The notes beneath the pieces are model-generated. The model worked only from the letters and a program-made list of their open reading frames with translations, ran no database searches and was not told the DNA's origin. A DNA stretch of 64,000 nt from Gemmatimonadales bacterium (lineage in GTDB: Bacteria; Gemmatimonadota; Gemmatimonadetes; Gemmatimonadales; GWC2-71-9): positions 1 through 64,000 of the forward strand of contig JAHBVU010000003.1 in assembly GCA_019637315.1 (NCBI GenBank), in the 5' to 3' direction. Both the position numbers and the translations under genes were made by a program. Positions 1 to 64,000 of this stretch are shown piece after piece. Position 1 is the first letter of the stretch, and each line of letters starts with the position of its first letter.

Positions 1-1096
1 GCAGCCAGAGGATCGGCTCGATCGGGCCGAGCACCACGCGCTCCAGCGGCTCCACGAAGACACCACGTCCGGCGTTGACGGGATAGCGGCGCTCCAGATC
101 CAGCGCGAGGGCGGCTGCTGCTTCCTGCGCAGCAGCCGGTTCCACGGTCGGCTGGAGGCGTCCGAGCAGCAGGAACGGATGGGTATAGCGTGGAAACGCG
201 GCTTCGTTCACCTGGAGCGGAAGCCACGCCTCCACCGGTCCACCGCGCGGATATGGCGCATGGTATGCCGCCCGCGCATGGATCTGGTCGATCCCCGTGC
301 TCGCCGCGTCCGGGACGACTCCGATCACGGTATACGCCTGATCGCCGAACGAGAGCGCGGCGCCGATCACAGCGGGGTCACCTGCCAGTCGCGAACGCCA
401 GAACCCCTCTGCGAGCACCGCGACCCGCGGCCCGCCGGGAGCGGTCTCATCCGAGGTAAAGAGCCGCCCAGCGATGGCACGAACGCCAAGGGTTTCGAAC
501 AAGCTTGCCGTAACGGCGAGGCTTCGGAGCCGGGTCGGCTCTGCCCCGGAAGAGGTGTAGCTCACCGCTGTGCCCTGGATGGCGGCCAGATTGGCCAAGG
601 TACCAGTGAGCCCAGCCTGAAAGTCGAGATAGTCGGGCCAAGAGCCCGGTTCCCTGGTCGTGCCGCTCCGGCGATCGGTTTCCCAGAGCATCACGAGCCG
701 GTCCGGCGCCTCGAAGGGGAGCGGCCGCAGCAAGACGCCATCGAGCACACTGACGATGGCCGTGTTGGCTCCGATCCCAAGCCCAAGGGTCACGACGGTC
801 ACGGCAGCGAACGCCGGCGCTCTCCGCAGCTGGCGTATGGCCTGCTTCGTATCGCGGGCAAGATCCTGCAGCAGCGTCACCCCGCGCGCCGCGCGCACCG
901 CCTCGCGCGTCTGGGTCACCCCGCCGAAGGCTACCCTGGCAAGGCGACGGGCCTCCTCGGCGTCATGGCCACGCTCGCGGTACTTCCGCTCCTCCATCTC
1001 CAAGTGGAAGCGGATTTCTTCCGCTGTGTCGTCATCTGCCGCGGTCCCGCTGTGGAGCGCCCGCCACCGGGCACGGATCTCGGTCCAGAGGCTCAT
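1..1096 (-). CDS. ADOP-family ABC transporter permease (MacB/FtsX-like), C-terminus cut by window edge
   Basis: The 365 visible residues are the N-terminal part of an ADOP (acidobacterial duplicated orphan permease) protein. They begin with a soluble helical stretch (MSLWTEIRARWRALHSG) containing EEIRFHLEMEERKYRERG, then a linker with LLQDLARDTKQAIRQLRR. A first membrane helix follows (PAFAAVTVVTLGLGIGANTA), and then the extracytoplasmic MacB-type domain. The frame is open to base 1, so the duplicated FtsX half lies outside the window. Family members are about 800 residues. The ATG overlaps the stop of the padR gene as ATGA, so the two are translationally coupled. PadR-ADOP pairs are a recurrent unit in Acidobacteria and Gemmatimonadota. 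The transported substrate is not known. No ATPase is encoded in the visible part, as expected for 'orphan' permeases. Confidence 0.9.
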   Translation of the reverse strand, partial: MSLWTEIRARWRALHSGTAADDDTAEEIRFHLEMEERKYRERGHDAEEARRLARVAFGGVTQTREAVRAARGVTLLQDLARDTKQAIRQLRRAPAFAAVTVVTLGLGIGANTAIVSVLDGVLLRPLPFEAPDRLVMLWETDRRSGTTREPGSWPDYLDFQAGLTGTLANLAAIQGTAVSYTSSGAEPTRLRSLAVTASLFETLGVRAIAGRLFTSDETAPGGPRVAVLAEGFWRSRLAGDPAVIGAALSFGDQAYTVIGVVPDAASTGIDQIHARAAYHAPYPRGGPVEAWLPLQVNEAAFPRYTHPFLLLGRLQPTVEPAAAQEAAAALALDLERRYPVNAGRGVFVEPLERVVLGPIEPILWL

Positions 1097-1437
1097 AGTG
1101 CTTCCCCCGACCACGCCAGGATCGAGTTGACGGCCTGCGACGAGCGCTCCCAGCCCTGCTGCTGCAGGGCAAGCTGGCACCGCCCGTCATCGGTCAACTC
1201 ATAGTACCGCGCTCGTCGGTTATTCTCTGTGATCCGCCACTCAGAGCGAATCCAGCCTCGGCGGCCAAGCCGCTCGAGGGCCGGATAGAGCGATCCTTGG
1301 TTGACCTGGAGCACCTGCCGGGAAAGCTGCTCGATCCGCTGGGTGATGCCCCACCCGTGCATCGGCTCGACTGAGAGAGTCTTCAGGATCAGCAGTTCCA
1401 TCGTTCCCTGGAGCAGGTCGGCGCGTTCTTCGAGCAT
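1093..1437 (-). CDS. PadR-family transcriptional repressor
   Basis: This 114-residue protein is a small winged-helix PadR regulator. It starts with LLQGTMELLILKTLS, followed by HGWGITQRIEQLS and the recognition and wing segment QGSLYPALERLGRRGWI. It ends with the usual RYYELTDDGR strand and a short dimerisation helix. The ATG at 1437 is preceded by an AGGGGG ribosome-binding site. It is the first gene of a two-gene unit with the ADOP permease. Two copies of one palindrome lie 87 to 137 bases upstream and are the obvious candidate operators, which implies autoregulation. The family assignment is firm. The inducing ligand cannot be read from the sequence. Confidence 0.93.
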   Translation of the reverse strand: MLEERADLLQGTMELLILKTLSVEPMHGWGITQRIEQLSRQVLQVNQGSLYPALERLGRRGWIRSEWRITENNRRARYYELTDDGRCQLALQQQGWERSSQAVNSILAWSGEAL

Positions 1438-1523
1438 TCAACACCCCCTCTGGATCCTGCCAGACCACCCGCCCGACCCAGCGCGAGAACGGTTCGACCT
1501 CGACCCGGTCGGCACCATGGCTT

Positions 1524-1574
1524 CTCTTGACTGTCGAGAGCAAAAATGAGCCCATTACTCTCGACCGTCAAGAG
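1524..1574 (-). promoter_or_regulatory. Paired palindromic operators and promoter of the padR-ADOP unit
   Basis: Two 17-bp dyads of the form CTCTnGACnGTCnAGAG lie at 1524-1540 and 1558-1574, with centres 34 bp apart (about three helical turns). The two copies are also inverted repeats of each other, with 16 of 17 positions matching. On the minus strand the upstream copy contains TTGACG (1571-1566), a good -35 element. A weak CATTTT follows 17 bp later (1548-1543), and the second palindrome would cover the start of transcription. This arrangement suits autorepression by the adjacent PadR protein. Binding by PadR is inferred from position only. Confidence 0.7.
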
Positions 1575-1620
1575 TTACGACGGAGTTCTTGCCAGGCGGC
1601 TCAGGAGCGACCAAACGACA

Positions 1621-1649
1621 GGGGCCCATCGATGTCATCGATGGGCCCC
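1621..1649 (-). terminator. Terminator-like hairpin at the end of the act operon
   Basis: Perfect 14-nt arms (GGGGCCCATCGATG and its complement) flank a single base, so the folded stem is about 12 bp. It lies 26 bp beyond the actF stop codon, on the exit side. There is no long U-tract (the minus-strand sequence after it reads TGTCGTTTGG), so it may act imperfectly or partly by strength of the stem. Confidence 0.7.
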
Positions 1650-1674
1650 TGTGTGCGGATCAGCTGATCTGCCG

Positions 1675-3009
1675 TTACGCCGGCTGCCCCTGCGGCTGTC
1701 CGGGGTCGCCGGCCTCATCCTCATGGTGGGCCCCGTGGCCCGCTTCATGGTCGGCCGCGATCTGCGCCAAGCGCGGTGAGACCATCGGATAGGTCCTGCC
1801 AAAGAGTGCGTAGCAGAAGAGGAACAGACCCAGCATGAGGAGGGTCGGGCCAAGTTCAGGCAGGCCGAAGATCGGACCGCTGCCGGCCGTAATCGAGGGC
1901 AGCACGAGCAGGTAGCGCTCCAACCAGAGCGAGCTGGCGCTGACGAGAGCAAAGAGCCCGAGGACCAGCGGCGACTTCTTCGCCGCGATAAACAGGAGCC
2001 CCCAGAACGGCAGCAGGAACATCCCGATAAACACGATCCGCGCCACCGGCATCCACTCGCCCCAGAGACGCTGGAACACGAAGCCGGTTTCTTCCGGGAT
2101 ATTGCCGTACCAGATCACGAGGAACTGTGACCACATCAGGTAGGCCCAGAAGATCGTAAAGCCGAAACAGAGCTTACCCAGATCGTGACGTTGCTTGGGC
2201 GTGACCAGGTCCGTAATGCCCAGGTGGCGACGGGTGTACAGCATCAGGAGCGCCAGCACGGTATGGGCACCGAGGAAGGAGCCCATGAAGTACCAGCCAC
2301 CGAGCAGGTTACTGAACCAGTGCGGCTGCAACGCCTGGATCCCGTCGAAACCGATCAGGCTGAAGACGAGCGCGTACAGTACCACGTAGCCCGCGGCGAA
2401 TCGGTTGGTCGAGGCGCGCTGGGTCTCGACGGCAGCCTCGGAGCCATCAAAGCCCTGCGTTGCGGCCTCATAGCGGGCCTTGCGGTCGTCGCCGACCGTG
2501 TTGCGTGCCAGGAACATGTCGCCCACCATATCGGAGCGGATCATCTTCCAGCCGACCCAGTAAAGGGCCGCCATGCCGACGAGCAGCCGACCGAACATGA
2601 ACGGCTTCGACAACCAAACCGCTTTGCCGTGCGGCAGCGAATGCAGCTGCTCGTACATGTGACCGTAAATCGAGTGATACCCCACCGTGAAGATCAGGAT
2701 GAGCCCGATCAGGGATACCACCGCAAAAAAGACGTGGGCCGCGGCAAACCTGACGATGACGCCCGACCACTTGGCGTTCGCCAGCTTGTTCGCAGCAACC
2801 AGAGCCAAACTGCCGCCGGTCAGGCCGGTGAAGTAGATCCAGTTGACGTGAAAGAGCTGCCAGGCGCGCTCGCTCTCGCCCGAGAACAACGAGAGCGCGA
2901 AGAGCGCGGCTCCAACGGCCGCCAGGGCCAGCCCCACCGTCCACAGCAGGTTGAAGCGCCCCGCATTGCCGCGAACGATGATGCGTTCGCGCTGTGCCGC
3001 TCGGCTCAT
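1675..3009 (-). CDS. actF: Alternative complex III membrane subunit ActF
   Basis: This 444-residue integral membrane protein is the last gene of the act operon. It has about ten hydrophobic helices, including one near residues 22-42 (WTVGLALAAVGAALFALSLF) and several between 205 and 400. ActF is a NrfD-related quinol-side subunit without cofactors that pairs with ActC in the menaquinol:cytochrome c oxidoreductase. The C-terminal 35 residues are a polar tail rich in His, Glu and Gly. Its ATG overlaps the actE stop as ATGA. The length and position match ActF of other bacteria. Confidence 0.9.
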   Translation of the reverse strand: MSRAAQRERIIVRGNAGRFNLLWTVGLALAAVGAALFALSLFSGESERAWQLFHVNWIYFTGLTGGSLALVAANKLANAKWSGVIVRFAAAHVFFAVVSLIGLILIFTVGYHSIYGHMYEQLHSLPHGKAVWLSKPFMFGRLLVGMAALYWVGWKMIRSDMVGDMFLARNTVGDDRKARYEAATQGFDGSEAAVETQRASTNRFAAGYVVLYALVFSLIGFDGIQALQPHWFSNLLGGWYFMGSFLGAHTVLALLMLYTRRHLGITDLVTPKQRHDLGKLCFGFTIFWAYLMWSQFLVIWYGNIPEETGFVFQRLWGEWMPVARIVFIGMFLLPFWGLLFIAAKKSPLVLGLFALVSASSLWLERYLLVLPSITAGSGPIFGLPELGPTLLMLGLFLFCYALFGRTYPMVSPRLAQIAADHEAGHGAHHEDEAGDPGQPQGQPA

Positions 3010-3626
3010 TGGCTGGCTCCTTCCGCCACCGCAGCAGTCGCGGGCGGCGTGATCCCTTGCAGGTGCCGCATATAGTTCACCACGGCCCAGCGGTCATGCT
3101 GCCGAAAGATCTTGTCACCGTACATTGGCATGATACCGCGGCCATAGCGCACGATGCTGTACAGGTACCCGTCCGATAATCCCTTGGCCTTGTCGGTCAG
3201 CAGGGACTGCGCGCCTAATCGAACACCGACCGGACCGTCTCCCGCACCCGAATCACCGTGACAAACCGTGCAGAAGTTCCGGTAGACCTCTTCCCCGCGC
3301 TTCAGCGTTTCGGAGAACTCGGCAACGGTCGGGTTGCGCACCCTGGCGGCCGCGAGCGTGTCGAAGCCGTACATAGGCACGGGTCCCGAGAAATTCAGGA
3401 GTCCCCAATCCGCCTCCCCGCCGGTGATCGGCACCGATCCCTTCGGGGTGTACCGAGGAATGTCAGCCCGCTGATATGGCGATGGCGTGGGCGACTTGAT
3501 CATATGATCGAACCACGGCACGGCCTTCATCAGGTCGTCGGGCGACGGCAGCGTGTCGTAGTACCAGTTGCAGCCCGACAGCCCCGCCAGAAGGCCGAGG
3601 GTCGCGAGCAGTCGCTTACGCGCCAT
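3006..3626 (-). CDS. actE: Alternative complex III monohaem cytochrome c subunit ActE
   Basis: This 206-residue lipoprotein has a signal sequence ending in the lipobox LAGLSGC. A single haem-binding motif, CTVCH, lies near residue 120. The distal Met ligand is probably in the MPMYGDKIF segment, as in class I cytochromes c. ActE passes electrons from the pentahaem ActA to a downstream acceptor on the periplasmic side. The ATG overlaps the end of actD by 11 bp, and the stop overlaps the start of actF. Confidence 0.92.
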   Translation of the reverse strand: MARKRLLATLGLLAGLSGCNWYYDTLPSPDDLMKAVPWFDHMIKSPTPSPYQRADIPRYTPKGSVPITGGEADWGLLNFSGPVPMYGFDTLAAARVRNPTVAEFSETLKRGEEVYRNFCTVCHGDSGAGDGPVGVRLGAQSLLTDKAKGLSDGYLYSIVRYGRGIMPMYGDKIFRQHDRWAVVNYMRHLQGITPPATAAVAEGASQ

Positions 3627-4134
3627 GTTCCGTCACCTCGTCTGAACCGATTTCTTCCAGAAACTTCCGAACTCCGTTCCGCTGGTCCGGCGGGCACGGC
3701 ACAAACAAACCGATGGTGTCGTCACTGAACTCGGGCTTGAATGGGCGTCCTTTGAGGGACTTGAGCGCGGAGAGAATGATGACGCCCGCCACCGTGGAGA
3801 GCGAGCCGTACAGAATCGTCAGCTCGAAGGCAATCACGACGTAAGGCGGAATCGCCCCGATCGGCTTGCCACCGACGAGAAGCGGCCAGTCGTAGGACAT
3901 CCAGAGGGTCAGCCCGAATCCGGCACCCAAGCCGATCAAACCGCCGATCAGCGTGAAGGCACGGACCCAGCTGGTCTTGTGCTCGAGCGCTTCTTCGATG
4001 TGGTGATTGTGTGCGGCCGTATAGACGGTCAGATCCCGGTATCCCCGAGCCCTGAGGCCTTTGATGGCATCAATTGCCGAGTCCTCGAACTTGAACGCAG
4101 CAAGCACACCCGAGAGGGTCTTGGCAGCCATCAA
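3616..4134 (-). CDS. actD: Alternative complex III subunit ActD (DUF3341)
   Basis: This 172-residue protein matches the DUF3341/ActD type. It has an N-terminal cytoplasmic domain beginning with a strand-helix stretch (LSGVLAAFKFEDSAIDAIKG), then two transmembrane helices at about residues 60-85 and 100-125, and a C-terminal cytoplasmic tail. ActD is a structural subunit with no cofactor. Its ATG overlaps the actC stop as ATGA. The assignment rests on length, the two-helix layout and position between actC and actE. Confidence 0.92.
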   Translation of the reverse strand: MMAAKTLSGVLAAFKFEDSAIDAIKGLRARGYRDLTVYTAAHNHHIEEALEHKTSWVRAFTLIGGLIGLGAGFGLTLWMSYDWPLLVGGKPIGAIPPYVVIAFELTILYGSLSTVAGVIILSALKSLKGRPFKPEFSDDTIGLFVPCPPDQRNGVRKFLEEIGSDEVTEHGA

Positions 4135-5480
4135 TGCCCTCCCTTCTTACGGCGCGGCATCGGAATCATCTCCTTGATCTCCTGGATCGCGACGACCGGG
4201 AAGGTCTTAGCGAACAACAGGAAGTACATCCCGAACCATCCGAACGAGCCGATCAGAATGCCCCAGTCAGCCCAAGTCGGATTCATGCGGTCCCAGGCAA
4301 ACGGAATGAAGTCGTTGGCCAGTGACGACGAGATGATGACGTAACGCTCAAACCACATTCCGATATTGATGAAGATCGAAATGACGAAAAGCGCAGTCAG
4401 GTTCTGCCGGATTTTCTTGAACCAGAGCAACTGGGACACAAACGCGTTGCAGATGATCATGGTCCAGCCGGACCACCAGAGCGGACCGAACGCACGGAGC
4501 CAGAAGGTCGTCTGCTCAAAGGTGTTGCCACTGTACCAGGCGATGAAATACTCCATCGCATAGGCGTAGAACAGAATCGTGCCGGTCAGTAGCGTGAGCT
4601 TGGCCAGATTGTCGAAGTGGTAGTCCGTGATCATGTGCTCGATCTTGAGCACTTTTCGGAGCGGAATCACCAGCGTCAACACCATGCCGATGCCGGAATA
4701 GATCGCACCGGCAACGAAGTAGGGAGCGAAGATGGTGCCGTGCCATCCGGGGATGACCGACACGGCGAAGTCCCAAGAGACGACCGAGTGCACCGACAGC
4801 ACCAGAGGCGCCGCCAGCGCTGCCATGAAGCCATAGCCCTTGACGTAGTGTCGCCACTGGCTGTCCGCACCGGTCCAGCCTAGGGACAGCGAGCCGTACA
4901 CCTTTTTGCGCCAGCCGGTGACCTTGTCGCGCACGGCCGCAATGTCGGGGATGAGCCCGACCACGAGGAACGTGGCTGACACGGTGAAGTAGGTCGAGAT
5001 GGCAAAGACGTCCCAGACCAGGGGCGACTTGAAGTTCGGCCAGAGGAATCGCTGGTTCGGGTACGGCAGCAGCCAGTAGAAGATCCACTGACGTCCGATA
5101 TGAATGATCGGGAACAGTGCCGCCGTCATAACGGCGAACACGGTCATGGCTTCGGTCGATCGGTACACCGCCGTTCGCCAGGGCGATCGGAAGAGGAACA
5201 GAATCGCGGAAATCAGGGTTCCCGCGTGGCCGATACCGACCCAGAAGACGAAGGTCGTGATGTAGACGGACCAGAAGATCGGCGGCTGATAGCCCGCCAG
5301 ACCAAGACCTTCCTTGAGGAGCGCAACGAAGGTAACGGCACCAATCAGGAACATCGCGATGGCGCCGAAGAGCGCCATGTAGTAGCCGCGACTCGGTGTC
5401 TCGAGTGTCTTGACGACGTCACGAGTGACGTCGGCGTGGCTCATGTCCTGGTGCGGCATCCCGTGTGGCATCGCGGTCAT
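4131..5480 (-). CDS. actC: Alternative complex III quinol-oxidising membrane subunit ActC (NrfD/PsrC family)
   Basis: This 449-residue polytopic protein of the NrfD/PsrC family has about ten membrane helices. ActC holds the quinol site and contacts the iron-sulfur arm of ActB. Family features visible are FWVGIGHAGTLISAILFLF near residue 80 and the helix pair around PIIHIGRQWIFYWLLPYP. The N-terminus is His- and Met-rich (MPHGMPHQDMSHAD). It starts 4 bp after actB and overlaps actD by 4 bp. Confidence 0.94.
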   Translation of the reverse strand: MTAMPHGMPHQDMSHADVTRDVVKTLETPSRGYYMALFGAIAMFLIGAVTFVALLKEGLGLAGYQPPIFWSVYITTFVFWVGIGHAGTLISAILFLFRSPWRTAVYRSTEAMTVFAVMTAALFPIIHIGRQWIFYWLLPYPNQRFLWPNFKSPLVWDVFAISTYFTVSATFLVVGLIPDIAAVRDKVTGWRKKVYGSLSLGWTGADSQWRHYVKGYGFMAALAAPLVLSVHSVVSWDFAVSVIPGWHGTIFAPYFVAGAIYSGIGMVLTLVIPLRKVLKIEHMITDYHFDNLAKLTLLTGTILFYAYAMEYFIAWYSGNTFEQTTFWLRAFGPLWWSGWTMIICNAFVSQLLWFKKIRQNLTALFVISIFINIGMWFERYVIISSSLANDFIPFAWDRMNPTWADWGILIGSFGWFGMYFLLFAKTFPVVAIQEIKEMIPMPRRKKGGH

Positions 5481-5484
5481 TGGA

Positions 5485-8400
5485 TTAGGCCTCCGATCCC
5501 GCCACGACCTTGGCCAAGTAGGTCACGGACGGCCGCACGTTGATGAGGTCGAGCACCTGATAGGCACGCGGATCACGCGCCGCGCGGCTCACCTGGCTGT
5601 TCGGATCGGTGATGTCACCGAAGGTGATGGCGCCGGATGCACAGGCCTGAGCGCATGCGGTCTGAATCTCGCCGTCGCGCACCGACCGATCTTCGAGTCG
5701 GGCCTGATGCTGCGCCGAGCGGATCCGCTGCACACAGAAGGTGCACTTCTCCATCACACCGCGCGCCCGCACCGTGACGTCCGGGTTGAGCTGGAGGTTG
5801 AGCGGCTCCGGAAAGGCGCGCTGATTGTACGCGTACCAGTTGAAGTAGCGCACCTTGTAAGGGCAGTTATTGGCGCAGAACCGGGTGCCGACACAACGAT
5901 TGTACACCTGACCATTGAGTCCGTCAGGCGTATTGTACGCTGCGTAGACCGGGCAAACCGGCTCGCACGGGGCGTTCTCACAATGCTGGCACAGCATCGG
6001 GATGACTCGAGCCGAGAACGGTTCGCCGTCCTCGCCGCCGTGGTAGTAGCGCTCGATCCGGAGCCAGCTCATTTCGCGACCGCGGAAAATTTCCTCCTCA
6101 CCCACGGTCGGAATGTTATTCTCGGCGTAGCAGGCGGTGACGCACGCAGAGCACCCGGTGCACTTGGCCAGGTCGATGACCTGATGCCATTGCGGGTGGT
6201 TGCCACGATACTCACCGAACTTCCGCTTCTCGACCTGCGCCTCGCGGAACCCGGCAATGGCTTCGAGTTCCTTGTCGGTGTTGATGTGGTGCTCTTCGCC
6301 GCCCTGTTCGTAGTACGCCTGCTTGACGGTCAAGCCACGTGCCGCGAGCGCGAGCGGCATTGTCTCTGTGATTCCCCGGCCGAGTTCACGCGGGTTACCC
6401 TCGGTCTTGGCGACCTTCCGGTAGCGGCCCGTCTTCTCGACCTTGATCTTGGTCGAAAGGTACGGCAGGAAGCCCTGACCATCGGCGGCCGAGAGCAGGT
6501 CGAGGGCGTTGACGCCGCGCCCAGTGGCGTAGCGACCGAACTCCGAGTGGCCCAAGCCGAGCGGCATCGCGAGCACGTCCTTGCGAATGCCAGGGTAGAC
6601 ATAGACCTGCGCTTCGATCGATCCGGCAGGCGAGACCAGACGAAGGATCTCGCCCTCCCGCACGTCGATGGCGCGGGCCGTCTCGGGATTCAGCTCAACC
6701 CAAGACTGCCAGGTAATCTTCGTGACGGGATCAGGAATCTCGAGCAGCCAGGGGCGATTGGCACCTCGGCCGTCGTGATAGTGAAGACTCGGGAATGGCG
6801 CGAAGATAAACTCGCCGTCGCCGTCCAGGGTGGGCGCCTGCGGGGCAAACGACGCAGCGGTGCTCGCCAGCCGCACCGGCGTCGCCGGCGCGGGAGTGTC
6901 GTAAACGCCGCCGCGGGCGAGCGCCGCGCGCCAGAACGCCTCCGTGTCGGCTGCGCCACGGCTGCGCGCAAAATCCGCCCAGACACTCTTCAAATGGGCT
7001 TCGAACGTCGGCGCGCTGAACGTCGCCGCCATGGTGCCGCCCAGCTTGCGGGCCGTCTGCAGCAGCACGTCGCCCGTCGACACGTTCTTGAAGACCCGCT
7101 CCATGACCGGCTGCATCAGCCCGCGCACCCCCGCCCGAGGGCGCGCATCGTCCCACCGCTCCAGCGAGTGGAGATTGGGAATCAGGAGGTCGGAGGCCGC
7201 AGCCGTCTCGTCGAAGTAGAGGCTGGTCGAGACCTTGAATCGTACCTTGTCGAGTGCCGACCGGAACCCGCCGCTCTTGGGCAGCGTGAAGAGCGGATTG
7301 ACATCGTGGAAGATCACGACATCGATCTCACCCGCCTCCATGGCGCGTTCCAGGCCGAGCATGGCCCCGTAGCCGTCGCCGCCCGAGTTGCCACCCCCAA
7401 ACCGGACCGTCGTTCCGACGTTGCCCGCGAGGTAGTTGAGCAGGTTGACCGCAGCGCAGAGATCCGCCGCTCCGCGATGCTGCGCCCCGATACCACCGGC
7501 CACCGCGAGGCTCGGCGCATGGGACACGAACTCGTCGTAGAAGCGGCGGATCTGATCGGAAGCAAGGCCAGTATCCGCGGCAACCCGTTCCAGTCCGTAG
7601 CCCGCGAGCAGGGGCCGAAGGGCGGCGGCATCCGCCGGCAGATTCGCACGGGTATTGATCACGGCGTTGGCCAGGCCGAGAACCAACGACGTTTCTGAGC
7701 CCGGAATCGGCGCGAGCCACTGGTCGGCATTGACGCCCGTCAGCGACATGCGGGGTCCGACGTACACGAACTTGGCCATCTGCCGGCCGACGAAGCCGTG
7801 GGCCTGGGCAAAGCCTCGCTCGTTCTCGATCGGGCCGTTCCAGGTCTCGAGGAAGTCGGCGCCGAACGACACGATGTACTTGGCCGCGGCAAAGTCGTGG
7901 GCGGGAATCTCGTCGAGCCCAAAGATCCGCTGACTCGCCAGCCGGAGCGGCTCGTGGTCGAACGCCTGATAGCGCACCAGCCGGCCGCCGAGCGTCGAGA
8001 CCCACTGAGCCATCAGGTCGGACATGGTTCCGGCCCCTGCTCCGCTCACGATCGCCACGCGCGACCCTGCAGTTCGGAGTTCGGCCGCCAGTTGGTCGAT
8101 CGCCTCGTTCCAGAGGATCTCGGCGTGCTTGCCGGCCGCGTTGCGCAGCTTGGGGCCCTTCAGCCGATCGGGATTGTAGAGTCCCTGGAGCGACGCCTGC
8201 CCCCGAGAGCACAGCGCGCCCCCGTTGACCGGATGCTCGGGATTGCCCTCGAGCTTGATAGCCCGACCCTCACGGGTCCGGACATGCAGGCCACAGCCTC
8301 CTGCGCATTCACCGCAGGTGCTCGCGTAGACCGTCGGTATGCTGGGCACCTGGTCTTCTGACTGGACCAGATACGGAATCAGCTTCTCGACCTTGCCCGT

Positions 8401-8490
8401 GGAGCACCCCGAAAGCGCGGCGGAGCCGGCACCGGCTACGCCCACAACCTTCAGAAATCGGCGTCGATCCAAGGCTTCGTTGTCTGCCAT
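5485..8490 (-). CDS. actB: Alternative complex III iron-sulfur subunit ActB (molybdopterin-type plus ferredoxin domains)
   Basis: This protein of about 1001 residues fuses an inactive molybdopterin-oxidoreductase-like domain to a four-cluster ferredoxin domain. A Tat signal (DRRRFLKVVG) is followed by a Cys in SGC that could be lipidated. An N-terminal cluster motif reads CGECAGGCGLHV with a later CSRGQ. The C-terminal part has CTGCSACVTAC, CQHCENAPCEPVCP, FCANNCP and CTFCVQRI motifs. I placed the start at the ATG at 8490, which has AGGAG five bases upstream. The upstream in-frame GTG (8508) would put that ribosome-binding site inside the gene. In known complexes ActB carries electrons between the quinol site and the haems. 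Confidence 0.95.
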   Translation of the reverse strand: MADNEALDRRRFLKVVGVAGAGSAALSGCSTGKVEKLIPYLVQSEDQVPSIPTVYASTCGECAGGCGLHVRTREGRAIKLEGNPEHPVNGGALCSRGQASLQGLYNPDRLKGPKLRNAAGKHAEILWNEAIDQLAAELRTAGSRVAIVSGAGAGTMSDLMAQWVSTLGGRLVRYQAFDHEPLRLASQRIFGLDEIPAHDFAAAKYIVSFGADFLETWNGPIENERGFAQAHGFVGRQMAKFVYVGPRMSLTGVNADQWLAPIPGSETSLVLGLANAVINTRANLPADAAALRPLLAGYGLERVAADTGLASDQIRRFYDEFVSHAPSLAVAGGIGAQHRGAADLCAAVNLLNYLAGNVGTTVRFGGGNSGGDGYGAMLGLERAMEAGEIDVVIFHDVNPLFTLPKSGGFRSALDKVRFKVSTSLYFDETAAASDLLIPNLHSLERWDDARPRAGVRGLMQPVMERVFKNVSTGDVLLQTARKLGGTMAATFSAPTFEAHLKSVWADFARSRGAADTEAFWRAALARGGVYDTPAPATPVRLASTAASFAPQAPTLDGDGEFIFAPFPSLHYHDGRGANRPWLLEIPDPVTKITWQSWVELNPETARAIDVREGEILRLVSPAGSIEAQVYVYPGIRKDVLAMPLGLGHSEFGRYATGRGVNALDLLSAADGQGFLPYLSTKIKVEKTGRYRKVAKTEGNPRELGRGITETMPLALAARGLTVKQAYYEQGGEEHHINTDKELEAIAGFREAQVEKRKFGEYRGNHPQWHQVIDLAKCTGCSACVTACYAENNIPTVGEEEIFRGREMSWLRIERYYHGGEDGEPFSARVIPMLCQHCENAPCEPVCPVYAAYNTPDGLNGQVYNRCVGTRFCANNCPYKVRYFNWYAYNQRAFPEPLNLQLNPDVTVRARGVMEKCTFCVQRIRSAQHQARLEDRSVRDGEIQTACAQACASGAITFGDITDPNSQVSRAARDPRAYQVLDLINVRPSVTYLAKVVAGSEA

Positions 8491-8609
8491 TCCCTCTCCT
8501 ATCGGCACGGACCCGGTTGCGTCCGCCGCCCTATCCTGCCGTGACCGTCCGGTTCGACGTCCCGGCCCAATCGCCTGGTAACCTGCGCTGTTCTACCGTT
8601 GTGCTGCAC

Positions 8610-9206
8610 CTAGTAATGGCACGCCGTGCAATCGCGCGTCACACCCCGCTCCACGTGGCAACTGATGCAGAAGCCCATGTTGTTCACGTTGTTGGCCTTG
8701 AAGACCTGCGGCATCCGCGCGACATCACCATGACAGGTGGAGCAGGCATTCGGCCCCATCGCCTTGACGTGAACGCTATGCGGGAAGTGGGCGTGCTTGG
8801 CAAGCGTGTGAATCCGAACCCATTCGATCGGCCGCTTCTCGCGGAACGCCTCACGCACCTTGCGGATCTCTGCCCGGTCCGTGCTGTCCGTGCCCGCAAT
8901 GGCCAGGTGGCACCCCATGCACGTCTGCACCGATGGAATGCCCGGCTCGTTGCCATCGGCGACCGAGTAGTGACAGTACTGGCACTGAATCTTGAACTGC
9001 CCGGCGTGAATGTCGTGCCGGAAGAAGATTGGCTGCCGCGGGCCCCTCAAATTGGCCGAGTCCGCGACCGTGAGCCGCGGAGCGACGATCGAGTCGGCCG
9101 GCGCTTGGGCTGCCTGCTGTTGAGCAATGGAGGGCAAGGGCAACGTGAGAAATACCGCTGCGCCGGCTACTGCCACCGCAACTCCAGCAACCAAGAGCTT
9201 ACGCAT
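8610..9206 (-). CDS. actA: Alternative complex III pentahaem cytochrome c ActA
   Basis: This 198-residue secreted or membrane-anchored cytochrome starts with an uncleaved or signal helix (residues 4-28). Five CxxCH motifs follow: CQYCH, CMGCH, CSTCH, CISCH and CTACH, the last at the extreme C-terminus. Extra His residues (FFRHDIHAG, FPHSVHVKAM) can serve as distal ligands. Five haems is the family number for ActA. It is the first gene of the operon. The ATG lacks a strong ribosome-binding site, with only GGCGGAT a few bases upstream. A CRP-type palindrome lies 35 bases upstream. Confidence 0.95.
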   Translation of the reverse strand: MRKLLVAGVAVAVAGAAVFLTLPLPSIAQQQAAQAPADSIVAPRLTVADSANLRGPRQPIFFRHDIHAGQFKIQCQYCHYSVADGNEPGIPSVQTCMGCHLAIAGTDSTDRAEIRKVREAFREKRPIEWVRIHTLAKHAHFPHSVHVKAMGPNACSTCHGDVARMPQVFKANNVNNMGFCISCHVERGVTRDCTACHY

Positions 9207-9240
9207 GCGTCTGCATCCGCCGATCCATGGTGACGAAGTA

Positions 9241-9256
9241 TGTGAAACTTTTCACG
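9241..9256. promoter_or_regulatory. CRP/FNR-superfamily-type operator upstream of actA
   Basis: The sequence TGTGAAACTTTTCACG matches the CRP consensus TGTGA-N6-TCACA at nine of ten specified positions. Its core is an exact GTGAAA-CT-TTTCAC inverted repeat. It is in the 189-bp gap between trmJ and actA, with its near edge 35 bp from the actA ATG. No strong -35/-10 pair could be placed, so activation versus repression cannot be decided. Confidence 0.5.
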
Positions 9257-9395
9257 ACCAGAGAAAACGCGCGCAAGTGCATGTAGCGCAAGGCGCAACG
9301 CCGCGAGAAAAATACCCGCAAGCGACTCGGAAACAAGCCTCGAACCTTCGGGATAACTCCGGCCTCGACAACGAGATATGCGACCGAGAGAGTCC

Positions 9396-10205
9396 CTATT
9401 CTTCCCCAGGCTCCGACTCCCCCGGAGGCGTCATACCCGCCGGCCAGCGGAGAGCCGCCGGCAGTTCGCCAAGCACTTGATGCCGCGTGAGATAGTGGAC
9501 CGTCTCGAGCGCCATGGCTCGCAACAACTTCGCCTCGCGCGAGTCCGGGTCGGCCCGATAGACGATTTCACGAAATGAGCGCATCACGTTCTCGGCATTT
9601 CGACTCTTGAAAAAGTCGAGGGCCCACAGGGCGCGGTGCCAGTCGTGAAAGGTTTTGTCGAGATCCTCGGCCGTAGCCCGGGTGGCGCGCCGACGCGGGG
9701 CCTTCCGGGTCTGCTCAGCGCCCTCCCGCGCGTTCCAGCACTCGTAGCTCATGATCGCGACCGCCTGGGCCAGATTGAGCGAACGATGGGTCGGATTGGT
9801 GGCGATGGTTGTCAGGGTCTGACAGGCGTCGAGTTCCGCATTGGTGAGACCGCTGTCCTCCCGACCGAAGACGAGGGCGACCGGCCCGTCCGCCGACTGC
9901 TCCGTCAACCACGCGGCCGCCGCGGGCGGGCGCAGCAGGCGGCGCTTGGCGGCCCGTTCCCGTGCCGTCATTGCCACCGCATGCACGCAGTCAGCAATGG
10001 CTTCGGCCAGCGAGTCGAAGTGGCCGATCCGTTCGACGACGTCACCGGTGTTGTGGGCAATGCCTTCGATCCGGTAGGGATCGAACACCGCGGGTTTGAC
10101 GAGCCGGACGTTGGGAATCCCGAAATTTTTCGCGATCCGGACCGTTGCTGCGATGTTGACGAGGTCCTGCGGTTCGACCAGGACCAGGATGGGCGGCGCG
10201 GTCAC
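9396..10205 (-). CDS. trmJ: tRNA (cytidine/uridine-2'-O-)methyltransferase TrmJ-like (SPOUT family)
   Basis: This 269-residue SpoU-type methyltransferase is expected to 2'-O-methylate tRNA position 32. Motif 1 is NIAATVRIAKNFGI (residues 17-30). Motif 2 is ALVFGREDSGLTNAEL. Motif 3 is NPTHRSLNLAQAVAIMSYE, which forms the trefoil knot that binds S-adenosylmethionine. A basic C-terminal extension follows, as in TrmJ rather than TrmL. The GTG start overlaps the upstream ATPase stop as GTGA. It is the last gene of a five-gene overlapping chain. Confidence 0.88.
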   Translation of the reverse strand: MTAPPILVLVEPQDLVNIAATVRIAKNFGIPNVRLVKPAVFDPYRIEGIAHNTGDVVERIGHFDSLAEAIADCVHAVAMTARERAAKRRLLRPPAAAAWLTEQSADGPVALVFGREDSGLTNAELDACQTLTTIATNPTHRSLNLAQAVAIMSYECWNAREGAEQTRKAPRRRATRATAEDLDKTFHDWHRALWALDFFKSRNAENVMRSFREIVYRADPDSREAKLLRAMALETVHYLTRHQVLGELPAALRWPAGMTPPGESEPGEE

Positions 10206-11659
10206 CCGTTGTCCAGAAAGGCGGTCGAGACGCCACGCGATTTGAACATCGCGAGCAAGCCGGCCTTGTCGACCGCCTTGAGGTACGCCTCTTTCGGCTC
10301 GACCTGCTGCGACTCGACCAACTCAACCAAGGCATCATTGAGCGTGACCATCCCGGCCCGGCGGTTGGTCTGCATGATCGAGGGGATCTGAAACGTCTTG
10401 CCTTCCCGGATCAGATTCGAGACGGCGTGGTTCGCCAGCAGCACTTCGTACGCTGCGACTCGGCCACCGCCGACCTTCTTGCAGAGCGTCTGGGCGATGA
10501 CACCGCGGAACGACTCGGCCAGCATGACGCGAATCTGCGCCTGCCGATCGGCGGGGAACTGGTCGATGATCCGATCGATGGTCGAGGCTGCCGTTGTCGT
10601 GTGCAGCGTCCCGAAGACGAGGTGTCCGGTTTCAGCCGTCTCGAGCGCTATCGCCACCGTTTCGAGATCTCGCAGCTCGCCGACCAGGATGACGTCCGGA
10701 TCTTCTCGGAGTGCGGCGCGCAAGGCGGACTTGAACGTCTTGGTGTGCACCCCGACCTGTCGCTGGGTCACCACGCACTGCCTGCTCTGATGAACAAACT
10801 CGATCGGGTCCTCGATCGTCAGGATGTGATCGTTTCGAGTCGCGTTGACGAGATCAACCAGCGCGGCAAGCGTGGTCGATTTCCCTGACCCGGTCGGCCC
10901 GGTCACCAGCACCAAGCCCTTGGTGAGCTGACAGAGCGCCTGCACCTCGGCGCTCAGGCCGAGTTCCTGGACGGTGCGAATGCGGGTGGGAATCAGCCGA
11001 AAGACGCCGACGGGTCCCAGCCGATCCCGGGCCGCGTTACACCGGAGCCGCCCGACCTCGGCAAGTTCATAGGCGTAGTCGGCATCGCCGTCCTCGCGCC
11101 ATGCGGCAAGATCGCGCGGCGTCATAGTGGCGCGCAGCATCAGTTCGATCTCCTCGGCGCTCAGGGCCGGCTCCTCGAGCACGGTCAGCGAGCCGGAGGC
11201 TCGGAGAATCGGCGGGCTCCCGACCCGGAGGTGGAGATCGCTGCCGTCCCGCTCCGCCAGCGTGTGGAAGAGGCCCTCGATTCGTTCACGCGGCCCGCTG
11301 AGGTCGACCGCCACCGGCTCCTCGGCCGGGGCGCGCGCCATCGGGGGGAAGAGCGATCGGAGAGTCGCTGACAGGCTCCCGTTGGACGGCGCAACCTGGA
11401 CCTCGATGGCCCCATCCGGACCATCGTACGTGAAGGCGAACTCCACTGGCCCACTGCCCAGTCGGTCGCTCAGCTGCGCCGGCGCGATTTCCCGAAGCAG
11501 GCTGACAACCTGCTGCTCGGAGAGCGCCTCCTTGGTCATCGAGCGGACCAACCCGTTCTTCTTGAGGGCAACGGGCTGCCCAGGCACCAGGCGAATCGCT
11601 TCACCCGCCTGCGCCTTCATGACACCGAGAAAACGATCAAGCCTGGCCACGTCGAACAC
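10202..11659 (-). CDS. PilT-like secretion/retraction ATPase with extra N-terminal domain
   Basis: The C-terminal 340 residues are a PilT/GspE-family ATPase. They contain a Walker A (GPTGSGKST), an Asp box (HILTIEDPIEFVH), a Walker B (EDPDVILVGELRD), a His box (GHLVFGTLHTTTAAS) and the retraction-type motif AVSNLIREGKTFQI. These point to PilT, which drives pilus retraction. About 145 residues precede it, with a predicted mixed alpha/beta domain that I do not recognise, longer than in typical PilT. I chose the GTG at 11659; the GTG at 11650 and the ATG at 11620 are alternatives. It overlaps both neighbours. No pilin or other pilus gene is nearby. Confidence 0.85.
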   Translation of the reverse strand: MFDVARLDRFLGVMKAQAGEAIRLVPGQPVALKKNGLVRSMTKEALSEQQVVSLLREIAPAQLSDRLGSGPVEFAFTYDGPDGAIEVQVAPSNGSLSATLRSLFPPMARAPAEEPVAVDLSGPRERIEGLFHTLAERDGSDLHLRVGSPPILRASGSLTVLEEPALSAEEIELMLRATMTPRDLAAWREDGDADYAYELAEVGRLRCNAARDRLGPVGVFRLIPTRIRTVQELGLSAEVQALCQLTKGLVLVTGPTGSGKSTTLAALVDLVNATRNDHILTIEDPIEFVHQSRQCVVTQRQVGVHTKTFKSALRAALREDPDVILVGELRDLETVAIALETAETGHLVFGTLHTTTAASTIDRIIDQFPADRQAQIRVMLAESFRGVIAQTLCKKVGGGRVAAYEVLLANHAVSNLIREGKTFQIPSIMQTNRRAGMVTLNDALVELVESQQVEPKEAYLKAVDKAGLLAMFKSRGVSTAFLDNG

Positions 11660-12119
11660 CCACGACTGGACTTGCGGCCCGAATGTGATTGCGGTTGACG
11701 ATCCGCACCGCGTCCTCGGTCCACAGCGGGAAGAAGGTCGGCGCCGCATTCAGAAAATCCAGCGCGCGAAGCCGATCCGGCGGCAACTCGATCATGACCA
11801 TCCCCTCCAACAGGGTTCCGTCGGCCAATTCGATTTCCAGTTCGAGACGCCGCGCAGCCGAGGCACGATCGGGGTCTTCGATGGCGGGCTGGGGCGGCAG
11901 CTCGAGGTACAAGGTGTGTCGCTTGGCGACGAAGACCGGTTGCCCCTCATCGAGGATAAGGACGTAGAACATCTCGTCTCGATTGAGGAGATCGTCCGTC
12001 GTTTCAGGACCGCTGTGATGGCGTGCGATCATCTGGAGATGGATACTGCCCGTCAGCACCCGCCGATCGGTCAGGTGGACGGCAGCCTGCTGGCGCTGGG
12101 TCGTAATCCAATCGCTCAT
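11637..12119 (-). CDS. Conserved-looking hypothetical protein next to the PilT-like ATPase
   Basis: I do not recognise this 160-residue protein. It is soluble with no signal sequence or Cys motif. It alternates short strands (VHLTDRRVLTGSIHLQM, FYVLILDEGQPVFVAKRHT, LELEIELADGTLLEGMVMI) that suggest a small beta-barrel or Sm-like fold, and ends in a charged tail. The start overlaps the upstream dehydrogenase stop as ATGA. Its last 23 bases overlap the chosen start of the ATPase gene. Tight coupling suggests it works with, or is at least co-expressed with, the PilT-like ATPase. Confidence 0.7.
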   Translation of the reverse strand: MSDWITTQRQQAAVHLTDRRVLTGSIHLQMIARHHSGPETTDDLLNRDEMFYVLILDEGQPVFVAKRHTLYLELPPQPAIEDPDRASAARRLELEIELADGTLLEGMVMIELPPDRLRALDFLNAAPTFFPLWTEDAVRIVNRNHIRAASPVVGVRRGQA

Positions 12120-13006
12120 CCGCGAATCTCTACTCCCGCCCGTTGCTCGCTCCGGCGAATCGGATCAAGGTAGTCTGCGGCCTCGCCCAACTCACTGCGC
12201 AGCGCGGCCGAATGCTCAGCCACGACATCGAGCAGCGGCGATTCGAGATCGAGCTGGCGAATCAGTTCCAGGGCAATCCGAACATCCTTGTCGAGCAAGG
12301 CCAGCCGAAACAACCGGGGCCACGCCCCGGTCAGGACCCGATCTGGCACCAGACTCTCGCTGACGAAGCTTCGGCCGCTCGAGGCGTTGAGCACCTCGAG
12401 GCCGGCCCGCGCCGGCACGCCGGCTTTCACCATGGCCGTAAGCGCTTCGGACAGCGCCAGGATATGGGTGGCGAGCAGCACCTGATTGATGGCTTTGATC
12501 GCGTCGCCGGCGCCGACGGGGCCCATGGGAACGATCAGTTTGCCAAAGGTTTCCAGGTAGGGACGGGCCCGGTCGAACACTTCCGGCTCGCCCCCTACCA
12601 TGACTGTGAGGCCGCCCTGCTCCGCTCCAGGCGGCCCCCCACTCACAGGACAATCGGCAAAGGCAACCTCGCGTTCCGCCAGCCGCGCAGCAATGCGCCT
12701 CGAGGTGGCCGGATCGCCAGAGGTGCAGTCGAGAAACAAGGCACCGCGCCGAATGCCTGCGAGGACGCCATCCGGCCCGTCGAGGAGACCGAGCACATCC
12801 GCTGAGGTAGGGAGACAGGTCAGAACGACGTCAGCATCTCGAACGGCTGCGGCCGGGGTGGCGGCAACCCGACACGAGGTGGACCGCGCAAAGGCTTCCG
12901 CCCGCTCCCTGGTCCGGTTCCAGACCGTCAGCGGGTACCGTTCCGCGACTCGGGCCGCCATCGGTCGTCCGATGGCGCCGAGCCCGAGAAACGCGACAGC
13001 GGTCAA
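12116..13006 (-). CDS. NAD(P)-dependent beta-hydroxyacid dehydrogenase family protein
   Basis: This 296-residue protein of the 3-hydroxyisobutyrate/6-phosphogluconate dehydrogenase family has a Rossmann start FLGLGAIGRPMA. The substrate motif is DCPVSGGPPGAEQG near residue 118. The catalytic lysine is in GDAIKAINQVL near residue 170. A C-terminal helical domain completes the fold. Family members reduce tartronate semialdehyde, glyoxylate/succinic semialdehyde or 3-hydroxyisobutyrate. The sequence alone does not settle the substrate. It begins with TTG overlapping the ferritin stop (TTGA). Confidence 0.85.
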   Translation of the reverse strand: MTAVAFLGLGAIGRPMAARVAERYPLTVWNRTRERAEAFARSTSCRVAATPAAAVRDADVVLTCLPTSADVLGLLDGPDGVLAGIRRGALFLDCTSGDPATSRRIAARLAEREVAFADCPVSGGPPGAEQGGLTVMVGGEPEVFDRARPYLETFGKLIVPMGPVGAGDAIKAINQVLLATHILALSEALTAMVKAGVPARAGLEVLNASSGRSFVSESLVPDRVLTGAWPRLFRLALLDKDVRIALELIRQLDLESPLLDVVAEHSAALRSELGEAADYLDPIRRSEQRAGVEIRG

Positions 13007-13503
13007 TCGCCCGGCTCCCGCTTGCCGAGTTCACGATCGAAGATGAAGAGACCGGAGGCGTTGTCGCCGATCTGCTTCAGGGTATCGACGATTTCCGTCG
13101 AGGTCTTCTCTTCTTCGACCTGCTCCGTGATGAACCACTGAAGCATGGCCTGGGTAGCCCAGTCCTTTTCAGCCGCAGCCTGCTCATAGAGCTGGAAGAT
13201 CCCCGCGGACACTTTCTTCTCGTGGTCACGCGCCAGCTCGAACACCGCGAGCGAAGACGGGAAATCCGGCGGCGGACGGTCGATCGCTTCGAGCACGACG
13301 CGGCCACCCCGATCCTCGACGAAGTCGATGATACGCATGGCGTGCTTGGCTTCTTCCATGGCCTGCATCCGCATCCAGCGGGCAAAGCCGTTGCGGCTCT
13401 TTTCCGCAAAGTACGCGGCCATCGAGAGGTACAGGTACGAGGCCCCGAATTCTTTGTTGATCTGATCGTTCAGCGCCTTCTGAATGCTGGCTGACATGCG
13501 CAT
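13003..13503 (-). CDS. ftnA: Non-haem ferritin
   Basis: This 166-residue FtnA-type ferritin stores iron in a 24-subunit shell after oxidising Fe(II). Ferroxidase residues are visible: Glu in NKEFGASYLYLSMA, the EEAKH pair in MQAMEEAKHAMRI, and the Glu/Gln in ITEQVEEE. The length is usual for the family. The start at 13503 has AAGGAG seven bases upstream. A longer in-frame extension upstream has no ferritin similarity and was discarded. It heads an overlapping chain ending in trmJ. The chain has no obvious single theme. Confidence 0.95.
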   Translation of the reverse strand: MRMSASIQKALNDQINKEFGASYLYLSMAAYFAEKSRNGFARWMRMQAMEEAKHAMRIIDFVEDRGGRVVLEAIDRPPPDFPSSLAVFELARDHEKKVSAGIFQLYEQAAAEKDWATQAMLQWFITEQVEEEKTSTEIVDTLKQIGDNASGLFIFDRELGKREPGD

Positions 13504-13600
13504 CGTCGTGCTCCTTGAGGCTGGGACACCATCAATATAAAGCGGCGCCATCATGCTGCGCTGGGCCGGTGACGGGACTGGGATCACCCCGTGCGCCACG

Positions 13601-15253
13601 TTACCGGAAATTGCCCCCCTCGAACCGAAGTCCGACAATGCCACTCGGATCCACCTGGGTCCCCAGATCCAGGAACGTGGCCGTCCGCCCGGCTCGATCG
13701 ACCGCCCGCACTGTGGTGTTGCGGTACAACGGATAGAAGCCGATCGGCATGCGGATCGCCCCGGCAGGCACCTCGCAACCGCAATCTGAGGCACCCTCGA
13801 GTCCCGCGTTGACCGTAATGCGGAGCGGGCTGCCGGTCTCATTGGTAATCAGCGGAGCGAACATCGGGATCCGGGTCCGCGCCAATGACAGAACGGCTCG
13901 ATTCGACCCGCGTCTCGCCTCGAGCCCGACCTCGCCCGACAAGGGATGTCCATGGGTCGCACCACCGTCGCTCTGGAGCGGCGCTGCTCGCCAGAGCAGC
14001 CGGGCAAACCCAGGCCGATCGAGCCGGGTCGTGATGGTGCGCCCGGCCGCCACCGACAGACTGTCTCCGGCAGGCAACGTTACGACCGCCGCCACCGCGA
14101 GACGGTTGTCGAGTCGAACCGAAACGGGACGCCCGAAGAACCACCACGCCGCGCTCGCAGCGAGCAGGATGAACCAGAAGGTTCCCCAGCCACGGCGGCG
14201 CGGCGGTGGACCCACCGGTGCCACCGGCGCCTCCAGCTGCGCACTGACGCGATGCGCCACCTGGCCGGCTGAGACCGAGGGCCCGTGGAGGCCCCCCGCC
14301 TGACCCTGCCGAATCGCGGTGACGACTTCGTCGGCCGACTGATAGCGGTCGATCGGTCGCTTGGCGAGACACTTGACGATGACCTCGGAAAGCCAGATCG
14401 GAATCCGGGCGTTGCGATCGACCGGGGCCGGCACCGGCGCCGCGATGTGCTTGCCGACGATTTCCTGCGACGAATCGCCGTCATAGGGCGGCGCACCGGT
14501 CAGCATCTGAAACAGGAGGGCGCCAAACGCATAGAGGTCACTTCGGACGTCGACCTGGGTATCGCCCAGCGCCTGCTCCGGACTCATGTACTGGGGTGTG
14601 CCCACGACAAAACCGGTCTGGGTCTGCCCCGCCGCTGCATCGAGCCGCTTGGCGATTCCGAAATCCACCAGGAGCGCGCGCCCCGACACTGCGTCGATCA
14701 TGATGTTGTCGGGCTTGATGTCCCGGTGCAGCAAGCCCGCCCGATGCGCATGCCCCAGTGCTTCCAAGACCGGGACCGCGATCTCGAGCGCCCGGCCGGA
14801 CTCCAGGGCGCCGAAATCCCGCAAGTACGCACCAACCGAATGCCCGTCGACGAAGGGCATCACGTAGTAGGTGAGTCCGTGACCCTCGCCGACGAAGTGG
14901 ATGGGCAGAATGTTGGGATGATTGAGACTGGCCACGACCCGGGCCTCGTCCCGAAATCGAGCCAGCATTCCCGGCGTCCAGGCAATGTCTGGCCGCAGCA
15001 CTTTGACCGCCAGGCGACGAGCCAGGCCCCGATCATAGACCTCATAGACCTCGGCGAACCCGCCGCGACCGACGAGACCGCGAACCTCGTAGCCATCGCC
15101 GAGGACCAGGGCGAGCTGGTGGCTGAGATCGGCAGGTCGCACCTCAATGGCCGCCACTGCCCCTGCGCCTCCGAATCGCGTGCCACAGCGGGGGCAGAAC
15201 GCCGCCGCGTCCGGTAGCTGCGCCTGGCAACTCGGGCAGGTTGTCTCCGCCAT
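13601..15253 (-). CDS. Membrane Ser/Thr protein kinase with zinc-ribbon N-terminus
   Basis: This 550-residue Hanks-type kinase starts with a zinc ribbon (CPSCQ ... CPRCG, residues 5-24). The kinase domain spans about 45-300. It has the glycine loop [15 protein letters not shown], the lysine in AVKVLRP, the catalytic loop [13 protein letters not shown] in place of DFG, and [10 protein letters not shown]. One membrane helix ([15 protein letters not shown], near 345) leads to about 190 extracytoplasmic residues with a predicted beta-rich fold and two Cys (DCGCEV). There are no PASTA repeats. The ATG at 15253 follows AGGAG. A minus-strand TATATT at 15335-15330 may be its -10 box. Confidence 0.9.
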
Positions 15254-15374
15254 GCTCTCTCCTGACCGCTGCATCGGTTGGAACGGGCCATCACGAAGGG
15301 CTGCCCCGCGGGGCGGGCAGGACGCTCGAAATATAGTCGACACAGTTCGCCTATTGCGTTGCCAGGTAAACAGA

Positions 15375-15401
15375 TATAGACTTGCTTGTCAGCTAGCAAG
15401 T
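15375..15401 (+). promoter_or_regulatory. TetR operator palindrome overlapping the promoter
   Basis: ACTTGCT (15380-15386) and AGCAAGT (15395-15401) form a perfect 7-bp inverted repeat with an 8-bp spacer, 5 bases before the regulator ATG. A TATAGA at 15375-15380 could be the -10 box, so a bound dimer would block it. TetR proteins bind such 15-25 bp palindromes. Binding here is inferred. Confidence 0.6.
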
Positions 15402-15406
15402 TACTG

Positions 15407-16069
15407 ATGACCAATTTGACGCTGTTCGCCAGAGACCGAGAACGCAACGCCGTTCGTTCGCGCGAGTTGATCCTCGACGCGGCGGAGCGGCTCTTTGCCG
15501 ACCAGGGGTACGAGGAGACCAGCCTCAGCGATGTCGGCCGGGCGGCGGGCCTGTCGCGGGCGACGCCAGGGTATTTTTTCGGCTCCAAGGCCGACCTGCA
15601 TCGTGCCGTTCTCGAACGGTGTTTCGAGGACGTTCGCCGAGCGGTTCGCGAGGGCCGCGACCGAGCCCTGGCCAGCGGCCACCCGCCGGAGGTTCTGCTG
15701 GCAGGCGCGGTGTCGGACTACGTCGATTTCGTGGCCGCGCGCCCGCATTTCGTGCGGCTGATTCAGCGCGAGGCCCTGAGCGGACGGACGACCCTGGACG
15801 CGTTTCCACTCGGTCTCGCTGCTGGTCGAGAAATGATCTCGGCGCTGACCCTGGAACTCGGCCTCGAGGAAGTCGACCCCGGCGAGGTGGCGCATCTGCT
15901 GTTCAGCCTGATCGCGCTGACCTGGTTTCCCCACCAGGGATCGAGCCTGGCCCGCGCCATCGGCATCGATACGGAAGCGCCGGGCTTCCCGACCGAGCGC
16001 AAACGTCACGTGACCGAACTCATCACCGGATGGCTGGCGGCGCGACGGGCCAGCATCCCATCCCGTTAG
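15407..16069 (+). CDS. TetR/AcrR-family transcriptional regulator
   Basis: This 220-residue regulator has the N-terminal TetR helix-turn-helix: RELILDAAERLFADQGYEET, then LSDVGRAAGLSRATPGYFF and the connecting helix SKADLHRAV. The C-terminal ligand-binding half is helical. The ATG at 15407 is preferred over the upstream TTG (15386), because the latter lies inside the palindrome. The stop is 20 bp before an acyl-CoA dehydrogenase in the same direction. The likely job is control of fatty-acid degradation in response to an acyl-CoA or related ligand, by analogy with FadR-like TetR proteins. Confidence 0.9.
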   Translation: MTNLTLFARDRERNAVRSRELILDAAERLFADQGYEETSLSDVGRAAGLSRATPGYFFGSKADLHRAVLERCFEDVRRAVREGRDRALASGHPPEVLLAGAVSDYVDFVAARPHFVRLIQREALSGRTTLDAFPLGLAAGREMISALTLELGLEEVDPGEVAHLLFSLIALTWFPHQGSSLARAIGIDTEAPGFPTERKRHVTELITGWLAARRASIPSR

Positions 16070-16089
16070 GCAGACCGGAGACCAACGCC

Positions 16090-17964
16090 ATGACCGCGAC
16101 TGCAGAGCCCCGCCCCACCGCGCGCCCAGCCACCGGACGAGAGGCCGAGCAGGCCGCGCGCGACACCGCCGAAGCGGCCCGCGAAACGGAGTGGAACGAC
16201 AGCTTCGTCAAAGAACTCTTCGAGGGCAACCTCCGGCTCGACCTGATTCATCCTTTTCCCGAGCCCAAAGCCGAGGACGTTGCCCGTGCGGAACCGTTCC
16301 TGGAGGCCCTGGAGCAGTTCCTGCTCACCAAAGTCGACGCGGACCGGATCGATGAAGACGGTCAGGTCCCGCCTGACGTCGTCGAGGGGCTCCGCAAGCT
16401 GGGCGCGTTCGGGATCAAGGTGCCCGAGGCGTTCGGAGGCAAGGGGCTGAGCCAGTTGATGTACACGCGGGCCATTGCGATGACCTCGAGCATCTGCGGG
16501 AACCTGACCGCACTGCTGTCCGCCAGCCAGTCGATCGGCGTTCCCGTTCCCCTCAAGTTGTTCGGCACGCCTGAGCAGCAGAAGAAATACTTTCCGCGGC
16601 TGGCGAGCGGGCAGATCTCCGCGTTTGCCTTGACCGAGAACGACGCGGGGTCCGACCCGGCCGGCCTGTCCACCTCGGCGCGCTTGAGCGAGGACGGAAA
16701 GCACTGGATCCTCTCCGGCGAGAAGCTCTGGTGTACCAACGGCACGGTGGCCGACGTGATGGTGGTCATGGCCCGCACCGGCCCCAAGGCAATCACGGCG
16801 TTCATCGTCGAGGCGGATTGGCCCGGCGTCGAAGTGGTCCAGCGTCTGCACTTCATGGGATTGCGGGCCCTGGAGAACGGCATCCTCCGGTTTCACGACG
16901 TCAAGGTTCCGGTCGAGAACGTGCTCTGGGGCGAAGGCAAGGGACTCAAGCTTGCCCTCATCACGCTCAATACCGGGCGCTTGACCCTGCCGGCATCGTG
17001 CGTGACCGGTGCCAAACGGATGCTCGAGATCGCGCGCCGCTGGGCATCCGAGCGGGTGCAATGGGGCCAGCCGATCGGGAAACACGACGCCATCGCGCAG
17101 AAGGTCGGTCGGATGGCCGCAGAGACGTTTGCCCTCGAAGCCGTCAGCGATCTGTGCTCGCTGCTGGCCGATCGACCCAAGACCGACATTCGGCTCGAAG
17201 CCGCGATTGCCAAGATGTGGAACTCCGAGGTCGGCTGGCGGATCGTCGATGATACGCTGCAGATCAAGGGCGGGCGCGGCTATGAGACGGCAGCCTCCCT
17301 CAAATCACGGGGAGAGCGGCCCGACCCGGTCGAACGGGCGCTGCGCGACTGGCGCATCAACCTGATCTTCGAGGGCAGCTCCGAGATCATGCGGCTCTTC
17401 ATTGCCCGCGAGGCCGTCGACACCCATCTCAAGGTCGCCGGGAAGCTGATCGACCCGCGCTCGTCGTTCGGCGACAAACTCGGCGCACTCCTCAAAGCAG
17501 GCCTCTTCTATGCCTGGTGGTATCCCAAGCAGTACCTCGGATGGGCCCTGCCGCCTCGCTATGCCGAGTTCGGGCCGCTGGCCAAGCACCTGCGGTTCGT
17601 CAACCGTGCCTCCCGTCGCCTGGCCCGCAACCTGTTCCACGCGATGATCCGCTTCGGACCGCGGCTCGAGAAGAAGCAATCTGTGCTGTTCCGCATGGTC
17701 GAGATTGGAGCGGACCTCTTTGCCATGAGCGCCGTAGTCTCCAAGGCCCAGCTGCTCGCCAAACAAGATCCGAGCAACCGCGGGCCGATCGAGCTCGCCG
17801 ATCTGTTCTGCCGGCAGACGAGCTGGCGTATTACCGTTCGGTTCGAAGAAATCTTCGGTAACGACGACGACCGTGCCTACCGGCTAGCCCAGGACGTGAT
17901 GAAGCAGGAGTACGTCTGGCTCGAGGAGGGCATCGCAGGGTGGGAGGGCCGGAAAAAGCCCTGA
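16090..17964 (+). CDS. Acyl-CoA dehydrogenase
   Basis: This 624-residue FAD enzyme carries out the first step of beta-oxidation. The N-terminal helical domain is preceded by about 45 polar residues rich in Ala, Glu and Arg. FAD and substrate motifs are AFALTENDAGSDPAGLSTSA and WCTNGTVADVMVVMART. The Arg/Gln-containing helix is SERVQWGQPIGKHDAIAQKV. The catalytic base is probably the Glu of IFEGSSEIMRLF. A C-terminal extension of about 160 residues, beyond the usual 380-residue core, resembles the long VLCAD/ACAD9-type bacterial enzymes. The ATG at 16090 follows a GGAG site. It is downstream of a TetR regulator. Confidence 0.92.
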   Translation: MTATAEPRPTARPATGREAEQAARDTAEAARETEWNDSFVKELFEGNLRLDLIHPFPEPKAEDVARAEPFLEALEQFLLTKVDADRIDEDGQVPPDVVEGLRKLGAFGIKVPEAFGGKGLSQLMYTRAIAMTSSICGNLTALLSASQSIGVPVPLKLFGTPEQQKKYFPRLASGQISAFALTENDAGSDPAGLSTSARLSEDGKHWILSGEKLWCTNGTVADVMVVMARTGPKAITAFIVEADWPGVEVVQRLHFMGLRALENGILRFHDVKVPVENVLWGEGKGLKLALITLNTGRLTLPASCVTGAKRMLEIARRWASERVQWGQPIGKHDAIAQKVGRMAAETFALEAVSDLCSLLADRPKTDIRLEAAIAKMWNSEVGWRIVDDTLQIKGGRGYETAASLKSRGERPDPVERALRDWRINLIFEGSSEIMRLFIAREAVDTHLKVAGKLIDPRSSFGDKLGALLKAGLFYAWWYPKQYLGWALPPRYAEFGPLAKHLRFVNRASRRLARNLFHAMIRFGPRLEKKQSVLFRMVEIGADLFAMSAVVSKAQLLAKQDPSNRGPIELADLFCRQTSWRITVRFEEIFGNDDDRAYRLAQDVMKQEYVWLEEGIAGWEGRKKP

Positions 17965-17971
17965 GGACCAG

Positions 17972-18005
17972 AGCCGCTCGCGCGAATCGCTTGCGGCGAG
18001 CGGCT
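17972..18005 (+). terminator. Hairpin after acyl-CoA dehydrogenase
   Basis: Perfect 10-bp arms (AGCCGCTCGC and its complement) enclose a 14-base loop, 7 bp after the stop codon. No U-tract follows. It may end the TetR-dehydrogenase transcript or lie in the queF leader. Confidence 0.45.
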
Positions 18006-18050
18006 GGCCGGAGGCCCGACTAGATTGCGCCCCGACCGGAGGAAGTGACC

Positions 18051-18440
18051 ATGGCGACAGCTGAAGGCAGGACCATCCCGTTCGTCGGCCCAGAGCACAT
18101 CGATGTCGCGGTGCTTGAAACTTTTGCGTATGACGGACCGGATCAGGACATCGTGACGGAGACGGACGAGTTCAGCGCGGTCTGCCCCTACAGCGGGCTG
18201 CCGGACTACGCCACGTTGACGATCAGCTACACGCCAGGCACGAGCTGCATCGAGCTCAAGAGCCTCAAGTATTACATTACCAGCTATCGTAACGTCGGAA
18301 TCTTCCAGGAACATGCCACGGCGCGGATTGCCGAGGATCTCTTCCGGGTGCTTGCCCCCAAGCGTCTTTCCGTTCGGACCCTCTACAACGTACGGGGCGG
18401 CTTCGAGACCACCTGCACGGTGTCGCTGCCCGCCGCCTAA
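18051..18440 (+). CDS. queF: NADPH-dependent preQ0 reductase QueF
   Basis: This 129-residue unimodular QueF reduces 7-cyano-7-deazaguanine (preQ0) to preQ1 in queuosine synthesis. The catalytic Cys is in SAVCPYSGLPDYAT, which also holds the Asp. The family signature ELKSLKYY (E-x-K-S-x-K-x-x) follows, then the SYRNVGIFQEHA segment with the binding Glu and His. The ATG at 18051 sits behind GGAGGAAG. It lies 5.6 kb from queC and queE on the same strand. Its stop overlaps the end of the convergent gene. Confidence 0.95.
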   Translation: MATAEGRTIPFVGPEHIDVAVLETFAYDGPDQDIVTETDEFSAVCPYSGLPDYATLTISYTPGTSCIELKSLKYYITSYRNVGIFQEHATARIAEDLFRVLAPKRLSVRTLYNVRGGFETTCTVSLPAA

Positions 18441-19165
18441 CGTTCGGCCCGCGCCGTCTCGGCCGACCAGCCGTCGCGGGCCGCGAGCAGCGCCCGCCCC
18501 AGCCGGCGCGCGGATGGGGCCTGGCGGTCAATCTCCTGGCGCGCCCGCTCCGGGACGCCCTGGTGGTACAAGGTACGCAGAACCTGATCCAATTCCCTGA
18601 CCAGGTCGTGGATCGGCTCGCCGATCGACGGACGGGACCAGACCGGCACCTGACGCAGTTGGGTCACCAGTTCGGCTGGAGCGTCGTTGGAGAGCAAGAC
18701 GTCGAGCACATCCGCTACGAAGTCACGACGCCCCTGCAGGAAGCATCGTGCGGTGGCCGCGGCTACGAGCGCTGCAAACCAACCCAGGGCACTCGGATCG
18801 AGCAAACGCGCCGCGTAGTACACTCCCGAATACAGATTCCGGGGCTGGTGGGCCAGCCTGGTAGCCATCCCGACCGTTACGACTGCAGCACCGAGCCCCG
18901 GACCGAATGCGTCGTCGGGTGCGGGCATACCGTGCTCTCCCAGCCAGCGAACGGCGCGCGCCACCACGGGACACTCGCAAGCGTTCGAGATCTGCCCCCA
19001 CCGTGCCGCAAGCCGTCCGAAGTCGGGGGACGATCGCTGAAGTTCCTCGTCGAGCAGCCCTGCCAGGGTCGCTTCGCCAGGACGCGGCAACGCGGGCGGA
19101 AAGAGGGCGATCCGCAAACCATCGGCGCGGGCGGCTGAATCGAGGGGCGGTATGATCGAAGGCAC
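18437..19165 (-). CDS. Unassigned helical protein, possibly a degenerate ADP-ribosylglycohydrolase-like fold
   Basis: I cannot assign this 242-residue protein. It is soluble and largely helical, with no signal peptide. The segment FGPGLGAAVVTVGMATRLAH followed by FAALVAAATARCFL recalls the helix layout of ADP-ribosylglycohydrolases. The metal-binding DDT and D-x-D motifs of that family are absent, so activity would not be expected. This resemblance is a weak impression. It stands alone between queF (convergent, overlapping ends) and citrate synthase (divergent). Codon usage looks like its neighbours. Confidence 0.65.
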   Translation of the reverse strand: MPSIIPPLDSAARADGLRIALFPPALPRPGEATLAGLLDEELQRSSPDFGRLAARWGQISNACECPVVARAVRWLGEHGMPAPDDAFGPGLGAAVVTVGMATRLAHQPRNLYSGVYYAARLLDPSALGWFAALVAAATARCFLQGRRDFVADVLDVLLSNDAPAELVTQLRQVPVWSRPSIGEPIHDLVRELDQVLRTLYHQGVPERARQEIDRQAPSARRLGRALLAARDGWSAETARAER

Positions 19166-19335
19166 GGCGGAAGATAATCGGGTTGCGTATCTTCGCTCAG
19201 AGCGAAAAAGGGGTCGAAATTCCGAGCAGCGGGAGGCCTGGTCTTCCTTCCTCTGCTATGTTTCGCGCAGCACAACTCGACCGTGCGCGCTGGCGTGCGC
19301 AGATGCCGTTCCAATCAGCTGAAAGAAGGTTTGCG

Positions 19336-20622
<1,287 letters not shown>

Positions 20623-20646
20623 CCCGATCGCTCCGCATCTATGACG

Positions 20647-20680
20647 AAGAGGGCGGGCCCGGATCGAGGCCCGCCCTCTT
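20647..20680. terminator. Bidirectional terminator between gltA and speA
   Basis: A 13-bp perfect stem (AAGAGGGCGGGCC with complement GGCCCGCCCTCTT) encloses an 8-base loop. A short T-run follows on the plus strand. It sits 24 bp after the gltA stop and 22 bp beyond the speA stop, so it can serve both convergent genes. Confidence 0.85.
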
Positions 20681-20702
20681 TCGCGTTCCCCCCTGCGAAC
20701 CG

Positions 20703-22667
20703 TCAGCCGTTGGCTGCGTCGTCCCGATCGACCGGTTCGCCAACCGGAATGTCGCCCTCGAGATAGGTGTAGCCTTCGAGCCCGGCGACATAGTCCGCGA
20801 TGAAGGCATTCGCCTCGTTGCGGCTCAAGCCCTCAGCCCGGGCCACCTTGCGACGGAAATTGGCCAGCAGGTCTGACGCCTTGAACTGCACATAGTTGAG
20901 CACTTCGGTCACGGTATCGCCATGCACCAGATCGGTAATCTCGTATCCGGTCGGGGTGGCCCGAACGTGAACGGCGTTGGTGTCGCCAAACAGGTTGTGC
21001 AGATCGCCCAGAATCTCCTGGTAGGCGCCCGCCAGGAAGATGCCGAGGATGTACGGTTCGCCCGGCCGATGCGGGTGCAGCTCGAGACTTGGCTTGCCCT
21101 TGCGACCGCCGGCAAAACGATCGATCACGCCGTCGGAATCGCAGGTGATGTCCTGGATGGTCCCGCGTCGAATCGGCTGCTCATCGAGCCGATGAATCGG
21201 CATGATCGGGAAGAGCTGATCGATGGCCCAGTGGTCCGGCAACGACTGAAACAGCGAGAAATTGCAGAAGTAGCGGTCAACCAGCGCCGTTTCGATGTGG
21301 TTGAGGATTTCCGTATACGCGGAGCGATCCTCGCGCGCAATCAGCTTCGCGATCGCGTTGATGGTGCAGAGGTAGAGTTCCTCGATGTTGGCAAGCTCGC
21401 GCAACGTGATCGCGTCGCTGGCAAACAGTTCCTGGACCCGTTCCTTGGCAGCAATCGCATCGTGGAACGCTTCCTCGACCCGGTCCAGCGAAAGCGACTC
21501 GAGATTCTCGTGCAACTCGACCAGGACGCGGTGATCGTCGGGCCGCAACGGCGGGACCTTCGGGTCGGTCTGCGCCTCGACATCCGTGACATTGACGAGC
21601 AACAGGGAGTGATGCGCCGTCAACGCTCGACCTGACTCCGAGATCAGATTCGGCATCGGAATGCCCTGCTCCCGGCAGATCGTGCCAAGCCCGTACACGA
21701 TGTCGTTGGCGTATTCCCGCGTCGTGTAGTTCATGCTGGCGGGTCGGGTGGTCTTGGACCCCTCGTAGTCGACGCCGAGCCCTCCACCCACGTCGACATG
21801 GGTCAGGTCAAAGCCCATTTCTCGAATCTCGACGTAGAATCGCCCGATCTCTTCGAGTGCTGCCTTGATGTAACGAATGTCCGTGATCTGGCTGCCCAGA
21901 TGAAAATGCAGCAGCTTGAGGATGTCTTTCCGCCCCATCCGGTCGAGCTTCTCGAGCAGTCGCAAGAGTTGCGGAGCACTCAAGCCGAACTTTGACTTCT
22001 CACCGCCGCTCTTGGCCCAGCGCCCCGCGCCTTCGGTTGCCAGCTTGATACGGACCCCAATGATGGGGACGACCCCGAGCTCCTCGGCTACCTGAAGTAC
22101 CAAGTCGAGTTCCGAGGACTGCTCCAACACGATGAAGACGGTGTGTCCGAGCTTCTGCGCCATCAGGGCAAAGCGCAGAAACTCCTCGTCCTTGTAGCCA
22201 TTGCAGACAATCAGGTGGTCGGTTCGGTCCGTGGTACCGAGCACCGCCTGGAGTTCGGGCTTGCTGCCGCACTCGAGGCCCAGCCCGAACGGCGCGCCGG
22301 CTTCGAGGATCTCCTCGATGACATGGCGCTGCTGATTGACCTTGATCGGATATACCGTGGTGTATTTCGCCTCGTACCCGAACTCGTCGATGGCCCGCGC
22401 AAACTCCTTGGCCAGCAACTCGATCCGAGACTGCAGGATATCCGAGAAACGAATCAGGAGCGGAAGCGGAACGCCCTGCGCGTTGAGGTCGAGAGCGAGG
22501 CGGTAGAGATCGAGCGCGACACCATTGCTCGGATCGGGATGGACCGTGACATGACCCTCCGCATTGATGCGGAAGAACCCCTGCCCCCAACCCATCATGT
22601 TGTAGAGCTTCTCTGCGTCCTTGACGGACCACGACGAGGTGCTGATCGAAACCTCCTGCAAGGACAA
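20703..22667 (-). CDS. speA: Biosynthetic arginine decarboxylase
   Basis: This PLP enzyme of about 654 residues converts arginine to agmatine for polyamine synthesis. It is a fold-III decarboxylase: the PLP lysine lies in YPIKVNQQRHVI, the glycine-rich site is in VDVGGGLGVDYEGS, and LLHFHLGSQITDIRYI is typical of SpeA. The length matches SpeA. The start is uncertain. The first in-frame TTG (22667) has no ribosome-binding site. A perfect AGGAGG lies five bases before an ATC codon at 22646-22644, and the next ATG is after conserved residues. No agmatinase or agmatine deiminase lies nearby. Confidence 0.95.
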   Translation of the reverse strand: MSLQEVSISTSSWSVKDAEKLYNMMGWGQGFFRINAEGHVTVHPDPSNGVALDLYRLALDLNAQGVPLPLLIRFSDILQSRIELLAKEFARAIDEFGYEAKYTTVYPIKVNQQRHVIEEILEAGAPFGLGLECGSKPELQAVLGTTDRTDHLIVCNGYKDEEFLRFALMAQKLGHTVFIVLEQSSELDLVLQVAEELGVVPIIGVRIKLATEGAGRWAKSGGEKSKFGLSAPQLLRLLEKLDRMGRKDILKLLHFHLGSQITDIRYIKAALEEIGRFYVEIREMGFDLTHVDVGGGLGVDYEGSKTTRPASMNYTTREYANDIVYGLGTICREQGIPMPNLISESGRALTAHHSLLLVNVTDVEAQTDPKVPPLRPDDHRVLVELHENLESLSLDRVEEAFHDAIAAKERVQELFASDAITLRELANIEELYLCTINAIAKLIAREDRSAYTEILNHIETALVDRYFCNFSLFQSLPDHWAIDQLFPIMPIHRLDEQPIRRGTIQDITCDSDGVIDRFAGGRKGKPSLELHPHRPGEPYILGIFLAGAYQEILGDLHNLFGDTNAVHVRATPTGYEITDLVHGDTVTEVLNYVQFKASDLLANFRRKVARAEGLSRNEANAFIADYVAGLEGYTYLEGDIPVGEPVDRDDAANG

Positions 22668-22735
22668 GACGTGCGACGGCGGAACAATTTAGGGACGTCG
22701 ACCCGCCCTGGCGAGAGGCAGCGCTATCTTTGGGT

Positions 22736-24103
22736 ATGCAGATCGACCGAGTGACCGAGATCCTCTCGCCGGCTGACGCGATCTTCGCCTGGCACGAACG
22801 GCCCGGTGCGCTCGAGCGCCTGACCCCGCCCTGGCAGCCCGTGGAGGTCACCTCCGATCCCGGGCCCCTCGAGGCGGGGCGGACCGTCGCCCTGCGGATC
22901 AAGGTCGGGCCGGTGGCGCTGCGGTGGATTGCCCGCTACGAGTCGGTCAGCCCGGGCGCCGGCTTTGTCGACATCCAGGAGCGGGGGCCGTTCGACCGCT
23001 GGCGGCATACCCATCGCTTCGATGCCCTCGATCCGAATCGCACCGCGGTTTCCGACACGATCGACTTCGAGGCTCCTGCCGGGCCACTGGGCAGCCTGGC
23101 CGAGCCGGCGATCCGGCAACGGATTCGGCGGCTGCTTCGCTACCGGCACGACGTGATGGCCGCCGACCTCGCCTGGCACGCCCGCTACGCATCCCTGCCC
23201 CGGCAAACGGTGGCAATTACCGGCGCATCCGGATTGGTCGGCGCCGCGCTGAGTGCGCTGCTCACCACCGGTGGGCACCGAGTCAGGCCGATGGTGCGGC
23301 GTGCTCCCGGCCCCGGGGAGATTGCCTGGGATCCGAAGCGGGGCATGAACCCGGCTGACCTCGAGGGCGTCGACGCCGTGGTCCACCTGGCGGGGGAGGC
23401 GATCGTCAGCGGGCGCTGGACCGCAGAGCAGAAGCGGCGGATCCGCGACAGCCGTGTCGCCGGCACCGGGACGATCGCTGATGCGATTGCCCGCGCGCCC
23501 AACGGGCCCAAGGTCCTGATCTCGGCTTCGGCCATGGGGATCTACGGCGACCGCGGCAACGAGATGCTCGATGACGAGGCAGCACCGGGGCAAGGGTTCC
23601 TCCCGGAGCTTGCGGGCCAGTGGGAGGCTGCAACGGCACCGGCCGCGCACGCCGGGGTCCGGGTTGCTCAGGCCCGCTTCGGTCTGATCCTGTCACCGGC
23701 CGGAGGTCTGCTTCAGCGGATGCTGCCCCCGTTCCGGCTTGGAATCGGCGGCCCGCTCGGAAACGGGTCGCAATGGATGAGTTGGATCTCGATCGACGAT
23801 TGCATCACCGGGCTCGGCCACCTGCTCTTCAATCCGCTGCAGGGCGCGTTCAACTTCGGATCGCCCGAACCGGTGACCAACCGCGATTTCACCAGAACGC
23901 TGGGCCGCGTGCTGCGGCGGCCGACATTCTTTCCGGTTCCAAAGACCGCCCTCCGGCTCGTCTTTGGCGAGTTGGCCGATGCCGGGATCCTGGCCAGCAC
24001 GCGGATGGCACCGACACGCTTGCTGGCGAGTGACTTCAGCTTCAGGCACCGGGAACTCGAACCGGCGCTGCGGCACCTGCTGGGTCGCCACCGGCACGCA
24101 TGA
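22736..24103 (+). CDS. TIGR01777-family epimerase-like protein with N-terminal SRPBCC domain
   Basis: This 455-residue protein has two parts. Residues 1-145 resemble a START/SRPBCC ligand-binding domain ([20 protein letters not shown]). Residues 155-455 are an atypical short-chain dehydrogenase of the TIGR01777/YfcH type: [12 protein letters not shown] binds the dinucleotide, then [14 protein letters not shown] and [13 protein letters not shown]. The fusion is common in this family and the biochemical role is unknown. Its stop overlaps queC as ATGA, so it opens the que operon. A role in queuosine synthesis is not implied by the sequence. Confidence 0.88.
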
Positions 24104-24789
24104 GTGCAGCGGCCGTCATCCTGCTCAGCGGAGGCCTCGATTCCGCCAGCGCTCTGGCAACGGCCAAGGCGCTCGGGCTCACTCCCTACGCGTTGAGCTT
24201 CCGATATGGCCAGCGCCATGTGGCCGAGATCCGAGCAGCCCAAGCGGTTGCTGCGCACCTCGGGGTGGCTCGCCACATCGTGGTCGACATCGACCTCCGG
24301 GTCTTCGGCGGCTCGGCCCTGACCGCCGACATCCCGGTGCCGGTCGACCGCACGGCCGACGCCGCGACCGCGGGCATCCCGATCACCTACGTGCCGGCTC
24401 GCAATACCATCTTTCTTTCGTATGCGCTTGCCTGGGCCGAAGTGCTGGAAGCCCGCGACATCGTAATCGGCGTCAACGCGGTCGACTATAGCGGGTATCC
24501 TGACTGCCGACCGGAGTACATCGCCGCGTTCCAGACCATGGCCAACCTGGCCACCAAGGCCGCGATCGACGGCAACCGCGTGACCATCCATACCCCGCTG
24601 ATCTGGCTCTCGAAAGCCCAGATCATCCAGCGTGGCCTCGATCTCGGTGTCGACTTCGGCCTGACCCGCAGTTGCTATCAGTTGACTGACGAAGGCCTCT
24701 CGTGTGGTCGCTGCGACGCCTGCAGCATCCGCCTGCGTGGGTTTGCCGAGCTGGGGCTGACCGACCCGGCACCGTACCTGACGAGTTGA
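24100..24789 (+). CDS. queC: 7-cyano-7-deazaguanine synthase QueC
   Basis: This 229-residue enzyme of the PP-loop ATPase family converts 7-carboxy-7-deazaguanine to preQ0 with ammonia and ATP. The PP-loop is [13 protein letters not shown]. Other signatures are [23 protein letters not shown] and [18 protein letters not shown] zinc site near the C-terminus has Cys in TRSCYQ and CGRCDAC. It overlaps the upstream epimerase gene and lies 4 bp before queE. Confidence 0.96.
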
Positions 24790-24793
24790 GACC

Positions 24794-25435
24794 GTGTCAT
24801 ACGCCGTCAAAGAGATCTATTTCACCTTGCAGGGCGAGGGTGCCCAGACCGGCCGGGCCGCCGTATTCTGCCGCTTTGCCGGGTGTAACCTGTGGACCGG
24901 GCGTGAGCACGACCGCGGCTCGGCCGTTTGCCAGTTCTGTGACACCGACTTCGTTGGAACCGATGGTCCGGGTGGCGGGAGGTTCGGGACCCCGGCTGCG
25001 CTGGCGGCGGCCATTGGCGCCATGTGGCCGGAAGGTGGCGGGCCGTCGAGCCGGCCCTATGTCGTGTTTACCGGGGGGGAACCCCTGCTGCAGCTCGATC
25101 CGCCGTTGATCGAGGCAGTTCACGCGCTGGGATTCGAAACTGCCATCGAAACCAACGGAACCCTGCCCGTGCCGCCAGGCGTCGACTGGGTCTGTGTCAG
25201 CCCCAAGGCAGCGAGCACACTGGCCGTGACTCGCGGCGACGAGCTCAAGCTCGTCTATCCACAGGAAACCGCTCGGCCCGAGCGGTTTGCCGACCTGGCA
25301 TTCCGGCACTTCTTTCTGCAGCCGATGGACGGACCGGATCGAGAGGCCAACACCCAAGCCGCGATTGCCTATTGTCTGGCGCACCCCGCGTGGCGATTGT
25401 CCCTGCAGACTCACAAGCTGACCGGACTCCGATAG
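24794..25435 (+). CDS. queE: 7-carboxy-7-deazaguanine synthase QueE (radical SAM)
   Basis: This 213-residue radical SAM enzyme converts 6-carboxytetrahydropterin to 7-carboxy-7-deazaguanine. The cluster motif is CNLWTGREHDRGSAVCQFC, the long CX14CX2C variant with an insert between the first two Cys. FTGGEPLLQLD is the SAM-binding GGEPL motif, and YFTLQGEGAQTGR is the usual start. The GTG at 24794 comes 4 bp after queC. The QueD enzyme that makes its substrate is not in the window. Confidence 0.95.
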   Translation: MSYAVKEIYFTLQGEGAQTGRAAVFCRFAGCNLWTGREHDRGSAVCQFCDTDFVGTDGPGGGRFGTPAALAAAIGAMWPEGGGPSSRPYVVFTGGEPLLQLDPPLIEAVHALGFETAIETNGTLPVPPGVDWVCVSPKAASTLAVTRGDELKLVYPQETARPERFADLAFRHFFLQPMDGPDREANTQAAIAYCLAHPAWRLSLQTHKLTGLR

Positions 25436-25438
25436 CCC

Positions 25439-26053
25439 GTGTACTCCGACCGAATTCATCACGCGCTCGCCTTCGCGGCCAAACACCATCCCGAACGCAT
25501 CTCCCGCTACGACGGGCAGTCCTGCCTGATTCGCGCCTCGAGCGTTGCCGTCATCCTGGCGCGTTTCGGCGCCGACGAGTCCACCATCGTCGCCGGGATT
25601 CTGAAGCACCTTGCTGACGCGGTGCCCATCACCAGAACACCCTCGCTGGCCCAGGAAATCGACCGGAAATTCGGTGCGCCCGTGGCCGCGATGGTGGCGG
25701 CCTCAACCGAGCCCCGATTCGATGTCCTCGGGCGGGAACGGACCTGGAAGACCTGCCGTCTCGAGTACCTCGCGCAGATTGCCGAGGCCACACCCCTGGC
25801 GGTCGATATCTGCGTAGCGGAGGAACTGCATCGGATCGGCGCCGCGCTGGTCTCCATCCGGCGTCTGGGCATCGAGTATCACGAGACGGTCGGGCAAGAC
25901 AACATCGGCAGCCCCAAGTCCGCCGAAACCCTCTGGTGGCTCGGCATTCTGGGCGACACGCTGGAGCGGCACCAGACCTGGAACCACCCGGTCATGATGG
26001 AGGCGTTCCGCAACTCGGCCGACGAGTTGAGGCAGCGCCTCAGGGCGGGCTAG
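25439..26053 (+). CDS. HD-domain-like (RelA/SpoT-type) protein with degenerate metal site
   Basis: This 204-residue protein has the helical order of the SpoT/MESH1 HD hydrolase: RIHHALAFAAKHHPERISRYDG near the N-terminus, then SVAVILARFGADESTIVAGILKHLADAV. In active enzymes that second segment carries the metal-binding HD pair, as in LLHDVVEDT. Here the position reads KHLAD, so the HD pair is not conserved. Later, ATPLAVDICVAEELHRIG sits where the second Asp motif is expected. It begins with GTG 3 bp after queE. A regulatory or altered-substrate role is possible, and ppGpp hydrolysis is doubtful. Confidence 0.7.
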   Translation: MYSDRIHHALAFAAKHHPERISRYDGQSCLIRASSVAVILARFGADESTIVAGILKHLADAVPITRTPSLAQEIDRKFGAPVAAMVAASTEPRFDVLGRERTWKTCRLEYLAQIAEATPLAVDICVAEELHRIGAALVSIRRLGIEYHETVGQDNIGSPKSAETLWWLGILGDTLERHQTWNHPVMMEAFRNSADELRQRLRAG

Positions 26054-26056
26054 ACC

Positions 26057-26944
26057 TCAGTGTGACGCGGCAGCGGCAGGTGGCCCGTCGTTCGCCGCCA
26101 CGACGCCTTCGACGGTCGGCGGCTTCGCTCGGACAGCCTCAGCCTCACGCAGCGCCCTGAGATAGCCACGGGCCAGCCCGGTGTTGACCCGGACGGCCGC
26201 CTCGCCCATCCCCTTGAAGCGATAGGTGTCGGTGATGGCCGGCAAACGGTCGGCCGCGTTCTGCTCGGAAACCGTTTGGCCGGCGGGAACATACCGGTTG
26301 GGCGGAATGGTGACGCCGATGACCCGGGCCCCGGGCTCGATCACGACCCCAGCGCTGATCCGGGACTGGAATACCAGTGCCTGCATGCCCACATAGACGT
26401 TGTCATCGAGTTGGGCCGGGCCGTGGACCAGCGCCTGCGGGGCAAGCGAGACTCGCTTGCCGATGTAGACGGAGTATTCCCGGGTTCCGACCTTGAAGGT
26501 TCGCCCGGGAATCGGCTTGCCCTCATCCACAGTCTCGAGCGCCTGAACGACCGCACCGTCCTGGATGTTGCTACCCTCCCCGACGGCAATCGGCTGACCG
26601 GCGGCATCGCCACGGACCGATGCCAGCGGAGCAACGAAGACATCCTTGCCCAGCTGGACATACCCGACCACGCTCGCGAGCGGGTCGACGAATGCGGACG
26701 GGTCGAGCGACGGTGCCATTGCAGCCGGGATGTCCGGTGTGACCGCTCCAGGTCGGCCGGCAACGAAGCCGCGCGCCGGCATGGTCCCGCCCAGGGCAAC
26801 GCGCATGCTGTCGACCGCGCGCCGGATCACTACCAGGTCATCCCCGGCCCGACGGAGCTCACGCCCCGACATCGCAATCACGCCCACCAGAACCGCGCCT
26901 CCAAAGGCTGCGGCTCCGGTGGCCAGCAGTTTCACAACGAACAT
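26057..26944 (-). CDS. Membrane-anchored gamma-carbonic-anhydrase homologue lacking two zinc ligands
   Basis: This 295-residue protein starts with a signal or anchor helix (LLATGAAAFGGAVLVGVIAM). It then has a left-handed beta-helix similar to the Cam-type gamma-carbonic anhydrase: SAFVDPLASVVGYVQLGKDV, SVRGDAAGQPIAVGEGSNIQ, VSLAPQALVHGPAQLDDNVY and VIGVTIPPNRYVPAG. In Cam, three His bind the metal. Here the first aligns with Gln (GAVVQALET) and the second with Pro (SLAPQ), and only the third (LVHGPA) remains. The start at 26944 has AAGGAG six bases upstream. Catalysis as a carbonic anhydrase is therefore unlikely. The alignment is from memory of the family. Confidence 0.8.
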   Translation of the reverse strand: MFVVKLLATGAAAFGGAVLVGVIAMSGRELRRAGDDLVVIRRAVDSMRVALGGTMPARGFVAGRPGAVTPDIPAAMAPSLDPSAFVDPLASVVGYVQLGKDVFVAPLASVRGDAAGQPIAVGEGSNIQDGAVVQALETVDEGKPIPGRTFKVGTREYSVYIGKRVSLAPQALVHGPAQLDDNVYVGMQALVFQSRISAGVVIEPGARVIGVTIPPNRYVPAGQTVSEQNAADRLPAITDTYRFKGMGEAAVRVNTGLARGYLRALREAEAVRAKPPTVEGVVAANDGPPAAAASH

Positions 26945-27075
26945 CCCGAGCTCCTTGGCACAAAGCCTGCCAAACCAGAATACGTCCAAGTATCGGCAAC
27001 CGGGTCGGAAGGTTAAGCCCGGCAGGCATTTGCACCATATTTCGCCGCCACGGGCACGCCCCTATTATTCGAGCT

Positions 27076-28407
27076 ATGGACGGATCCATCTCCGCGATTT
27101 CCGAGCTTCCCAGCGCCTTCTCGATCGCCTGCCGCCAGGCCAGGTCGGACGGGGAATTGCTGGAGCGATGCCGGCGGATCCTCGCGGAGCGGTTGGCATC
27201 TGACCGGATCTGGCTTTCGGTTACTACCGCGAGCGAAACCCGGTGGTTTGGCCCGGCCGGCCCGGAGGCCGAGCGGGTTCAAGTGGCGCACTATGCTGCT
27301 GGGGACACCGCCATCGCGATCTCGACGGAAAACGGGCTGGTGGAACAGCTGCGCCCGCTGGCCTACCAGGTCGGTTTCGGCCTTTCGGTCGTCCTCGACC
27401 TCCGAAGCGTGCTGGTCGACCGCCAGCTGGCCCTCGACGATGCGGTGTTCCAGCTGCGCGCCCTCCGCCAGGTGGCCCGGTTGCTTTCCTCTGCCCATTC
27501 CACCGGTGAAAGTGAAACCCTGGTCCTCGACTTCATGGCCGAGGTCTTCTTTGCCTGGTGGGCATGCCTCTACCGACCAAGCGGGGCCGCGTTCGTGCCG
27601 ATGTCGATCCGATCGCTCGATCGGGATCGGGTGCCTGAAAGCATCGGTCGGGAAGAACTCGAACTGGCGGTACCGCTCGGGTCCGGCATTGCCGATCCTC
27701 GCGAGGTGGGGCTGGCCCAGCTGATCCCCGCCGGCACCGAGATGCTGATTCCGCTGGACGCCGGTGGCGAGCGAGTTGCCGTGCTGCTGCTGGGCCCTCG
27801 GCTCAACGGGCTGGCGTACGGCAAAGCCGAGCGCGACCTCGCAGCGACACTGGCGTTTGCCGGCGCGATTGCACTCAAGAACGCCGAGCTCGTGGAACGG
27901 CTCCAGAACGCGGCGACGACCGATCAGCTGACCGGCCTGTTCAACCGCCGCGCTCTGGCTGAGCGGCTCGAGGCCGAGATCTCACGCAGCGTGCGTCACC
28001 AGATCCGCACCACCATCGCTATGATCGACCTGGATCGGTTCAAGGTCATCAACGACACCCTGGGGCACGCCGCGGGCGATCGGTACCTCGTGCTGATCAG
28101 TCAGCTGCTCCGCCGCCATATCAGAACCCTGGACGTGGTGGGACGTTTGGGTGGCGACGAGTTTCTCGTCATCCTCCCGATGACCAATCCGTCCGAAGCC
28201 CAGGGGTTCGTCGACCGCGTCATCGCCGCCTTCGGCGAAATGGTGACCGAGTATCCCGAGTTCGGCATTGGCTCATTGTCGATCGGGATCGCCGAGGCAC
28301 CGCGCGACGGTCTGACACCGGCCGCGGTGATGGCCGCCGCCGACGCCGCGTTGTACAAGGCGAAGAAATACGGCGGCCACGCCGTCGTCACCACCCGCGA
28401 CGAGTGA
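27076..28407 (+). CDS. GGDEF diguanylate cyclase with GAF-like sensory region
   Basis: The 443-residue protein is soluble. Residues 1-270 form two alpha/beta segments that look GAF-like but are not clear matches. Residues 275-443 are the cyclase: TTDQLTGLFNRRALAERL, AMIDLDRFKVINDTLGHAAG, then the active loop GRLGGDEFLVIL and a C-terminal ADAALYKAKKYGG. GGDEF is intact. No RxxD inhibitory site precedes it at the usual five-residue spacing, so feedback inhibition at that site is not expected. A TATTAT ends 8 bp before the ATG, hinting at a very short leader. The stop overlaps the next gene (GTGA). Confidence 0.92.
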   Translation: MDGSISAISELPSAFSIACRQARSDGELLERCRRILAERLASDRIWLSVTTASETRWFGPAGPEAERVQVAHYAAGDTAIAISTENGLVEQLRPLAYQVGFGLSVVLDLRSVLVDRQLALDDAVFQLRALRQVARLLSSAHSTGESETLVLDFMAEVFFAWWACLYRPSGAAFVPMSIRSLDRDRVPESIGREELELAVPLGSGIADPREVGLAQLIPAGTEMLIPLDAGGERVAVLLLGPRLNGLAYGKAERDLAATLAFAGAIALKNAELVERLQNAATTDQLTGLFNRRALAERLEAEISRSVRHQIRTTIAMIDLDRFKVINDTLGHAAGDRYLVLISQLLRRHIRTLDVVGRLGGDEFLVILPMTNPSEAQGFVDRVIAAFGEMVTEYPEFGIGSLSIGIAEAPRDGLTPAAVMAAADAALYKAKKYGGHAVVTTRDE

Positions 28408-30167
28408 CCAACCTCGACCCGGCCTCACTCTTCGCAGCAACCGAACGGCGGCTGGGCTCGCGCTACCGGTTGGAGCGACTGGTTGCGGCCTCGCTCGAGC
28501 GGGTGCTGTTCGTCGGCCGGGATACCCTGCTCAACCGCCGCGTCAGCATTCGGGTCAACTTTTCGGGCAATGACCAGCTGCGGGTCTGGTTTCTCCGGGA
28601 AGCGGAGGCGCTCGGCCAGCTCGATCATCCAGCGATCCGTCACGCCTATGATGTTGGCGTGGTCGACGACATGGCATTCCGGATCGGCAACTGGATCGAA
28701 GCAGAATCGCTCCAGATTGCGGTGACCCGGGGGCCGCGACCGATTCCCCAAGTGCACGTACTGGCCCGCGACCTCCTGCGCGGCATGGAGCATGCCCACG
28801 CCAACGGGATCATCCTTCGGCGCGTCGTGCCGAGTTCGCTGCTGGTCAGCGCCACCGGGCGGGGTACCATCACCGACGTGCGGTTCTGCAGCTATGTCTT
28901 GCCCTTCATCCCGCCGACGGAGGGACCGTCGTCGCCCCATTTCATGGCACCCGAGGTACGGGACGGGTCGATGGGCGACGTCATGGCCGACGTATACGCA
29001 GCTGGCGCTGTCATCTACTACGCCCTGACCGGCGTCGAGCCCGATGCCGATCCGACCAGGATCGAACCGCCTTCGCAGATTCGGCATGCCAGCCCGCAAC
29101 TGCTCGACCGCATCCTGATCCGTGCCATGCAGCCACAGCCCAATGCGCGGTTTATGAGCGTGTCGGAAATGCTCGAGGACTTCGCCTCGGAGGCCGGCGC
29201 ATATACCACCGCCTCGACCCTGGACGCGACCCCGCAGTCCGTGAGCGAGGCGCCGCGTGAGTGGGAAAAGCGGATCCGTCGCGCCTTTGGCGACGACTAC
29301 GAACTGCTGGGCGAAATCGGGTCGGGCGGGTTCGGGCGCGTCTACCGGGTTCGCGACCTGCATCTGGAGCGGGTCGTTGCGCTCAAGCTGCTGCATCCGA
29401 CGCTGACCCAGGATCCTGCTGGCCTCGAGCGCTTCCGCCAGGAAGCGCAGCTGGCAGCCCGCGTCAATCATCCCAACATCGTCAATATCTATGAAATCGG
29501 CGGCCGGTCGGGACTGCTCTGGTATACCATGGAGCTGATCGATGGCCCCAACCTGGCGCAGCTGGTGGAACGCGAAGGGCCGCTCGACGCGGAGCGGGTC
29601 GTAGGCCTGCTCCGAGAAGCGCTCGGCGCACTGGCCCACGCACACAGCAGCGGACTCGTCCATCGTGATATCAAGCCCGAGAATCTGCTGATCGATCGCG
29701 CCGGACGACTGCGGATCACCGACTTCGGATTGGCCGTCGCGTTGCTCGGGCAAGGCCGGTTCGGCGGTGCGTCGAGCCGAAGCGGAACGCCTCAGTTCGC
29801 CAGCCCCGAACAGTTGCTCGGCGACGGGATCGATCACCGGTCGGACCTGTACAGCCTCGCGGCGGTCGGGTACTACGCCCTGCTCGGTTACCCTCCCTTT
29901 TCCGGCAACCGCCCCGAAGTAGTGCTGGCCAAGCAGACGATGAATCGACTCCCCGACCTCGAGACCGAGCAACCCGATGTCGGATCAGGACTGGCCGGGG
30001 TGCTCCGACTCGCGATCCAAGCCGACAAGAACTCCCGCTACCAGTCCGCAGCCGAATTCCTGCACGCCTTGAATCGTGCCGCACGCCGAGACCAGCGCGC
30101 CCGGTCGAAGTTCTGGTGGCAGAAGGGTCTGGCACGGCTGTACGAACCCTATCGGCCAAAGTCTTGA
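28404..30167 (+). CDS. Tandem pseudokinase-Ser/Thr kinase
   Basis: This 587-residue cytoplasmic protein contains two Hanks-type kinase folds. The second (about residues 295-555) is intact: [42 protein letters not shown] and SGTPQFASPEQL. The first (about 20-265) keeps the fold (MAPEV, MADVYAAGAVIYYALTG) but has lost the glycine loop (VAASLERV), the beta-3 lysine (VSIRVNF), the catalytic loop (LRRVVPSS in place of HRDLKPEN) and DFG (DVRF). It is thus a pseudokinase, expected to regulate its neighbour. No membrane helix is present. Overlap with the diguanylate cyclase gene implies joint function. Confidence 0.88.
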   Translation: MTNLDPASLFAATERRLGSRYRLERLVAASLERVLFVGRDTLLNRRVSIRVNFSGNDQLRVWFLREAEALGQLDHPAIRHAYDVGVVDDMAFRIGNWIEAESLQIAVTRGPRPIPQVHVLARDLLRGMEHAHANGIILRRVVPSSLLVSATGRGTITDVRFCSYVLPFIPPTEGPSSPHFMAPEVRDGSMGDVMADVYAAGAVIYYALTGVEPDADPTRIEPPSQIRHASPQLLDRILIRAMQPQPNARFMSVSEMLEDFASEAGAYTTASTLDATPQSVSEAPREWEKRIRRAFGDDYELLGEIGSGGFGRVYRVRDLHLERVVALKLLHPTLTQDPAGLERFRQEAQLAARVNHPNIVNIYEIGGRSGLLWYTMELIDGPNLAQLVEREGPLDAERVVGLLREALGALAHAHSSGLVHRDIKPENLLIDRAGRLRITDFGLAVALLGQGRFGGASSRSGTPQFASPEQLLGDGIDHRSDLYSLAAVGYYALLGYPPFSGNRPEVVLAKQTMNRLPDLETEQPDVGSGLAGVLRLAIQADKNSRYQSAAEFLHALNRAARRDQRARSKFWWQKGLARLYEPYRPKS

Positions 30168-30198
30168 CACCTTCGATACCCGGAGCCAACATTGATGC

Positions 30199-30325
30199 CG
30201 GCTTCGATGAAGCCGTCGTCCACCCTACCAATCAAAGTCGTCGTTCGACGTCGGCCGCTGACATCCTGTTCGGCGGGTTGCTGCGCGGTCGGCGTAAAGT
30301 TTCCCGGCGCGAGATGGGCTCGCGC
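30199..30325 (+). promoter_or_regulatory. cspA leader with two hairpins
   Basis: In the 227-bp gap before cspA two perfect inverted repeats are seen: CGGCTTC/GAAGCCG (30199-30215, 3-base loop) and GCGCGAG/CTCGCGC (30307-30325, 5-base loop). Cold-shock mRNAs often have structured leaders that control translation by temperature. TTGACA at 30164-30169, overlapping the preceding stop, could be a -35 box, but no convincing -10 follows. Function is inferred. Confidence 0.4.
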
Positions 30326-30394
30326 TCCGTGGAATGGCCGGGCGATCTCGTCGTGCACCGGCTGCGGTAATCATCAAATGAGGGAGTAGGCGTA

Positions 30395-30607
30395 ATGGCT
30401 CGCATCACCGGCACCGTGAAGTGGTTCAACGACGCGAAGGGGTTTGGCTTCATCACCCCCGAGAACGGGGAAAAGGATTGCTTCGTTCACCACTCGGCGA
30501 TCAAGATGGATGGATTCCGCAGCCTCGCCGAGGGCGAGCGAGTGGAGTTCGACATGGTGTCCGGGGCGAAGGGCCCGGCCGCAGAGAATGTGACCAAGGC
30601 CAGGTAG
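30395..30607 (+). CDS. Cold-shock protein (CspA family)
   Basis: This 70-residue single-stranded nucleic-acid-binding protein is one cold-shock domain. It shows [19 protein letters not shown] with the RNP1 motif KGFGFI, then RNP2 CFVHHSAI. Cold-shock proteins melt RNA structure and act as anti-terminators. The ATG is preceded by GAGGGAGTAG, a good ribosome-binding site. It is followed by a strong hairpin shared with the convergent infA. Confidence 0.96.
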
Positions 30608-30629
30608 GTTCGCCGCCTCAGCGCATACG

Positions 30630-30665
30630 AGAAGGGGCCGCTCCCGATTCGGAGCGGCCCCTTCT
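30630..30665. terminator. Bidirectional terminator between cspA and infA
   Basis: A 15-bp perfect stem (AGAAGGGGCCGCTCC and complement) with a 6-base loop CGATTC lies 22 bp after the cspA stop and 32 bp beyond the infA stop. It can end both convergent transcripts. Confidence 0.85.
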
Positions 30666-30697
30666 GGTTTCAGAGGCTGAGGTCGTCGTCGCGCGTC

Positions 30698-30916
30698 CTA
30701 CTTGTGGCGATAGATGACGCGGCCGCGGGTCAAGTCGTAGGGCGAAAGCACCACACTGACCCGGTCTCCCTCGAGCACGCGGATCTTGAACTTGCTCATC
30801 TTCCCGGCGGCGTATGCGAGGATCGTGTGGCCGTTCTCGAGCAGCACACGGTAGTTTCGGTCGGGGAGCACCTCCTGCACCACCCCTTCCATCTCAATGC
30901 CTTCTTCCTTCGCCAT
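30698..30916 (-). CDS. infA: Translation initiation factor IF-1
   Basis: This 72-residue S1-like OB-fold protein binds the 30S A site during initiation. It reads [18 protein letters not shown], then [20 protein letters not shown] and ends in [15 protein letters not shown], all typical of IF-1. The length is exact for the family. A longer in-frame extension upstream was discarded. infA is often in the ribosomal-protein operon after secY, but here it stands alone between cspA (convergent) and an oligopeptidase gene 140 bp upstream on the same strand. Confidence 0.97.
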
Positions 30917-31056
30917 CCGAGATGCCTGATCCTTTCGGCGGTGAATCCAATCCAACCCAGATTGATAAATCTGCCCTGAACCGGGCTTCAGGGCAACCGC
31001 GGCCCCCAGCCGGCCCACGGCTGCCAACGGCCAGCGGCGGCGGTGGAACCGGTCAG

Positions 31057-32751
31057 CTATCCAATCACCGCCCGCTGCCGCTCGATTTCCGACTCGACCA
31101 GGCCGACCAACGCCTCCATCGACTTTCGGTCGAAGACGAGTCGGGCCCCGGCCTCCCGGTACAACTCGGGCAGCGAGGCGGTCGCACCGAGCGCCAGGAA
31201 ACGGCGATATGCGTCGAGCGCCGCAGCGGGGTTCTGGCGGTGATTCTGCCAGACCTGAATCGCACCGAGTTGGGCTATCCCGTACTCGATGTAGTAAAAC
31301 GGATACAGGAAGATGTGCAGCTGCCGGTACCAGCGGGCTACCCGCTCTGCGGCGAGCATGCTCCAGTCGACGGCAGGCTCGAACCGCGACCGGAGCGCCA
31401 CCCAGGCGTCGTCCCGCGCCTCGGCGATGGCCCCGTTCGGGTCGGTATAGATCCACGCTTGAAAGGCATCGACCGATGCGACATGACACAACGTCACGAG
31501 CACGTCCTCGAGATGCTCGATCCGGGCGACTGCGGCATCGCGCTCGGAGAGGAACACACCGGGCGAATCGAGCAGCGGCGCCGCCAGCAGTTCCATCGAC
31601 ATCGACGCCAGCTCGGCTGACTCGGCAGTCGGATGGCGCTGCCAGATCAACGGCTGCCGATGCGCCGAAAAGGCGTGGAACGCATGTCCCGCCTCATGCA
31701 GCAGAGTCTGCACGTCCTCCATCACGCCCGAGGCGTTCATAAAGACGAACGGGCGCCCCCGGTAATGGAGGGTATCGCAGTACCCGCCAGGCGCCTTGTT
31801 CTTGCGGCTGTCCAGATCCAGCAACTGCTCGGCTGCCATGATCCGGAACTGGCTTGCCAGGTCATCGTCGAGTCGTTCAAACAGGCGAGCCGTCTTGCCG
31901 ATCAGCTCGGCAACATCCCCAAACGGGCGGAGCGGCTGGTCCCGGTAGATCGGCGCCATCAGATCCCAGGGCCGAAGTGACGACACACCGAGCCGGCGCT
32001 GCCGCTCCTCGTAGATCCTGGCCACGGCGGGAACGGCAACCGCTTCGACCGCATCGTGAAAGCGCCGGCACTCATCCGGCCCGTAGTCGAACCGGCACTT
32101 GGCGGCGAACGTATACTGCTGGAAGTTCGCGAATCCAGCGTTGTGGGCCACCTGCTGTCTCAGGCGCAGCTGGCGGTTGAACAGCTCGGCGAGCTGATCG
32201 CGCGCCGCCATGTAGGGGCCGACAATCGCCCGAAAGGCGCGCTCCCGGACTGCGCGGTCGGCCGACTGCAGGAAGGGTGTCAGCTGAGGAATCGGCTTCC
32301 GCTCGCGCTCCCAGTCAGCCAGCATCCCACCGGTCGTCCGCTGATACTCGGTTGCCGTTTCTTCCAGCTCGGCGATCAGCGGTATGTTGGCCTCACGAAA
32401 GATCTCGATGGCACGGCGGAAGCGGGCCGTCATCTGTTCGATCCCAGGCCGGTCGTACCCGAGCGCGGCAAACTTCTCGGCCAGTTTGACGCTCTTTTCC
32501 TCAACCTTCGGCGCAATCTCGACAACGAAGCGCCGGTGAGTCGCCTCCTTGTCCTCGTCAGCCGTGTCGCAGGTATAGGCAATCATCGCCGTCGAGATTG
32601 CCTCCGTGACGATCTCCTCGAGACGCGACCATTCAGCCAACCACGATTCAACGTTGTCCCGGTCAATCGGGCGATCGAGGAGCAGATCGAAACTCGGCTC
32701 GAGGTCGGCCCAGGAGGCATCACGGATAGACTGCGGAGAAGTCACATTCAT
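31057..32751 (-). CDS. M3-family oligoendopeptidase
   Basis: This 564-residue cytoplasmic zinc peptidase of the M3 (PepF/thimet) family cleaves short peptides. The HExxH motif is in [16 protein letters not shown], near residue 360, with a second Glu ligand about 28 residues on in [15 protein letters not shown]. The C-terminal PepF-like substrate lobe includes [17 protein letters not shown], characteristic of M3B enzymes. No signal peptide is present. It starts 9 bp after the MFS gene and is probably the last gene of the long operon. Confidence 0.92.
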
Positions 32752-32760
32752 CGGGGAAGT

Positions 32761-33999
32761 TTAGCCACTTTCGTCGCTCTGCGGACCCGCTGGCCGGTCC
32801 GGCAGCTGAAACGCCAGGAGACCGACCATCGCGACGATTGCCGCAGCCACGTAGAATGGCGTTCCCGCTCCCAGACGCTGGAACAGAAAGGTCGCCGCGA
32901 GCGGGGCCACCACCCTCGAGGTTCCCGCAAACGCCTGGGCCACGCCCATCGTCGTTCCGAGGGCCGAGGGGTCGGAATACTTTGTCATCAGGGCCGTCGT
33001 CGACGGGAAGAGCAAGGCTGTCCCGATCGGCATCAGGAGCATCACCAACGGCAGAATCATCAGCGAAGGCACCAGGGGATAGGCAACCAGCCCGACGACC
33101 AGCGTGATGGTCCCGAGCCGAATCGCCCCGGTCTCTCCCAACCGGCGTACGGCCGGGCCCAGCACGATGGCGCGCATCCCGAAATTGAGCAAGCCGAGAT
33201 AGGTGAAGAACGGACCGATCTTGTCAGCGGTAATGGCAAACCGATCGTGAAGGTAGAGGGCAAACACCGATGTCATTGCCGAGAAGCCGAGCATGCCTGC
33301 GCCATAGATCCACACCAGGCGCGACACCGTTTCACGGGGCCGCCGGACCACGGTCGCGAAGGCGGCACGGATCGAACGGCGTGGGCGGGCCGCATCACCG
33401 GCCTCACGAATGCGGGACTCGGGCAGCCACTTCCAGGTAAACACGAAGTTGAGCAGGCAGAGCCCCGCCGCCACCATGCCCGGAACGGCGGTGCCGTACT
33501 TGACCGCCCATGACCCGATCAGCGGACCAACCGAAACCCCGAGGCCGGTCGCTGCGGAAATCCACCCCAGTGCCTGGGCCCGGCGTTCGGGACGGATGGC
33601 ATCACCGACATAGGCGTGCAGCACGGCCGTGGTGCCGCCTCCCGCGCCCTGCACCAGCCGGGACAGCAGCAGCACCCAGAGACTGGTCGCGTAGCCGAAG
33701 ACCAGATAGGCGATCCCCGAGGCCGCCAGACCGGCCAGCACCGCCGGGCGGCGACCGTGGCGATCGGAGACGCGTCCCCAAAGCGGCGCTGACGCCAGCT
33801 GCGCTACCGAAAAGGACGCCATGATCCAGCCGATGGCAAACGGCGACGCATTGAGCTCGATGGCGTAGAACGGCAGCAGCGGGAAGATGATCGCGAATCC
33901 GATCATATCGATCATCGCGGTGGCGATCAGTACCGAAACCTTCTTGAATTCGGGATCGCGCAGGGGACCGACGCGCCATCGCTCGTGGGGCTCGCTCAC
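32761..33999 (-). CDS. MFS transporter (drug/proton antiporter type)
   Basis: This 412-residue protein has about twelve membrane helices. Motif A, GRVSDRHGRRPAVLAG, is in the loop after helix 2, as in TetA/DHA1 exporters, with a motif-C-like ALGWISAATGLGVSVGPLIG in helix 5. It is likely a proton-driven exporter with unknown substrate. It begins with GTG that overlaps the permease stop (GTGA), so it is translated with the upstream ABC importer genes. Confidence 0.88.
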   Translation of the reverse strand: MSEPHERWRVGPLRDPEFKKVSVLIATAMIDMIGFAIIFPLLPFYAIELNASPFAIGWIMASFSVAQLASAPLWGRVSDRHGRRPAVLAGLAASGIAYLVFGYATSLWVLLLSRLVQGAGGGTTAVLHAYVGDAIRPERRAQALGWISAATGLGVSVGPLIGSWAVKYGTAVPGMVAAGLCLLNFVFTWKWLPESRIREAGDAARPRRSIRAAFATVVRRPRETVSRLVWIYGAGMLGFSAMTSVFALYLHDRFAITADKIGPFFTYLGLLNFGMRAIVLGPAVRRLGETGAIRLGTITLVVGLVAYPLVPSLMILPLVMLLMPIGTALLFPSTTALMTKYSDPSALGTTMGVAQAFAGTSRVVAPLAATFLFQRLGAGTPFYVAAAIVAMVGLLAFQLPDRPAGPQSDESG

Positions 34000-35651
34000 C
34001 CGGTTTGATTCCCTTCTCCGGCAGCGTAAAACACCACGGCGCTCACCAGCATGAGGAGCACCCCATAGGCGGCGGCAACGCCAACGTCTGCCTGCCGCAA
34101 GCTGGACAGGATCTCGAGGGAGATCGGCCGGGTATCGTAGGTGTAGAGCAGAATCGAGGTCACGAAATCTCCGAACGCCGTCACGAACCCCAGGGTTGCT
34201 GCCGCGACAATCGCGGGTTTGAGCAGCGGCATGGTGACCCGTCGCGCGGTACGCCAGGTGCCCGCACCGAGCGTGGCCGCGACCTCATCGAGACTGGGAT
34301 CCAACTGCCGGTAACCGGCCAGCAAGGCGCGACCGCTGACCGGCAGATTCCTGACGAGATACGCAAGCGGCAGGATGACGGATGTTCCGACCAGCAGCAA
34401 CCGACCGGTCCACGGTGCATTGACGCTGAAGGCCGTGGCCAACGCAATCGCGAACACCGTGCCGGGCACCGCCCAGGGCAGCGCCATGACCGTCTCCAGG
34501 AAACGAGCGGTTCGGACCCGGGCCCGAACCGCGAGCCAGCTGACCAGAACAGCCAGGGCCACGGCGCCAACCGTGGCGACGACTGCCATCCAGCTGCTGT
34601 TGAGAATCGGGCCGAGACGGACGGGATCTTTGAAAAGCGTGAGGTAATTGCCAGGCGCCAGCACCGGCGGAAACGCCTGCGAGGTCCAGGTGCCGCGCGG
34701 TACGAACGACACCAGCAGCAGCGCCAGGTGCGGAAGGATCAGCACCAGTGCCGCGCCCCAGGCGGCCACGGGCAGGGCAACGCGTCCCAGGCTGCCGGCC
34801 AGCGGTCGTGGCCGCGGCGGCGTTCCCTTGCTGCCACCCCGCCCAGCGGGCGCCTGGTCGGCCCGTCGAACCAGCCAGAGCCCAGCCAGCGCCAGGAGCG
34901 TCAGCGACAGCGTCTCGACCATCGCCAGGCGATCGTCGCCGTTGAGCTTGGTGGCCATGATCTGGGTCGTCATGACCCGGAATCGGCCGCCGAAGAGGTA
35001 GGGTGCGCTGAATGAGGCCAGTGAGGTCATCAGGACCAGCAGGGAGGCTCCCGCCAGATGGGTTCGCAGCAGCGGCAAGGTGACTCGACGGAAGGTGCGC
35101 CACGGCCCCGCACCGAGCGATGCCGCAGCCTCGTAGACCGAGCCATCGATGCCTGTCAGGCCGGCTCGCACGAAGAGGTAGAAGTACACGTACATCGTCG
35201 AGACGTGCACCAGGAGAATCGCCGGAGCGCCCTCGAGTCGCCACGGGGGGGTCTCGAGACGAAGGGCCGCCTGCACCAGATGGGAAATGAATCCGCTTTC
35301 ACCGTAGAGAAACAGAAAGGCCAGCACGCCAACGAGGGGCGGGAGGACAGCAGGCAGCGACAGCAACGCGCCAACCAGCCGCCGTCCGGGAAAGGCAACC
35401 CGGGAAACCAGCACAGCAAGCGGAACCCCGATCAGCGCAGATCCGACCACCGACGCGACCGACAGCCCCATCGAATTGGCCAGCACCCGCCATTCGACCC
35501 GACTGGCGACAAAGCGCGAGACTGCCTCGAAGGTAGTGCCGTCCGGGCCCGAAACCGCCTCGATCGCGACAAATCCCAGAGGGAGCAGGACAAGCCAGGC
35601 CAACAGAATGGCCACAGCAACGCCCAGCATTTCGAGGCCGGATCGATTCAT
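33996..35651 (-). CDS. ABC transporter permease, two fused membrane domains (iron/thiamine/spermidine type)
   Basis: This 551-residue permease has twelve helices in two BPD_transp_1 halves, as in FbpB or ThiP. Each half has an EAA loop that docks on the ATPase: EAAASLGAGPWRTFRRVTLP (first) and EVAATLGAGTWRTARRVTMP (second). The near-identity of these loops shows the internal duplication. The ATG overlaps the ATPase stop as ATGA. The import substrate depends on the binding protein and remains open. Confidence 0.93.
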   Translation of the reverse strand: MNRSGLEMLGVAVAILLAWLVLLPLGFVAIEAVSGPDGTTFEAVSRFVASRVEWRVLANSMGLSVASVVGSALIGVPLAVLVSRVAFPGRRLVGALLSLPAVLPPLVGVLAFLFLYGESGFISHLVQAALRLETPPWRLEGAPAILLVHVSTMYVYFYLFVRAGLTGIDGSVYEAAASLGAGPWRTFRRVTLPLLRTHLAGASLLVLMTSLASFSAPYLFGGRFRVMTTQIMATKLNGDDRLAMVETLSLTLLALAGLWLVRRADQAPAGRGGSKGTPPRPRPLAGSLGRVALPVAAWGAALVLILPHLALLLVSFVPRGTWTSQAFPPVLAPGNYLTLFKDPVRLGPILNSSWMAVVATVGAVALAVLVSWLAVRARVRTARFLETVMALPWAVPGTVFAIALATAFSVNAPWTGRLLLVGTSVILPLAYLVRNLPVSGRALLAGYRQLDPSLDEVAATLGAGTWRTARRVTMPLLKPAIVAAATLGFVTAFGDFVTSILLYTYDTRPISLEILSSLRQADVGVAAAYGVLLMLVSAVVFYAAGEGNQTG

Positions 35652-36712
35652 CCCGGCAGAGCCCCGGCAAAGATGTGCAACCCCTTCCCGGTCGGTTCCA
35701 GACCGACCCGCTCGCCGATGGCCGCTTCCTCGGGAGACGCCTCAACCTCGAGCTCGAGCCCTGCTCCGTCCAACGCGACCCGAAGCAGCGCCGTATTGCC
35801 CAGGTACCGTCGCGCGACGACCTGGCCCGACCAGCGCCCCGCGCCACCGGACCGCAGACGGAAGGCTTCGGGCCGGACCGCAACCCGAACGGGACCCGCG
35901 GCAACCGCCCCGAGCGGAACCTCGAGGCCCTGCCCGGCAAACGTCAGCAGCCCTCCCTGCTGCCGAACGGTGAGGTCCGCATCAATCAGGGTGGCTCGTC
36001 CGATGAACCCGGCCACGAACGGGGTCGCTGGCGTGCGATAGAGCTGATCCGGCGTCCCCAACTGGTCCAGTCGTCCCGCATGGAGCACAGCGATTCGGTC
36101 TGCCAGATCGAATGCCTCTTCCTGCTCGTGGGTCACCAGAACCGTTGTGATGCCGATCCGCTGAATCAGCTCCCGCAACTCGCGGCGAGTGCGTTCGCGA
36201 AGCGAGGGGTCGAGATTCGACAGGGGTTCATCCAACAGCAGTACCGGCGGCTCTGGAGCAAGCGCCCTCGCGACCGCGACCCGCTGCTGCTGACCGCCCG
36301 ACAACGAGGCAATCGAACGGGCCCCGTAACCGGCGAGATCGACGGCACGGAGCACCCCCTCGACCCGGTCAGTCAGTGCAGCCGTGCCAAGCTTGAGGCT
36401 CTCGAGACCGAAGGCCACGTTCTGGGCAACGGTCAGGTGCGGAAAGAGGGCATAGTGCTGAAACACCATCCCGAACCGACGCGCCACGGGTGCCATGGTC
36501 GTGACGTCCGCACCGTTCACGACAATCCTGCCGGCATCCGGTTGCTCGAATCCGGCCAGCAGGCGCAAGGTCGTCGTCTTGCCCGATCCACTCGGACCCA
36601 GCAGCGCGAGAATCTCACCTCGGGCGAGCGAAAGCGATACGTCGCGCACCCCCGCACCGCCATCGAATCGCTTGCTCAGGCCGTCGAGAATCAGGTAGTC
36701 AGATTGGCTCAT
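35648..36712 (-). CDS. ABC transporter ATPase (FbpC/PotA type)
   Basis: This 354-residue ATPase has Walker A GPSGSGKTTTLRLLAG, signature LSGGQQQRVAVARAL, Walker B VLLLDEPLSNLD and the switch His in VTHEQEEAF. A C-terminal TOBE domain (about residues 240-354) contributes to regulation or docking. The overall layout is that of FbpC, PotA or PhnT. I took the ATG at 36712, which overlaps the stop of the binding protein gene (ATGA). An upstream in-frame codon at 36745 would extend into that gene. Confidence 0.94.
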   Translation of the reverse strand: MSQSDYLILDGLSKRFDGGAGVRDVSLSLARGEILALLGPSGSGKTTTLRLLAGFEQPDAGRIVVNGADVTTMAPVARRFGMVFQHYALFPHLTVAQNVAFGLESLKLGTAALTDRVEGVLRAVDLAGYGARSIASLSGGQQQRVAVARALAPEPPVLLLDEPLSNLDPSLRERTRRELRELIQRIGITTVLVTHEQEEAFDLADRIAVLHAGRLDQLGTPDQLYRTPATPFVAGFIGRATLIDADLTVRQQGGLLTFAGQGLEVPLGAVAAGPVRVAVRPEAFRLRSGGAGRWSGQVVARRYLGNTALLRVALDGAGLELEVEASPEEAAIGERVGLEPTGKGLHIFAGALPG

Positions 36713-37737
36713 CGGCGTCCCGTTCCACGAACATGCTGATCCCAATGGCGCATCCAGCCGGCGCCCTCACGCACCAGGAGCGCCCAGTCCATCGGCGCGG
36801 TGACCATCTCCGTTTCCACCTGGGCCACCCAAGCCGGCACCGAATCGACCGGCAGGTCCGACCGAGCGGGGAGCCGAAAGACATGCCGCGCAGCAAGCAG
36901 CTGTCCCTCGACCGACCCGACGAAATCGATGAACAGTTTGGCCGCCTCCGGCTGCCGACTTCCCTTGACCAGCGCAATCGGATCATCGATCACCACCGTG
37001 CCGCTCCGGGGAAAGACATAGTCGATGGCGACGCCCGCCGCGCGGTCGCTCAGCACGTCCCCCAAGTCCCACAAGGTGATCAGGCCCTCCTGCCGAGCCA
37101 GGCGCTCCATCAGAATCGCCGGGTTGAGGGCATATGCCTTGGTTTGGCCGTCCAGGCGTCGGAGCCAGCTCATGCCCGCTGCGGTATCGCCGGTCGCCTC
37201 GATGCTGCGAGTCAGGATGAGGCCCCAGATGGCTCGCATGGTCCCGCTCGCCATCGGGTCACGAATCAGCACCTTGTCCCGCCACTCGGGCGCCAGGACC
37301 TCGTCCCAGTCCTTCGGTGCCTGCTCACGGGTGATTGCCGCGGAATTGAACGCAATCACCGCCGGAGTCCGATAGGCCGGCCAGTACAGCTCGTCGGGCC
37401 CGATACCATTCGGGCCAACGGCGTCGGCCCAGACAGGTCGGTAGGGCGACAGCAACTGCTCGCCAACCGCCCGATCGAAGATGCTGCTCGGCCCGCCGAA
37501 CCAGACATCTGCCTGTGGATTGGCCCGCTCCGATCGGATCCGGTCGAGGATCTCCTGGCTCCCCATATCGAGCCAACGAATGTCGATCTCCGGATGTTTC
37601 GCTTCGAAGGCCCGCTCCAGCAGATCGAGCTGTTCCCGCCCATGCGGGGAGTACAGCAGCACCGGGGTGCGGCCGTCGGCACAGCCAGTGCCAACGAGGA
37701 CCGCAGCAAGCATCAGGTTACGGATGCGACGGCGCAC
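36709..37737 (-). CDS. ABC transporter substrate-binding lipoprotein
   Basis: This 342-residue class-2 binding protein has a lipobox in LAAVLVGTGC. The mature part shows LLYSPHGREQLDLLERAFEA, an AIDYVFPRSGTVVIDDPIAL segment and SRQPEAAKLFIDFV near the C-terminus. These are typical of the Fe(III)/2-aminoethylphosphonate/spermidine cluster. The paired Tyr that bind Fe(III) in FbpA are not obvious, so iron is not established. It overlaps the PIG-L gene end by 20 bp and the ATPase start by 4 bp. Confidence 0.9.
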   Translation of the reverse strand: MRRRIRNLMLAAVLVGTGCADGRTPVLLYSPHGREQLDLLERAFEAKHPEIDIRWLDMGSQEILDRIRSERANPQADVWFGGPSSIFDRAVGEQLLSPYRPVWADAVGPNGIGPDELYWPAYRTPAVIAFNSAAITREQAPKDWDEVLAPEWRDKVLIRDPMASGTMRAIWGLILTRSIEATGDTAAGMSWLRRLDGQTKAYALNPAILMERLARQEGLITLWDLGDVLSDRAAGVAIDYVFPRSGTVVIDDPIALVKGSRQPEAAKLFIDFVGSVEGQLLAARHVFRLPARSDLPVDSVPAWVAQVETEMVTAPMDWALLVREGAGWMRHWDQHVRGTGRR

Positions 37738-40129
37738 GGTCGGATTCCATCAGATTGAGAAAGAGGCGCAAGGCCCCTGGCACACCGGCGGCGAGCTGCC
37801 GGAAGAAGGCGAGGCCGGTATACCAGTAGGTGCCCTCACCATAGCGGGCGCGGAGCAGGCCGCCCTGCAGGGGCGGACCACCGCGATCGTTCATTTCGAG
37901 CAGCGGCTGCCAGGCATCTCCCCAGGTGCGGGGGAAGTAAAGCCCACGCTCCTGGACCCATCCCTCCCAGTCGGCAGGCTCGATCCGATTGGGTGTAGTA
38001 AAGACCGGGTCGTCGGCCAGGAGCAGACGCACGGGAGCCGTTTCATCGGTGACACGGTCATGTTGCCGAGCAACCGACAGCGGATACGGAGCGAGCTGCC
38101 CGCCGAAGTACGTCTGCTGCTGGTACTGGACGAGCAGCTGTCCCCCGCGCCGGACGAACTCGAGCAAACGGGCATTGGAGGCAACCAGCGCCGGATTGAT
38201 TTCATAGGCCCGGCTTCCCACCACGATGGTCTGGAAGCGACCCAGGTCGCCTCGCTCGAGCGTCGCCGGATCGAGGACTTCGAGGTTGAGCCCGACCGCA
38301 GCAAGCGCCTCCGGAACCTGATCTGCCGCGCCACGCACATAACCGATGCGTTGCGCCCGGACCGGAAGACGAACCGAGGCCGTCCGGACGGTTGCCACGC
38401 TGGGGATCAGATAGGCACGGTCGCGAATGTGGGGATAGGCCACCTGCACCCGCCCCGCCTGATAGCGCCGGCCCGCCTGATCGGTCGCCCAGGCTGTGAT
38501 TGCCACGTCGGCCCGCCCCTGATCGCGGGGCGCAGTCACCGAGAAGGTGAAGGTTTCGCGCTGGTCCGGACGCGTCATCCGAAAGGGGATCGGCCGGTCT
38601 GCCGTCCAGCCTGGCGGCAGATCCAACCCGATCTCGCCAACCGTCGTGTCGCGCCCGCCGTGGCGGAGGGTCACGACGAGTTCCTGCGGACCCGCGCTCG
38701 GCAGGGGCCAGACCTTCACCGGCGGCGTCACCCGCAGATCGAGGCGCGGGACCACGGCCAGCGGGACCCGGAGCTCACCCAGGGTTCGGTCTCGAACCTG
38801 AGCGGTCGCCTCCCGTTCGAGTCGAACCGTCTGACCCGACCACCCCAGCTCAAAGCGCGCCGTCACGAGCGGCGGATCGAAGGGATCACCCCAATACCGG
38901 ACCGGTCCATCCCAATGATAGAAGCCCGGCCCACGCGGCTGCCGAAGAAAGTAGGGTGAGGTTGGGCTTGCGGCAGCCGGAATGCCGACCTCGGCCGTAC
39001 ACTGCACGAGTTGGCCAGGCGCGAGCTGGTGCTCGGCAGCCAGGCAGGACGCCTGACTGTCCCACCCCTCAGGCAGAACGAGACCGACCCGACCCGAAGC
39101 GGGTGCCGATCCGGTGTTCCAGATCGAGAGGGTGACTGTGACGCTCTGCCCGCCAACCACGCTGGCACGGTCGGTCGTGGCATCGACGATCAGGCCTGCC
39201 CGCCCAGCGGCGGCTTCGGCTGCGAATCGGTCGAGATCCTGCGCCTCCGGTGATCCGGACCTCGGCGGCGCGGTATCGACACCGGCGAAGAGCGGCGAGC
39301 CGGCACCGGTTCGATCGGCCAGCAACGCGAGACGAATCGAACTCGGCCCAACCTGCTGCAGCGCGCCCATGTCCTGCGAGCGGTGCAGACTCCGACTCCG
39401 CATCGCGATCTGCCGATAGGATTGGCCCACCTCAGGATCGAGCCGGCCACCCTCGAGCACGAGACTGACGCCAGTCGTATCAAACCACGCCGAGCGATAC
39501 AGCTTGAGCGGCTGCCAGGGGGCAAGCCCCTCGTCGCGGACCAGTTCCGGGAAACGCGCGGGATCGCCCGCCGCGTGAAAGGCTTCCGCCGCGACCCACC
39601 CTGCGGCCTGATGATGCCCGTGACCGTCACGAGGGGTTCCGGAGAAAATCGAGACCACGAGCTGGGGCCGAAAGCGGCGGATGATGCGGACGGCGTCCTT
39701 GAGCAGCGAATCGGCGGGCCAAAACTGGAGCGCTTCGTCAATCGATTTCGAAAATCCGTAGTCGAATGCGCGGGTAAAGAACTGCTGTGCGCCATCGAGT
39801 CGGCGCGCCGCCAGCAGCTCCTCTGTCCGGATCAGCCCGAGCGCCTCGCCCAGTTCCGGGCCAATCAGGTTCTGGCCCCCCTCCCCCCGGGTCAACGACA
39901 GGTAGGCCGTCACAGCCCCCTCCCGACGAACCAGGTAGGTGAGCAGCTCGGTATCCTCGTCGTCGGGGTGCGCAGCGATCATCAGCACCCGTTTGGTATG
40001 ACCCAGCATGCGTTCCGCCCGCGCCAGCGCGGCGGCCCCGCCCGTCGATGCCCCGGTGATCTCCTGTCCTGCCCCGCCCGCTACTCCAAACGCGCACAGC
40101 ACGGCAACCAGCGCCGCAGTCTGCCTCAT
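37718..40129 (-). CDS. Secreted PIG-L/LmbE-family deacetylase with long C-terminal region
   Basis: This 803-residue protein has a signal peptide (residues 1-22, cut near GGAGQE). The PIG-L domain (about 45-270) has the zinc site AAHPDDEDTELLTYL and the second His motif DGHGHHQAAG. PIG-L enzymes remove acetyl groups from N-acetylglucosaminyl compounds. The remaining 530 residues include an immunoglobulin-like beta region (VVGGQSVTVTLSIWNTGSAP) and a glutamine-amidotransferase-like stretch (IVVGSRAYEINPAL ... FVRRGGQLLVQYQ). The natural substrate is unknown. It overlaps both neighbours. Confidence 0.9.
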   Translation of the reverse strand: MRQTAALVAVLCAFGVAGGAGQEITGASTGGAAALARAERMLGHTKRVLMIAAHPDDEDTELLTYLVRREGAVTAYLSLTRGEGGQNLIGPELGEALGLIRTEELLAARRLDGAQQFFTRAFDYGFSKSIDEALQFWPADSLLKDAVRIIRRFRPQLVVSIFSGTPRDGHGHHQAAGWVAAEAFHAAGDPARFPELVRDEGLAPWQPLKLYRSAWFDTTGVSLVLEGGRLDPEVGQSYRQIAMRSRSLHRSQDMGALQQVGPSSIRLALLADRTGAGSPLFAGVDTAPPRSGSPEAQDLDRFAAEAAAGRAGLIVDATTDRASVVGGQSVTVTLSIWNTGSAPASGRVGLVLPEGWDSQASCLAAEHQLAPGQLVQCTAEVGIPAAASPTSPYFLRQPRGPGFYHWDGPVRYWGDPFDPPLVTARFELGWSGQTVRLEREATAQVRDRTLGELRVPLAVVPRLDLRVTPPVKVWPLPSAGPQELVVTLRHGGRDTTVGEIGLDLPPGWTADRPIPFRMTRPDQRETFTFSVTAPRDQGRADVAITAWATDQAGRRYQAGRVQVAYPHIRDRAYLIPSVATVRTASVRLPVRAQRIGYVRGAADQVPEALAAVGLNLEVLDPATLERGDLGRFQTIVVGSRAYEINPALVASNARLLEFVRRGGQLLVQYQQQTYFGGQLAPYPLSVARQHDRVTDETAPVRLLLADDPVFTTPNRIEPADWEGWVQERGLYFPRTWGDAWQPLLEMNDRGGPPLQGGLLRARYGEGTYWYTGLAFFRQLAAGVPGALRLFLNLMESDRAPSHP

Positions 40130-40437
40130 TCGCCGGTCTGAACGTCAGGGGCCCGATGCTGACGCAACTGATAGGCGCCACGACGTCCGACCACAAAGGC
40201 GGCCACGAAGGCCAGCAGTGCCGTCACCAGCAGGGCCTCAGCGCCAGACCCGTCTCGATCGTGCAGGATCAAGAGCATCCCGAGCGACACGAGGATCGTT
40301 CCGGCAGCACGAAGGATCTCATCGAGATTCTGCCATGAGGTTCGCCGCCCCCAGTACACCGCGGCAACCAGGCCGACCGATCCGGTCAACAGAATCCCGT
40401 ACCAAATCACGATCCACCAGCGGTGTCCTATGATCAT
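40126..40437 (-). CDS. Small membrane protein of unknown function
   Basis: This 103-residue protein has three or four predicted membrane helices (WWIVIWYGILLTGSVGLVAA, AGTILVSLGMLLIL and ALLVTALLAFVAAFVVG) and a polar C-terminal tail. I do not recognise it. The ATG at 40437 overlaps the DUF971 stop as ATGA, and its own stop overlaps the PIG-L start in the same way, which supports this start over one further upstream. Its position between two overlapping genes suggests it is a real, co-translated product. Confidence 0.75.
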   Translation of the reverse strand: MIIGHRWWIVIWYGILLTGSVGLVAAVYWGRRTSWQNLDEILRAAGTILVSLGMLLILHDRDGSGAEALLVTALLAFVAAFVVGRRGAYQLRQHRAPDVQTGE

Positions 40438-40748
40438 GGCGTCGACGCTATCGGTGAGGAGTTGACCCGCAACCACGCGAAGGTAAAGATGCCAGTCGAG
40501 TGACCATCGCTCCAGTGAACCCGGAGCCCATATGTACCTACGAGTGCAAGATGCACCGGCCGGATATCATCAGGAATCGTCGCGGGATCCAACAGGGGAC
40601 GACTGGACATCTCTTCGACGCACTCGGCGCAGGGACAGGCAAGCCGAAGCGCCCGCGATCCGAAGGCTGTCCTGGTTCCGTGCTGATCCCAGTCGAACAG
40701 GATGGCATCGTCACGTCTGGTTATTGATACGGGCGTCTGGCCGTGCAA
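40434..40748 (-). CDS. DUF971 (GBBH-like N-terminal) domain protein
   Basis: This 104-residue single-domain protein matches the DUF971/GBBH-like fold. It has an N-terminal strand pair (ITRRDDAILFDWDQHG), a CPCAECVEEM segment, and the closing VHLALVGTYGLRVHWSDGHSTGIFTFAWLR. The same fold lies at the N-terminus of gamma-butyrobetaine hydroxylase, where it binds zinc. Stand-alone versions have been linked to iron-sulfur or metal handling, but function is not settled. It begins with TTG, the only usable start in frame. It is the first gene of the long minus-strand operon. Confidence 0.85.
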   Translation of the reverse strand: MHGQTPVSITRRDDAILFDWDQHGTRTAFGSRALRLACPCAECVEEMSSRPLLDPATIPDDIRPVHLALVGTYGLRVHWSDGHSTGIFTFAWLRVNSSPIASTP

Positions 40749-40829
40749 TTCGGCGTTCCTTCCTCGGAGCCGTTACTTTACTCGCTCACTGGCATTTAAA
40801 TATCCGACGAAATATGACGGGTTTCAACG

Positions 40830-43604
40830 ATGACCGCTCCTCTCCCCAATCCTTTTGGCACCCGCTCCACGCTCGATCTCGGCAATGGTCGTCATGCGAC
40901 GATCTTCCGGCTGGGCGAGCTGGCACGTCAGGGACTGATCGACCTCGACCGAATTCCCTTCTCGATCCGGATTCTCGTTGAGAATGCCTTGCGACATGCG
41001 GGCCGGGGCATCGTCACGGAGGACCACGTCCTTCAGATCGGGAAATGGACCGGCCAGCCTGCTCCGGGCAAAGAGATTCCGTTCATGCCCGCCCGCGTCG
41101 TTCTCCAGGATTTTACGGGCGTTCCCTGCGTCGTCGACCTGGCCGCAATGCGCGATGCAATGGCCGCGATGGGCGGCGACCCGAACCGGATCAACCCGGT
41201 GGTGCCCTGTGACCTGGTGATTGACCACTCAGTTCAGGTCGACCACTACGGCACGGCGCTGGCCTTCCGCCAGAACGTGGCCCTGGAATTTGAACGCAAC
41301 AAAGAGCGCTATCAACTCCTCAAGTTCGCCCAGCATGCTTTTGAAAACTTCCGGGTCGTCCCTCCCGGCACCGGGATCGTCCACCAGGTCAACCTCGAAT
41401 ACCTCGCCCCGCTGGTCCAGGTGCGCGAGCAGTATGGCTCGCTCACGGCCTATCCGGACAGCCTGGTCGGCACCGATTCCCACACGACGATGATCAACGG
41501 GCTGGGCGTGATGGGGTGGGGCGTCGGCGGTATCGAGGCCGAGGCGGTGATGCTGGGCCAGCCGTACTTCATGCTGATTCCCGAGGTGGTCGGGATGAAG
41601 CTCGTCGGCGAGCTCCCGATCGGCACGACCGCGACGGACCTGGTCCTCCACGTCACCAACATCCTGCGCAGCCAGGGCGTCGTCGACAAGTTCGTCGAAT
41701 TCTACGGGCCTGGCCTTTCGAGCCTGGGTCTCGCCGACCGTGCGACCATTGCCAACATGGCGCCCGAGTACGGGGCCACGATGGGCTTCTTCCCGGTGGA
41801 CGACGAGACGATCGAGTATCTCCGCCGCACCGGTCGGCCGGCCGATGTCGTAACCGCGTCGGAACGGTACTGCAAGGAGAACGGTTTCTTCCGCACCGAC
41901 GCAACGCCAGATCCGATCTTCACGTCGAGCCTGACCCTCGACCTGTCGACGATCGTCCCGAGCCTGGCCGGCCCGCGCCGTCCTCAGGATCTCGTCAGGC
42001 TGACCGATGTCCGCCGCAATTTTGCAGTCAACCTGCCTGGCCTGATGCCGGCGGCCGTGACACCTGATCGTAAAGAAGCCGCAACCAGCAACTCTGCCCG
42101 CTGGGAGGGCGAAGGTGGCGCCCTGGCGACCCTCGACGCGCCGCCCGAGGTCGACTGCGAGCTCGACGGCCACAGCTTCAAGCTCCGCGACGGCTCCATC
42201 GTCATCGCCGCCATCACGAGCTGCACCAATACCTCGAATCCCTCGGTCATGGTCGGGGCCGGCCTGCTCGCGAAGAAGGCCGTCGAGCGCGGTCTGACCA
42301 CCAAGCCATGGGTCAAGAGCAGCATGGCCCCGGGCTCACGGGTGGTAACCGACTACCTCGATAACGCCGGCCTGACGCCTTTCCTCGATCAGCTCGGCTT
42401 CAATACCGTCGGCTACGGCTGCACCACCTGTATCGGCAACAGCGGCCCGCTGCCGAGCACCATCGAAGACACCATCGCCAAGCACAATCTCGTCTGTGCG
42501 GCGGTCCTGTCTGGCAACCGGAATTTCGAGGCCCGGATCCACCCGCTGGTGCGCGCCAATTACCTCGCCTCACCCGTGCTGGTCGTGGCCTATGCACTGG
42601 TGGGCCGAGTCGATCTCGATCTGGCCTCAGAACCGCTGGGAACGGACCGGAACGGTCAGCCGGTGTACCTGGCCGACATCTGGCCCAGCAGCGAGGAGAT
42701 CCAGCGCGTCATGTCGGAAGCGCTCAACCCCGCGATCTTCGAGAAGAGCTATGGTTCTGTCTTCGAGGGCGATGTCGAGTGGCAGAACCTCGAAGCCCCG
42801 GGCGGAAGTCGGTTCGAATGGGACACCGAGTCGACCTACGTGCAGAACCCGCCGTTCTTCCAAAGCCTGGCCGCCGCGCCCGGAGCCTATCGGGACGTTA
42901 CCGGCGCCCGGGTGCTCGCCGCCCTCGGCGATTCGGTCACGACCGACCACATCTCGCCGGCCGGCTCGATCCCGAAGAACGGCCCCGCCGCCCGTTTCCT
43001 GCTCGACCGCGGCGTCGACCCCAAAGACTGGAACACCTTCGGCGCCCGACGCGGCAATCACGAAGTCATGATGCGCGGCACCTTCGGCAACGTGCGCATC
43101 AAGAATGCGCTCGTACCGGGTCGCGAAGGCAACTGGACGGTCGACTTCAGTACTGGTGAGGTGATGTCGATCTACGACGCGGCAATGGGCTACATCGAGC
43201 GCGGCACGCCGCTGATCGTGCTGGCGGGGAAAGAGTACGGCACGGGATCCAGCCGCGACTGGGCGGCCAAGGGCACCACCCTGCTGGGCGTCAAAGCCGT
43301 GATTGCCGAAAGCTACGAGCGGATTCACCGCAGCAACCTGGTCGGCATGGGCGTGCTTCCCTTGGCCTATGTTCCCGGCCAGAACCGGGAGGCGCTGGGC
43401 CTCACTGGACGCGAAACGTTCGACATCACAGGCATTGCCAACGGTCTGATTCCCGGCGGACGGGTGCAGGTCACCGCCACCGCTGAGGACGGGTCCAGCA
43501 AGACCTTCGAGGCCGTGGTGCGCCTCAACTCGAATGTCGAGCTCGACTACTACCGTCACGGCGGCATCCTGCCGCGGGTGCTCCGGATGTTCCTGGCGAA
43601 ATAG
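40830..43604 (+). CDS. acnA: Aconitate hydratase (AcnA type)
   Basis: This 924-residue monomeric aconitase isomerises citrate to isocitrate. It has the AcnA/IRP domain order. The 4Fe-4S ligands are in TSCTNTSNPSVM (first Cys) and YGCTTCIGNSGPLPS (two Cys). Other marks are DSHTTMINGLGVMGWGVGG, SRDWAAKGT and NVGMGVLPL-type text (HRSNLVGMGVLPLAYVPG) near the end. The upstream 81 bp is AT-rich (ATTTAAATAT at 40794-40803) and is shared with the divergent DUF971 gene, so it likely holds the promoter. A terminator follows. Confidence 0.97.
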   Translation: MTAPLPNPFGTRSTLDLGNGRHATIFRLGELARQGLIDLDRIPFSIRILVENALRHAGRGIVTEDHVLQIGKWTGQPAPGKEIPFMPARVVLQDFTGVPCVVDLAAMRDAMAAMGGDPNRINPVVPCDLVIDHSVQVDHYGTALAFRQNVALEFERNKERYQLLKFAQHAFENFRVVPPGTGIVHQVNLEYLAPLVQVREQYGSLTAYPDSLVGTDSHTTMINGLGVMGWGVGGIEAEAVMLGQPYFMLIPEVVGMKLVGELPIGTTATDLVLHVTNILRSQGVVDKFVEFYGPGLSSLGLADRATIANMAPEYGATMGFFPVDDETIEYLRRTGRPADVVTASERYCKENGFFRTDATPDPIFTSSLTLDLSTIVPSLAGPRRPQDLVRLTDVRRNFAVNLPGLMPAAVTPDRKEAATSNSARWEGEGGALATLDAPPEVDCELDGHSFKLRDGSIVIAAITSCTNTSNPSVMVGAGLLAKKAVERGLTTKPWVKSSMAPGSRVVTDYLDNAGLTPFLDQLGFNTVGYGCTTCIGNSGPLPSTIEDTIAKHNLVCAAVLSGNRNFEARIHPLVRANYLASPVLVVAYALVGRVDLDLASEPLGTDRNGQPVYLADIWPSSEEIQRVMSEALNPAIFEKSYGSVFEGDVEWQNLEAPGGSRFEWDTESTYVQNPPFFQSLAAAPGAYRDVTGARVLAALGDSVTTDHISPAGSIPKNGPAARFLLDRGVDPKDWNTFGARRGNHEVMMRGTFGNVRIKNALVPGREGNWTVDFSTGEVMSIYDAAMGYIERGTPLIVLAGKEYGTGSSRDWAAKGTTLLGVKAVIAESYERIHRSNLVGMGVLPLAYVPGQNREALGLTGRETFDITGIANGLIPGGRVQVTATAEDGSSKTFEAVVRLNSNVELDYYRHGGILPRVLRMFLAK

Positions 43605-43632
43605 GGCTGCTCGTCGGCAGGGCAACAAAGAG

Positions 43633-43662
43633 ACGCGGGGGAGGCATCGGCCACCCCCGCGT
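43633..43662. terminator. Terminator between acnA and the sigma factor gene
   Basis: Perfect 9-bp arms ACGCGGGGG and CCCCCGCGT enclose a 12-base loop, with TCTT after it on the plus strand. It lies 28 bp after acnA and 33 bp after the end of the convergent sigma factor gene. Confidence 0.75.
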
Positions 43663-43695
43663 TCTTACTTCAGTCGAACCGTACTGCAGGTCGAA

Positions 43696-44601
43696 TCAGG
43701 CGACGAGATCCTTGAGACGATCGCCCGTTTCCCCTTCACGCAGGCGCTGGAGCGCCCGGTCCCGGAGCTGACGGATCCGCTCGCGGGTGACACCCATCAT
43801 CCGACCGATCTCTTCGAGGGTCCGACTGTTGCCGTCCTCGAGCCCGAAATAGAGCCGGAGCACTTTGGCATCGCGCGGCGGCAGCGTAGCAAGCGCCGCT
43901 TCGATGTCGTTGGTCTGGCTGTTGGCCAGGGTCGAGCTGTCCGTGCCCTCCTGATCGGTGGCGGCAAATCGCTCCATCCGCTCGTTGCCATCGCCATCCC
44001 GAGTGGGATGATCGAGGCGAACGGCCTCGGAGTTGAGCGCGCTCAAGCTCCGCACCGCCTCCGGCGTCAAACCGGTGGCCCGGGCCAGCTCCTCGGTCGT
44101 CGGCATCCGCCCCATCCGCTCCTTGAGAAGCGTCGTGGTTCGACCGAGACGCGAGAGGTCTGCCGTCCGGTTGAGCGGTACCCGGACCGGCCGACCGTGG
44201 CGGGCGATTGCCGCCTGGACGGCCTGACGAATCCACCACACCGCATACGAGATGAACTTGACGCCCCGATCCGGATCAAACTTCCGGGCCGCAGTCATGA
44301 GCCCCAGGTTGCCCTCGCCGATCAGGTCGACCAGCGGCACCCCGCGGTTCTGGAACTTCTTGGCTACCGAAACCACGAACCGGACGTTATGACGAGCCAG
44401 CTTCTCCTGTGCGGCGATATTGCCCCGAAACGCTTTGCGAGCGAGGTCCATTTCCTCGTCTCGACTGAGCAGCGGTACTCGGGAAATTTCATCCAGGTAC
44501 AGGTCGAGGCTCTCACGGCCCTCGTCCACCGCACGGGCGATCTGGGCCGGCCTTGCCGCCCTGCGCTTCGCACGAGGAAGAGTCACTTGTCCTCCACTCA
44601 T
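43696..44601 (-). CDS. Sigma-70 family RNA polymerase sigma factor (RpoD-like, no region 1.1)
   Basis: This 301-residue protein has regions 1.2 to 4.2. Region 1.2 is SLDLYLDEISRVPLLSRDEE. Region 2 has GNLGLMTAARKFDPDRGVKF and SYAVWWIRQAVQAAI, the latter with the -10 recognition and melting residues. Region 4 ends with TLEEIGRMMGVTRERIRQLR. It lacks the acidic region 1.1 and the nonconserved insert of large housekeeping factors. It is thus a compact primary or group 2 (stress/stationary) factor. It stands alone, with a near-consensus promoter 56-84 bp upstream. Confidence 0.92.
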   Translation of the reverse strand: MSGGQVTLPRAKRRAARPAQIARAVDEGRESLDLYLDEISRVPLLSRDEEMDLARKAFRGNIAAQEKLARHNVRFVVSVAKKFQNRGVPLVDLIGEGNLGLMTAARKFDPDRGVKFISYAVWWIRQAVQAAIARHGRPVRVPLNRTADLSRLGRTTTLLKERMGRMPTTEELARATGLTPEAVRSLSALNSEAVRLDHPTRDGDGNERMERFAATDQEGTDSSTLANSQTNDIEAALATLPPRDAKVLRLYFGLEDGNSRTLEEIGRMMGVTRERIRQLRDRALQRLREGETGDRLKDLVA

Positions 44602-44656
44602 TGAATGTCACGCCGACCCGTTGAAACCCCGAATGGTTCCCCGTCGTCGGCACGCC

Positions 44657-44685
44657 AATATACAATCTAACCTCAAAAAAATCAA
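44657..44685 (-). promoter_or_regulatory. Near-consensus sigma-70 promoter of the sigma factor gene
   Basis: On the minus strand TTGATT (44685-44680) and TATATT (44662-44657) are separated by exactly 17 bp, in a local AT-rich patch within high-GC DNA. Transcription would start near 44650, giving a leader of about 50 bases to the ATG at 44601. Confidence 0.75.
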
Positions 44686-44840
44686 CAACTTAGCATCAAA
44701 AACCGCACTGAAGGTCCTAAACCAGCCTGGGATAATGGGTTGCAACACCCACATCCCAACCTCCGTCACCAGCCACAAGCCCCCGCAGCGGCGAACGGAG
44801 TAGCTCGGACCACCCCGTTTCCAGGGTATCGGCTACATCG

Positions 44841-44883
44841 GGGAGACGTTCAGGGCCCGGCCAACCCGCACCGAACGTCTCCC
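44841..44883 (-). terminator. Hairpin downstream of pntB
   Basis: An 11-bp perfect stem (GGGAGACGTTC / GAACGTCTCCC) with a 21-base loop starts 12 bp after the pntB stop. No T-run follows on the exit side, so it is a probable but not certain terminator. The rest of the 294-bp gap up to the sigma factor gene holds only the sigma promoter. Confidence 0.55.
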
Positions 44884-44895
44884 GATGAACCAAAC

Positions 44896-46326
44896 TCAGA
44901 CGGTCTTGAGTTCTGCAGCGAGCTTCTGGAGCGAGGATTTCGCGTCACCAAACAGCATCGCTGTCTTGGAATCGAAGAACAGTTCGTTCTCGATCCCGGC
45001 AAAACCGGTTCCGGCGCCGCGCTTGAGGACGATAACCGACCGCGCCTGATCGGCGTTGAGGATCGGCATGCCGTAGATCGGACTGGAAGGGTCACTCCGG
45101 GCAGCCGGGTTCACGACGTCGTTGGCGCCGATCACGAGGCAGACATCGGTCCGGGCAAACTCTCCGTTGATGTCCTCCATGTCGTAGAGCTTGTCGTAGG
45201 CAATGTTGGCCTCAGCCATCAGCACGTTGAGGTGCCCTGGCATCCGGCCAGCGACAGGATGAATGGCATACTTGACCTCTCCCCCCCGCTTTTCGATCAA
45301 CTCGGCCACCTCGCGGATCAGGTGCTGGGCCTGCGCCACGGCCAAACCATACCCCGGCACCACTATGACCTGCTTGGCGTAAGCCAGCTGGATTGCCGCG
45401 TCCTCGACACTCACCTGCCGCATGGTCAGTCCTTCGGCCGACTTCTTGGCTGCGGCCCCACCGCCCCCAAAGGCACCGAAGATGACGTTGGCAAAGGACC
45501 GGTTCATGGCCTTGCACATCAGGATCGACAGCAGGAATCCGGAGGCCCCGTCCAACGCGCCGACGATGATGAGCAGGTTGTTCCCCAGCGCAAAGCCCAT
45601 GGCCGACGCCGCTAGCCCGGCATAGGCATTCAACAGCGAGATCACGACAGGCATGTCGGCCCCGCCGATCGGAAGCACCATCAGGATGCCGAGCACTGCT
45701 GCAATCCCAAGCATCAGGAGGAAGAGGTGCGGCTGCCCGGGCACGATCAGCTGATAGATCAGCAAGCCCACGGTCAATGCGAACAGGGACAGATTGATGA
45801 AGTTCTGTCCCGGATAGGTGATCGGCTTCCCGGTGATGATTTCCTGGAGCTTGCCGAAGGCCATAAAGCTGCCGGTGACCGTCAACGCGCCGAGAATGAC
45901 CTCGAAGCTCAGCGCCACCATCACGGGACCCGACGGCCGCGTGTCCAGCGCCAGGTACTCGGTCAAACCGACGATGGTAGCCGCGATGGCGCCGAACATG
46001 TGCGAGATGGCGACAAACTGCGGCATCGCCGTCATCGGGATGTTGATGCCCAGCGGGAGCCCGATGATGACGCCGACCAGCGATCCGGCAATCAGCCCGG
46101 CCACGATGAAGTCGAACCGAACGATGTCGTGGTGCAGCAGGGTTCCGACGACCGCCAACAACATGGCGATCGACGCCTGGTGCATACCCCGGCGCGCCGT
46201 GGTCGGACTGCTCAGCCCTCGAAGGCCCAGGATGAACAGGACGGATGAGGTCAGGTAGAAGGCCTGAATCAGACCTTCGCGAACCGCTGGAGCCAAATAT
46301 CCGGCCTCTGCAGCGGCCCCGCTCAC
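44896..46326 (-). CDS. pntB: Proton-translocating NAD(P) transhydrogenase subunit beta
   Basis: This 476-residue subunit has about nine membrane helices (residues 10-275) followed by the soluble NADP(H)-binding domain III. In that domain VIVVPGYGLAVAQAQHL is the characteristic nucleotide loop, followed by YAIHPVAGRMPGHLNVLMAE and VIGANDVVNPAA. The enzyme couples proton entry to NADPH formation from NADH. It overlaps the upstream alpha-2 gene by 4 bp. Confidence 0.96.
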   Translation of the reverse strand: MSGAAAEAGYLAPAVREGLIQAFYLTSSVLFILGLRGLSSPTTARRGMHQASIAMLLAVVGTLLHHDIVRFDFIVAGLIAGSLVGVIIGLPLGINIPMTAMPQFVAISHMFGAIAATIVGLTEYLALDTRPSGPVMVALSFEVILGALTVTGSFMAFGKLQEIITGKPITYPGQNFINLSLFALTVGLLIYQLIVPGQPHLFLLMLGIAAVLGILMVLPIGGADMPVVISLLNAYAGLAASAMGFALGNNLLIIVGALDGASGFLLSILMCKAMNRSFANVIFGAFGGGGAAAKKSAEGLTMRQVSVEDAAIQLAYAKQVIVVPGYGLAVAQAQHLIREVAELIEKRGGEVKYAIHPVAGRMPGHLNVLMAEANIAYDKLYDMEDINGEFARTDVCLVIGANDVVNPAARSDPSSPIYGMPILNADQARSVIVLKRGAGTGFAGIENELFFDSKTAMLFGDAKSSLQKLAAELKTV

Positions 46327-46622
46327 GATTTCCGATCCGGGCTCTTGAACATCTTGAGCATCCGATCAGTGATCAGGAAGCCGCCGACCACGTTGATGGA
46401 TGCGCAGGCAACGGCAATGGCACCCAGAACATTGCTCAGCATGCCGCGATCCATGCCGGCCACCACGATCGATCCGACCAGCGAAATCCCTGTCATGGCG
46501 TTGGCCGCCGACATGAGCGGAGTGTGCAGCAGTGAGGGCACCCTGGAGACGACCTGGTATCCCACGAATCCGGCGAGCACGAACACATACACCTGCATGA
46601 TGACCGTGAGGTCGACGTTCAT
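46323..46622 (-). CDS. pntAB: NAD(P) transhydrogenase subunit alpha part 2
   Basis: This 99-residue membrane protein has three helices, beginning VIMQVYVFVLAGFVGYQVVS, then MSAANAMTGISLVGSIVVAG and AIAVACASINVVGGFLITDRML. It is the membrane domain that in E. coli is fused to the end of PntA; here it is a separate gene, as in many bacteria. The start at 46622 lies 29 bp after pntAA. The longer upstream frame is not conserved and overlaps pntAA. Confidence 0.95.
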   Translation of the reverse strand: MNVDLTVIMQVYVFVLAGFVGYQVVSRVPSLLHTPLMSAANAMTGISLVGSIVVAGMDRGMLSNVLGAIAVACASINVVGGFLITDRMLKMFKSPDRKS

Positions 46623-46651
46623 TGCGGTCTCCGGTGATTGGACGGAACTCC

Positions 46652-47758
46652 TTACGCCACGCCGAACCGCACCGCGCCAGCGTGGGTCACGCACATCGGT
46701 CCCAGAATCGGATCGTCGAGGCTGAGGCGGAACTGCCCCTCCGCCACGGCGTGCTCGAGGAGCGACTGAAAGTTCTTGCTGAGCATGAAGCTGGCATGGT
46801 AGGGCAGCCCGCTCGCCAGATTGAGCGGACCAAGAACCGTGACGCCGTGGACGACCCGTTCCTCGCCGGCGACGGTCGCTTCACAGTTACCGCCGGTTTC
46901 CGCCGCCACGTCGACGACGACCGACCCGGGGCGCATCGTCGCCAGCATCGCGGTGGTCAACAGCACCGGGGCGCGCTTGCCGGGAATGGCGGCCGTCGTC
47001 ACGATCAGGTCGATGTCGGGCACGTGACCGCCGATGGCCGCGAGCACCCGAGCCTGCTGATCGTCCGACAGCTCTCGGGCGTAGCCCCCGGATCCCTCGG
47101 CCGAGGCGCCGGCTTCGACGAAGCGTGCCCCGAGGCTCTCAACCTGCTCTTTGACGGCGGGTCGCACGTCGAACGCCGTGACGACTGCACCGAGACGACG
47201 GGCCGTCGCAATGGCCTGCAGTCCGGCAACACCGGCCCCGATAACGAAGACCTTGCCCGGCGTAATCGTACCTGCGGCCGTCGTCAGCATCGGCAAAAAC
47301 CGGCCGAGGTGCATGGTCCCGGCCAGCACAGCCCGGTACCCGGCCACGGTGGCCTGAGAGGACAGGACGTCCATCGATTGTGCTTTGGTGGTCCGCGGCA
47401 CCAGTTCCAGGGCCAGGGCCGTGACACCGGCAGACGCCAGAGCCGCAAGGAGGGCGGCCTGCTGGTGCGGCTGCATCAGGCAGATCAGCACACCATCGCG
47501 CCGAATCAGCCCAACCTGCTCGGCGGTGGGCGGCTGCACCTTGAGGACGAGATCGGCATCACGCAGCCCGTCAGCGGCCGAGGCAACCACGACCGCTCCG
47601 GCGCTGCGATACTGCTCGTCGTCAAGGGCGGCAGCGGCGCCGGCGCCACGCTCGATCGTGATCGCGTGCCCCTGCTGGACCAGACGTGCCACGGTCTGAG
47701 GCACCAGTGCTACGCGGCGCTCACGCGGTTCGGTTTCCCGCAAGACTGCAATCCGCAT
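46652..47758 (-). CDS. pntAA: NAD(P) transhydrogenase subunit alpha part 1
   Basis: This 368-residue soluble domain I binds NAD(H). It is related to alanine dehydrogenase: ETEPRERRVALVPQTVARLV at the start, then KVFVIGAGVAGLQAIATARR as the Rossmann motif and RPAVKEQVESLGARFVE. It has no membrane helix, which matches the split form. It heads the pntAA-pntAB-pntB operon, which diverges from thrB across 165 bp. Confidence 0.95.
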   Translation of the reverse strand: MRIAVLRETEPRERRVALVPQTVARLVQQGHAITIERGAGAAAALDDEQYRSAGAVVVASAADGLRDADLVLKVQPPTAEQVGLIRRDGVLICLMQPHQQAALLAALASAGVTALALELVPRTTKAQSMDVLSSQATVAGYRAVLAGTMHLGRFLPMLTTAAGTITPGKVFVIGAGVAGLQAIATARRLGAVVTAFDVRPAVKEQVESLGARFVEAGASAEGSGGYARELSDDQQARVLAAIGGHVPDIDLIVTTAAIPGKRAPVLLTTAMLATMRPGSVVVDVAAETGGNCEATVAGEERVVHGVTVLGPLNLASGLPYHASFMLSKNFQSLLEHAVAEGQFRLSLDDPILGPMCVTHAGAVRFGVA

Positions 47759-47923
47759 CGGCCCTCACTGTGATGGGAGTACCGCCGGGCTACGAACGAC
47801 TGAACTCGTCATGAATCGCGTCGCTCGGAGCGGGCCGAATCTACCCACCCGATCGAAGCGGCGACAAGTGGACTTTCCCGAGTTGGGCCACTAAGCTCCG
47901 GCCCACTGATATTTCGACGGTTC

Positions 47924-48850
47924 ATGGCGACAGTTCGTGTCTACGTTCCGGGGTCGATCGGTAACGTCGGTCCCGGTCTCGATATTCTTGGCCTCGCGGT
48001 CCGCGGCGCGGGCGACACGGTTCATGCCGAACGGCTGGCCGCACGCCGGATCGAGGTTCGCAACCCGGGCCATCCCGACCTCCCGACCGACCCCGAGCGC
48101 CACGCCACCGCCCTGGCCGCCTCGGCCGCCCTTCGGCTTGGCGGACGACGCGGTCGCATCGGGCTTGCCCTCTCGCTGACGAAGGGTCTACCGCTGTCCG
48201 GCGGGCAGGGCGGCAGCGCGGCCTCAGCCGTCGCAGGCGCGGTGGCGGCCAACGCGCTGATGGGAAACCCGCTTGGTACGGAAGAGGTGCTTGCCGCGGC
48301 CCTCGAAGCCGAAGCGACCGTGGCCGGGCGTCACCTCGACAATATTGCACCATCGCTGGTCGGCGGCCTGGTGCTGATCCGCTCACTCGACCCGATCGAT
48401 ATCTGCCAGCTCCCGGTACCAGCCGGGATCCGGATCGTGCTGGCCAAGCCCAGCTACGAAATGTCGACCAAGCGAGGGCGTACCGCTCTGCCCAAGTCCC
48501 TGCCGCGCGCGACCGCGATGCATCAGGCGGCGCAGGTCGCGGCGATGGTCGCCGGCGCGTGCCGCAACGACCTCGCGCTCTTTGGCCGCGCCATCGATGA
48601 CCGGATTGCCGAGCCCGCCCGAGCGCCGTTACTCCCCGGGTTCAGCGAAGCCAAAGCCGCCGCACTGCGCGCCGGCGCGGTCGGCTGTTCCATTTCGGGC
48701 AGCGGGCCCACGCTGTTTGCCATTGCCGCCGACGACGCAACGGCAGAGCGGGTTGGCCGCGCCGTGACCCGCGCCTACCGACGTGCCGGGTTCGACACCT
48801 CTCTCCGCGTGACCGCGCCCGATCGACGAGGCGCAAGGATCCTCCGATGA
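47924..48850 (+). CDS. thrB: Homoserine kinase
   Basis: This 308-residue GHMP kinase phosphorylates homoserine in threonine synthesis. The N-terminal VYVPGSIGNVGPGLDILGLA is typical of ThrB. The ATP loop is GLPLSGGQGGSAASAVAGAV, with the third motif CSISGSGPTLFAIA near the C-terminus. Its ATG has no clear ribosome-binding site, and a GATATT about 10 bp upstream hints at a very short leader. The stop overlaps thrC as ATGA. Confidence 0.94.
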   Translation: MATVRVYVPGSIGNVGPGLDILGLAVRGAGDTVHAERLAARRIEVRNPGHPDLPTDPERHATALAASAALRLGGRRGRIGLALSLTKGLPLSGGQGGSAASAVAGAVAANALMGNPLGTEEVLAAALEAEATVAGRHLDNIAPSLVGGLVLIRSLDPIDICQLPVPAGIRIVLAKPSYEMSTKRGRTALPKSLPRATAMHQAAQVAAMVAGACRNDLALFGRAIDDRIAEPARAPLLPGFSEAKAAALRAGAVGCSISGSGPTLFAIAADDATAERVGRAVTRAYRRAGFDTSLRVTAPDRRGARILR

Positions 48851-50094
48851 CATCGTGGCTCCGCTGCGATAGCTGTGCAACAACATTCACCCTCGACGAA
48901 CCGGTCACGCGTTGTCGTGCCTGCCGCGGCCTGCTGACCCTGGCTTCCGATGACCATCCGGCCGACTTGGCTCGTCGGATGACCGATCGGGGCAGCTGCG
49001 GCACGGGTCTGGCGCGCTCAGGCGTCTGGCGCTTCCGTGATCTGATTCTGCCCGAGGCCCGCGACGGGGATATCGTCTCCTTCCCCGAAGGCAATACGCC
49101 GCAGATCTCGCGACCCGCAGTGAGCGACTGGGCCGGTGCGGCGCGGCTCGCCCTCAAGCTCGAAGGCATGAACCCGACCGGCTCCTTCAAGGACCGAGGC
49201 ATGACCGTGGCCGTCTCTCAGGCCAAGCGACTCGGCATGCGGGCCGTGGCCTGCGCTTCGACCGGCAACACGTCCGCTTCTCTCGCTGCGTATGCCGCCC
49301 AGGCGGGCATCGCCGGCATCGTGCTGATTCCCGCGGGCAAGACCGCCCTGGGCAAACTGGCCCAGAGCGTGGCGTACGGTGCCACCATTCTGGCCGTACG
49401 GGGCGATTTCGACGCCTGCCTTTCCCTGGTCGATCAGGCCAGTGATCGGCTCGGCGTGTACCTGGCCAACAGCATCAATCCCCTGCGTCTGGCCGGGCAA
49501 CGGACCATCGTCTTCGAGCTGCTGGAGGATCGCGGCTGGCGGGCCCCGGACTGGATCGTGCTGCCTGCCGGCAACCTGGGCAATACGGCAGCCTTCGGTG
49601 CCGCGCTGGTCCAGGCGAAAGCCGCGGGGTTGATCGACCGGATGCCGCGGATCGCTTCGATCCAAGCCGAGGGAGCCGCACCATTTGCGCGGAGCTATCG
49701 GGAAGGTTTTGCCAACCGGTACCAGGTCGAGGCGGAGACGGTTGCCACGGCCATTCGGATCGGCAACCCGGCGTCCCATGATCGTGCCATCGAGGCGATC
49801 CGCGCCACCAACGGCGTCGTGACCACCGTGAGCGATGCGGAGATCCTGGCTGCCAAGCAGGTGATCGACCGGGCCGGGGTCGGCTGCGAACCGGCCAGTG
49901 CCGCATCGGTGGCAGGAGTACGTCGCTTGGTGGGCGAAGGAGTCATCGAACGCAGCGATGATGTCGTGGCCATTCTGACCGGCCATCTCCTCAAGGACCC
50001 GGAAATCCTGCTGCAGAAGGGGCAGGCGGTGACCCACGAAATCGACCCGACCCTCGACGCGGTCGAGCGAGCCCTGGCACAGGCAAGCCGCTGA
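48847..50094 (+). CDS. thrC: Threonine synthase
   Basis: This 415-residue PLP enzyme converts O-phosphohomoserine to threonine. It begins with a zinc-ribbon-like stretch (LRCDSCATTFTLDE ... CRACRG), common in this ThrC type. The PLP lysine lies in MNPTGSFKDRGMTVAV, and the phosphate loop is ACASTGNTSASLAAYAA. LPAGNLGNTAAFGAALVQ is a further family motif. It is coupled to thrB by a 4-bp overlap. It ends 4 bp from the convergent trehalose gene with no hairpin between. Confidence 0.95.
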   Translation: MTSWLRCDSCATTFTLDEPVTRCRACRGLLTLASDDHPADLARRMTDRGSCGTGLARSGVWRFRDLILPEARDGDIVSFPEGNTPQISRPAVSDWAGAARLALKLEGMNPTGSFKDRGMTVAVSQAKRLGMRAVACASTGNTSASLAAYAAQAGIAGIVLIPAGKTALGKLAQSVAYGATILAVRGDFDACLSLVDQASDRLGVYLANSINPLRLAGQRTIVFELLEDRGWRAPDWIVLPAGNLGNTAAFGAALVQAKAAGLIDRMPRIASIQAEGAAPFARSYREGFANRYQVEAETVATAIRIGNPASHDRAIEAIRATNGVVTTVSDAEILAAKQVIDRAGVGCEPASAASVAGVRRLVGEGVIERSDDVVAILTGHLLKDPEILLQKGQAVTHEIDPTLDAVERALAQASR

Positions 50095-50098
50095 CCCG

Positions 50099-52315
50099 CT
50101 AGCTGGCGGAGCCCCAGCTCACGATTTCCGCCAGCACCCGCCTGAAGGCGGGGACGTCGGCAATCCCGATTCCTGCGTGAGAGGGCCCTGCCCCAACCCG
50201 AATCGTGATCGCCTCCGGCGGCAACACCCGGAACAGCTCCTCGTCGGTGGAGTCGTCGCCGGCAGCGAGGATCCCGGTTCCCATACTGCGCTCCGACAGC
50301 ACGGCGCGGGCAATCAGCCCCTTGTTGATGCCTTGCGCCCGGACTTCGACGATCCGATTGCCGACCAGCACGTCGGCGCCGGTGCGCTGCAGCACCTGGG
50401 CCAGATGCAGCACCAACTCGTTGGCGGCCTTTTCCGAGCCCGGGTCAGCGCTGCGCCAATGCCAGCAGAGGCCGAACTCCTTGGTTTCGGTAAAGGCGCC
50501 AGGCGTGACCCGGCTGAAATCTTCGAATACGCTCCGGACTCGCTCCATCCAGCCGAGTTTGACACTGGCCCGAATCCAGTCCTTCGCACCGAGCGGCCGG
50601 CTCGCCGCACCGTGTTCGGCGTGGAGATTGACGGGCAGGTGGCCAAGCCACCGTTCGAGAAACCCGGCGGATCGCCCGCTGACGATATGCACTGAATGGC
50701 GGCGGTCGCGGGAAAGCCGGGCCAGCAGATCGAGGAGTTCCTCGTCGGGCAGCGCCAACTCCGGGCGTTCGGCCAGCGGTGTCAGAGTGCCGTCATAGTC
50801 GAGGAGCAGCAGCCGTCGTCGGGCCGTGCGCAGTCGGTCGAGCGACAACCGCAGTGCGCCGCTGCCCATGCGGACCGGGCGCCGAATGCTGGCGCGCCAC
50901 TCGCTCTGCAACGCATTGAGAAATGTGGTCGACCACCAGCTGCTGCCATAGCGACCCACCCGGTGGCGCAGCGACGCCATCCTGGTGCGCCGATCGGCCT
51001 CGGCCATGGTCAGCGCCTCTGCCATCCGACCGGCCAGCTGATCGATGTCGTAGGGATTGACCAGCACGGCCTCCGGCAGATCGGCAGCGGCGCCGGCAAA
51101 CTCGCTCAGCAGCAGGACGCCATCCCCGTCGACGCGAGAGGCAACGAACTCCTTGGCCACCAGGTTCATACCGTCGCGGATCGGGGTCACCACCATCACA
51201 TCGGTGGCCCGATAGAGGGCAACCAGGCTATGGCGGTCGACCGCGCGGAACATGTAGTGAATCGGAGTCCACCGCGGGGTCGAGAACCGACCATTGATCC
51301 GACCGACGAGACCATCGACCTCCTGTCGAAGCTCCTGGTAGGCAGGCACCGTTTCACGGCTCGGCACCGACAGGTTGATCAGCCGCACGCGCTCGTGCAG
51401 CTCTGGGTGGGTCGCGAGCAGCCGTTCGAAGCCCAGCAAGCGCCTCCGCACCCCCTTAGTGTAGTCCAGCCGATCGACCGCCACCATCAGCTTGCCGGAA
51501 TCATCGCCCCGGATCTCGGCAATCAGGCCGTCGGTCGCCGGATCGCGGGCCACCGTTTCGAATGCCGCAGCCTCGATCCCTACCGGGAAGACACCGAGCC
51601 GGACGGTCCGGTCTCCCAGGGTGACGCGGTCGATGTCAGTCGGCAGACCGAGCAGTTCTATCAGCGCCGTCGAGAAATACCGAAGATACGATGCGGTGTG
51701 GAAGCCGATCAGACTGGCGCCCAGCAAGCCACGCAGCAGCTCGGTCCGATGCGGCAGGGTCCGGAAGACATCAGCCGTCGGAAACGGCACGTGCAGAAAG
51801 AACCCGATTGGCGCATCGGGGATCGCTGCCCGGATCATGCCGGGCACCAGAAACAGGTGGAAGTCGTGGACCCAGATCAGGTCGCCCGGCGTGTAGTTCG
51901 CGATGACCGCATCGGCATAACGTTGATTGACGTCGCGATAGACACCCCAATCGTCGGTGTCGAGCGGCGTCTTTCCGGTAATGCTGTGGAGAATGGGCCA
52001 GATGAAACTGTTGGAGAATCCGCCGTAGAAGCGCTCTGACTCATCCCGGGACAGCGGAATCGACACCAGACGCGAGGCGCGCAGCGTTTCCACCACGTGG
52101 TCCCAGCCGGCCTGGTCGAGCTGGTCGGAGGTAATACCGGGCCACCCGACCCAGACCCCCCCGCGCTGCTCGTGGACTTCCCCCAACGCGGTTGCCAAGC
52201 CGCCCGAGCTCGCCGCGAATGTGATGCCGCCCTCGCCAATCGACGCCGTCATCGGCAGCCGGTTGGCCACCATGATGACCCGTTTGGCGTCAGACCCAGG
52301 CACGAACGCGACCAT
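50099..52315 (-). CDS. otsAB: Bifunctional trehalose-6-phosphate synthase/phosphatase
   Basis: This 738-residue fusion makes trehalose from UDP- or GDP-glucose and glucose-6-phosphate. The GT20 synthase part (about 10-480) has [30 protein letters not shown], and [20 protein letters not shown]. The phosphatase part (about 500-738) is a HAD domain starting [20 protein letters not shown] and ending with a [10 protein letters not shown] motif. The fused order is typical of yeast-like and some bacterial proteins. The start codon overlaps the GH15 gene by 26 bp. Confidence 0.93.
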
Positions 52316-54080
52316 CCCTTGCTTCGAGTAACTCGCCGATCGTCATGGCGGCGTGAATCAGGCCGACGTGCGTATAGGCCTGCGGGAAGTTGCCGAGCAG
52401 CGCTCCGGAATCAGGGTCGATGTCTTCCGAGAAGAGGCCGACCGGATTGGCAAAGGAGAGCAGCCGCTCGAAGACCTCCACGGCTTCCTCCAGGCGCCCG
52501 ACCAGGGCCAGCGCCTCGGCGTACCAGAACGAGCAGATCGTGAAGGTGCTCGATGGCAAACCGAAGTCATCCGGATTGCGATACCGGTACACCAGACCTT
52601 TTCGAGTCAGCATACGGCCCGTCGCATCGACGGTGGACACAAACCGCGGGTCCCGAGCGTCGATGATGCCCAGCGTCGGCAGCAGCAGATTGGAGGCATC
52701 CGGGTACTGTCCGTCCAGCCCCTGCGTAAAGTAGCCCAACTCCGGGTTGTAGCCCCGCTCGAGTACGATGGCCCGCTCCCGCTCGGCAATGGCCTCCCAC
52801 CTCCGGGCAACGGCATCGTAGCCCATCCGCGCCGCCAGCAGCGCACCCCGATGGATGGCAACCCAGCACATCGCTCGCGAGAAGGTGTGGTGCTTGAGCG
52901 AGGTGCGAAACTCCCAGATTCCGGTGTCCGCGACGGGCGCGAGGCGAATCGCGTCTTCGACCATGCGCTCGACGAGCGGGAAAAATCCTTTGGGGTCACT
53001 ATGGCCGATGCGCGGATCCGAGAGCAAAGTTTCCATACACAGGACGACTTCGCCCATCAGATCGTGCTGCGCCTGAAGACTGGCCGCGTTGCCAATCCGA
53101 ACGTGCCCGTTACCGCGGTACCCCGACCAGTGATCGAGATACTCTTCGGGCAGGTGGCGTTCCCCGCCGATGCCATAGAGCGGCTGCAGCGGCCCGTTCT
53201 CGACGACGTCACGCAAAAAGACCAGCAACCGCTCGCCCTCGTCCAGGTACGCCAGGCGGCGCAGCGCCTCCGCCACGAAGGCGGCGTCGCGAATCCAGCA
53301 GAAGCGGTAGTCCCAGGTCCGCTCCGTCCCCATTTCTTCGGGAATACTCGTGGTTGCGGCAGCGATGATGGCGCCAGTGTCGTGATAGGCGTGCAGCTTG
53401 AGGCAGAGGGCCGATCGGAGCACCGCCTCTCCGGCAAAGGTCGGCAGGCCGCAGGTCTTGGCCCAGCGCTGCCAGCCGGCAATCGTCACGTCGAGCTGAA
53501 ACTGCACATCGGCCCAGACCGGGCGAACCATCCGCCGGCCGTACCGGATGGCCACGAAGACCGGTCGGGTCAGGGCGAACTCCTGCCGACCCGTCAGATA
53601 CGGCAGCGGCAGGTTAGCAGCGACATCGAGGGTGCCACCGCTCCACTCGAGCAAGGTGCCGCGATCTTCGGGAATCCAGCGCACCGCGGCGCGGCCGTAG
53701 TCCGGCCGGGGATCGAGTTCGATCGACAGGCGAGGCGTTCCGGCCAGCGGGCGGATCACGCGGACAATCTCGACCGGGCAGTCGAGCGCCAAGCCGTTGG
53801 GAAGCCGCGGGGCGAAATCGATGATTTCCCAGGCCGCCTCGCCATCGCGAAACTCGCCTCGTACCACATTGGTGTTGCGGATATAGCTGAGATGACCATG
53901 CACGCTACGCCCGCGCGACAGGACCTTGAAGGTACCGCCTCGTTCGGCGTCGAGCAGCGCACCAAAAACGGAGGGCGAATCGAAGCGCGGCAAGCAGAGC
54001 CAGTCGATGGCACTGTCGGGACCAACCAGGCCAAGCACCTGACCGTTGCCGTAGGCAGCGTAAGGAAGATGACGGGTCAT
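52290..54080 (-). CDS. GH15-family glycoside hydrolase (glucoamylase/trehalase-like)
   Basis: This 596-residue cytoplasmic protein has an N-terminal beta-sandwich (YAAYGNGQVLGLVGPDSAI, IDWLCLPRFDSPSVFG) followed by the (alpha/alpha)6 barrel. Marks of the family are ERTWDYRFCWIRDAAFVAEA and the acidic region LGYFTQGLDGQYPDASNLLL. Many bacterial members next to trehalose synthesis genes act as trehalases or on short glucans. The sequence does not decide between them. It is transcribed with otsAB. Confidence 0.9.
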   Translation of the reverse strand: MTRHLPYAAYGNGQVLGLVGPDSAIDWLCLPRFDSPSVFGALLDAERGGTFKVLSRGRSVHGHLSYIRNTNVVRGEFRDGEAAWEIIDFAPRLPNGLALDCPVEIVRVIRPLAGTPRLSIELDPRPDYGRAAVRWIPEDRGTLLEWSGGTLDVAANLPLPYLTGRQEFALTRPVFVAIRYGRRMVRPVWADVQFQLDVTIAGWQRWAKTCGLPTFAGEAVLRSALCLKLHAYHDTGAIIAAATTSIPEEMGTERTWDYRFCWIRDAAFVAEALRRLAYLDEGERLLVFLRDVVENGPLQPLYGIGGERHLPEEYLDHWSGYRGNGHVRIGNAASLQAQHDLMGEVVLCMETLLSDPRIGHSDPKGFFPLVERMVEDAIRLAPVADTGIWEFRTSLKHHTFSRAMCWVAIHRGALLAARMGYDAVARRWEAIAERERAIVLERGYNPELGYFTQGLDGQYPDASNLLLPTLGIIDARDPRFVSTVDATGRMLTRKGLVYRYRNPDDFGLPSSTFTICSFWYAEALALVGRLEEAVEVFERLLSFANPVGLFSEDIDPDSGALLGNFPQAYTHVGLIHAAMTIGELLEARDGRVRAWV

Positions 54081-54270
54081 GGTCAGGATCGCTCCGGAAT
54101 GAGAGACAGCGTGAGCGGGCCTACCATTCGCTCACAGATCATTCCGGCCAGACGAACGAACGCAGGCACCTCCATCACGCGGGACCCTGGCAATGTACCG
54201 GACGCCGGGATCACGGGCAACCCGAGGTCGGCGCTTCGCTTGATACGCATGCGAGGCGGCCCGACCTCGG

Positions 54271-54293
54271 GCGGGGGCGCTCAGCGCCCCCGC
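54271..54293 (-). terminator. Hairpin around the peroxiredoxin stop codon
   Basis: Perfect 10-bp arms (GCGGGGGCGC and GCGCCCCCGC) enclose just 3 bases, which are the TGA stop of the peroxiredoxin gene. There is no T-run, so termination is uncertain. A role in translation end or mRNA stability is possible. Confidence 0.5.
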
Positions 54294-54856
54294 GCGGTTT
54301 TGACCGCCGCCGCCAACTCCGTGTATGCGGTCGGGTCCGTTTCGCGGAACGGCGAAATGACGCTCGCAATCACACCGTTGGGGTCGATCACGTAGAGGGT
54401 ACGATGCGAGTACATCATTTCTCCGCGCGTGAGCAGCACCCCGTAGGCGCGACTCACGGCGCCGCCGACGTCGCTGAGAAACGAGATGGGGTACTGACGC
54501 TCCTGTGCCCAGCTTGCGAGCATGGTATCGGGATCGACACTGACGGCAAAGACCCGAACCCCGTTGCCCCCGTTGAAGAGCGTGGCATACTGCTCCCGGT
54601 ACGCTTCCATCTGTGCCGTGCACCCCCGGGTCCGCGCCCGCGGAAAGAACGCCAGCACGACCGTTTGCCCCTTGAGCGCCGACAGACGCACCGGCTCGGC
54701 CAGGACGCCCGCCTGGTTCGCACCACCGAGGGTGAAGTCCGGCGCGGGAGCTCCGACGGCCAGGGGAGTCGCCCCCGGCGCGGCCTGCTGTCCCGCCAAG
54801 CCGTTCGTCATCGCCAACAGACCGATCAGAACCGTCACCGCCGTTTTTGCCACCAT
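54281..54856 (-). CDS. Secreted peroxiredoxin (AhpC/TSA family)
   Basis: This 191-residue protein has a signal peptide (TAVTVLIGLLAMTNGLAGQQ) and a thioredoxin-fold domain. It begins VGAPAPDFTLGGANQAG and contains the peroxidatic Cys in FFPRARTRGCTAQM, which fits PxxxTxxC. It lacks a clear second Cys, so it would be of the 1-Cys type or use a partner. It probably removes peroxides in the periplasm. The ATG at 54856 follows GGGAGAG, so this start is better than one 33 bp upstream. Confidence 0.88.
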   Translation of the reverse strand: MVAKTAVTVLIGLLAMTNGLAGQQAAPGATPLAVGAPAPDFTLGGANQAGVLAEPVRLSALKGQTVVLAFFPRARTRGCTAQMEAYREQYATLFNGGNGVRVFAVSVDPDTMLASWAQERQYPISFLSDVGGAVSRAYGVLLTRGEMMYSHRTLYVIDPNGVIASVISPFRETDPTAYTELAAAVKTARGR

Positions 54857-55351
54857 GTTCGCTCTCCCGAGCTCGGGTCCCCTGACCATCTGGCTGCCGT
54901 CACCCGCCAGATCTTACCATACCGACTACTACTGACATATAAACTAGCCATCGGGCCCTTCTGCCACACCGGTCGGGCCGATCGAGGTCTGTCCACCCGA
55001 GGACAGGACGAAATTACTCCACTGCCATGAGGACCCCTCACGGGAGGGAAAGAGACCCGAGACCCCACGTGCGGGAAGGGTACCCGATTCCCCAGCCCCC
55101 ATGAACGGCCAGGAAACGCCACCACGGTACTCAGCAGTTAACCTGGTCCCGGTGTGGAACGTCGAGCCCCACCCTCGAGCCACGCCCGGGGCGCTCACCG
55201 GCGTGGGCCAGCATACCTTCGACCAGCGCCAGGCCAGGATTGCTCATACCGACCGGTTCTCGACCTTGGGATCACGGAAGGATAACGGCTTCCCGGTCGG
55301 CACCTGCCGGCCTACCCAGGACACCCCGCCCGGCCCTATGTTCCCGGGCTT
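54857..55351. other. Intergenic region between the peroxiredoxin gene and ettA
   Basis: This 495-bp gap lies between divergent genes and should hold promoters for both. An AT-rich patch (TGACATATAAACTAG, about 54934-54948) is the most promoter-like segment. Several short open frames on both strands show no recognisable sequence. I see no tRNA, no strong hairpin of more than 7 bp and no repeat. Confidence 0.6.
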
Positions 55352-57031
55352 ATGGCTAAACATCAATACATCTTCACGATGCAGAATCTCCGGAAGGTCG
55401 TGCCGCCGAGCCGAGAGATTCTCAAAGGCATCTACCTCTCGTTTTACCCGGGCGCCAAGATCGGCGTGCTGGGATCGAATGGCGCGGGCAAGTCGAGTCT
55501 GCTCAAGATCATGGCCGGCGTCGACCAGGATTTCCTGGGCGACGCTCGGCCGGCCGATGGCATTCGAATCGGCTATCTGCCGCAAGAGCCCTCGCTCGAC
55601 CCGAGCCTGGATGTGCGCGGCAACGTCGAACGCGCCGTCGCCCCGATCCGAGGCCTGCTGACGCAGTTCGAAGAAATCAGCATGAAGTTCGCCGAGCCGA
55701 TGAGCGATGAGGAGATGAACGCGCTGCTCGAGAAGCAGGGCGACCTCCAGACCACCATCGACGCGCTGGGCGCGTGGGAGCTCGATCGCAAACTCGACAT
55801 TGCCATGGATGCGCTCCGGCTGCCCCCAGGGGACGCCGAGGTGACCAATCTTTCCGGTGGCGAGAAGCGCCGAGTTGCGCTGTGTCGGGTGCTGCTCGAG
55901 CAACCTGACATGCTCCTGCTCGACGAGCCGACCAACCATCTCGACGCCGAGTCGGTGGCGTGGCTGGAGCGCCATCTGGCGGAGTTTCCGGGCACCGTGG
56001 TGGCGATTACCCATGACCGCTACTTCCTCGACAACGTAGCCGGATGGATCCTCGAGCTCGATCGCGGCGCCGGGATTCCCTGGGAGGGCAACTACTCGAG
56101 CTGGCTCAACCAGAAGAAGAAGCGGCTCGAGCAGGAAGAGAAAGCGGCATCAGCTCGGCAGCGCACACTCGAGCGCGAACTCGAGTGGATCAACCTGTCG
56201 CCCAAGGCTCGCCAGGCCAAAGGCAAGGCACGCATCAACGCCTATGAGTCGCTGCTCGCGGAAGGTCAGCAGGAACAGGAGGGCAGCGCGGAGATTCTGA
56301 TCCCGGTTCCGCCGCGCCTGGGCGACGAGGTCGTCGTCGCCAAAGACCTCCGAAAGGGCTTCGGCGATCGGCTCCTGTTCGAGAACCTCAACTTTGCATT
56401 GCCCCGCGGCGGAATCGTCGGCATCATCGGACCCAACGGCGCCGGCAAGACGACGCTGTTCCGGATGATCATGGGCGCGGAGCAGCCGGACGGAGGCGAG
56501 CTGGTCGTCGGCAGCACGGTGCAGCCGTCATATGTCGATCAATCGCGCGAGGCACTGGACCCGGACAAGACGGTGTACGAGGAGATCTCGGGAGGACAGG
56601 ACATCCTGGACTTCGGCAAGCGCCAGGTCAATGCGCGCGCCTACTGCGCCGGCTTCAACTTCAAGGGCGCCGACCAGCAGAAAAAGGTCGGCGTCCTGTC
56701 CGGCGGAGAGCGAAACCGGCTTCATCTGGCCAAACTGCTCAAGAGCGGGGGCAACCTGCTGCTGCTCGACGAACCCACCAACGACCTCGACGTCGACACA
56801 CTGCGTGCGCTCGAGGATGCTCTGCTCCGCTTCGCAGGTTGCGCCGTCGTGATCAGCCACGATCGCTGGTTTCTGGACCGGGTCGCGACCCACATTCTGG
56901 CCTTCGAAGGCGAGAGTGAAGTCGTCTGGTACGAAGGCAACTATCAGGACTACGCCGCGGACTACAAGCGGCGTAAAGGGGTTGCCGTCGACCAGCCGCA
57001 CCGGATCCGTTACAAGAAGCTGGTGCACTAG
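55352..57031 (+). CDS. ettA: Energy-dependent translational throttle protein EttA (ABC-F)
   Basis: This 559-residue cytoplasmic ABC-F ATPase binds the ribosomal E site and gates elongation by ADP/ATP ratio. It has two ABC domains: first [16 protein letters not shown] with [17 protein letters not shown], second [16 protein letters not shown] with [15 protein letters not shown]. The EttA arm insert is in domain 1 (about 95-135). The linker between domains ([20 protein letters not shown]) is basic and helical, as in EttA. The start at 55352 has only a weak ribosome-binding site. Confidence 0.95.
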
Positions 57032-57110
57032 CAGAGCAGCCGTACCCATCCCGGCCTCGCGGCACGGCCTTCGCAGAACGCGGGGTCCGGGATCGACACG
57101 ACGAGGACGC

Positions 57111-59273
57111 ATGTCGCTGTTACGACAAAAGATTACTGCCCTCCCGCCGCGACTGGAGGGTCTTGCCGCCCTGGCGACCAACCTGTCGTGGAGCTGGAAC
57201 CGCGACGCGCGGGAGCTCTTGCGTGCCATCGACCCGCCACTCTGGCGGGAGACGCGTTATAACCCGATTGCCATGCTGCGGGAGGTCTCGCCGACCCGAC
57301 TGCAGGCGCTGGCTCGGGACAACGAGTTCCTGGTTCGGTACGATCGGGTCATGGGCTGGCTTGCCAACGACCAGACTCGCGAGCGAACCTGGTTCAATCG
57401 GAAGTACCCTGGTCTGGGCGACCGGCCAGTTGCCTACTTCTGTGCGGAATTCGGGTTGCACAGCTCGGTCCCGATCTACAGCGGCGGCTTGGGTATCCTG
57501 GCAGGCGATCACTGCAAGACGGCCAGCGACCTCGGGGTTCCGTTCGTCGGCGTCGGCCTTTCGTACATGAAGGGCTACTTCGACCAGCGGCTCCGGGCCG
57601 ACGGGTGGCAGGAGGACAGCGACGAGCACGTCGACCCGAATACCACCCCGCTGCTGCCGGTACGGGGCCCGAGTGGCGAACCCCACCTGGCGGTCGTCGA
57701 TACCTTCGGACGGCCAGTCCACATCCAGGTCTGGACCATGAAGGTGGGGCGGGTTCCACTCTACCTGCTCGACACCAACCTCGAAGAGAACCACCCGGAA
57801 GATCGCACCTTGCTCAGCAAGCTGTACGCCGGGGGGCCGGACCTCCGGCTGCGACAAGAGTGGCTGCTCGGTGTCGGCGGCGTTCGGGTACTTCGGGCGG
57901 TGGGCATCGATCCTGGTGCCTGGCATGCCAACGAAGGGCATGCGGCGTTCATGATGCTCGAGCGGGTTCGCGAGCTGTGCGTGGCTGGCACATCGTTCGA
58001 CGAGGCAGTTCGCCAGGTACGCGCAGCGTCGGTGTTCACGACGCACACGCCCGTGCCAGCCGGCCACGATGCCTTCGATCTCGACCACCTGGCCGAATGC
58101 ACCGGCCCGATCTGGGAGGAGATGGGGGTCGACCGAGAGACGCTGTTTGGCCTGGGCATTCATGACCCGGTCCGCGAGCCGCGATTCCAGATGACGGTGC
58201 TGGCGATCCGGGCCGCATCGCATATCAACGGGGTCTCGAAGCGTCACGGGCAGGTCACCCGGGACATCTGGCATTCGCTCTGGCCCGGCCGGCCCCAGGA
58301 TGACGTTCCGATCGGTGCCATTACCAACGGGGTCCATCTCGCCACCTGGATGGCCAATCCTGTCATGGCACTGCTCGATCGCGAGTTGGGCCAGGACTGG
58401 GGCCTGCGCCTCGACGACCCCTCGCTTTGGGAGCAGATTCGTTACCTCAACCCCGCGGCACTCTGGGCCACCCACCAGGAGCTCAAAGGGATCATGATGG
58501 GTTCGATTCGCGAGGACGCCCGGAGACGCTTTGCCGGGCACTGGGAAGCCGCGAATCAGGTGGTTGCCGCGGGCACGCTGATGCACCCGTTTGCTCTCAC
58601 CATCGGCTTTGCGCGACGGTTCGCCACGTACAAGCGTGCTGCGCTGATCTTCAAGGACCCCGAACGCCTGCACCGCCTGCTGTGCGACAAACGCCGGCCG
58701 GTGCAGATCATCTTTGCCGGGAAGGCTCACCCGGCAGACAATCCGGGCAAGCAGGTGCTGCAGCAGGTCTACGAGACGACCCACGACAAGTTCTACGAGG
58801 GACGAGTGGCCTTCCTCGAGGACTACGACATGAATCTGGCGGGCACCCTGGTGCAGGGTGTCGACGTCTGGCTCAACCTTCCGCGAGTGCCGCTGGAGGC
58901 CTGCGGCACGAGCGGCATGAAGGCAGCCTTCAACGGTGTTCCCCAGTTGGGCACGATCGACGGTTGGTGGGAGGAGGGATACGACGGCACCAACGGCTGG
59001 GCCATTCCCTACCCGCCGGACGACGATCCTGAGATTGCCGACGCTTCCGACGCCGAGCATTTCTATCGGCTGCTGGAGGAGGAGCTGATCCCCCTCTACT
59101 ACGAGCGCGATGCCTCGGGCGTTCCCTATGCCTGGGTCGACAAGATGCGCAATGCGCTCCGGGTCGCCATGGCCCAGTTCAGCGCGCGTCGGATGGTGCA
59201 GGACTACAGCGACCGCTACTACGTTCGCGCCATGCGCGCCGACGACGCGGCCGACGACCCGCCGACCGGCTGA
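57111..59273 (+). CDS. glgP: Alpha-glucan phosphorylase (TIGR02094 short type)
   Basis: This 720-residue PLP enzyme releases glucose-1-phosphate from alpha-glucans. It is the short form with an extra N-terminal DUF3417 segment (ALATNLSWSWNRDAREL). Marks are PIYSGGLGILAGDHCKTASD, TTHTPVPAGHDAF and the C-terminal PLP-site region LEACGTSGMKAAFNGVPQLG with the Lys. The ATG at 57111 was taken over a longer frame because the DUF3417 start is right there. It begins the glgP-glgA-GH57-GH57 operon. Confidence 0.94.
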   Translation: MSLLRQKITALPPRLEGLAALATNLSWSWNRDARELLRAIDPPLWRETRYNPIAMLREVSPTRLQALARDNEFLVRYDRVMGWLANDQTRERTWFNRKYPGLGDRPVAYFCAEFGLHSSVPIYSGGLGILAGDHCKTASDLGVPFVGVGLSYMKGYFDQRLRADGWQEDSDEHVDPNTTPLLPVRGPSGEPHLAVVDTFGRPVHIQVWTMKVGRVPLYLLDTNLEENHPEDRTLLSKLYAGGPDLRLRQEWLLGVGGVRVLRAVGIDPGAWHANEGHAAFMMLERVRELCVAGTSFDEAVRQVRAASVFTTHTPVPAGHDAFDLDHLAECTGPIWEEMGVDRETLFGLGIHDPVREPRFQMTVLAIRAASHINGVSKRHGQVTRDIWHSLWPGRPQDDVPIGAITNGVHLATWMANPVMALLDRELGQDWGLRLDDPSLWEQIRYLNPAALWATHQELKGIMMGSIREDARRRFAGHWEAANQVVAAGTLMHPFALTIGFARRFATYKRAALIFKDPERLHRLLCDKRRPVQIIFAGKAHPADNPGKQVLQQVYETTHDKFYEGRVAFLEDYDMNLAGTLVQGVDVWLNLPRVPLEACGTSGMKAAFNGVPQLGTIDGWWEEGYDGTNGWAIPYPPDDDPEIADASDAEHFYRLLEEELIPLYYERDASGVPYAWVDKMRNALRVAMAQFSARRMVQDYSDRYYVRAMRADDAADDPPTG

Positions 59274-59277
59274 TCCG

Positions 59278-60777
59278 ATGCTCGATCGCCGCCGGGTGTC
59301 CCACCGACGTTTCTCCGCTTCCGCTCTGCAGCATTCGAGCGGCGAGCCGGTCACGGTGGTACACGTTGCGGCAGAATACTATCCCTTCGCGCGGTCGGGA
59401 GGGCTGGCGGAAGCGGTTGCGAACCTGGCCAAATGGCAATCGCGGAGCGGCGTCCGCTCCCTCGCGATTCTCCCGCTCTACCGGAGCGCGAAGGACAAGG
59501 CGGGCCCCCTCGTCCAAGTCGGCGCACCGATCGACGTCGCCATCGGCCCGCGGCGCGAGACGGTCCGACTGCTGACCCAAGCCACGCCCGAACCAGGGGC
59601 AACGATCTATTTCATCGAGTACGATCCCTATTTCGATCGGCCACAGCTCTATGGCGATCGGACCGGAGACTACTCCGACAACGCGCAGCGGTTCTCGCTC
59701 TTTGCGCGCGCGAGCGTGCTCGCACTGCCGCGAATTACCTCTGGACCGATCCTGCTGCACGCCCACGATTGGCACGCGGCGCTGGCCCTGGCCTACCTGC
59801 GTGTCTACCACGCCGACGACGGCGAGCTCGGTCGCGCAAGCACCGTGTTGTCGGTTCACAACGCCGGCTACCAGGGCCACTATCCCGCGTCGACGATGGC
59901 CGAGATCGGCTTGCCCTGGGAGCTGTTCAACTGGCGGCAGGTCGAGTGGTACGGCAAGGTCAACCTGCTCAAGGCCGGGCTAGTCTTTGCCGACGCGGTC
60001 GTGACGGTCAGCCCCAACCACGCCGCCGAACTGAGGACCGCGGCGGGCGGCTTCGGCCTGCAGGAAGTTTTTGCCTCGCTCGGCAAGCGTTTCAGTGGCA
60101 TTCTCAACGGCATCGACCCCGAGGAATGGGACCCGAGCCGAGACCCCCAGATCGCCGCGCCGTTCTCGGCCGAGGACCTGTCAGGCAAGGCGGCCTGCAA
60201 GCGCGCGTTGCAGGAGCGCTTCCGTCTGGCGCGTGAGCCCCGCGTCCCGATCATTGGCATGGCCGCGCGTCTGGTCACGCAGAAGGGACTCGAACTGGTC
60301 GTCGCCAGCTTTGACCTCTTCCAGGTGGAAGCACAGTTCGTCTTCATCGGCGCCGGCGAGGCGCGCTTCGAATCGGCGCTCAAGCGTATTGCCGGCATGA
60401 TGCCGGATCGGGTGGCCGTCGACACCAACTTCACCGACGAGCTCGAGCATCAGGTCATGGCTGGCGCAGACTTCCTGCTGATGCCCTGCCAATACGAGCC
60501 ATGCGGTTTGACCCAGATGCGGGCGCAGCGGTACGGCGTAGCGCCGATCGTCCGACGGGTGGGCGGTCTGGTCGACACCGTGGAGGACGGCGTGACCGGC
60601 TTCGTCTTCGATCCGTACGAGGCCCCGTCGCTGGTCGGTGCCACCCTGCGCGGCATCGACACCTATCACAATCCCGCCGAGTGGCGCCGGCTGATGACGT
60701 TCGCCATGGCGACGGACTTCAGCTGGGAGCGCTCGGTCGGCGAGTATCTCGACGTGTATCAGACGGTGATCCGATGA
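59278..60777 (+). CDS. glgA: Glycogen/starch synthase
   Basis: This 499-residue GT5 enzyme extends alpha-1,4-glucan from ADP- or UDP-glucose. The sugar-nucleotide loop is ARSGGLAEAVANL, where the KxGGL Lys is replaced by Arg. HAHDWHAALALAYL and VLSVHNAGYQGHYP are core GT5 motifs, and the C-terminal half has SRYEPCGLTQMRAQRYG-like sequence (QYEPCGLTQMRAQ). The first 25 residues are a polar extension. It starts 4 bp after glgP. No glgC that would make ADP-glucose is in the window. Confidence 0.93.
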   Translation: MLDRRRVSHRRFSASALQHSSGEPVTVVHVAAEYYPFARSGGLAEAVANLAKWQSRSGVRSLAILPLYRSAKDKAGPLVQVGAPIDVAIGPRRETVRLLTQATPEPGATIYFIEYDPYFDRPQLYGDRTGDYSDNAQRFSLFARASVLALPRITSGPILLHAHDWHAALALAYLRVYHADDGELGRASTVLSVHNAGYQGHYPASTMAEIGLPWELFNWRQVEWYGKVNLLKAGLVFADAVVTVSPNHAAELRTAAGGFGLQEVFASLGKRFSGILNGIDPEEWDPSRDPQIAAPFSAEDLSGKAACKRALQERFRLAREPRVPIIGMAARLVTQKGLELVVASFDLFQVEAQFVFIGAGEARFESALKRIAGMMPDRVAVDTNFTDELEHQVMAGADFLLMPCQYEPCGLTQMRAQRYGVAPIVRRVGGLVDTVEDGVTGFVFDPYEAPSLVGATLRGIDTYHNPAEWRRLMTFAMATDFSWERSVGEYLDVYQTVIR

Positions 60778-60787
60778 CGGCAGCGCC

Positions 60788-62470
60788 ATGGACCTGATAC
60801 TCGCGCTGCACAGCCATCTGCCCTACGTCCTCAACCACGGGCGCTGGCCGCACGGATCGGACTGGATCGTCGAAGCGGCGGTCGACACCTACCTGCCGCT
60901 CCTCGAAACGCTGGGTATCCTCGAGACCCAGGGCATCAGGGTCCCCCTGACCGTTGGCGTGACACCGGTGCTCGGTGCGCAGCTGTCCAGCCCGACGTTC
61001 GGGCAGGAGCTCGATGCCTTTCTGGCCCAGCGCCTGGCCGCGTGCGATGAGGCGATCGCCGATTTTGCCCTCAGCGGCGAGAAGCAGCTGACCCCGATTG
61101 CGGAGTTCTGGCGCGGCCGCCTGGCCCGGCTGGAACGGCTCTTCGCGCGGATCGATCGCGACATCGTCGGGGCGCTCAGGCGGCATCAGGAGGCTGGGCG
61201 GATCGAGATCATGAGCTCGGCAGCTACGCACGGCTTCCTGCCGCTGCTGGCGCGGGACGAGAGCATTCGGCTGCAGCTTGCGGTTGGCCTGGTGGAGCAT
61301 CGTCGGCTGTTCGGTCGCGCGGCCCAGGGTTGCTGGGCACCGGAGTGCGCCTATCGCCCGCGCGGCGATTGGCAGCCGCATCCCGACGCGCCGGCCCAGG
61401 CCGACCGCGCCGGCATCGAAACCCATCTGGCCGACGCGGGATACCGGTATTTCTTCACCGACTCGCACCTGGCCCAGGCCGGGCGAACCCTGGGGCTCTA
61501 CCGGAGCGGCAACCGTCCGGATGGCGGACTCGAACCCACCGACGACCCGCTCGATCTCCCCGCCGCCCGATCGCCGTACCGGGCCTACCAGGTCTCGCCC
61601 CGCCCCGGCCAGCCAACGGTTGCTACGCTGGTTCGTGATCCGGTGTCGTCGCGACGGGTCTGGAGCCGGCACCAGGGCTACCCCGGCGACGGCGCCTACC
61701 TCGAGTTTCACAAGATCCGTTTTCCCGGCGGCCTCAAGCTGTGGCAGGTAACCGGCGCCGACGTCGACTTGGGCGGCAAACGGTGGTACGACCCCAACGG
61801 TGCGCGGGCGCGGGTCCGCCAGCACGCCGACGATTATGCCGCCCTGCTCGAAAGCGTGGCGGTGGGGGAGGCCGCGCATGGTGGCCAGCTGATCGTCGCG
61901 CCGTTTGATACGGAGCTCTTCGGTCATTGGTGGTTCGAGGGGGTCGACTTTCTGCTCGACCTGTATCGCGCCTTGGAGCGGAATACGACCCCGCGCCCGG
62001 TGACAGCGAGCACCCATCTGGCGGAGACGCCGCCATCGGCGGCGGTCCATCTCGCCGAAGGATCATGGGGAGCCAACGGCGACTTCAGCAAATGGCTCAA
62101 CCCGGACACCGAGTGGACCTGGCTCAGGCTCTGGCCGGCCGAAGACCGCTTCTGGTCCGTCGCCGCCCGTGCCATCGAGCGGTCCGATGCGCATCCGGTG
62201 CTGGAACAAGCCGCGCGCGAGCTGCTGCTGGCCCAGTCGTCCGACTGGCAGTTCATCATTTCATCCGCCACGGCGGGCGACTATGCGTCCAAACGGTTCA
62301 CCGAGCACCTCGACAACCTGGATCAGCTGCTCGGGATGCTCGAGGCCACTGTGCTACCTGAGCAGGCCGTCGCGGTTGCCGGAGAGATGCGGACCCGGAG
62401 CGACCTCTTTCCTTCAATCATCCCTGCTCTCCGGTCCGCCTTGGCCGTCAGAGGACCCCTGATCGCATGA
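60788..62470 (+). CDS. GH57 1,4-alpha-glucan branching enzyme
   Basis: This 560-residue GH57 protein forms alpha-1,6 branches in glycogen. It begins LILALHSHLPYVLNHGRWPHG. The catalytic nucleophile is the Glu of CWAPECAYRP and the acid/base is the Asp of VAPFDTELFGHWWFEG. These match known GH57 branching enzymes. The C-terminal DUF1957-like helices (HPVLEQAARELLLAQSSDWQ) are present. It sits 10 bp after glgA and overlaps the next gene (ATGA). Confidence 0.9.
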   Translation: MDLILALHSHLPYVLNHGRWPHGSDWIVEAAVDTYLPLLETLGILETQGIRVPLTVGVTPVLGAQLSSPTFGQELDAFLAQRLAACDEAIADFALSGEKQLTPIAEFWRGRLARLERLFARIDRDIVGALRRHQEAGRIEIMSSAATHGFLPLLARDESIRLQLAVGLVEHRRLFGRAAQGCWAPECAYRPRGDWQPHPDAPAQADRAGIETHLADAGYRYFFTDSHLAQAGRTLGLYRSGNRPDGGLEPTDDPLDLPAARSPYRAYQVSPRPGQPTVATLVRDPVSSRRVWSRHQGYPGDGAYLEFHKIRFPGGLKLWQVTGADVDLGGKRWYDPNGARARVRQHADDYAALLESVAVGEAAHGGQLIVAPFDTELFGHWWFEGVDFLLDLYRALERNTTPRPVTASTHLAETPPSAAVHLAEGSWGANGDFSKWLNPDTEWTWLRLWPAEDRFWSVAARAIERSDAHPVLEQAARELLLAQSSDWQFIISSATAGDYASKRFTEHLDNLDQLLGMLEATVLPEQAVAVAGEMRTRSDLFPSIIPALRSALAVRGPLIA

Positions 62471-64000
62471 CGACGGGCACGGGGCGACGCAGCGTCGTCA
62501 TCCACGGCCACTTCTACCAGCCGCCGCGGGAGGACCCGTGGATCGACCTGGTCGAGCGTGAGATCAGCGCGGCGCCGTTCCACGACTGGAACCAGCGGGT
62601 CGACCACGAGTGTTATCGGGCGGTACTTGCTGCGCGGGTTGTCGGGGAAGACGGCAGTATCCGGCGTATCGTCAATACGCTGGAATGGATCAGCTTCAAC
62701 GTTGGCCCGACCCTGCTCGAGTGGATGGAGAAGGAAGCGCCGGCCACCTACCGCGGCATTCTTGCCGCCGACCGCGCCAGTATGATCCGGCTCGGCGCAG
62801 GCAACGCTATAGCGATGCCGTATCACCATACCATCCTTCCGCTTGCCTCGTATCACGACAAGGTCACGGAGGTTCGCTGGGGCATCGCCGATTTCCGACG
62901 CCGGTTCGGCCGCGAACCAGTCGGGATGTGGCTGCCGGAGACGGCGGTGGACGACGAGACACTCGATGTCCTCGCAATGGAGGGGATTCACTTCACTCTC
63001 CTGGCGCCGCATCAGTTGACCAAGCTCCCGCCGGCTGGTTTGCCCGGACGCTACCAGACCGGCCGCGGCCGATCGATCGTGATCATCCCCTATGACGGCG
63101 GAATGAGTCACGACGTCGCGTTTGGTCCCTTGGTGCGAAGTGCCGATCTCTGGCTCAGGCGCCTGCTCGAGCCACCGCTCCCGGCCCGCGGGCCCCGGCT
63201 CGAAAGCGTCGCGACCGACGGCGAGACCTACGGCCACCACCACAAGTTCGGTGACATGGCGCTTGCTGCCGTCTTGCATGCGCTCCATGGGCGCCGCGAC
63301 GTTCGGATCGAGAACTTCGCCAGCTTCCTCGCCCGTCATCCGCCACAACACGATGTCACGATCGAGGCACCGACCTCGTGGAGTTGCGCTCACGGGGTCG
63401 AACGCTGGCGGTCGGACTGCGGCTGCCGGATGACGGCGGGAACCTCGCAGGCCTGGCGCGCTCCGCTGCGGGACGCGATCGTGTGGCTGACCGACGAACT
63501 GCATGCCCTCTACGGCGCCGAAGCGGCTCAGTACTTCGAGGACCCCTGGGCAGCCCGAACGACATACGGCATCACCGGGGCGCCCAGCGACCTTCCCGAG
63601 CGGGCACGGGAACTGATCGAGCTCGAGCGAAACGCCCTGCGCAGCTTCACCTCCTGCGGATGGTTCTTCGACGACATCGGTGGAATCGAGTCGATTCAGA
63701 TCTTGCGTTATGCCGCACGTGCGCTCGACCTCGCCGGACCGACGGGCCCTGATCTCGAGCGCGGCTTTCTCGAGCGGCTGGCCGCAGCCGAAAGCAACGA
63801 CCCTGCGCTCGGAACGGGAGCCGACATCTACCGACGCAGCGCCCGGCCGCGCTGGCCGGCGGAGCAACGCGTGGCCGCGGGATTTGCCGCGATGTCGGGC
63901 CTGTGTCCCGGTCACACACGGCACCTGATCGGCGGGTTCCTGGCAGGGCCCTCGGAGCAGAACACGGTTCAGGTCCAGCACCGACGGACAGGCCACCGCA
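62467..64000 (+). CDS. GH57-family protein with DUF3536-type layout, C-terminus cut by window edge
   Basis: The 511 visible residues begin RSVVIHGHFYQPPREDPW, the N-terminal beta-strand of a GH57 barrel. MWLPETAVDDETLDVLA carries the putative nucleophile Glu, and SVATDGETYGHHHKFGD the second acidic motif. The region beyond about residue 330 resembles DUF3536. These proteins are often found next to glycogen genes, but their activity is not well defined. The start overlaps the branching enzyme stop by 4 bp. Confidence 0.85.
   Translation, partial: MTTGTGRRSVVIHGHFYQPPREDPWIDLVEREISAAPFHDWNQRVDHECYRAVLAARVVGEDGSIRRIVNTLEWISFNVGPTLLEWMEKEAPATYRGILAADRASMIRLGAGNAIAMPYHHTILPLASYHDKVTEVRWGIADFRRRFGREPVGMWLPETAVDDETLDVLAMEGIHFTLLAPHQLTKLPPAGLPGRYQTGRGRSIVIIPYDGGMSHDVAFGPLVRSADLWLRRLLEPPLPARGPRLESVATDGETYGHHHKFGDMALAAVLHALHGRRDVRIENFASFLARHPPQHDVTIEAPTSWSCAHGVERWRSDCGCRMTAGTSQAWRAPLRDAIVWLTDELHALYGAEAAQYFEDPWAARTTYGITGAPSDLPERARELIELERNALRSFTSCGWFFDDIGGIESIQILRYAARALDLAGPTGPDLERGFLERLAAAESNDPALGTGADIYRRSARPRWPAEQRVAAGFAAMSGLCPGHTRHLIGGFLAGPSEQNTVQVQHRRTGHR

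Follow-up and report, generated by a model that had tools for sequence, protein, structure and literature searches.

In the window analysed here, the whole stretch of 64,000 nucleotides from a Gemmatimonadales bacterium, we found a gene whose product is, by fold and ancestry, a gamma-carbonic anhydrase of the Cam subclass, and in which two of the three metal-binding histidines have been replaced. On balance, it appears to be a dead Cam caught in a recent, lineage-specific loss, under relaxed constraint and early in its decay. The gene and its product are laid out as follows.

26057 to 26944, minus strand: cam-like open reading frame of 295 amino acids, with its ATG at 26944 and its stop ending at 26057
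26951 to 26956, minus strand: Shine-Dalgarno-like AAGGAG (CCAAGGAGCTCGGGATG), rated good, upstream of the ATG at 26944
Residues 6-25 (approximate): hydrophobic N-terminal anchor
Residues 35-53 (approximate): linker helix
Residues 67-225 (approximate): left-handed beta-helix
Residues 246-272 (approximate): C-terminal helix
C-terminus: tail rich in Ala and Pro

The initial annotation, made from the sequence alone, had described a Cam-like beta-helix anchored in the membrane, and both descriptions hold. In a phmmer search of solved structures, residues 64-262 matched the Cam of Methanosarcina thermophila (structures including 1thj and 1qrm) at E about 1e-60, with about 50% identity, the alignment running over the whole beta-helix and the C-terminal helix with only two single-residue gaps. 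Foldseek, searched with an AlphaFold model of moderate confidence (mean pLDDT 56, which informs on the fold and not on ligand geometry), also gave Cam as the best PDB match (probability 1.00, TM 0.82 by target length). The next nearest solved family is CcmM of the beta-carboxysomes (matched in fold at about 33-41% identity), whose RbcS-like repeats the window protein does not have. Pfam recognises hexapeptide repeats only. The NCBIfam carb_anhyd model NF040597 scores the protein at 235 bits, below its cut-off of 380; the copies of other species of the genus (congeners) reach 247-276 bits, likewise below it, so that this cut-off does not separate dead from live enzymes. The hydrophobic N-terminal segment is common to the window protein and all congeners. 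At the other end, the window protein carries a shorter, Ala/Pro-rich tail (window 26060-26150), and the congeners a Lys/Glu-rich tail of some 30-45 amino acids.

Four features of the active site, with the Cam residues to which they correspond, are relevant here.

26600 to 26605, minus strand: Ala114-Ala115 (GCC GCC), a single Glu (E62) in Cam and all congeners
26543 to 26545, minus strand: Gln134 (codon CAG; CAC or CAT in congeners), at Cam H81, ligand lost
26438 to 26440, minus strand: Pro169 (codon CCG; CAC or CAT in congeners), at Cam H117, ligand lost
26423 to 26425, minus strand: His174 (codon CAC), at Cam H122, the sole metal ligand kept

Because the alignment with Cam has only two single-residue gaps, the register of the ligands is unambiguous. 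It places a His at just one of the three metal positions, in agreement with what had been read from the sequence at first sight. The Cam segment RSD-EGM reads RGDAAGQ in the window protein, E62 having given way to Ala with one residue inserted. The window protein still shares with M. thermophila Cam R59 (R111), D61 (D113), N73 (N126), Q75 (Q128) and N202 (N254) in addition to H122, and differs from it in H81Q, H117P, E62A, the inserted residue and the membrane anchor. We compared it with 25 reference sequences of the Cam family, from Gemmatimonadota, Gastranaerophilales, Bacillota and Methanosarcina, which have 49 invariant columns. H81, H117 and E62 are invariant in all 25, so the changes in the window protein exceed chance variation within the family. 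The protein retains 43 of the 49 invariant residues, the six changed being E62A, H81Q, H117P, F132Y, N195G and V198A. Three of these changes are at active-site columns, of which we counted nine (P about 0.07), and two hit the three ligands (P about 0.04), which is suggestive rather than strong, the active-site columns being our own choice.

A cam gene is present in 6 of the 102 genomes of the window's family, five of them in the window's genus and one (G006) in another. It is thus confined to 2 of the 41 genera, which argues that it is dispensable in the family. The copies in the relatives were located by an alignment-based scan of contigs, a single-protein scan having found nothing. As far as the contigs reach, the order of the locus is the same in all of them (speA, an epimerase, queC, queE, HD, cam, GGDEF, kinase), and the genes on either side of cam serve as markers of synteny.

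25439 to 26053, plus strand: HD_4-domain protein, convergent neighbour of cam
27076 to 28407, plus strand: GGDEF protein, divergent neighbour of cam

Because the locus is syntenic in all, we consider the cam copies to be orthologues and the losses to be private and independent. The initial annotation had asked whether relatives share the Gln and the Pro, and they do not: three congeners (G001, G002 and G005) and G006 have the complete set of His, and E62, R59, D61, Q75 and N202 as well. In a further congener, G003, the copy (L005:1495-2418) has lost a different ligand, H122Y, with H81 and H117 retained; it also has Q118R, and its start position reads ATA, against ATG in the others. One genus thus offers, at one syntenic locus, a natural series of intact copies, a copy with one ligand lost and a copy with two lost, from which the succession of steps by which a gamma-carbonic anhydrase dies can be read. 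The congener G004 was considered as a case of cam loss and set aside as uninformative, since its HD neighbour is also missing and its genome is 84% complete. The GGDEF gene beside cam in G003 (L010:9147-9600) retains roughly its first 75 residues, which run in frame straight into the last 20, so that its catalytic core looks to have been deleted.

The loss of ligands goes together with faster change. On a species tree built from the neighbouring genes (support values 68-88), the cam branch of the window is 3.8 times the congener mean, and the values for seven neighbouring genes are 0.8-2.0. Among columns at which the five remaining cam proteins agree, the window protein has changed 24 of 122 and G003 11 of 109, compared with 2 of 100, 6 of 104 and 2 of 100 in the intact congeners; the two ligand-losing lineages are therefore the two fastest-changing ones. 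An unconstrained cam tree sets the window protein outside its genus (support 90), as it might if the vertical orthologue had been replaced at its locus by an older paralogue or by an allele acquired through transfer. The species topology is nevertheless not rejected for cam (AU p = 0.059), a long-branch effect is expected, and the locus and the anchor are the same as those of the congeners, which makes such a replacement very improbable. Still less probable is an artefact, whether of sequencing, of assembly or of the binning of the contig. The genome is a draft (3.9 Mb in 36 contigs, 95% complete), but two ligands, E62 and some twenty more conserved positions differ with the frame still open, the neighbours resemble those of the congeners and are syntenic with them, and contamination is 0.06%.

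The site of gamma-carbonic anhydrases lies at the subunit interface, where one chain contributes H81 and H122 and the adjacent chain H117 (PMC5226100). A search of the window genome with its own protein gave a single Cam match, the window gene itself, and revealed no second gamma-carbonic anhydrase in the 95% of the genome that is covered; two other weak hexapeptide matches, from a search with NF050158, were considered as compensating paralogues and rejected, as they read by eye as acetyltransferase-like. Since the sites span subunit interfaces and there is only one such gene, a homotrimer of the window protein would have one His per site. In complex I of Vigna, zinc is absent from interfaces that lack His, among them one where Gln stands in its place (PMC7447434). 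The window protein is therefore very probably metal-free and catalytically inactive. A protein that is still active, or still binds metal through Gln134, His174 and another residue or water, could draw on the remaining H122, R59, D61, Q75 and N202; we regard it as highly unlikely, given a single His per interface, the additional loss of E62 and the absence of zinc where Gln or other residues replace His in Vigna (PMC7447434). The idea of a pseudo-enzyme, also put forward in the initial annotation, is upheld to this extent, with at most one His per homotrimer interface and no other gamma-carbonic anhydrase to complete it. Its further suggestion of a scaffold or a binding protein, if taken as a settled role like that of the complex I subunits, is unsupported, because the congeners keep three His and the loss is recent, in one lineage with accelerated change. 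The partner subunits of a complex I-type heterotrimer are likewise missing from a genome with a single gamma-carbonic anhydrase gene.

The history that we favour would begin with a vertically inherited, membrane-anchored Cam-subclass enzyme of this Gemmatimonadota genus. The window species would then have lost the metal site (H81Q, H117P, E62A) and hence, presumably, CO2 hydration, with a protein that would still fold and is probably still translated. The enzyme would have become dispensable in this lineage and, with constraint relaxed, the gene would now be early in decay. This scheme builds directly on the observed ligand loss, intact orthologues, faster change and open frame. Against it stand the intact frame, the Shine-Dalgarno sequence, the 43 conserved family-invariant residues and the rejection of omega = 1 on the window's cam branch (branch codon model, 2 delta lnL = 74). 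By the usual marks of a pseudogene, a broken frame or a lost start, the gene is none: its frame is open and its ATG and Shine-Dalgarno sequence are in place. The branch omega itself (0.06, with 0.05 as background) comes from saturated synonymous sites, and for this reason we rely on the rejection of omega = 1 alone. As the branch also spans time before the loss, this rejection implies selection over most of the branch only.

The same observations are compatible with a plausible, though less probable, alternative, in which a non-catalytic trimeric beta-helix has been maintained at the membrane, where it would act as a scaffold or a binding protein. The open frame with its ribosome-binding site, the codon model and the retention of fold residues and of the pocket residues R59, D61, Q75 and N202 all agree with it, the raised rate could reflect adaptation to a new role, and a ligand-free exported Cam relative in Latescibacterota (L031, see below) demonstrates that such a protein can persist as an open frame. 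However, the Gln and the Pro occur in no relative, the neighbours of the window gene are the same as those of intact congeners, with no role-specific partner seen among them, and a sister species (G003) is on its way to losing its copy by a different route. Because the replacements are unshared, the rate is raised and the sister species is losing its copy differently, we favour decay over a maintained scaffold; the recency of the loss and the parallel, different loss also mean that decay fits at least as well as a stable new role. It seems unlikely that, in a genus whose remaining members for the most part retain the enzyme, the Cam of one species has become a homotrimeric pseudo-enzyme that stands alone and has taken on a new role at the membrane surface, in a genome that has dropped every recognisable carbonic anhydrase.

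A beta-carbonic anhydrase (PF00484) is present in all five congeners, in genomic contexts that differ among them, and was undetected in the window genome at its 95% completeness, which weakens the idea that cam decayed through simple redundancy. No alpha-carbonic anhydrase was found in any of the seven genomes searched. With the alpha, beta and gamma classes searched and some 5% of the genome missing, it is likely that the window genome is without any carbonic anhydrase. If this is so, one might speculate that the species lives where CO2 is plentiful. An annotation of the window gene as a carbonic anhydrase on the basis of homology would in any case mislead.

Dead homologues of gamma-carbonic anhydrase are already known, from plant complex I and some CcmM, and the window gene is a further case, of the Cam subclass, stand-alone and bacterial; our search of the literature on pseudo-enzyme gamma-carbonic anhydrases and on bacteria lacking carbonic anhydrase found nothing. 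The plant complex I subunits have also had ligand His replaced (Gln135 in CA1 of V. radiata; CA2L without two His) (PMC7447434), but belong to the CamH subclass and form a heterotrimer with one intact interface, whereas the window gene is single and its loss private to one species. Within the CcmM gamma-carbonic anhydrase domain, some members have no activity and are nevertheless believed to act still as scaffolds (PMC5226100).

Within the Cam family itself, a relative from a Latescibacterota genome of Lake Baikal (L031:5932-6561; 209 amino acids, with a signal-like N-terminus) has H81V, H117A and H122Y, with D61 and N202 also changed, and is thus a fully ligand-free Cam fold. Like the window protein, it is an exported or anchored Cam-like fold with its ligands lost, in a separate lineage. 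A ligand-free clade around it was considered and rejected: it is the only Cam-like copy found among 64 genomes of its phylum, with no close relative found in them. A Bacillota relative (L069, G773:C55:91138-91674) combines H117P with an early stop codon that cuts it off ahead of the C-terminal helix, and this pairing of the same H117P with a broken copy speaks for decay. With these two cases, besides the window gene and G003, ligand loss has occurred several times in the Cam family.
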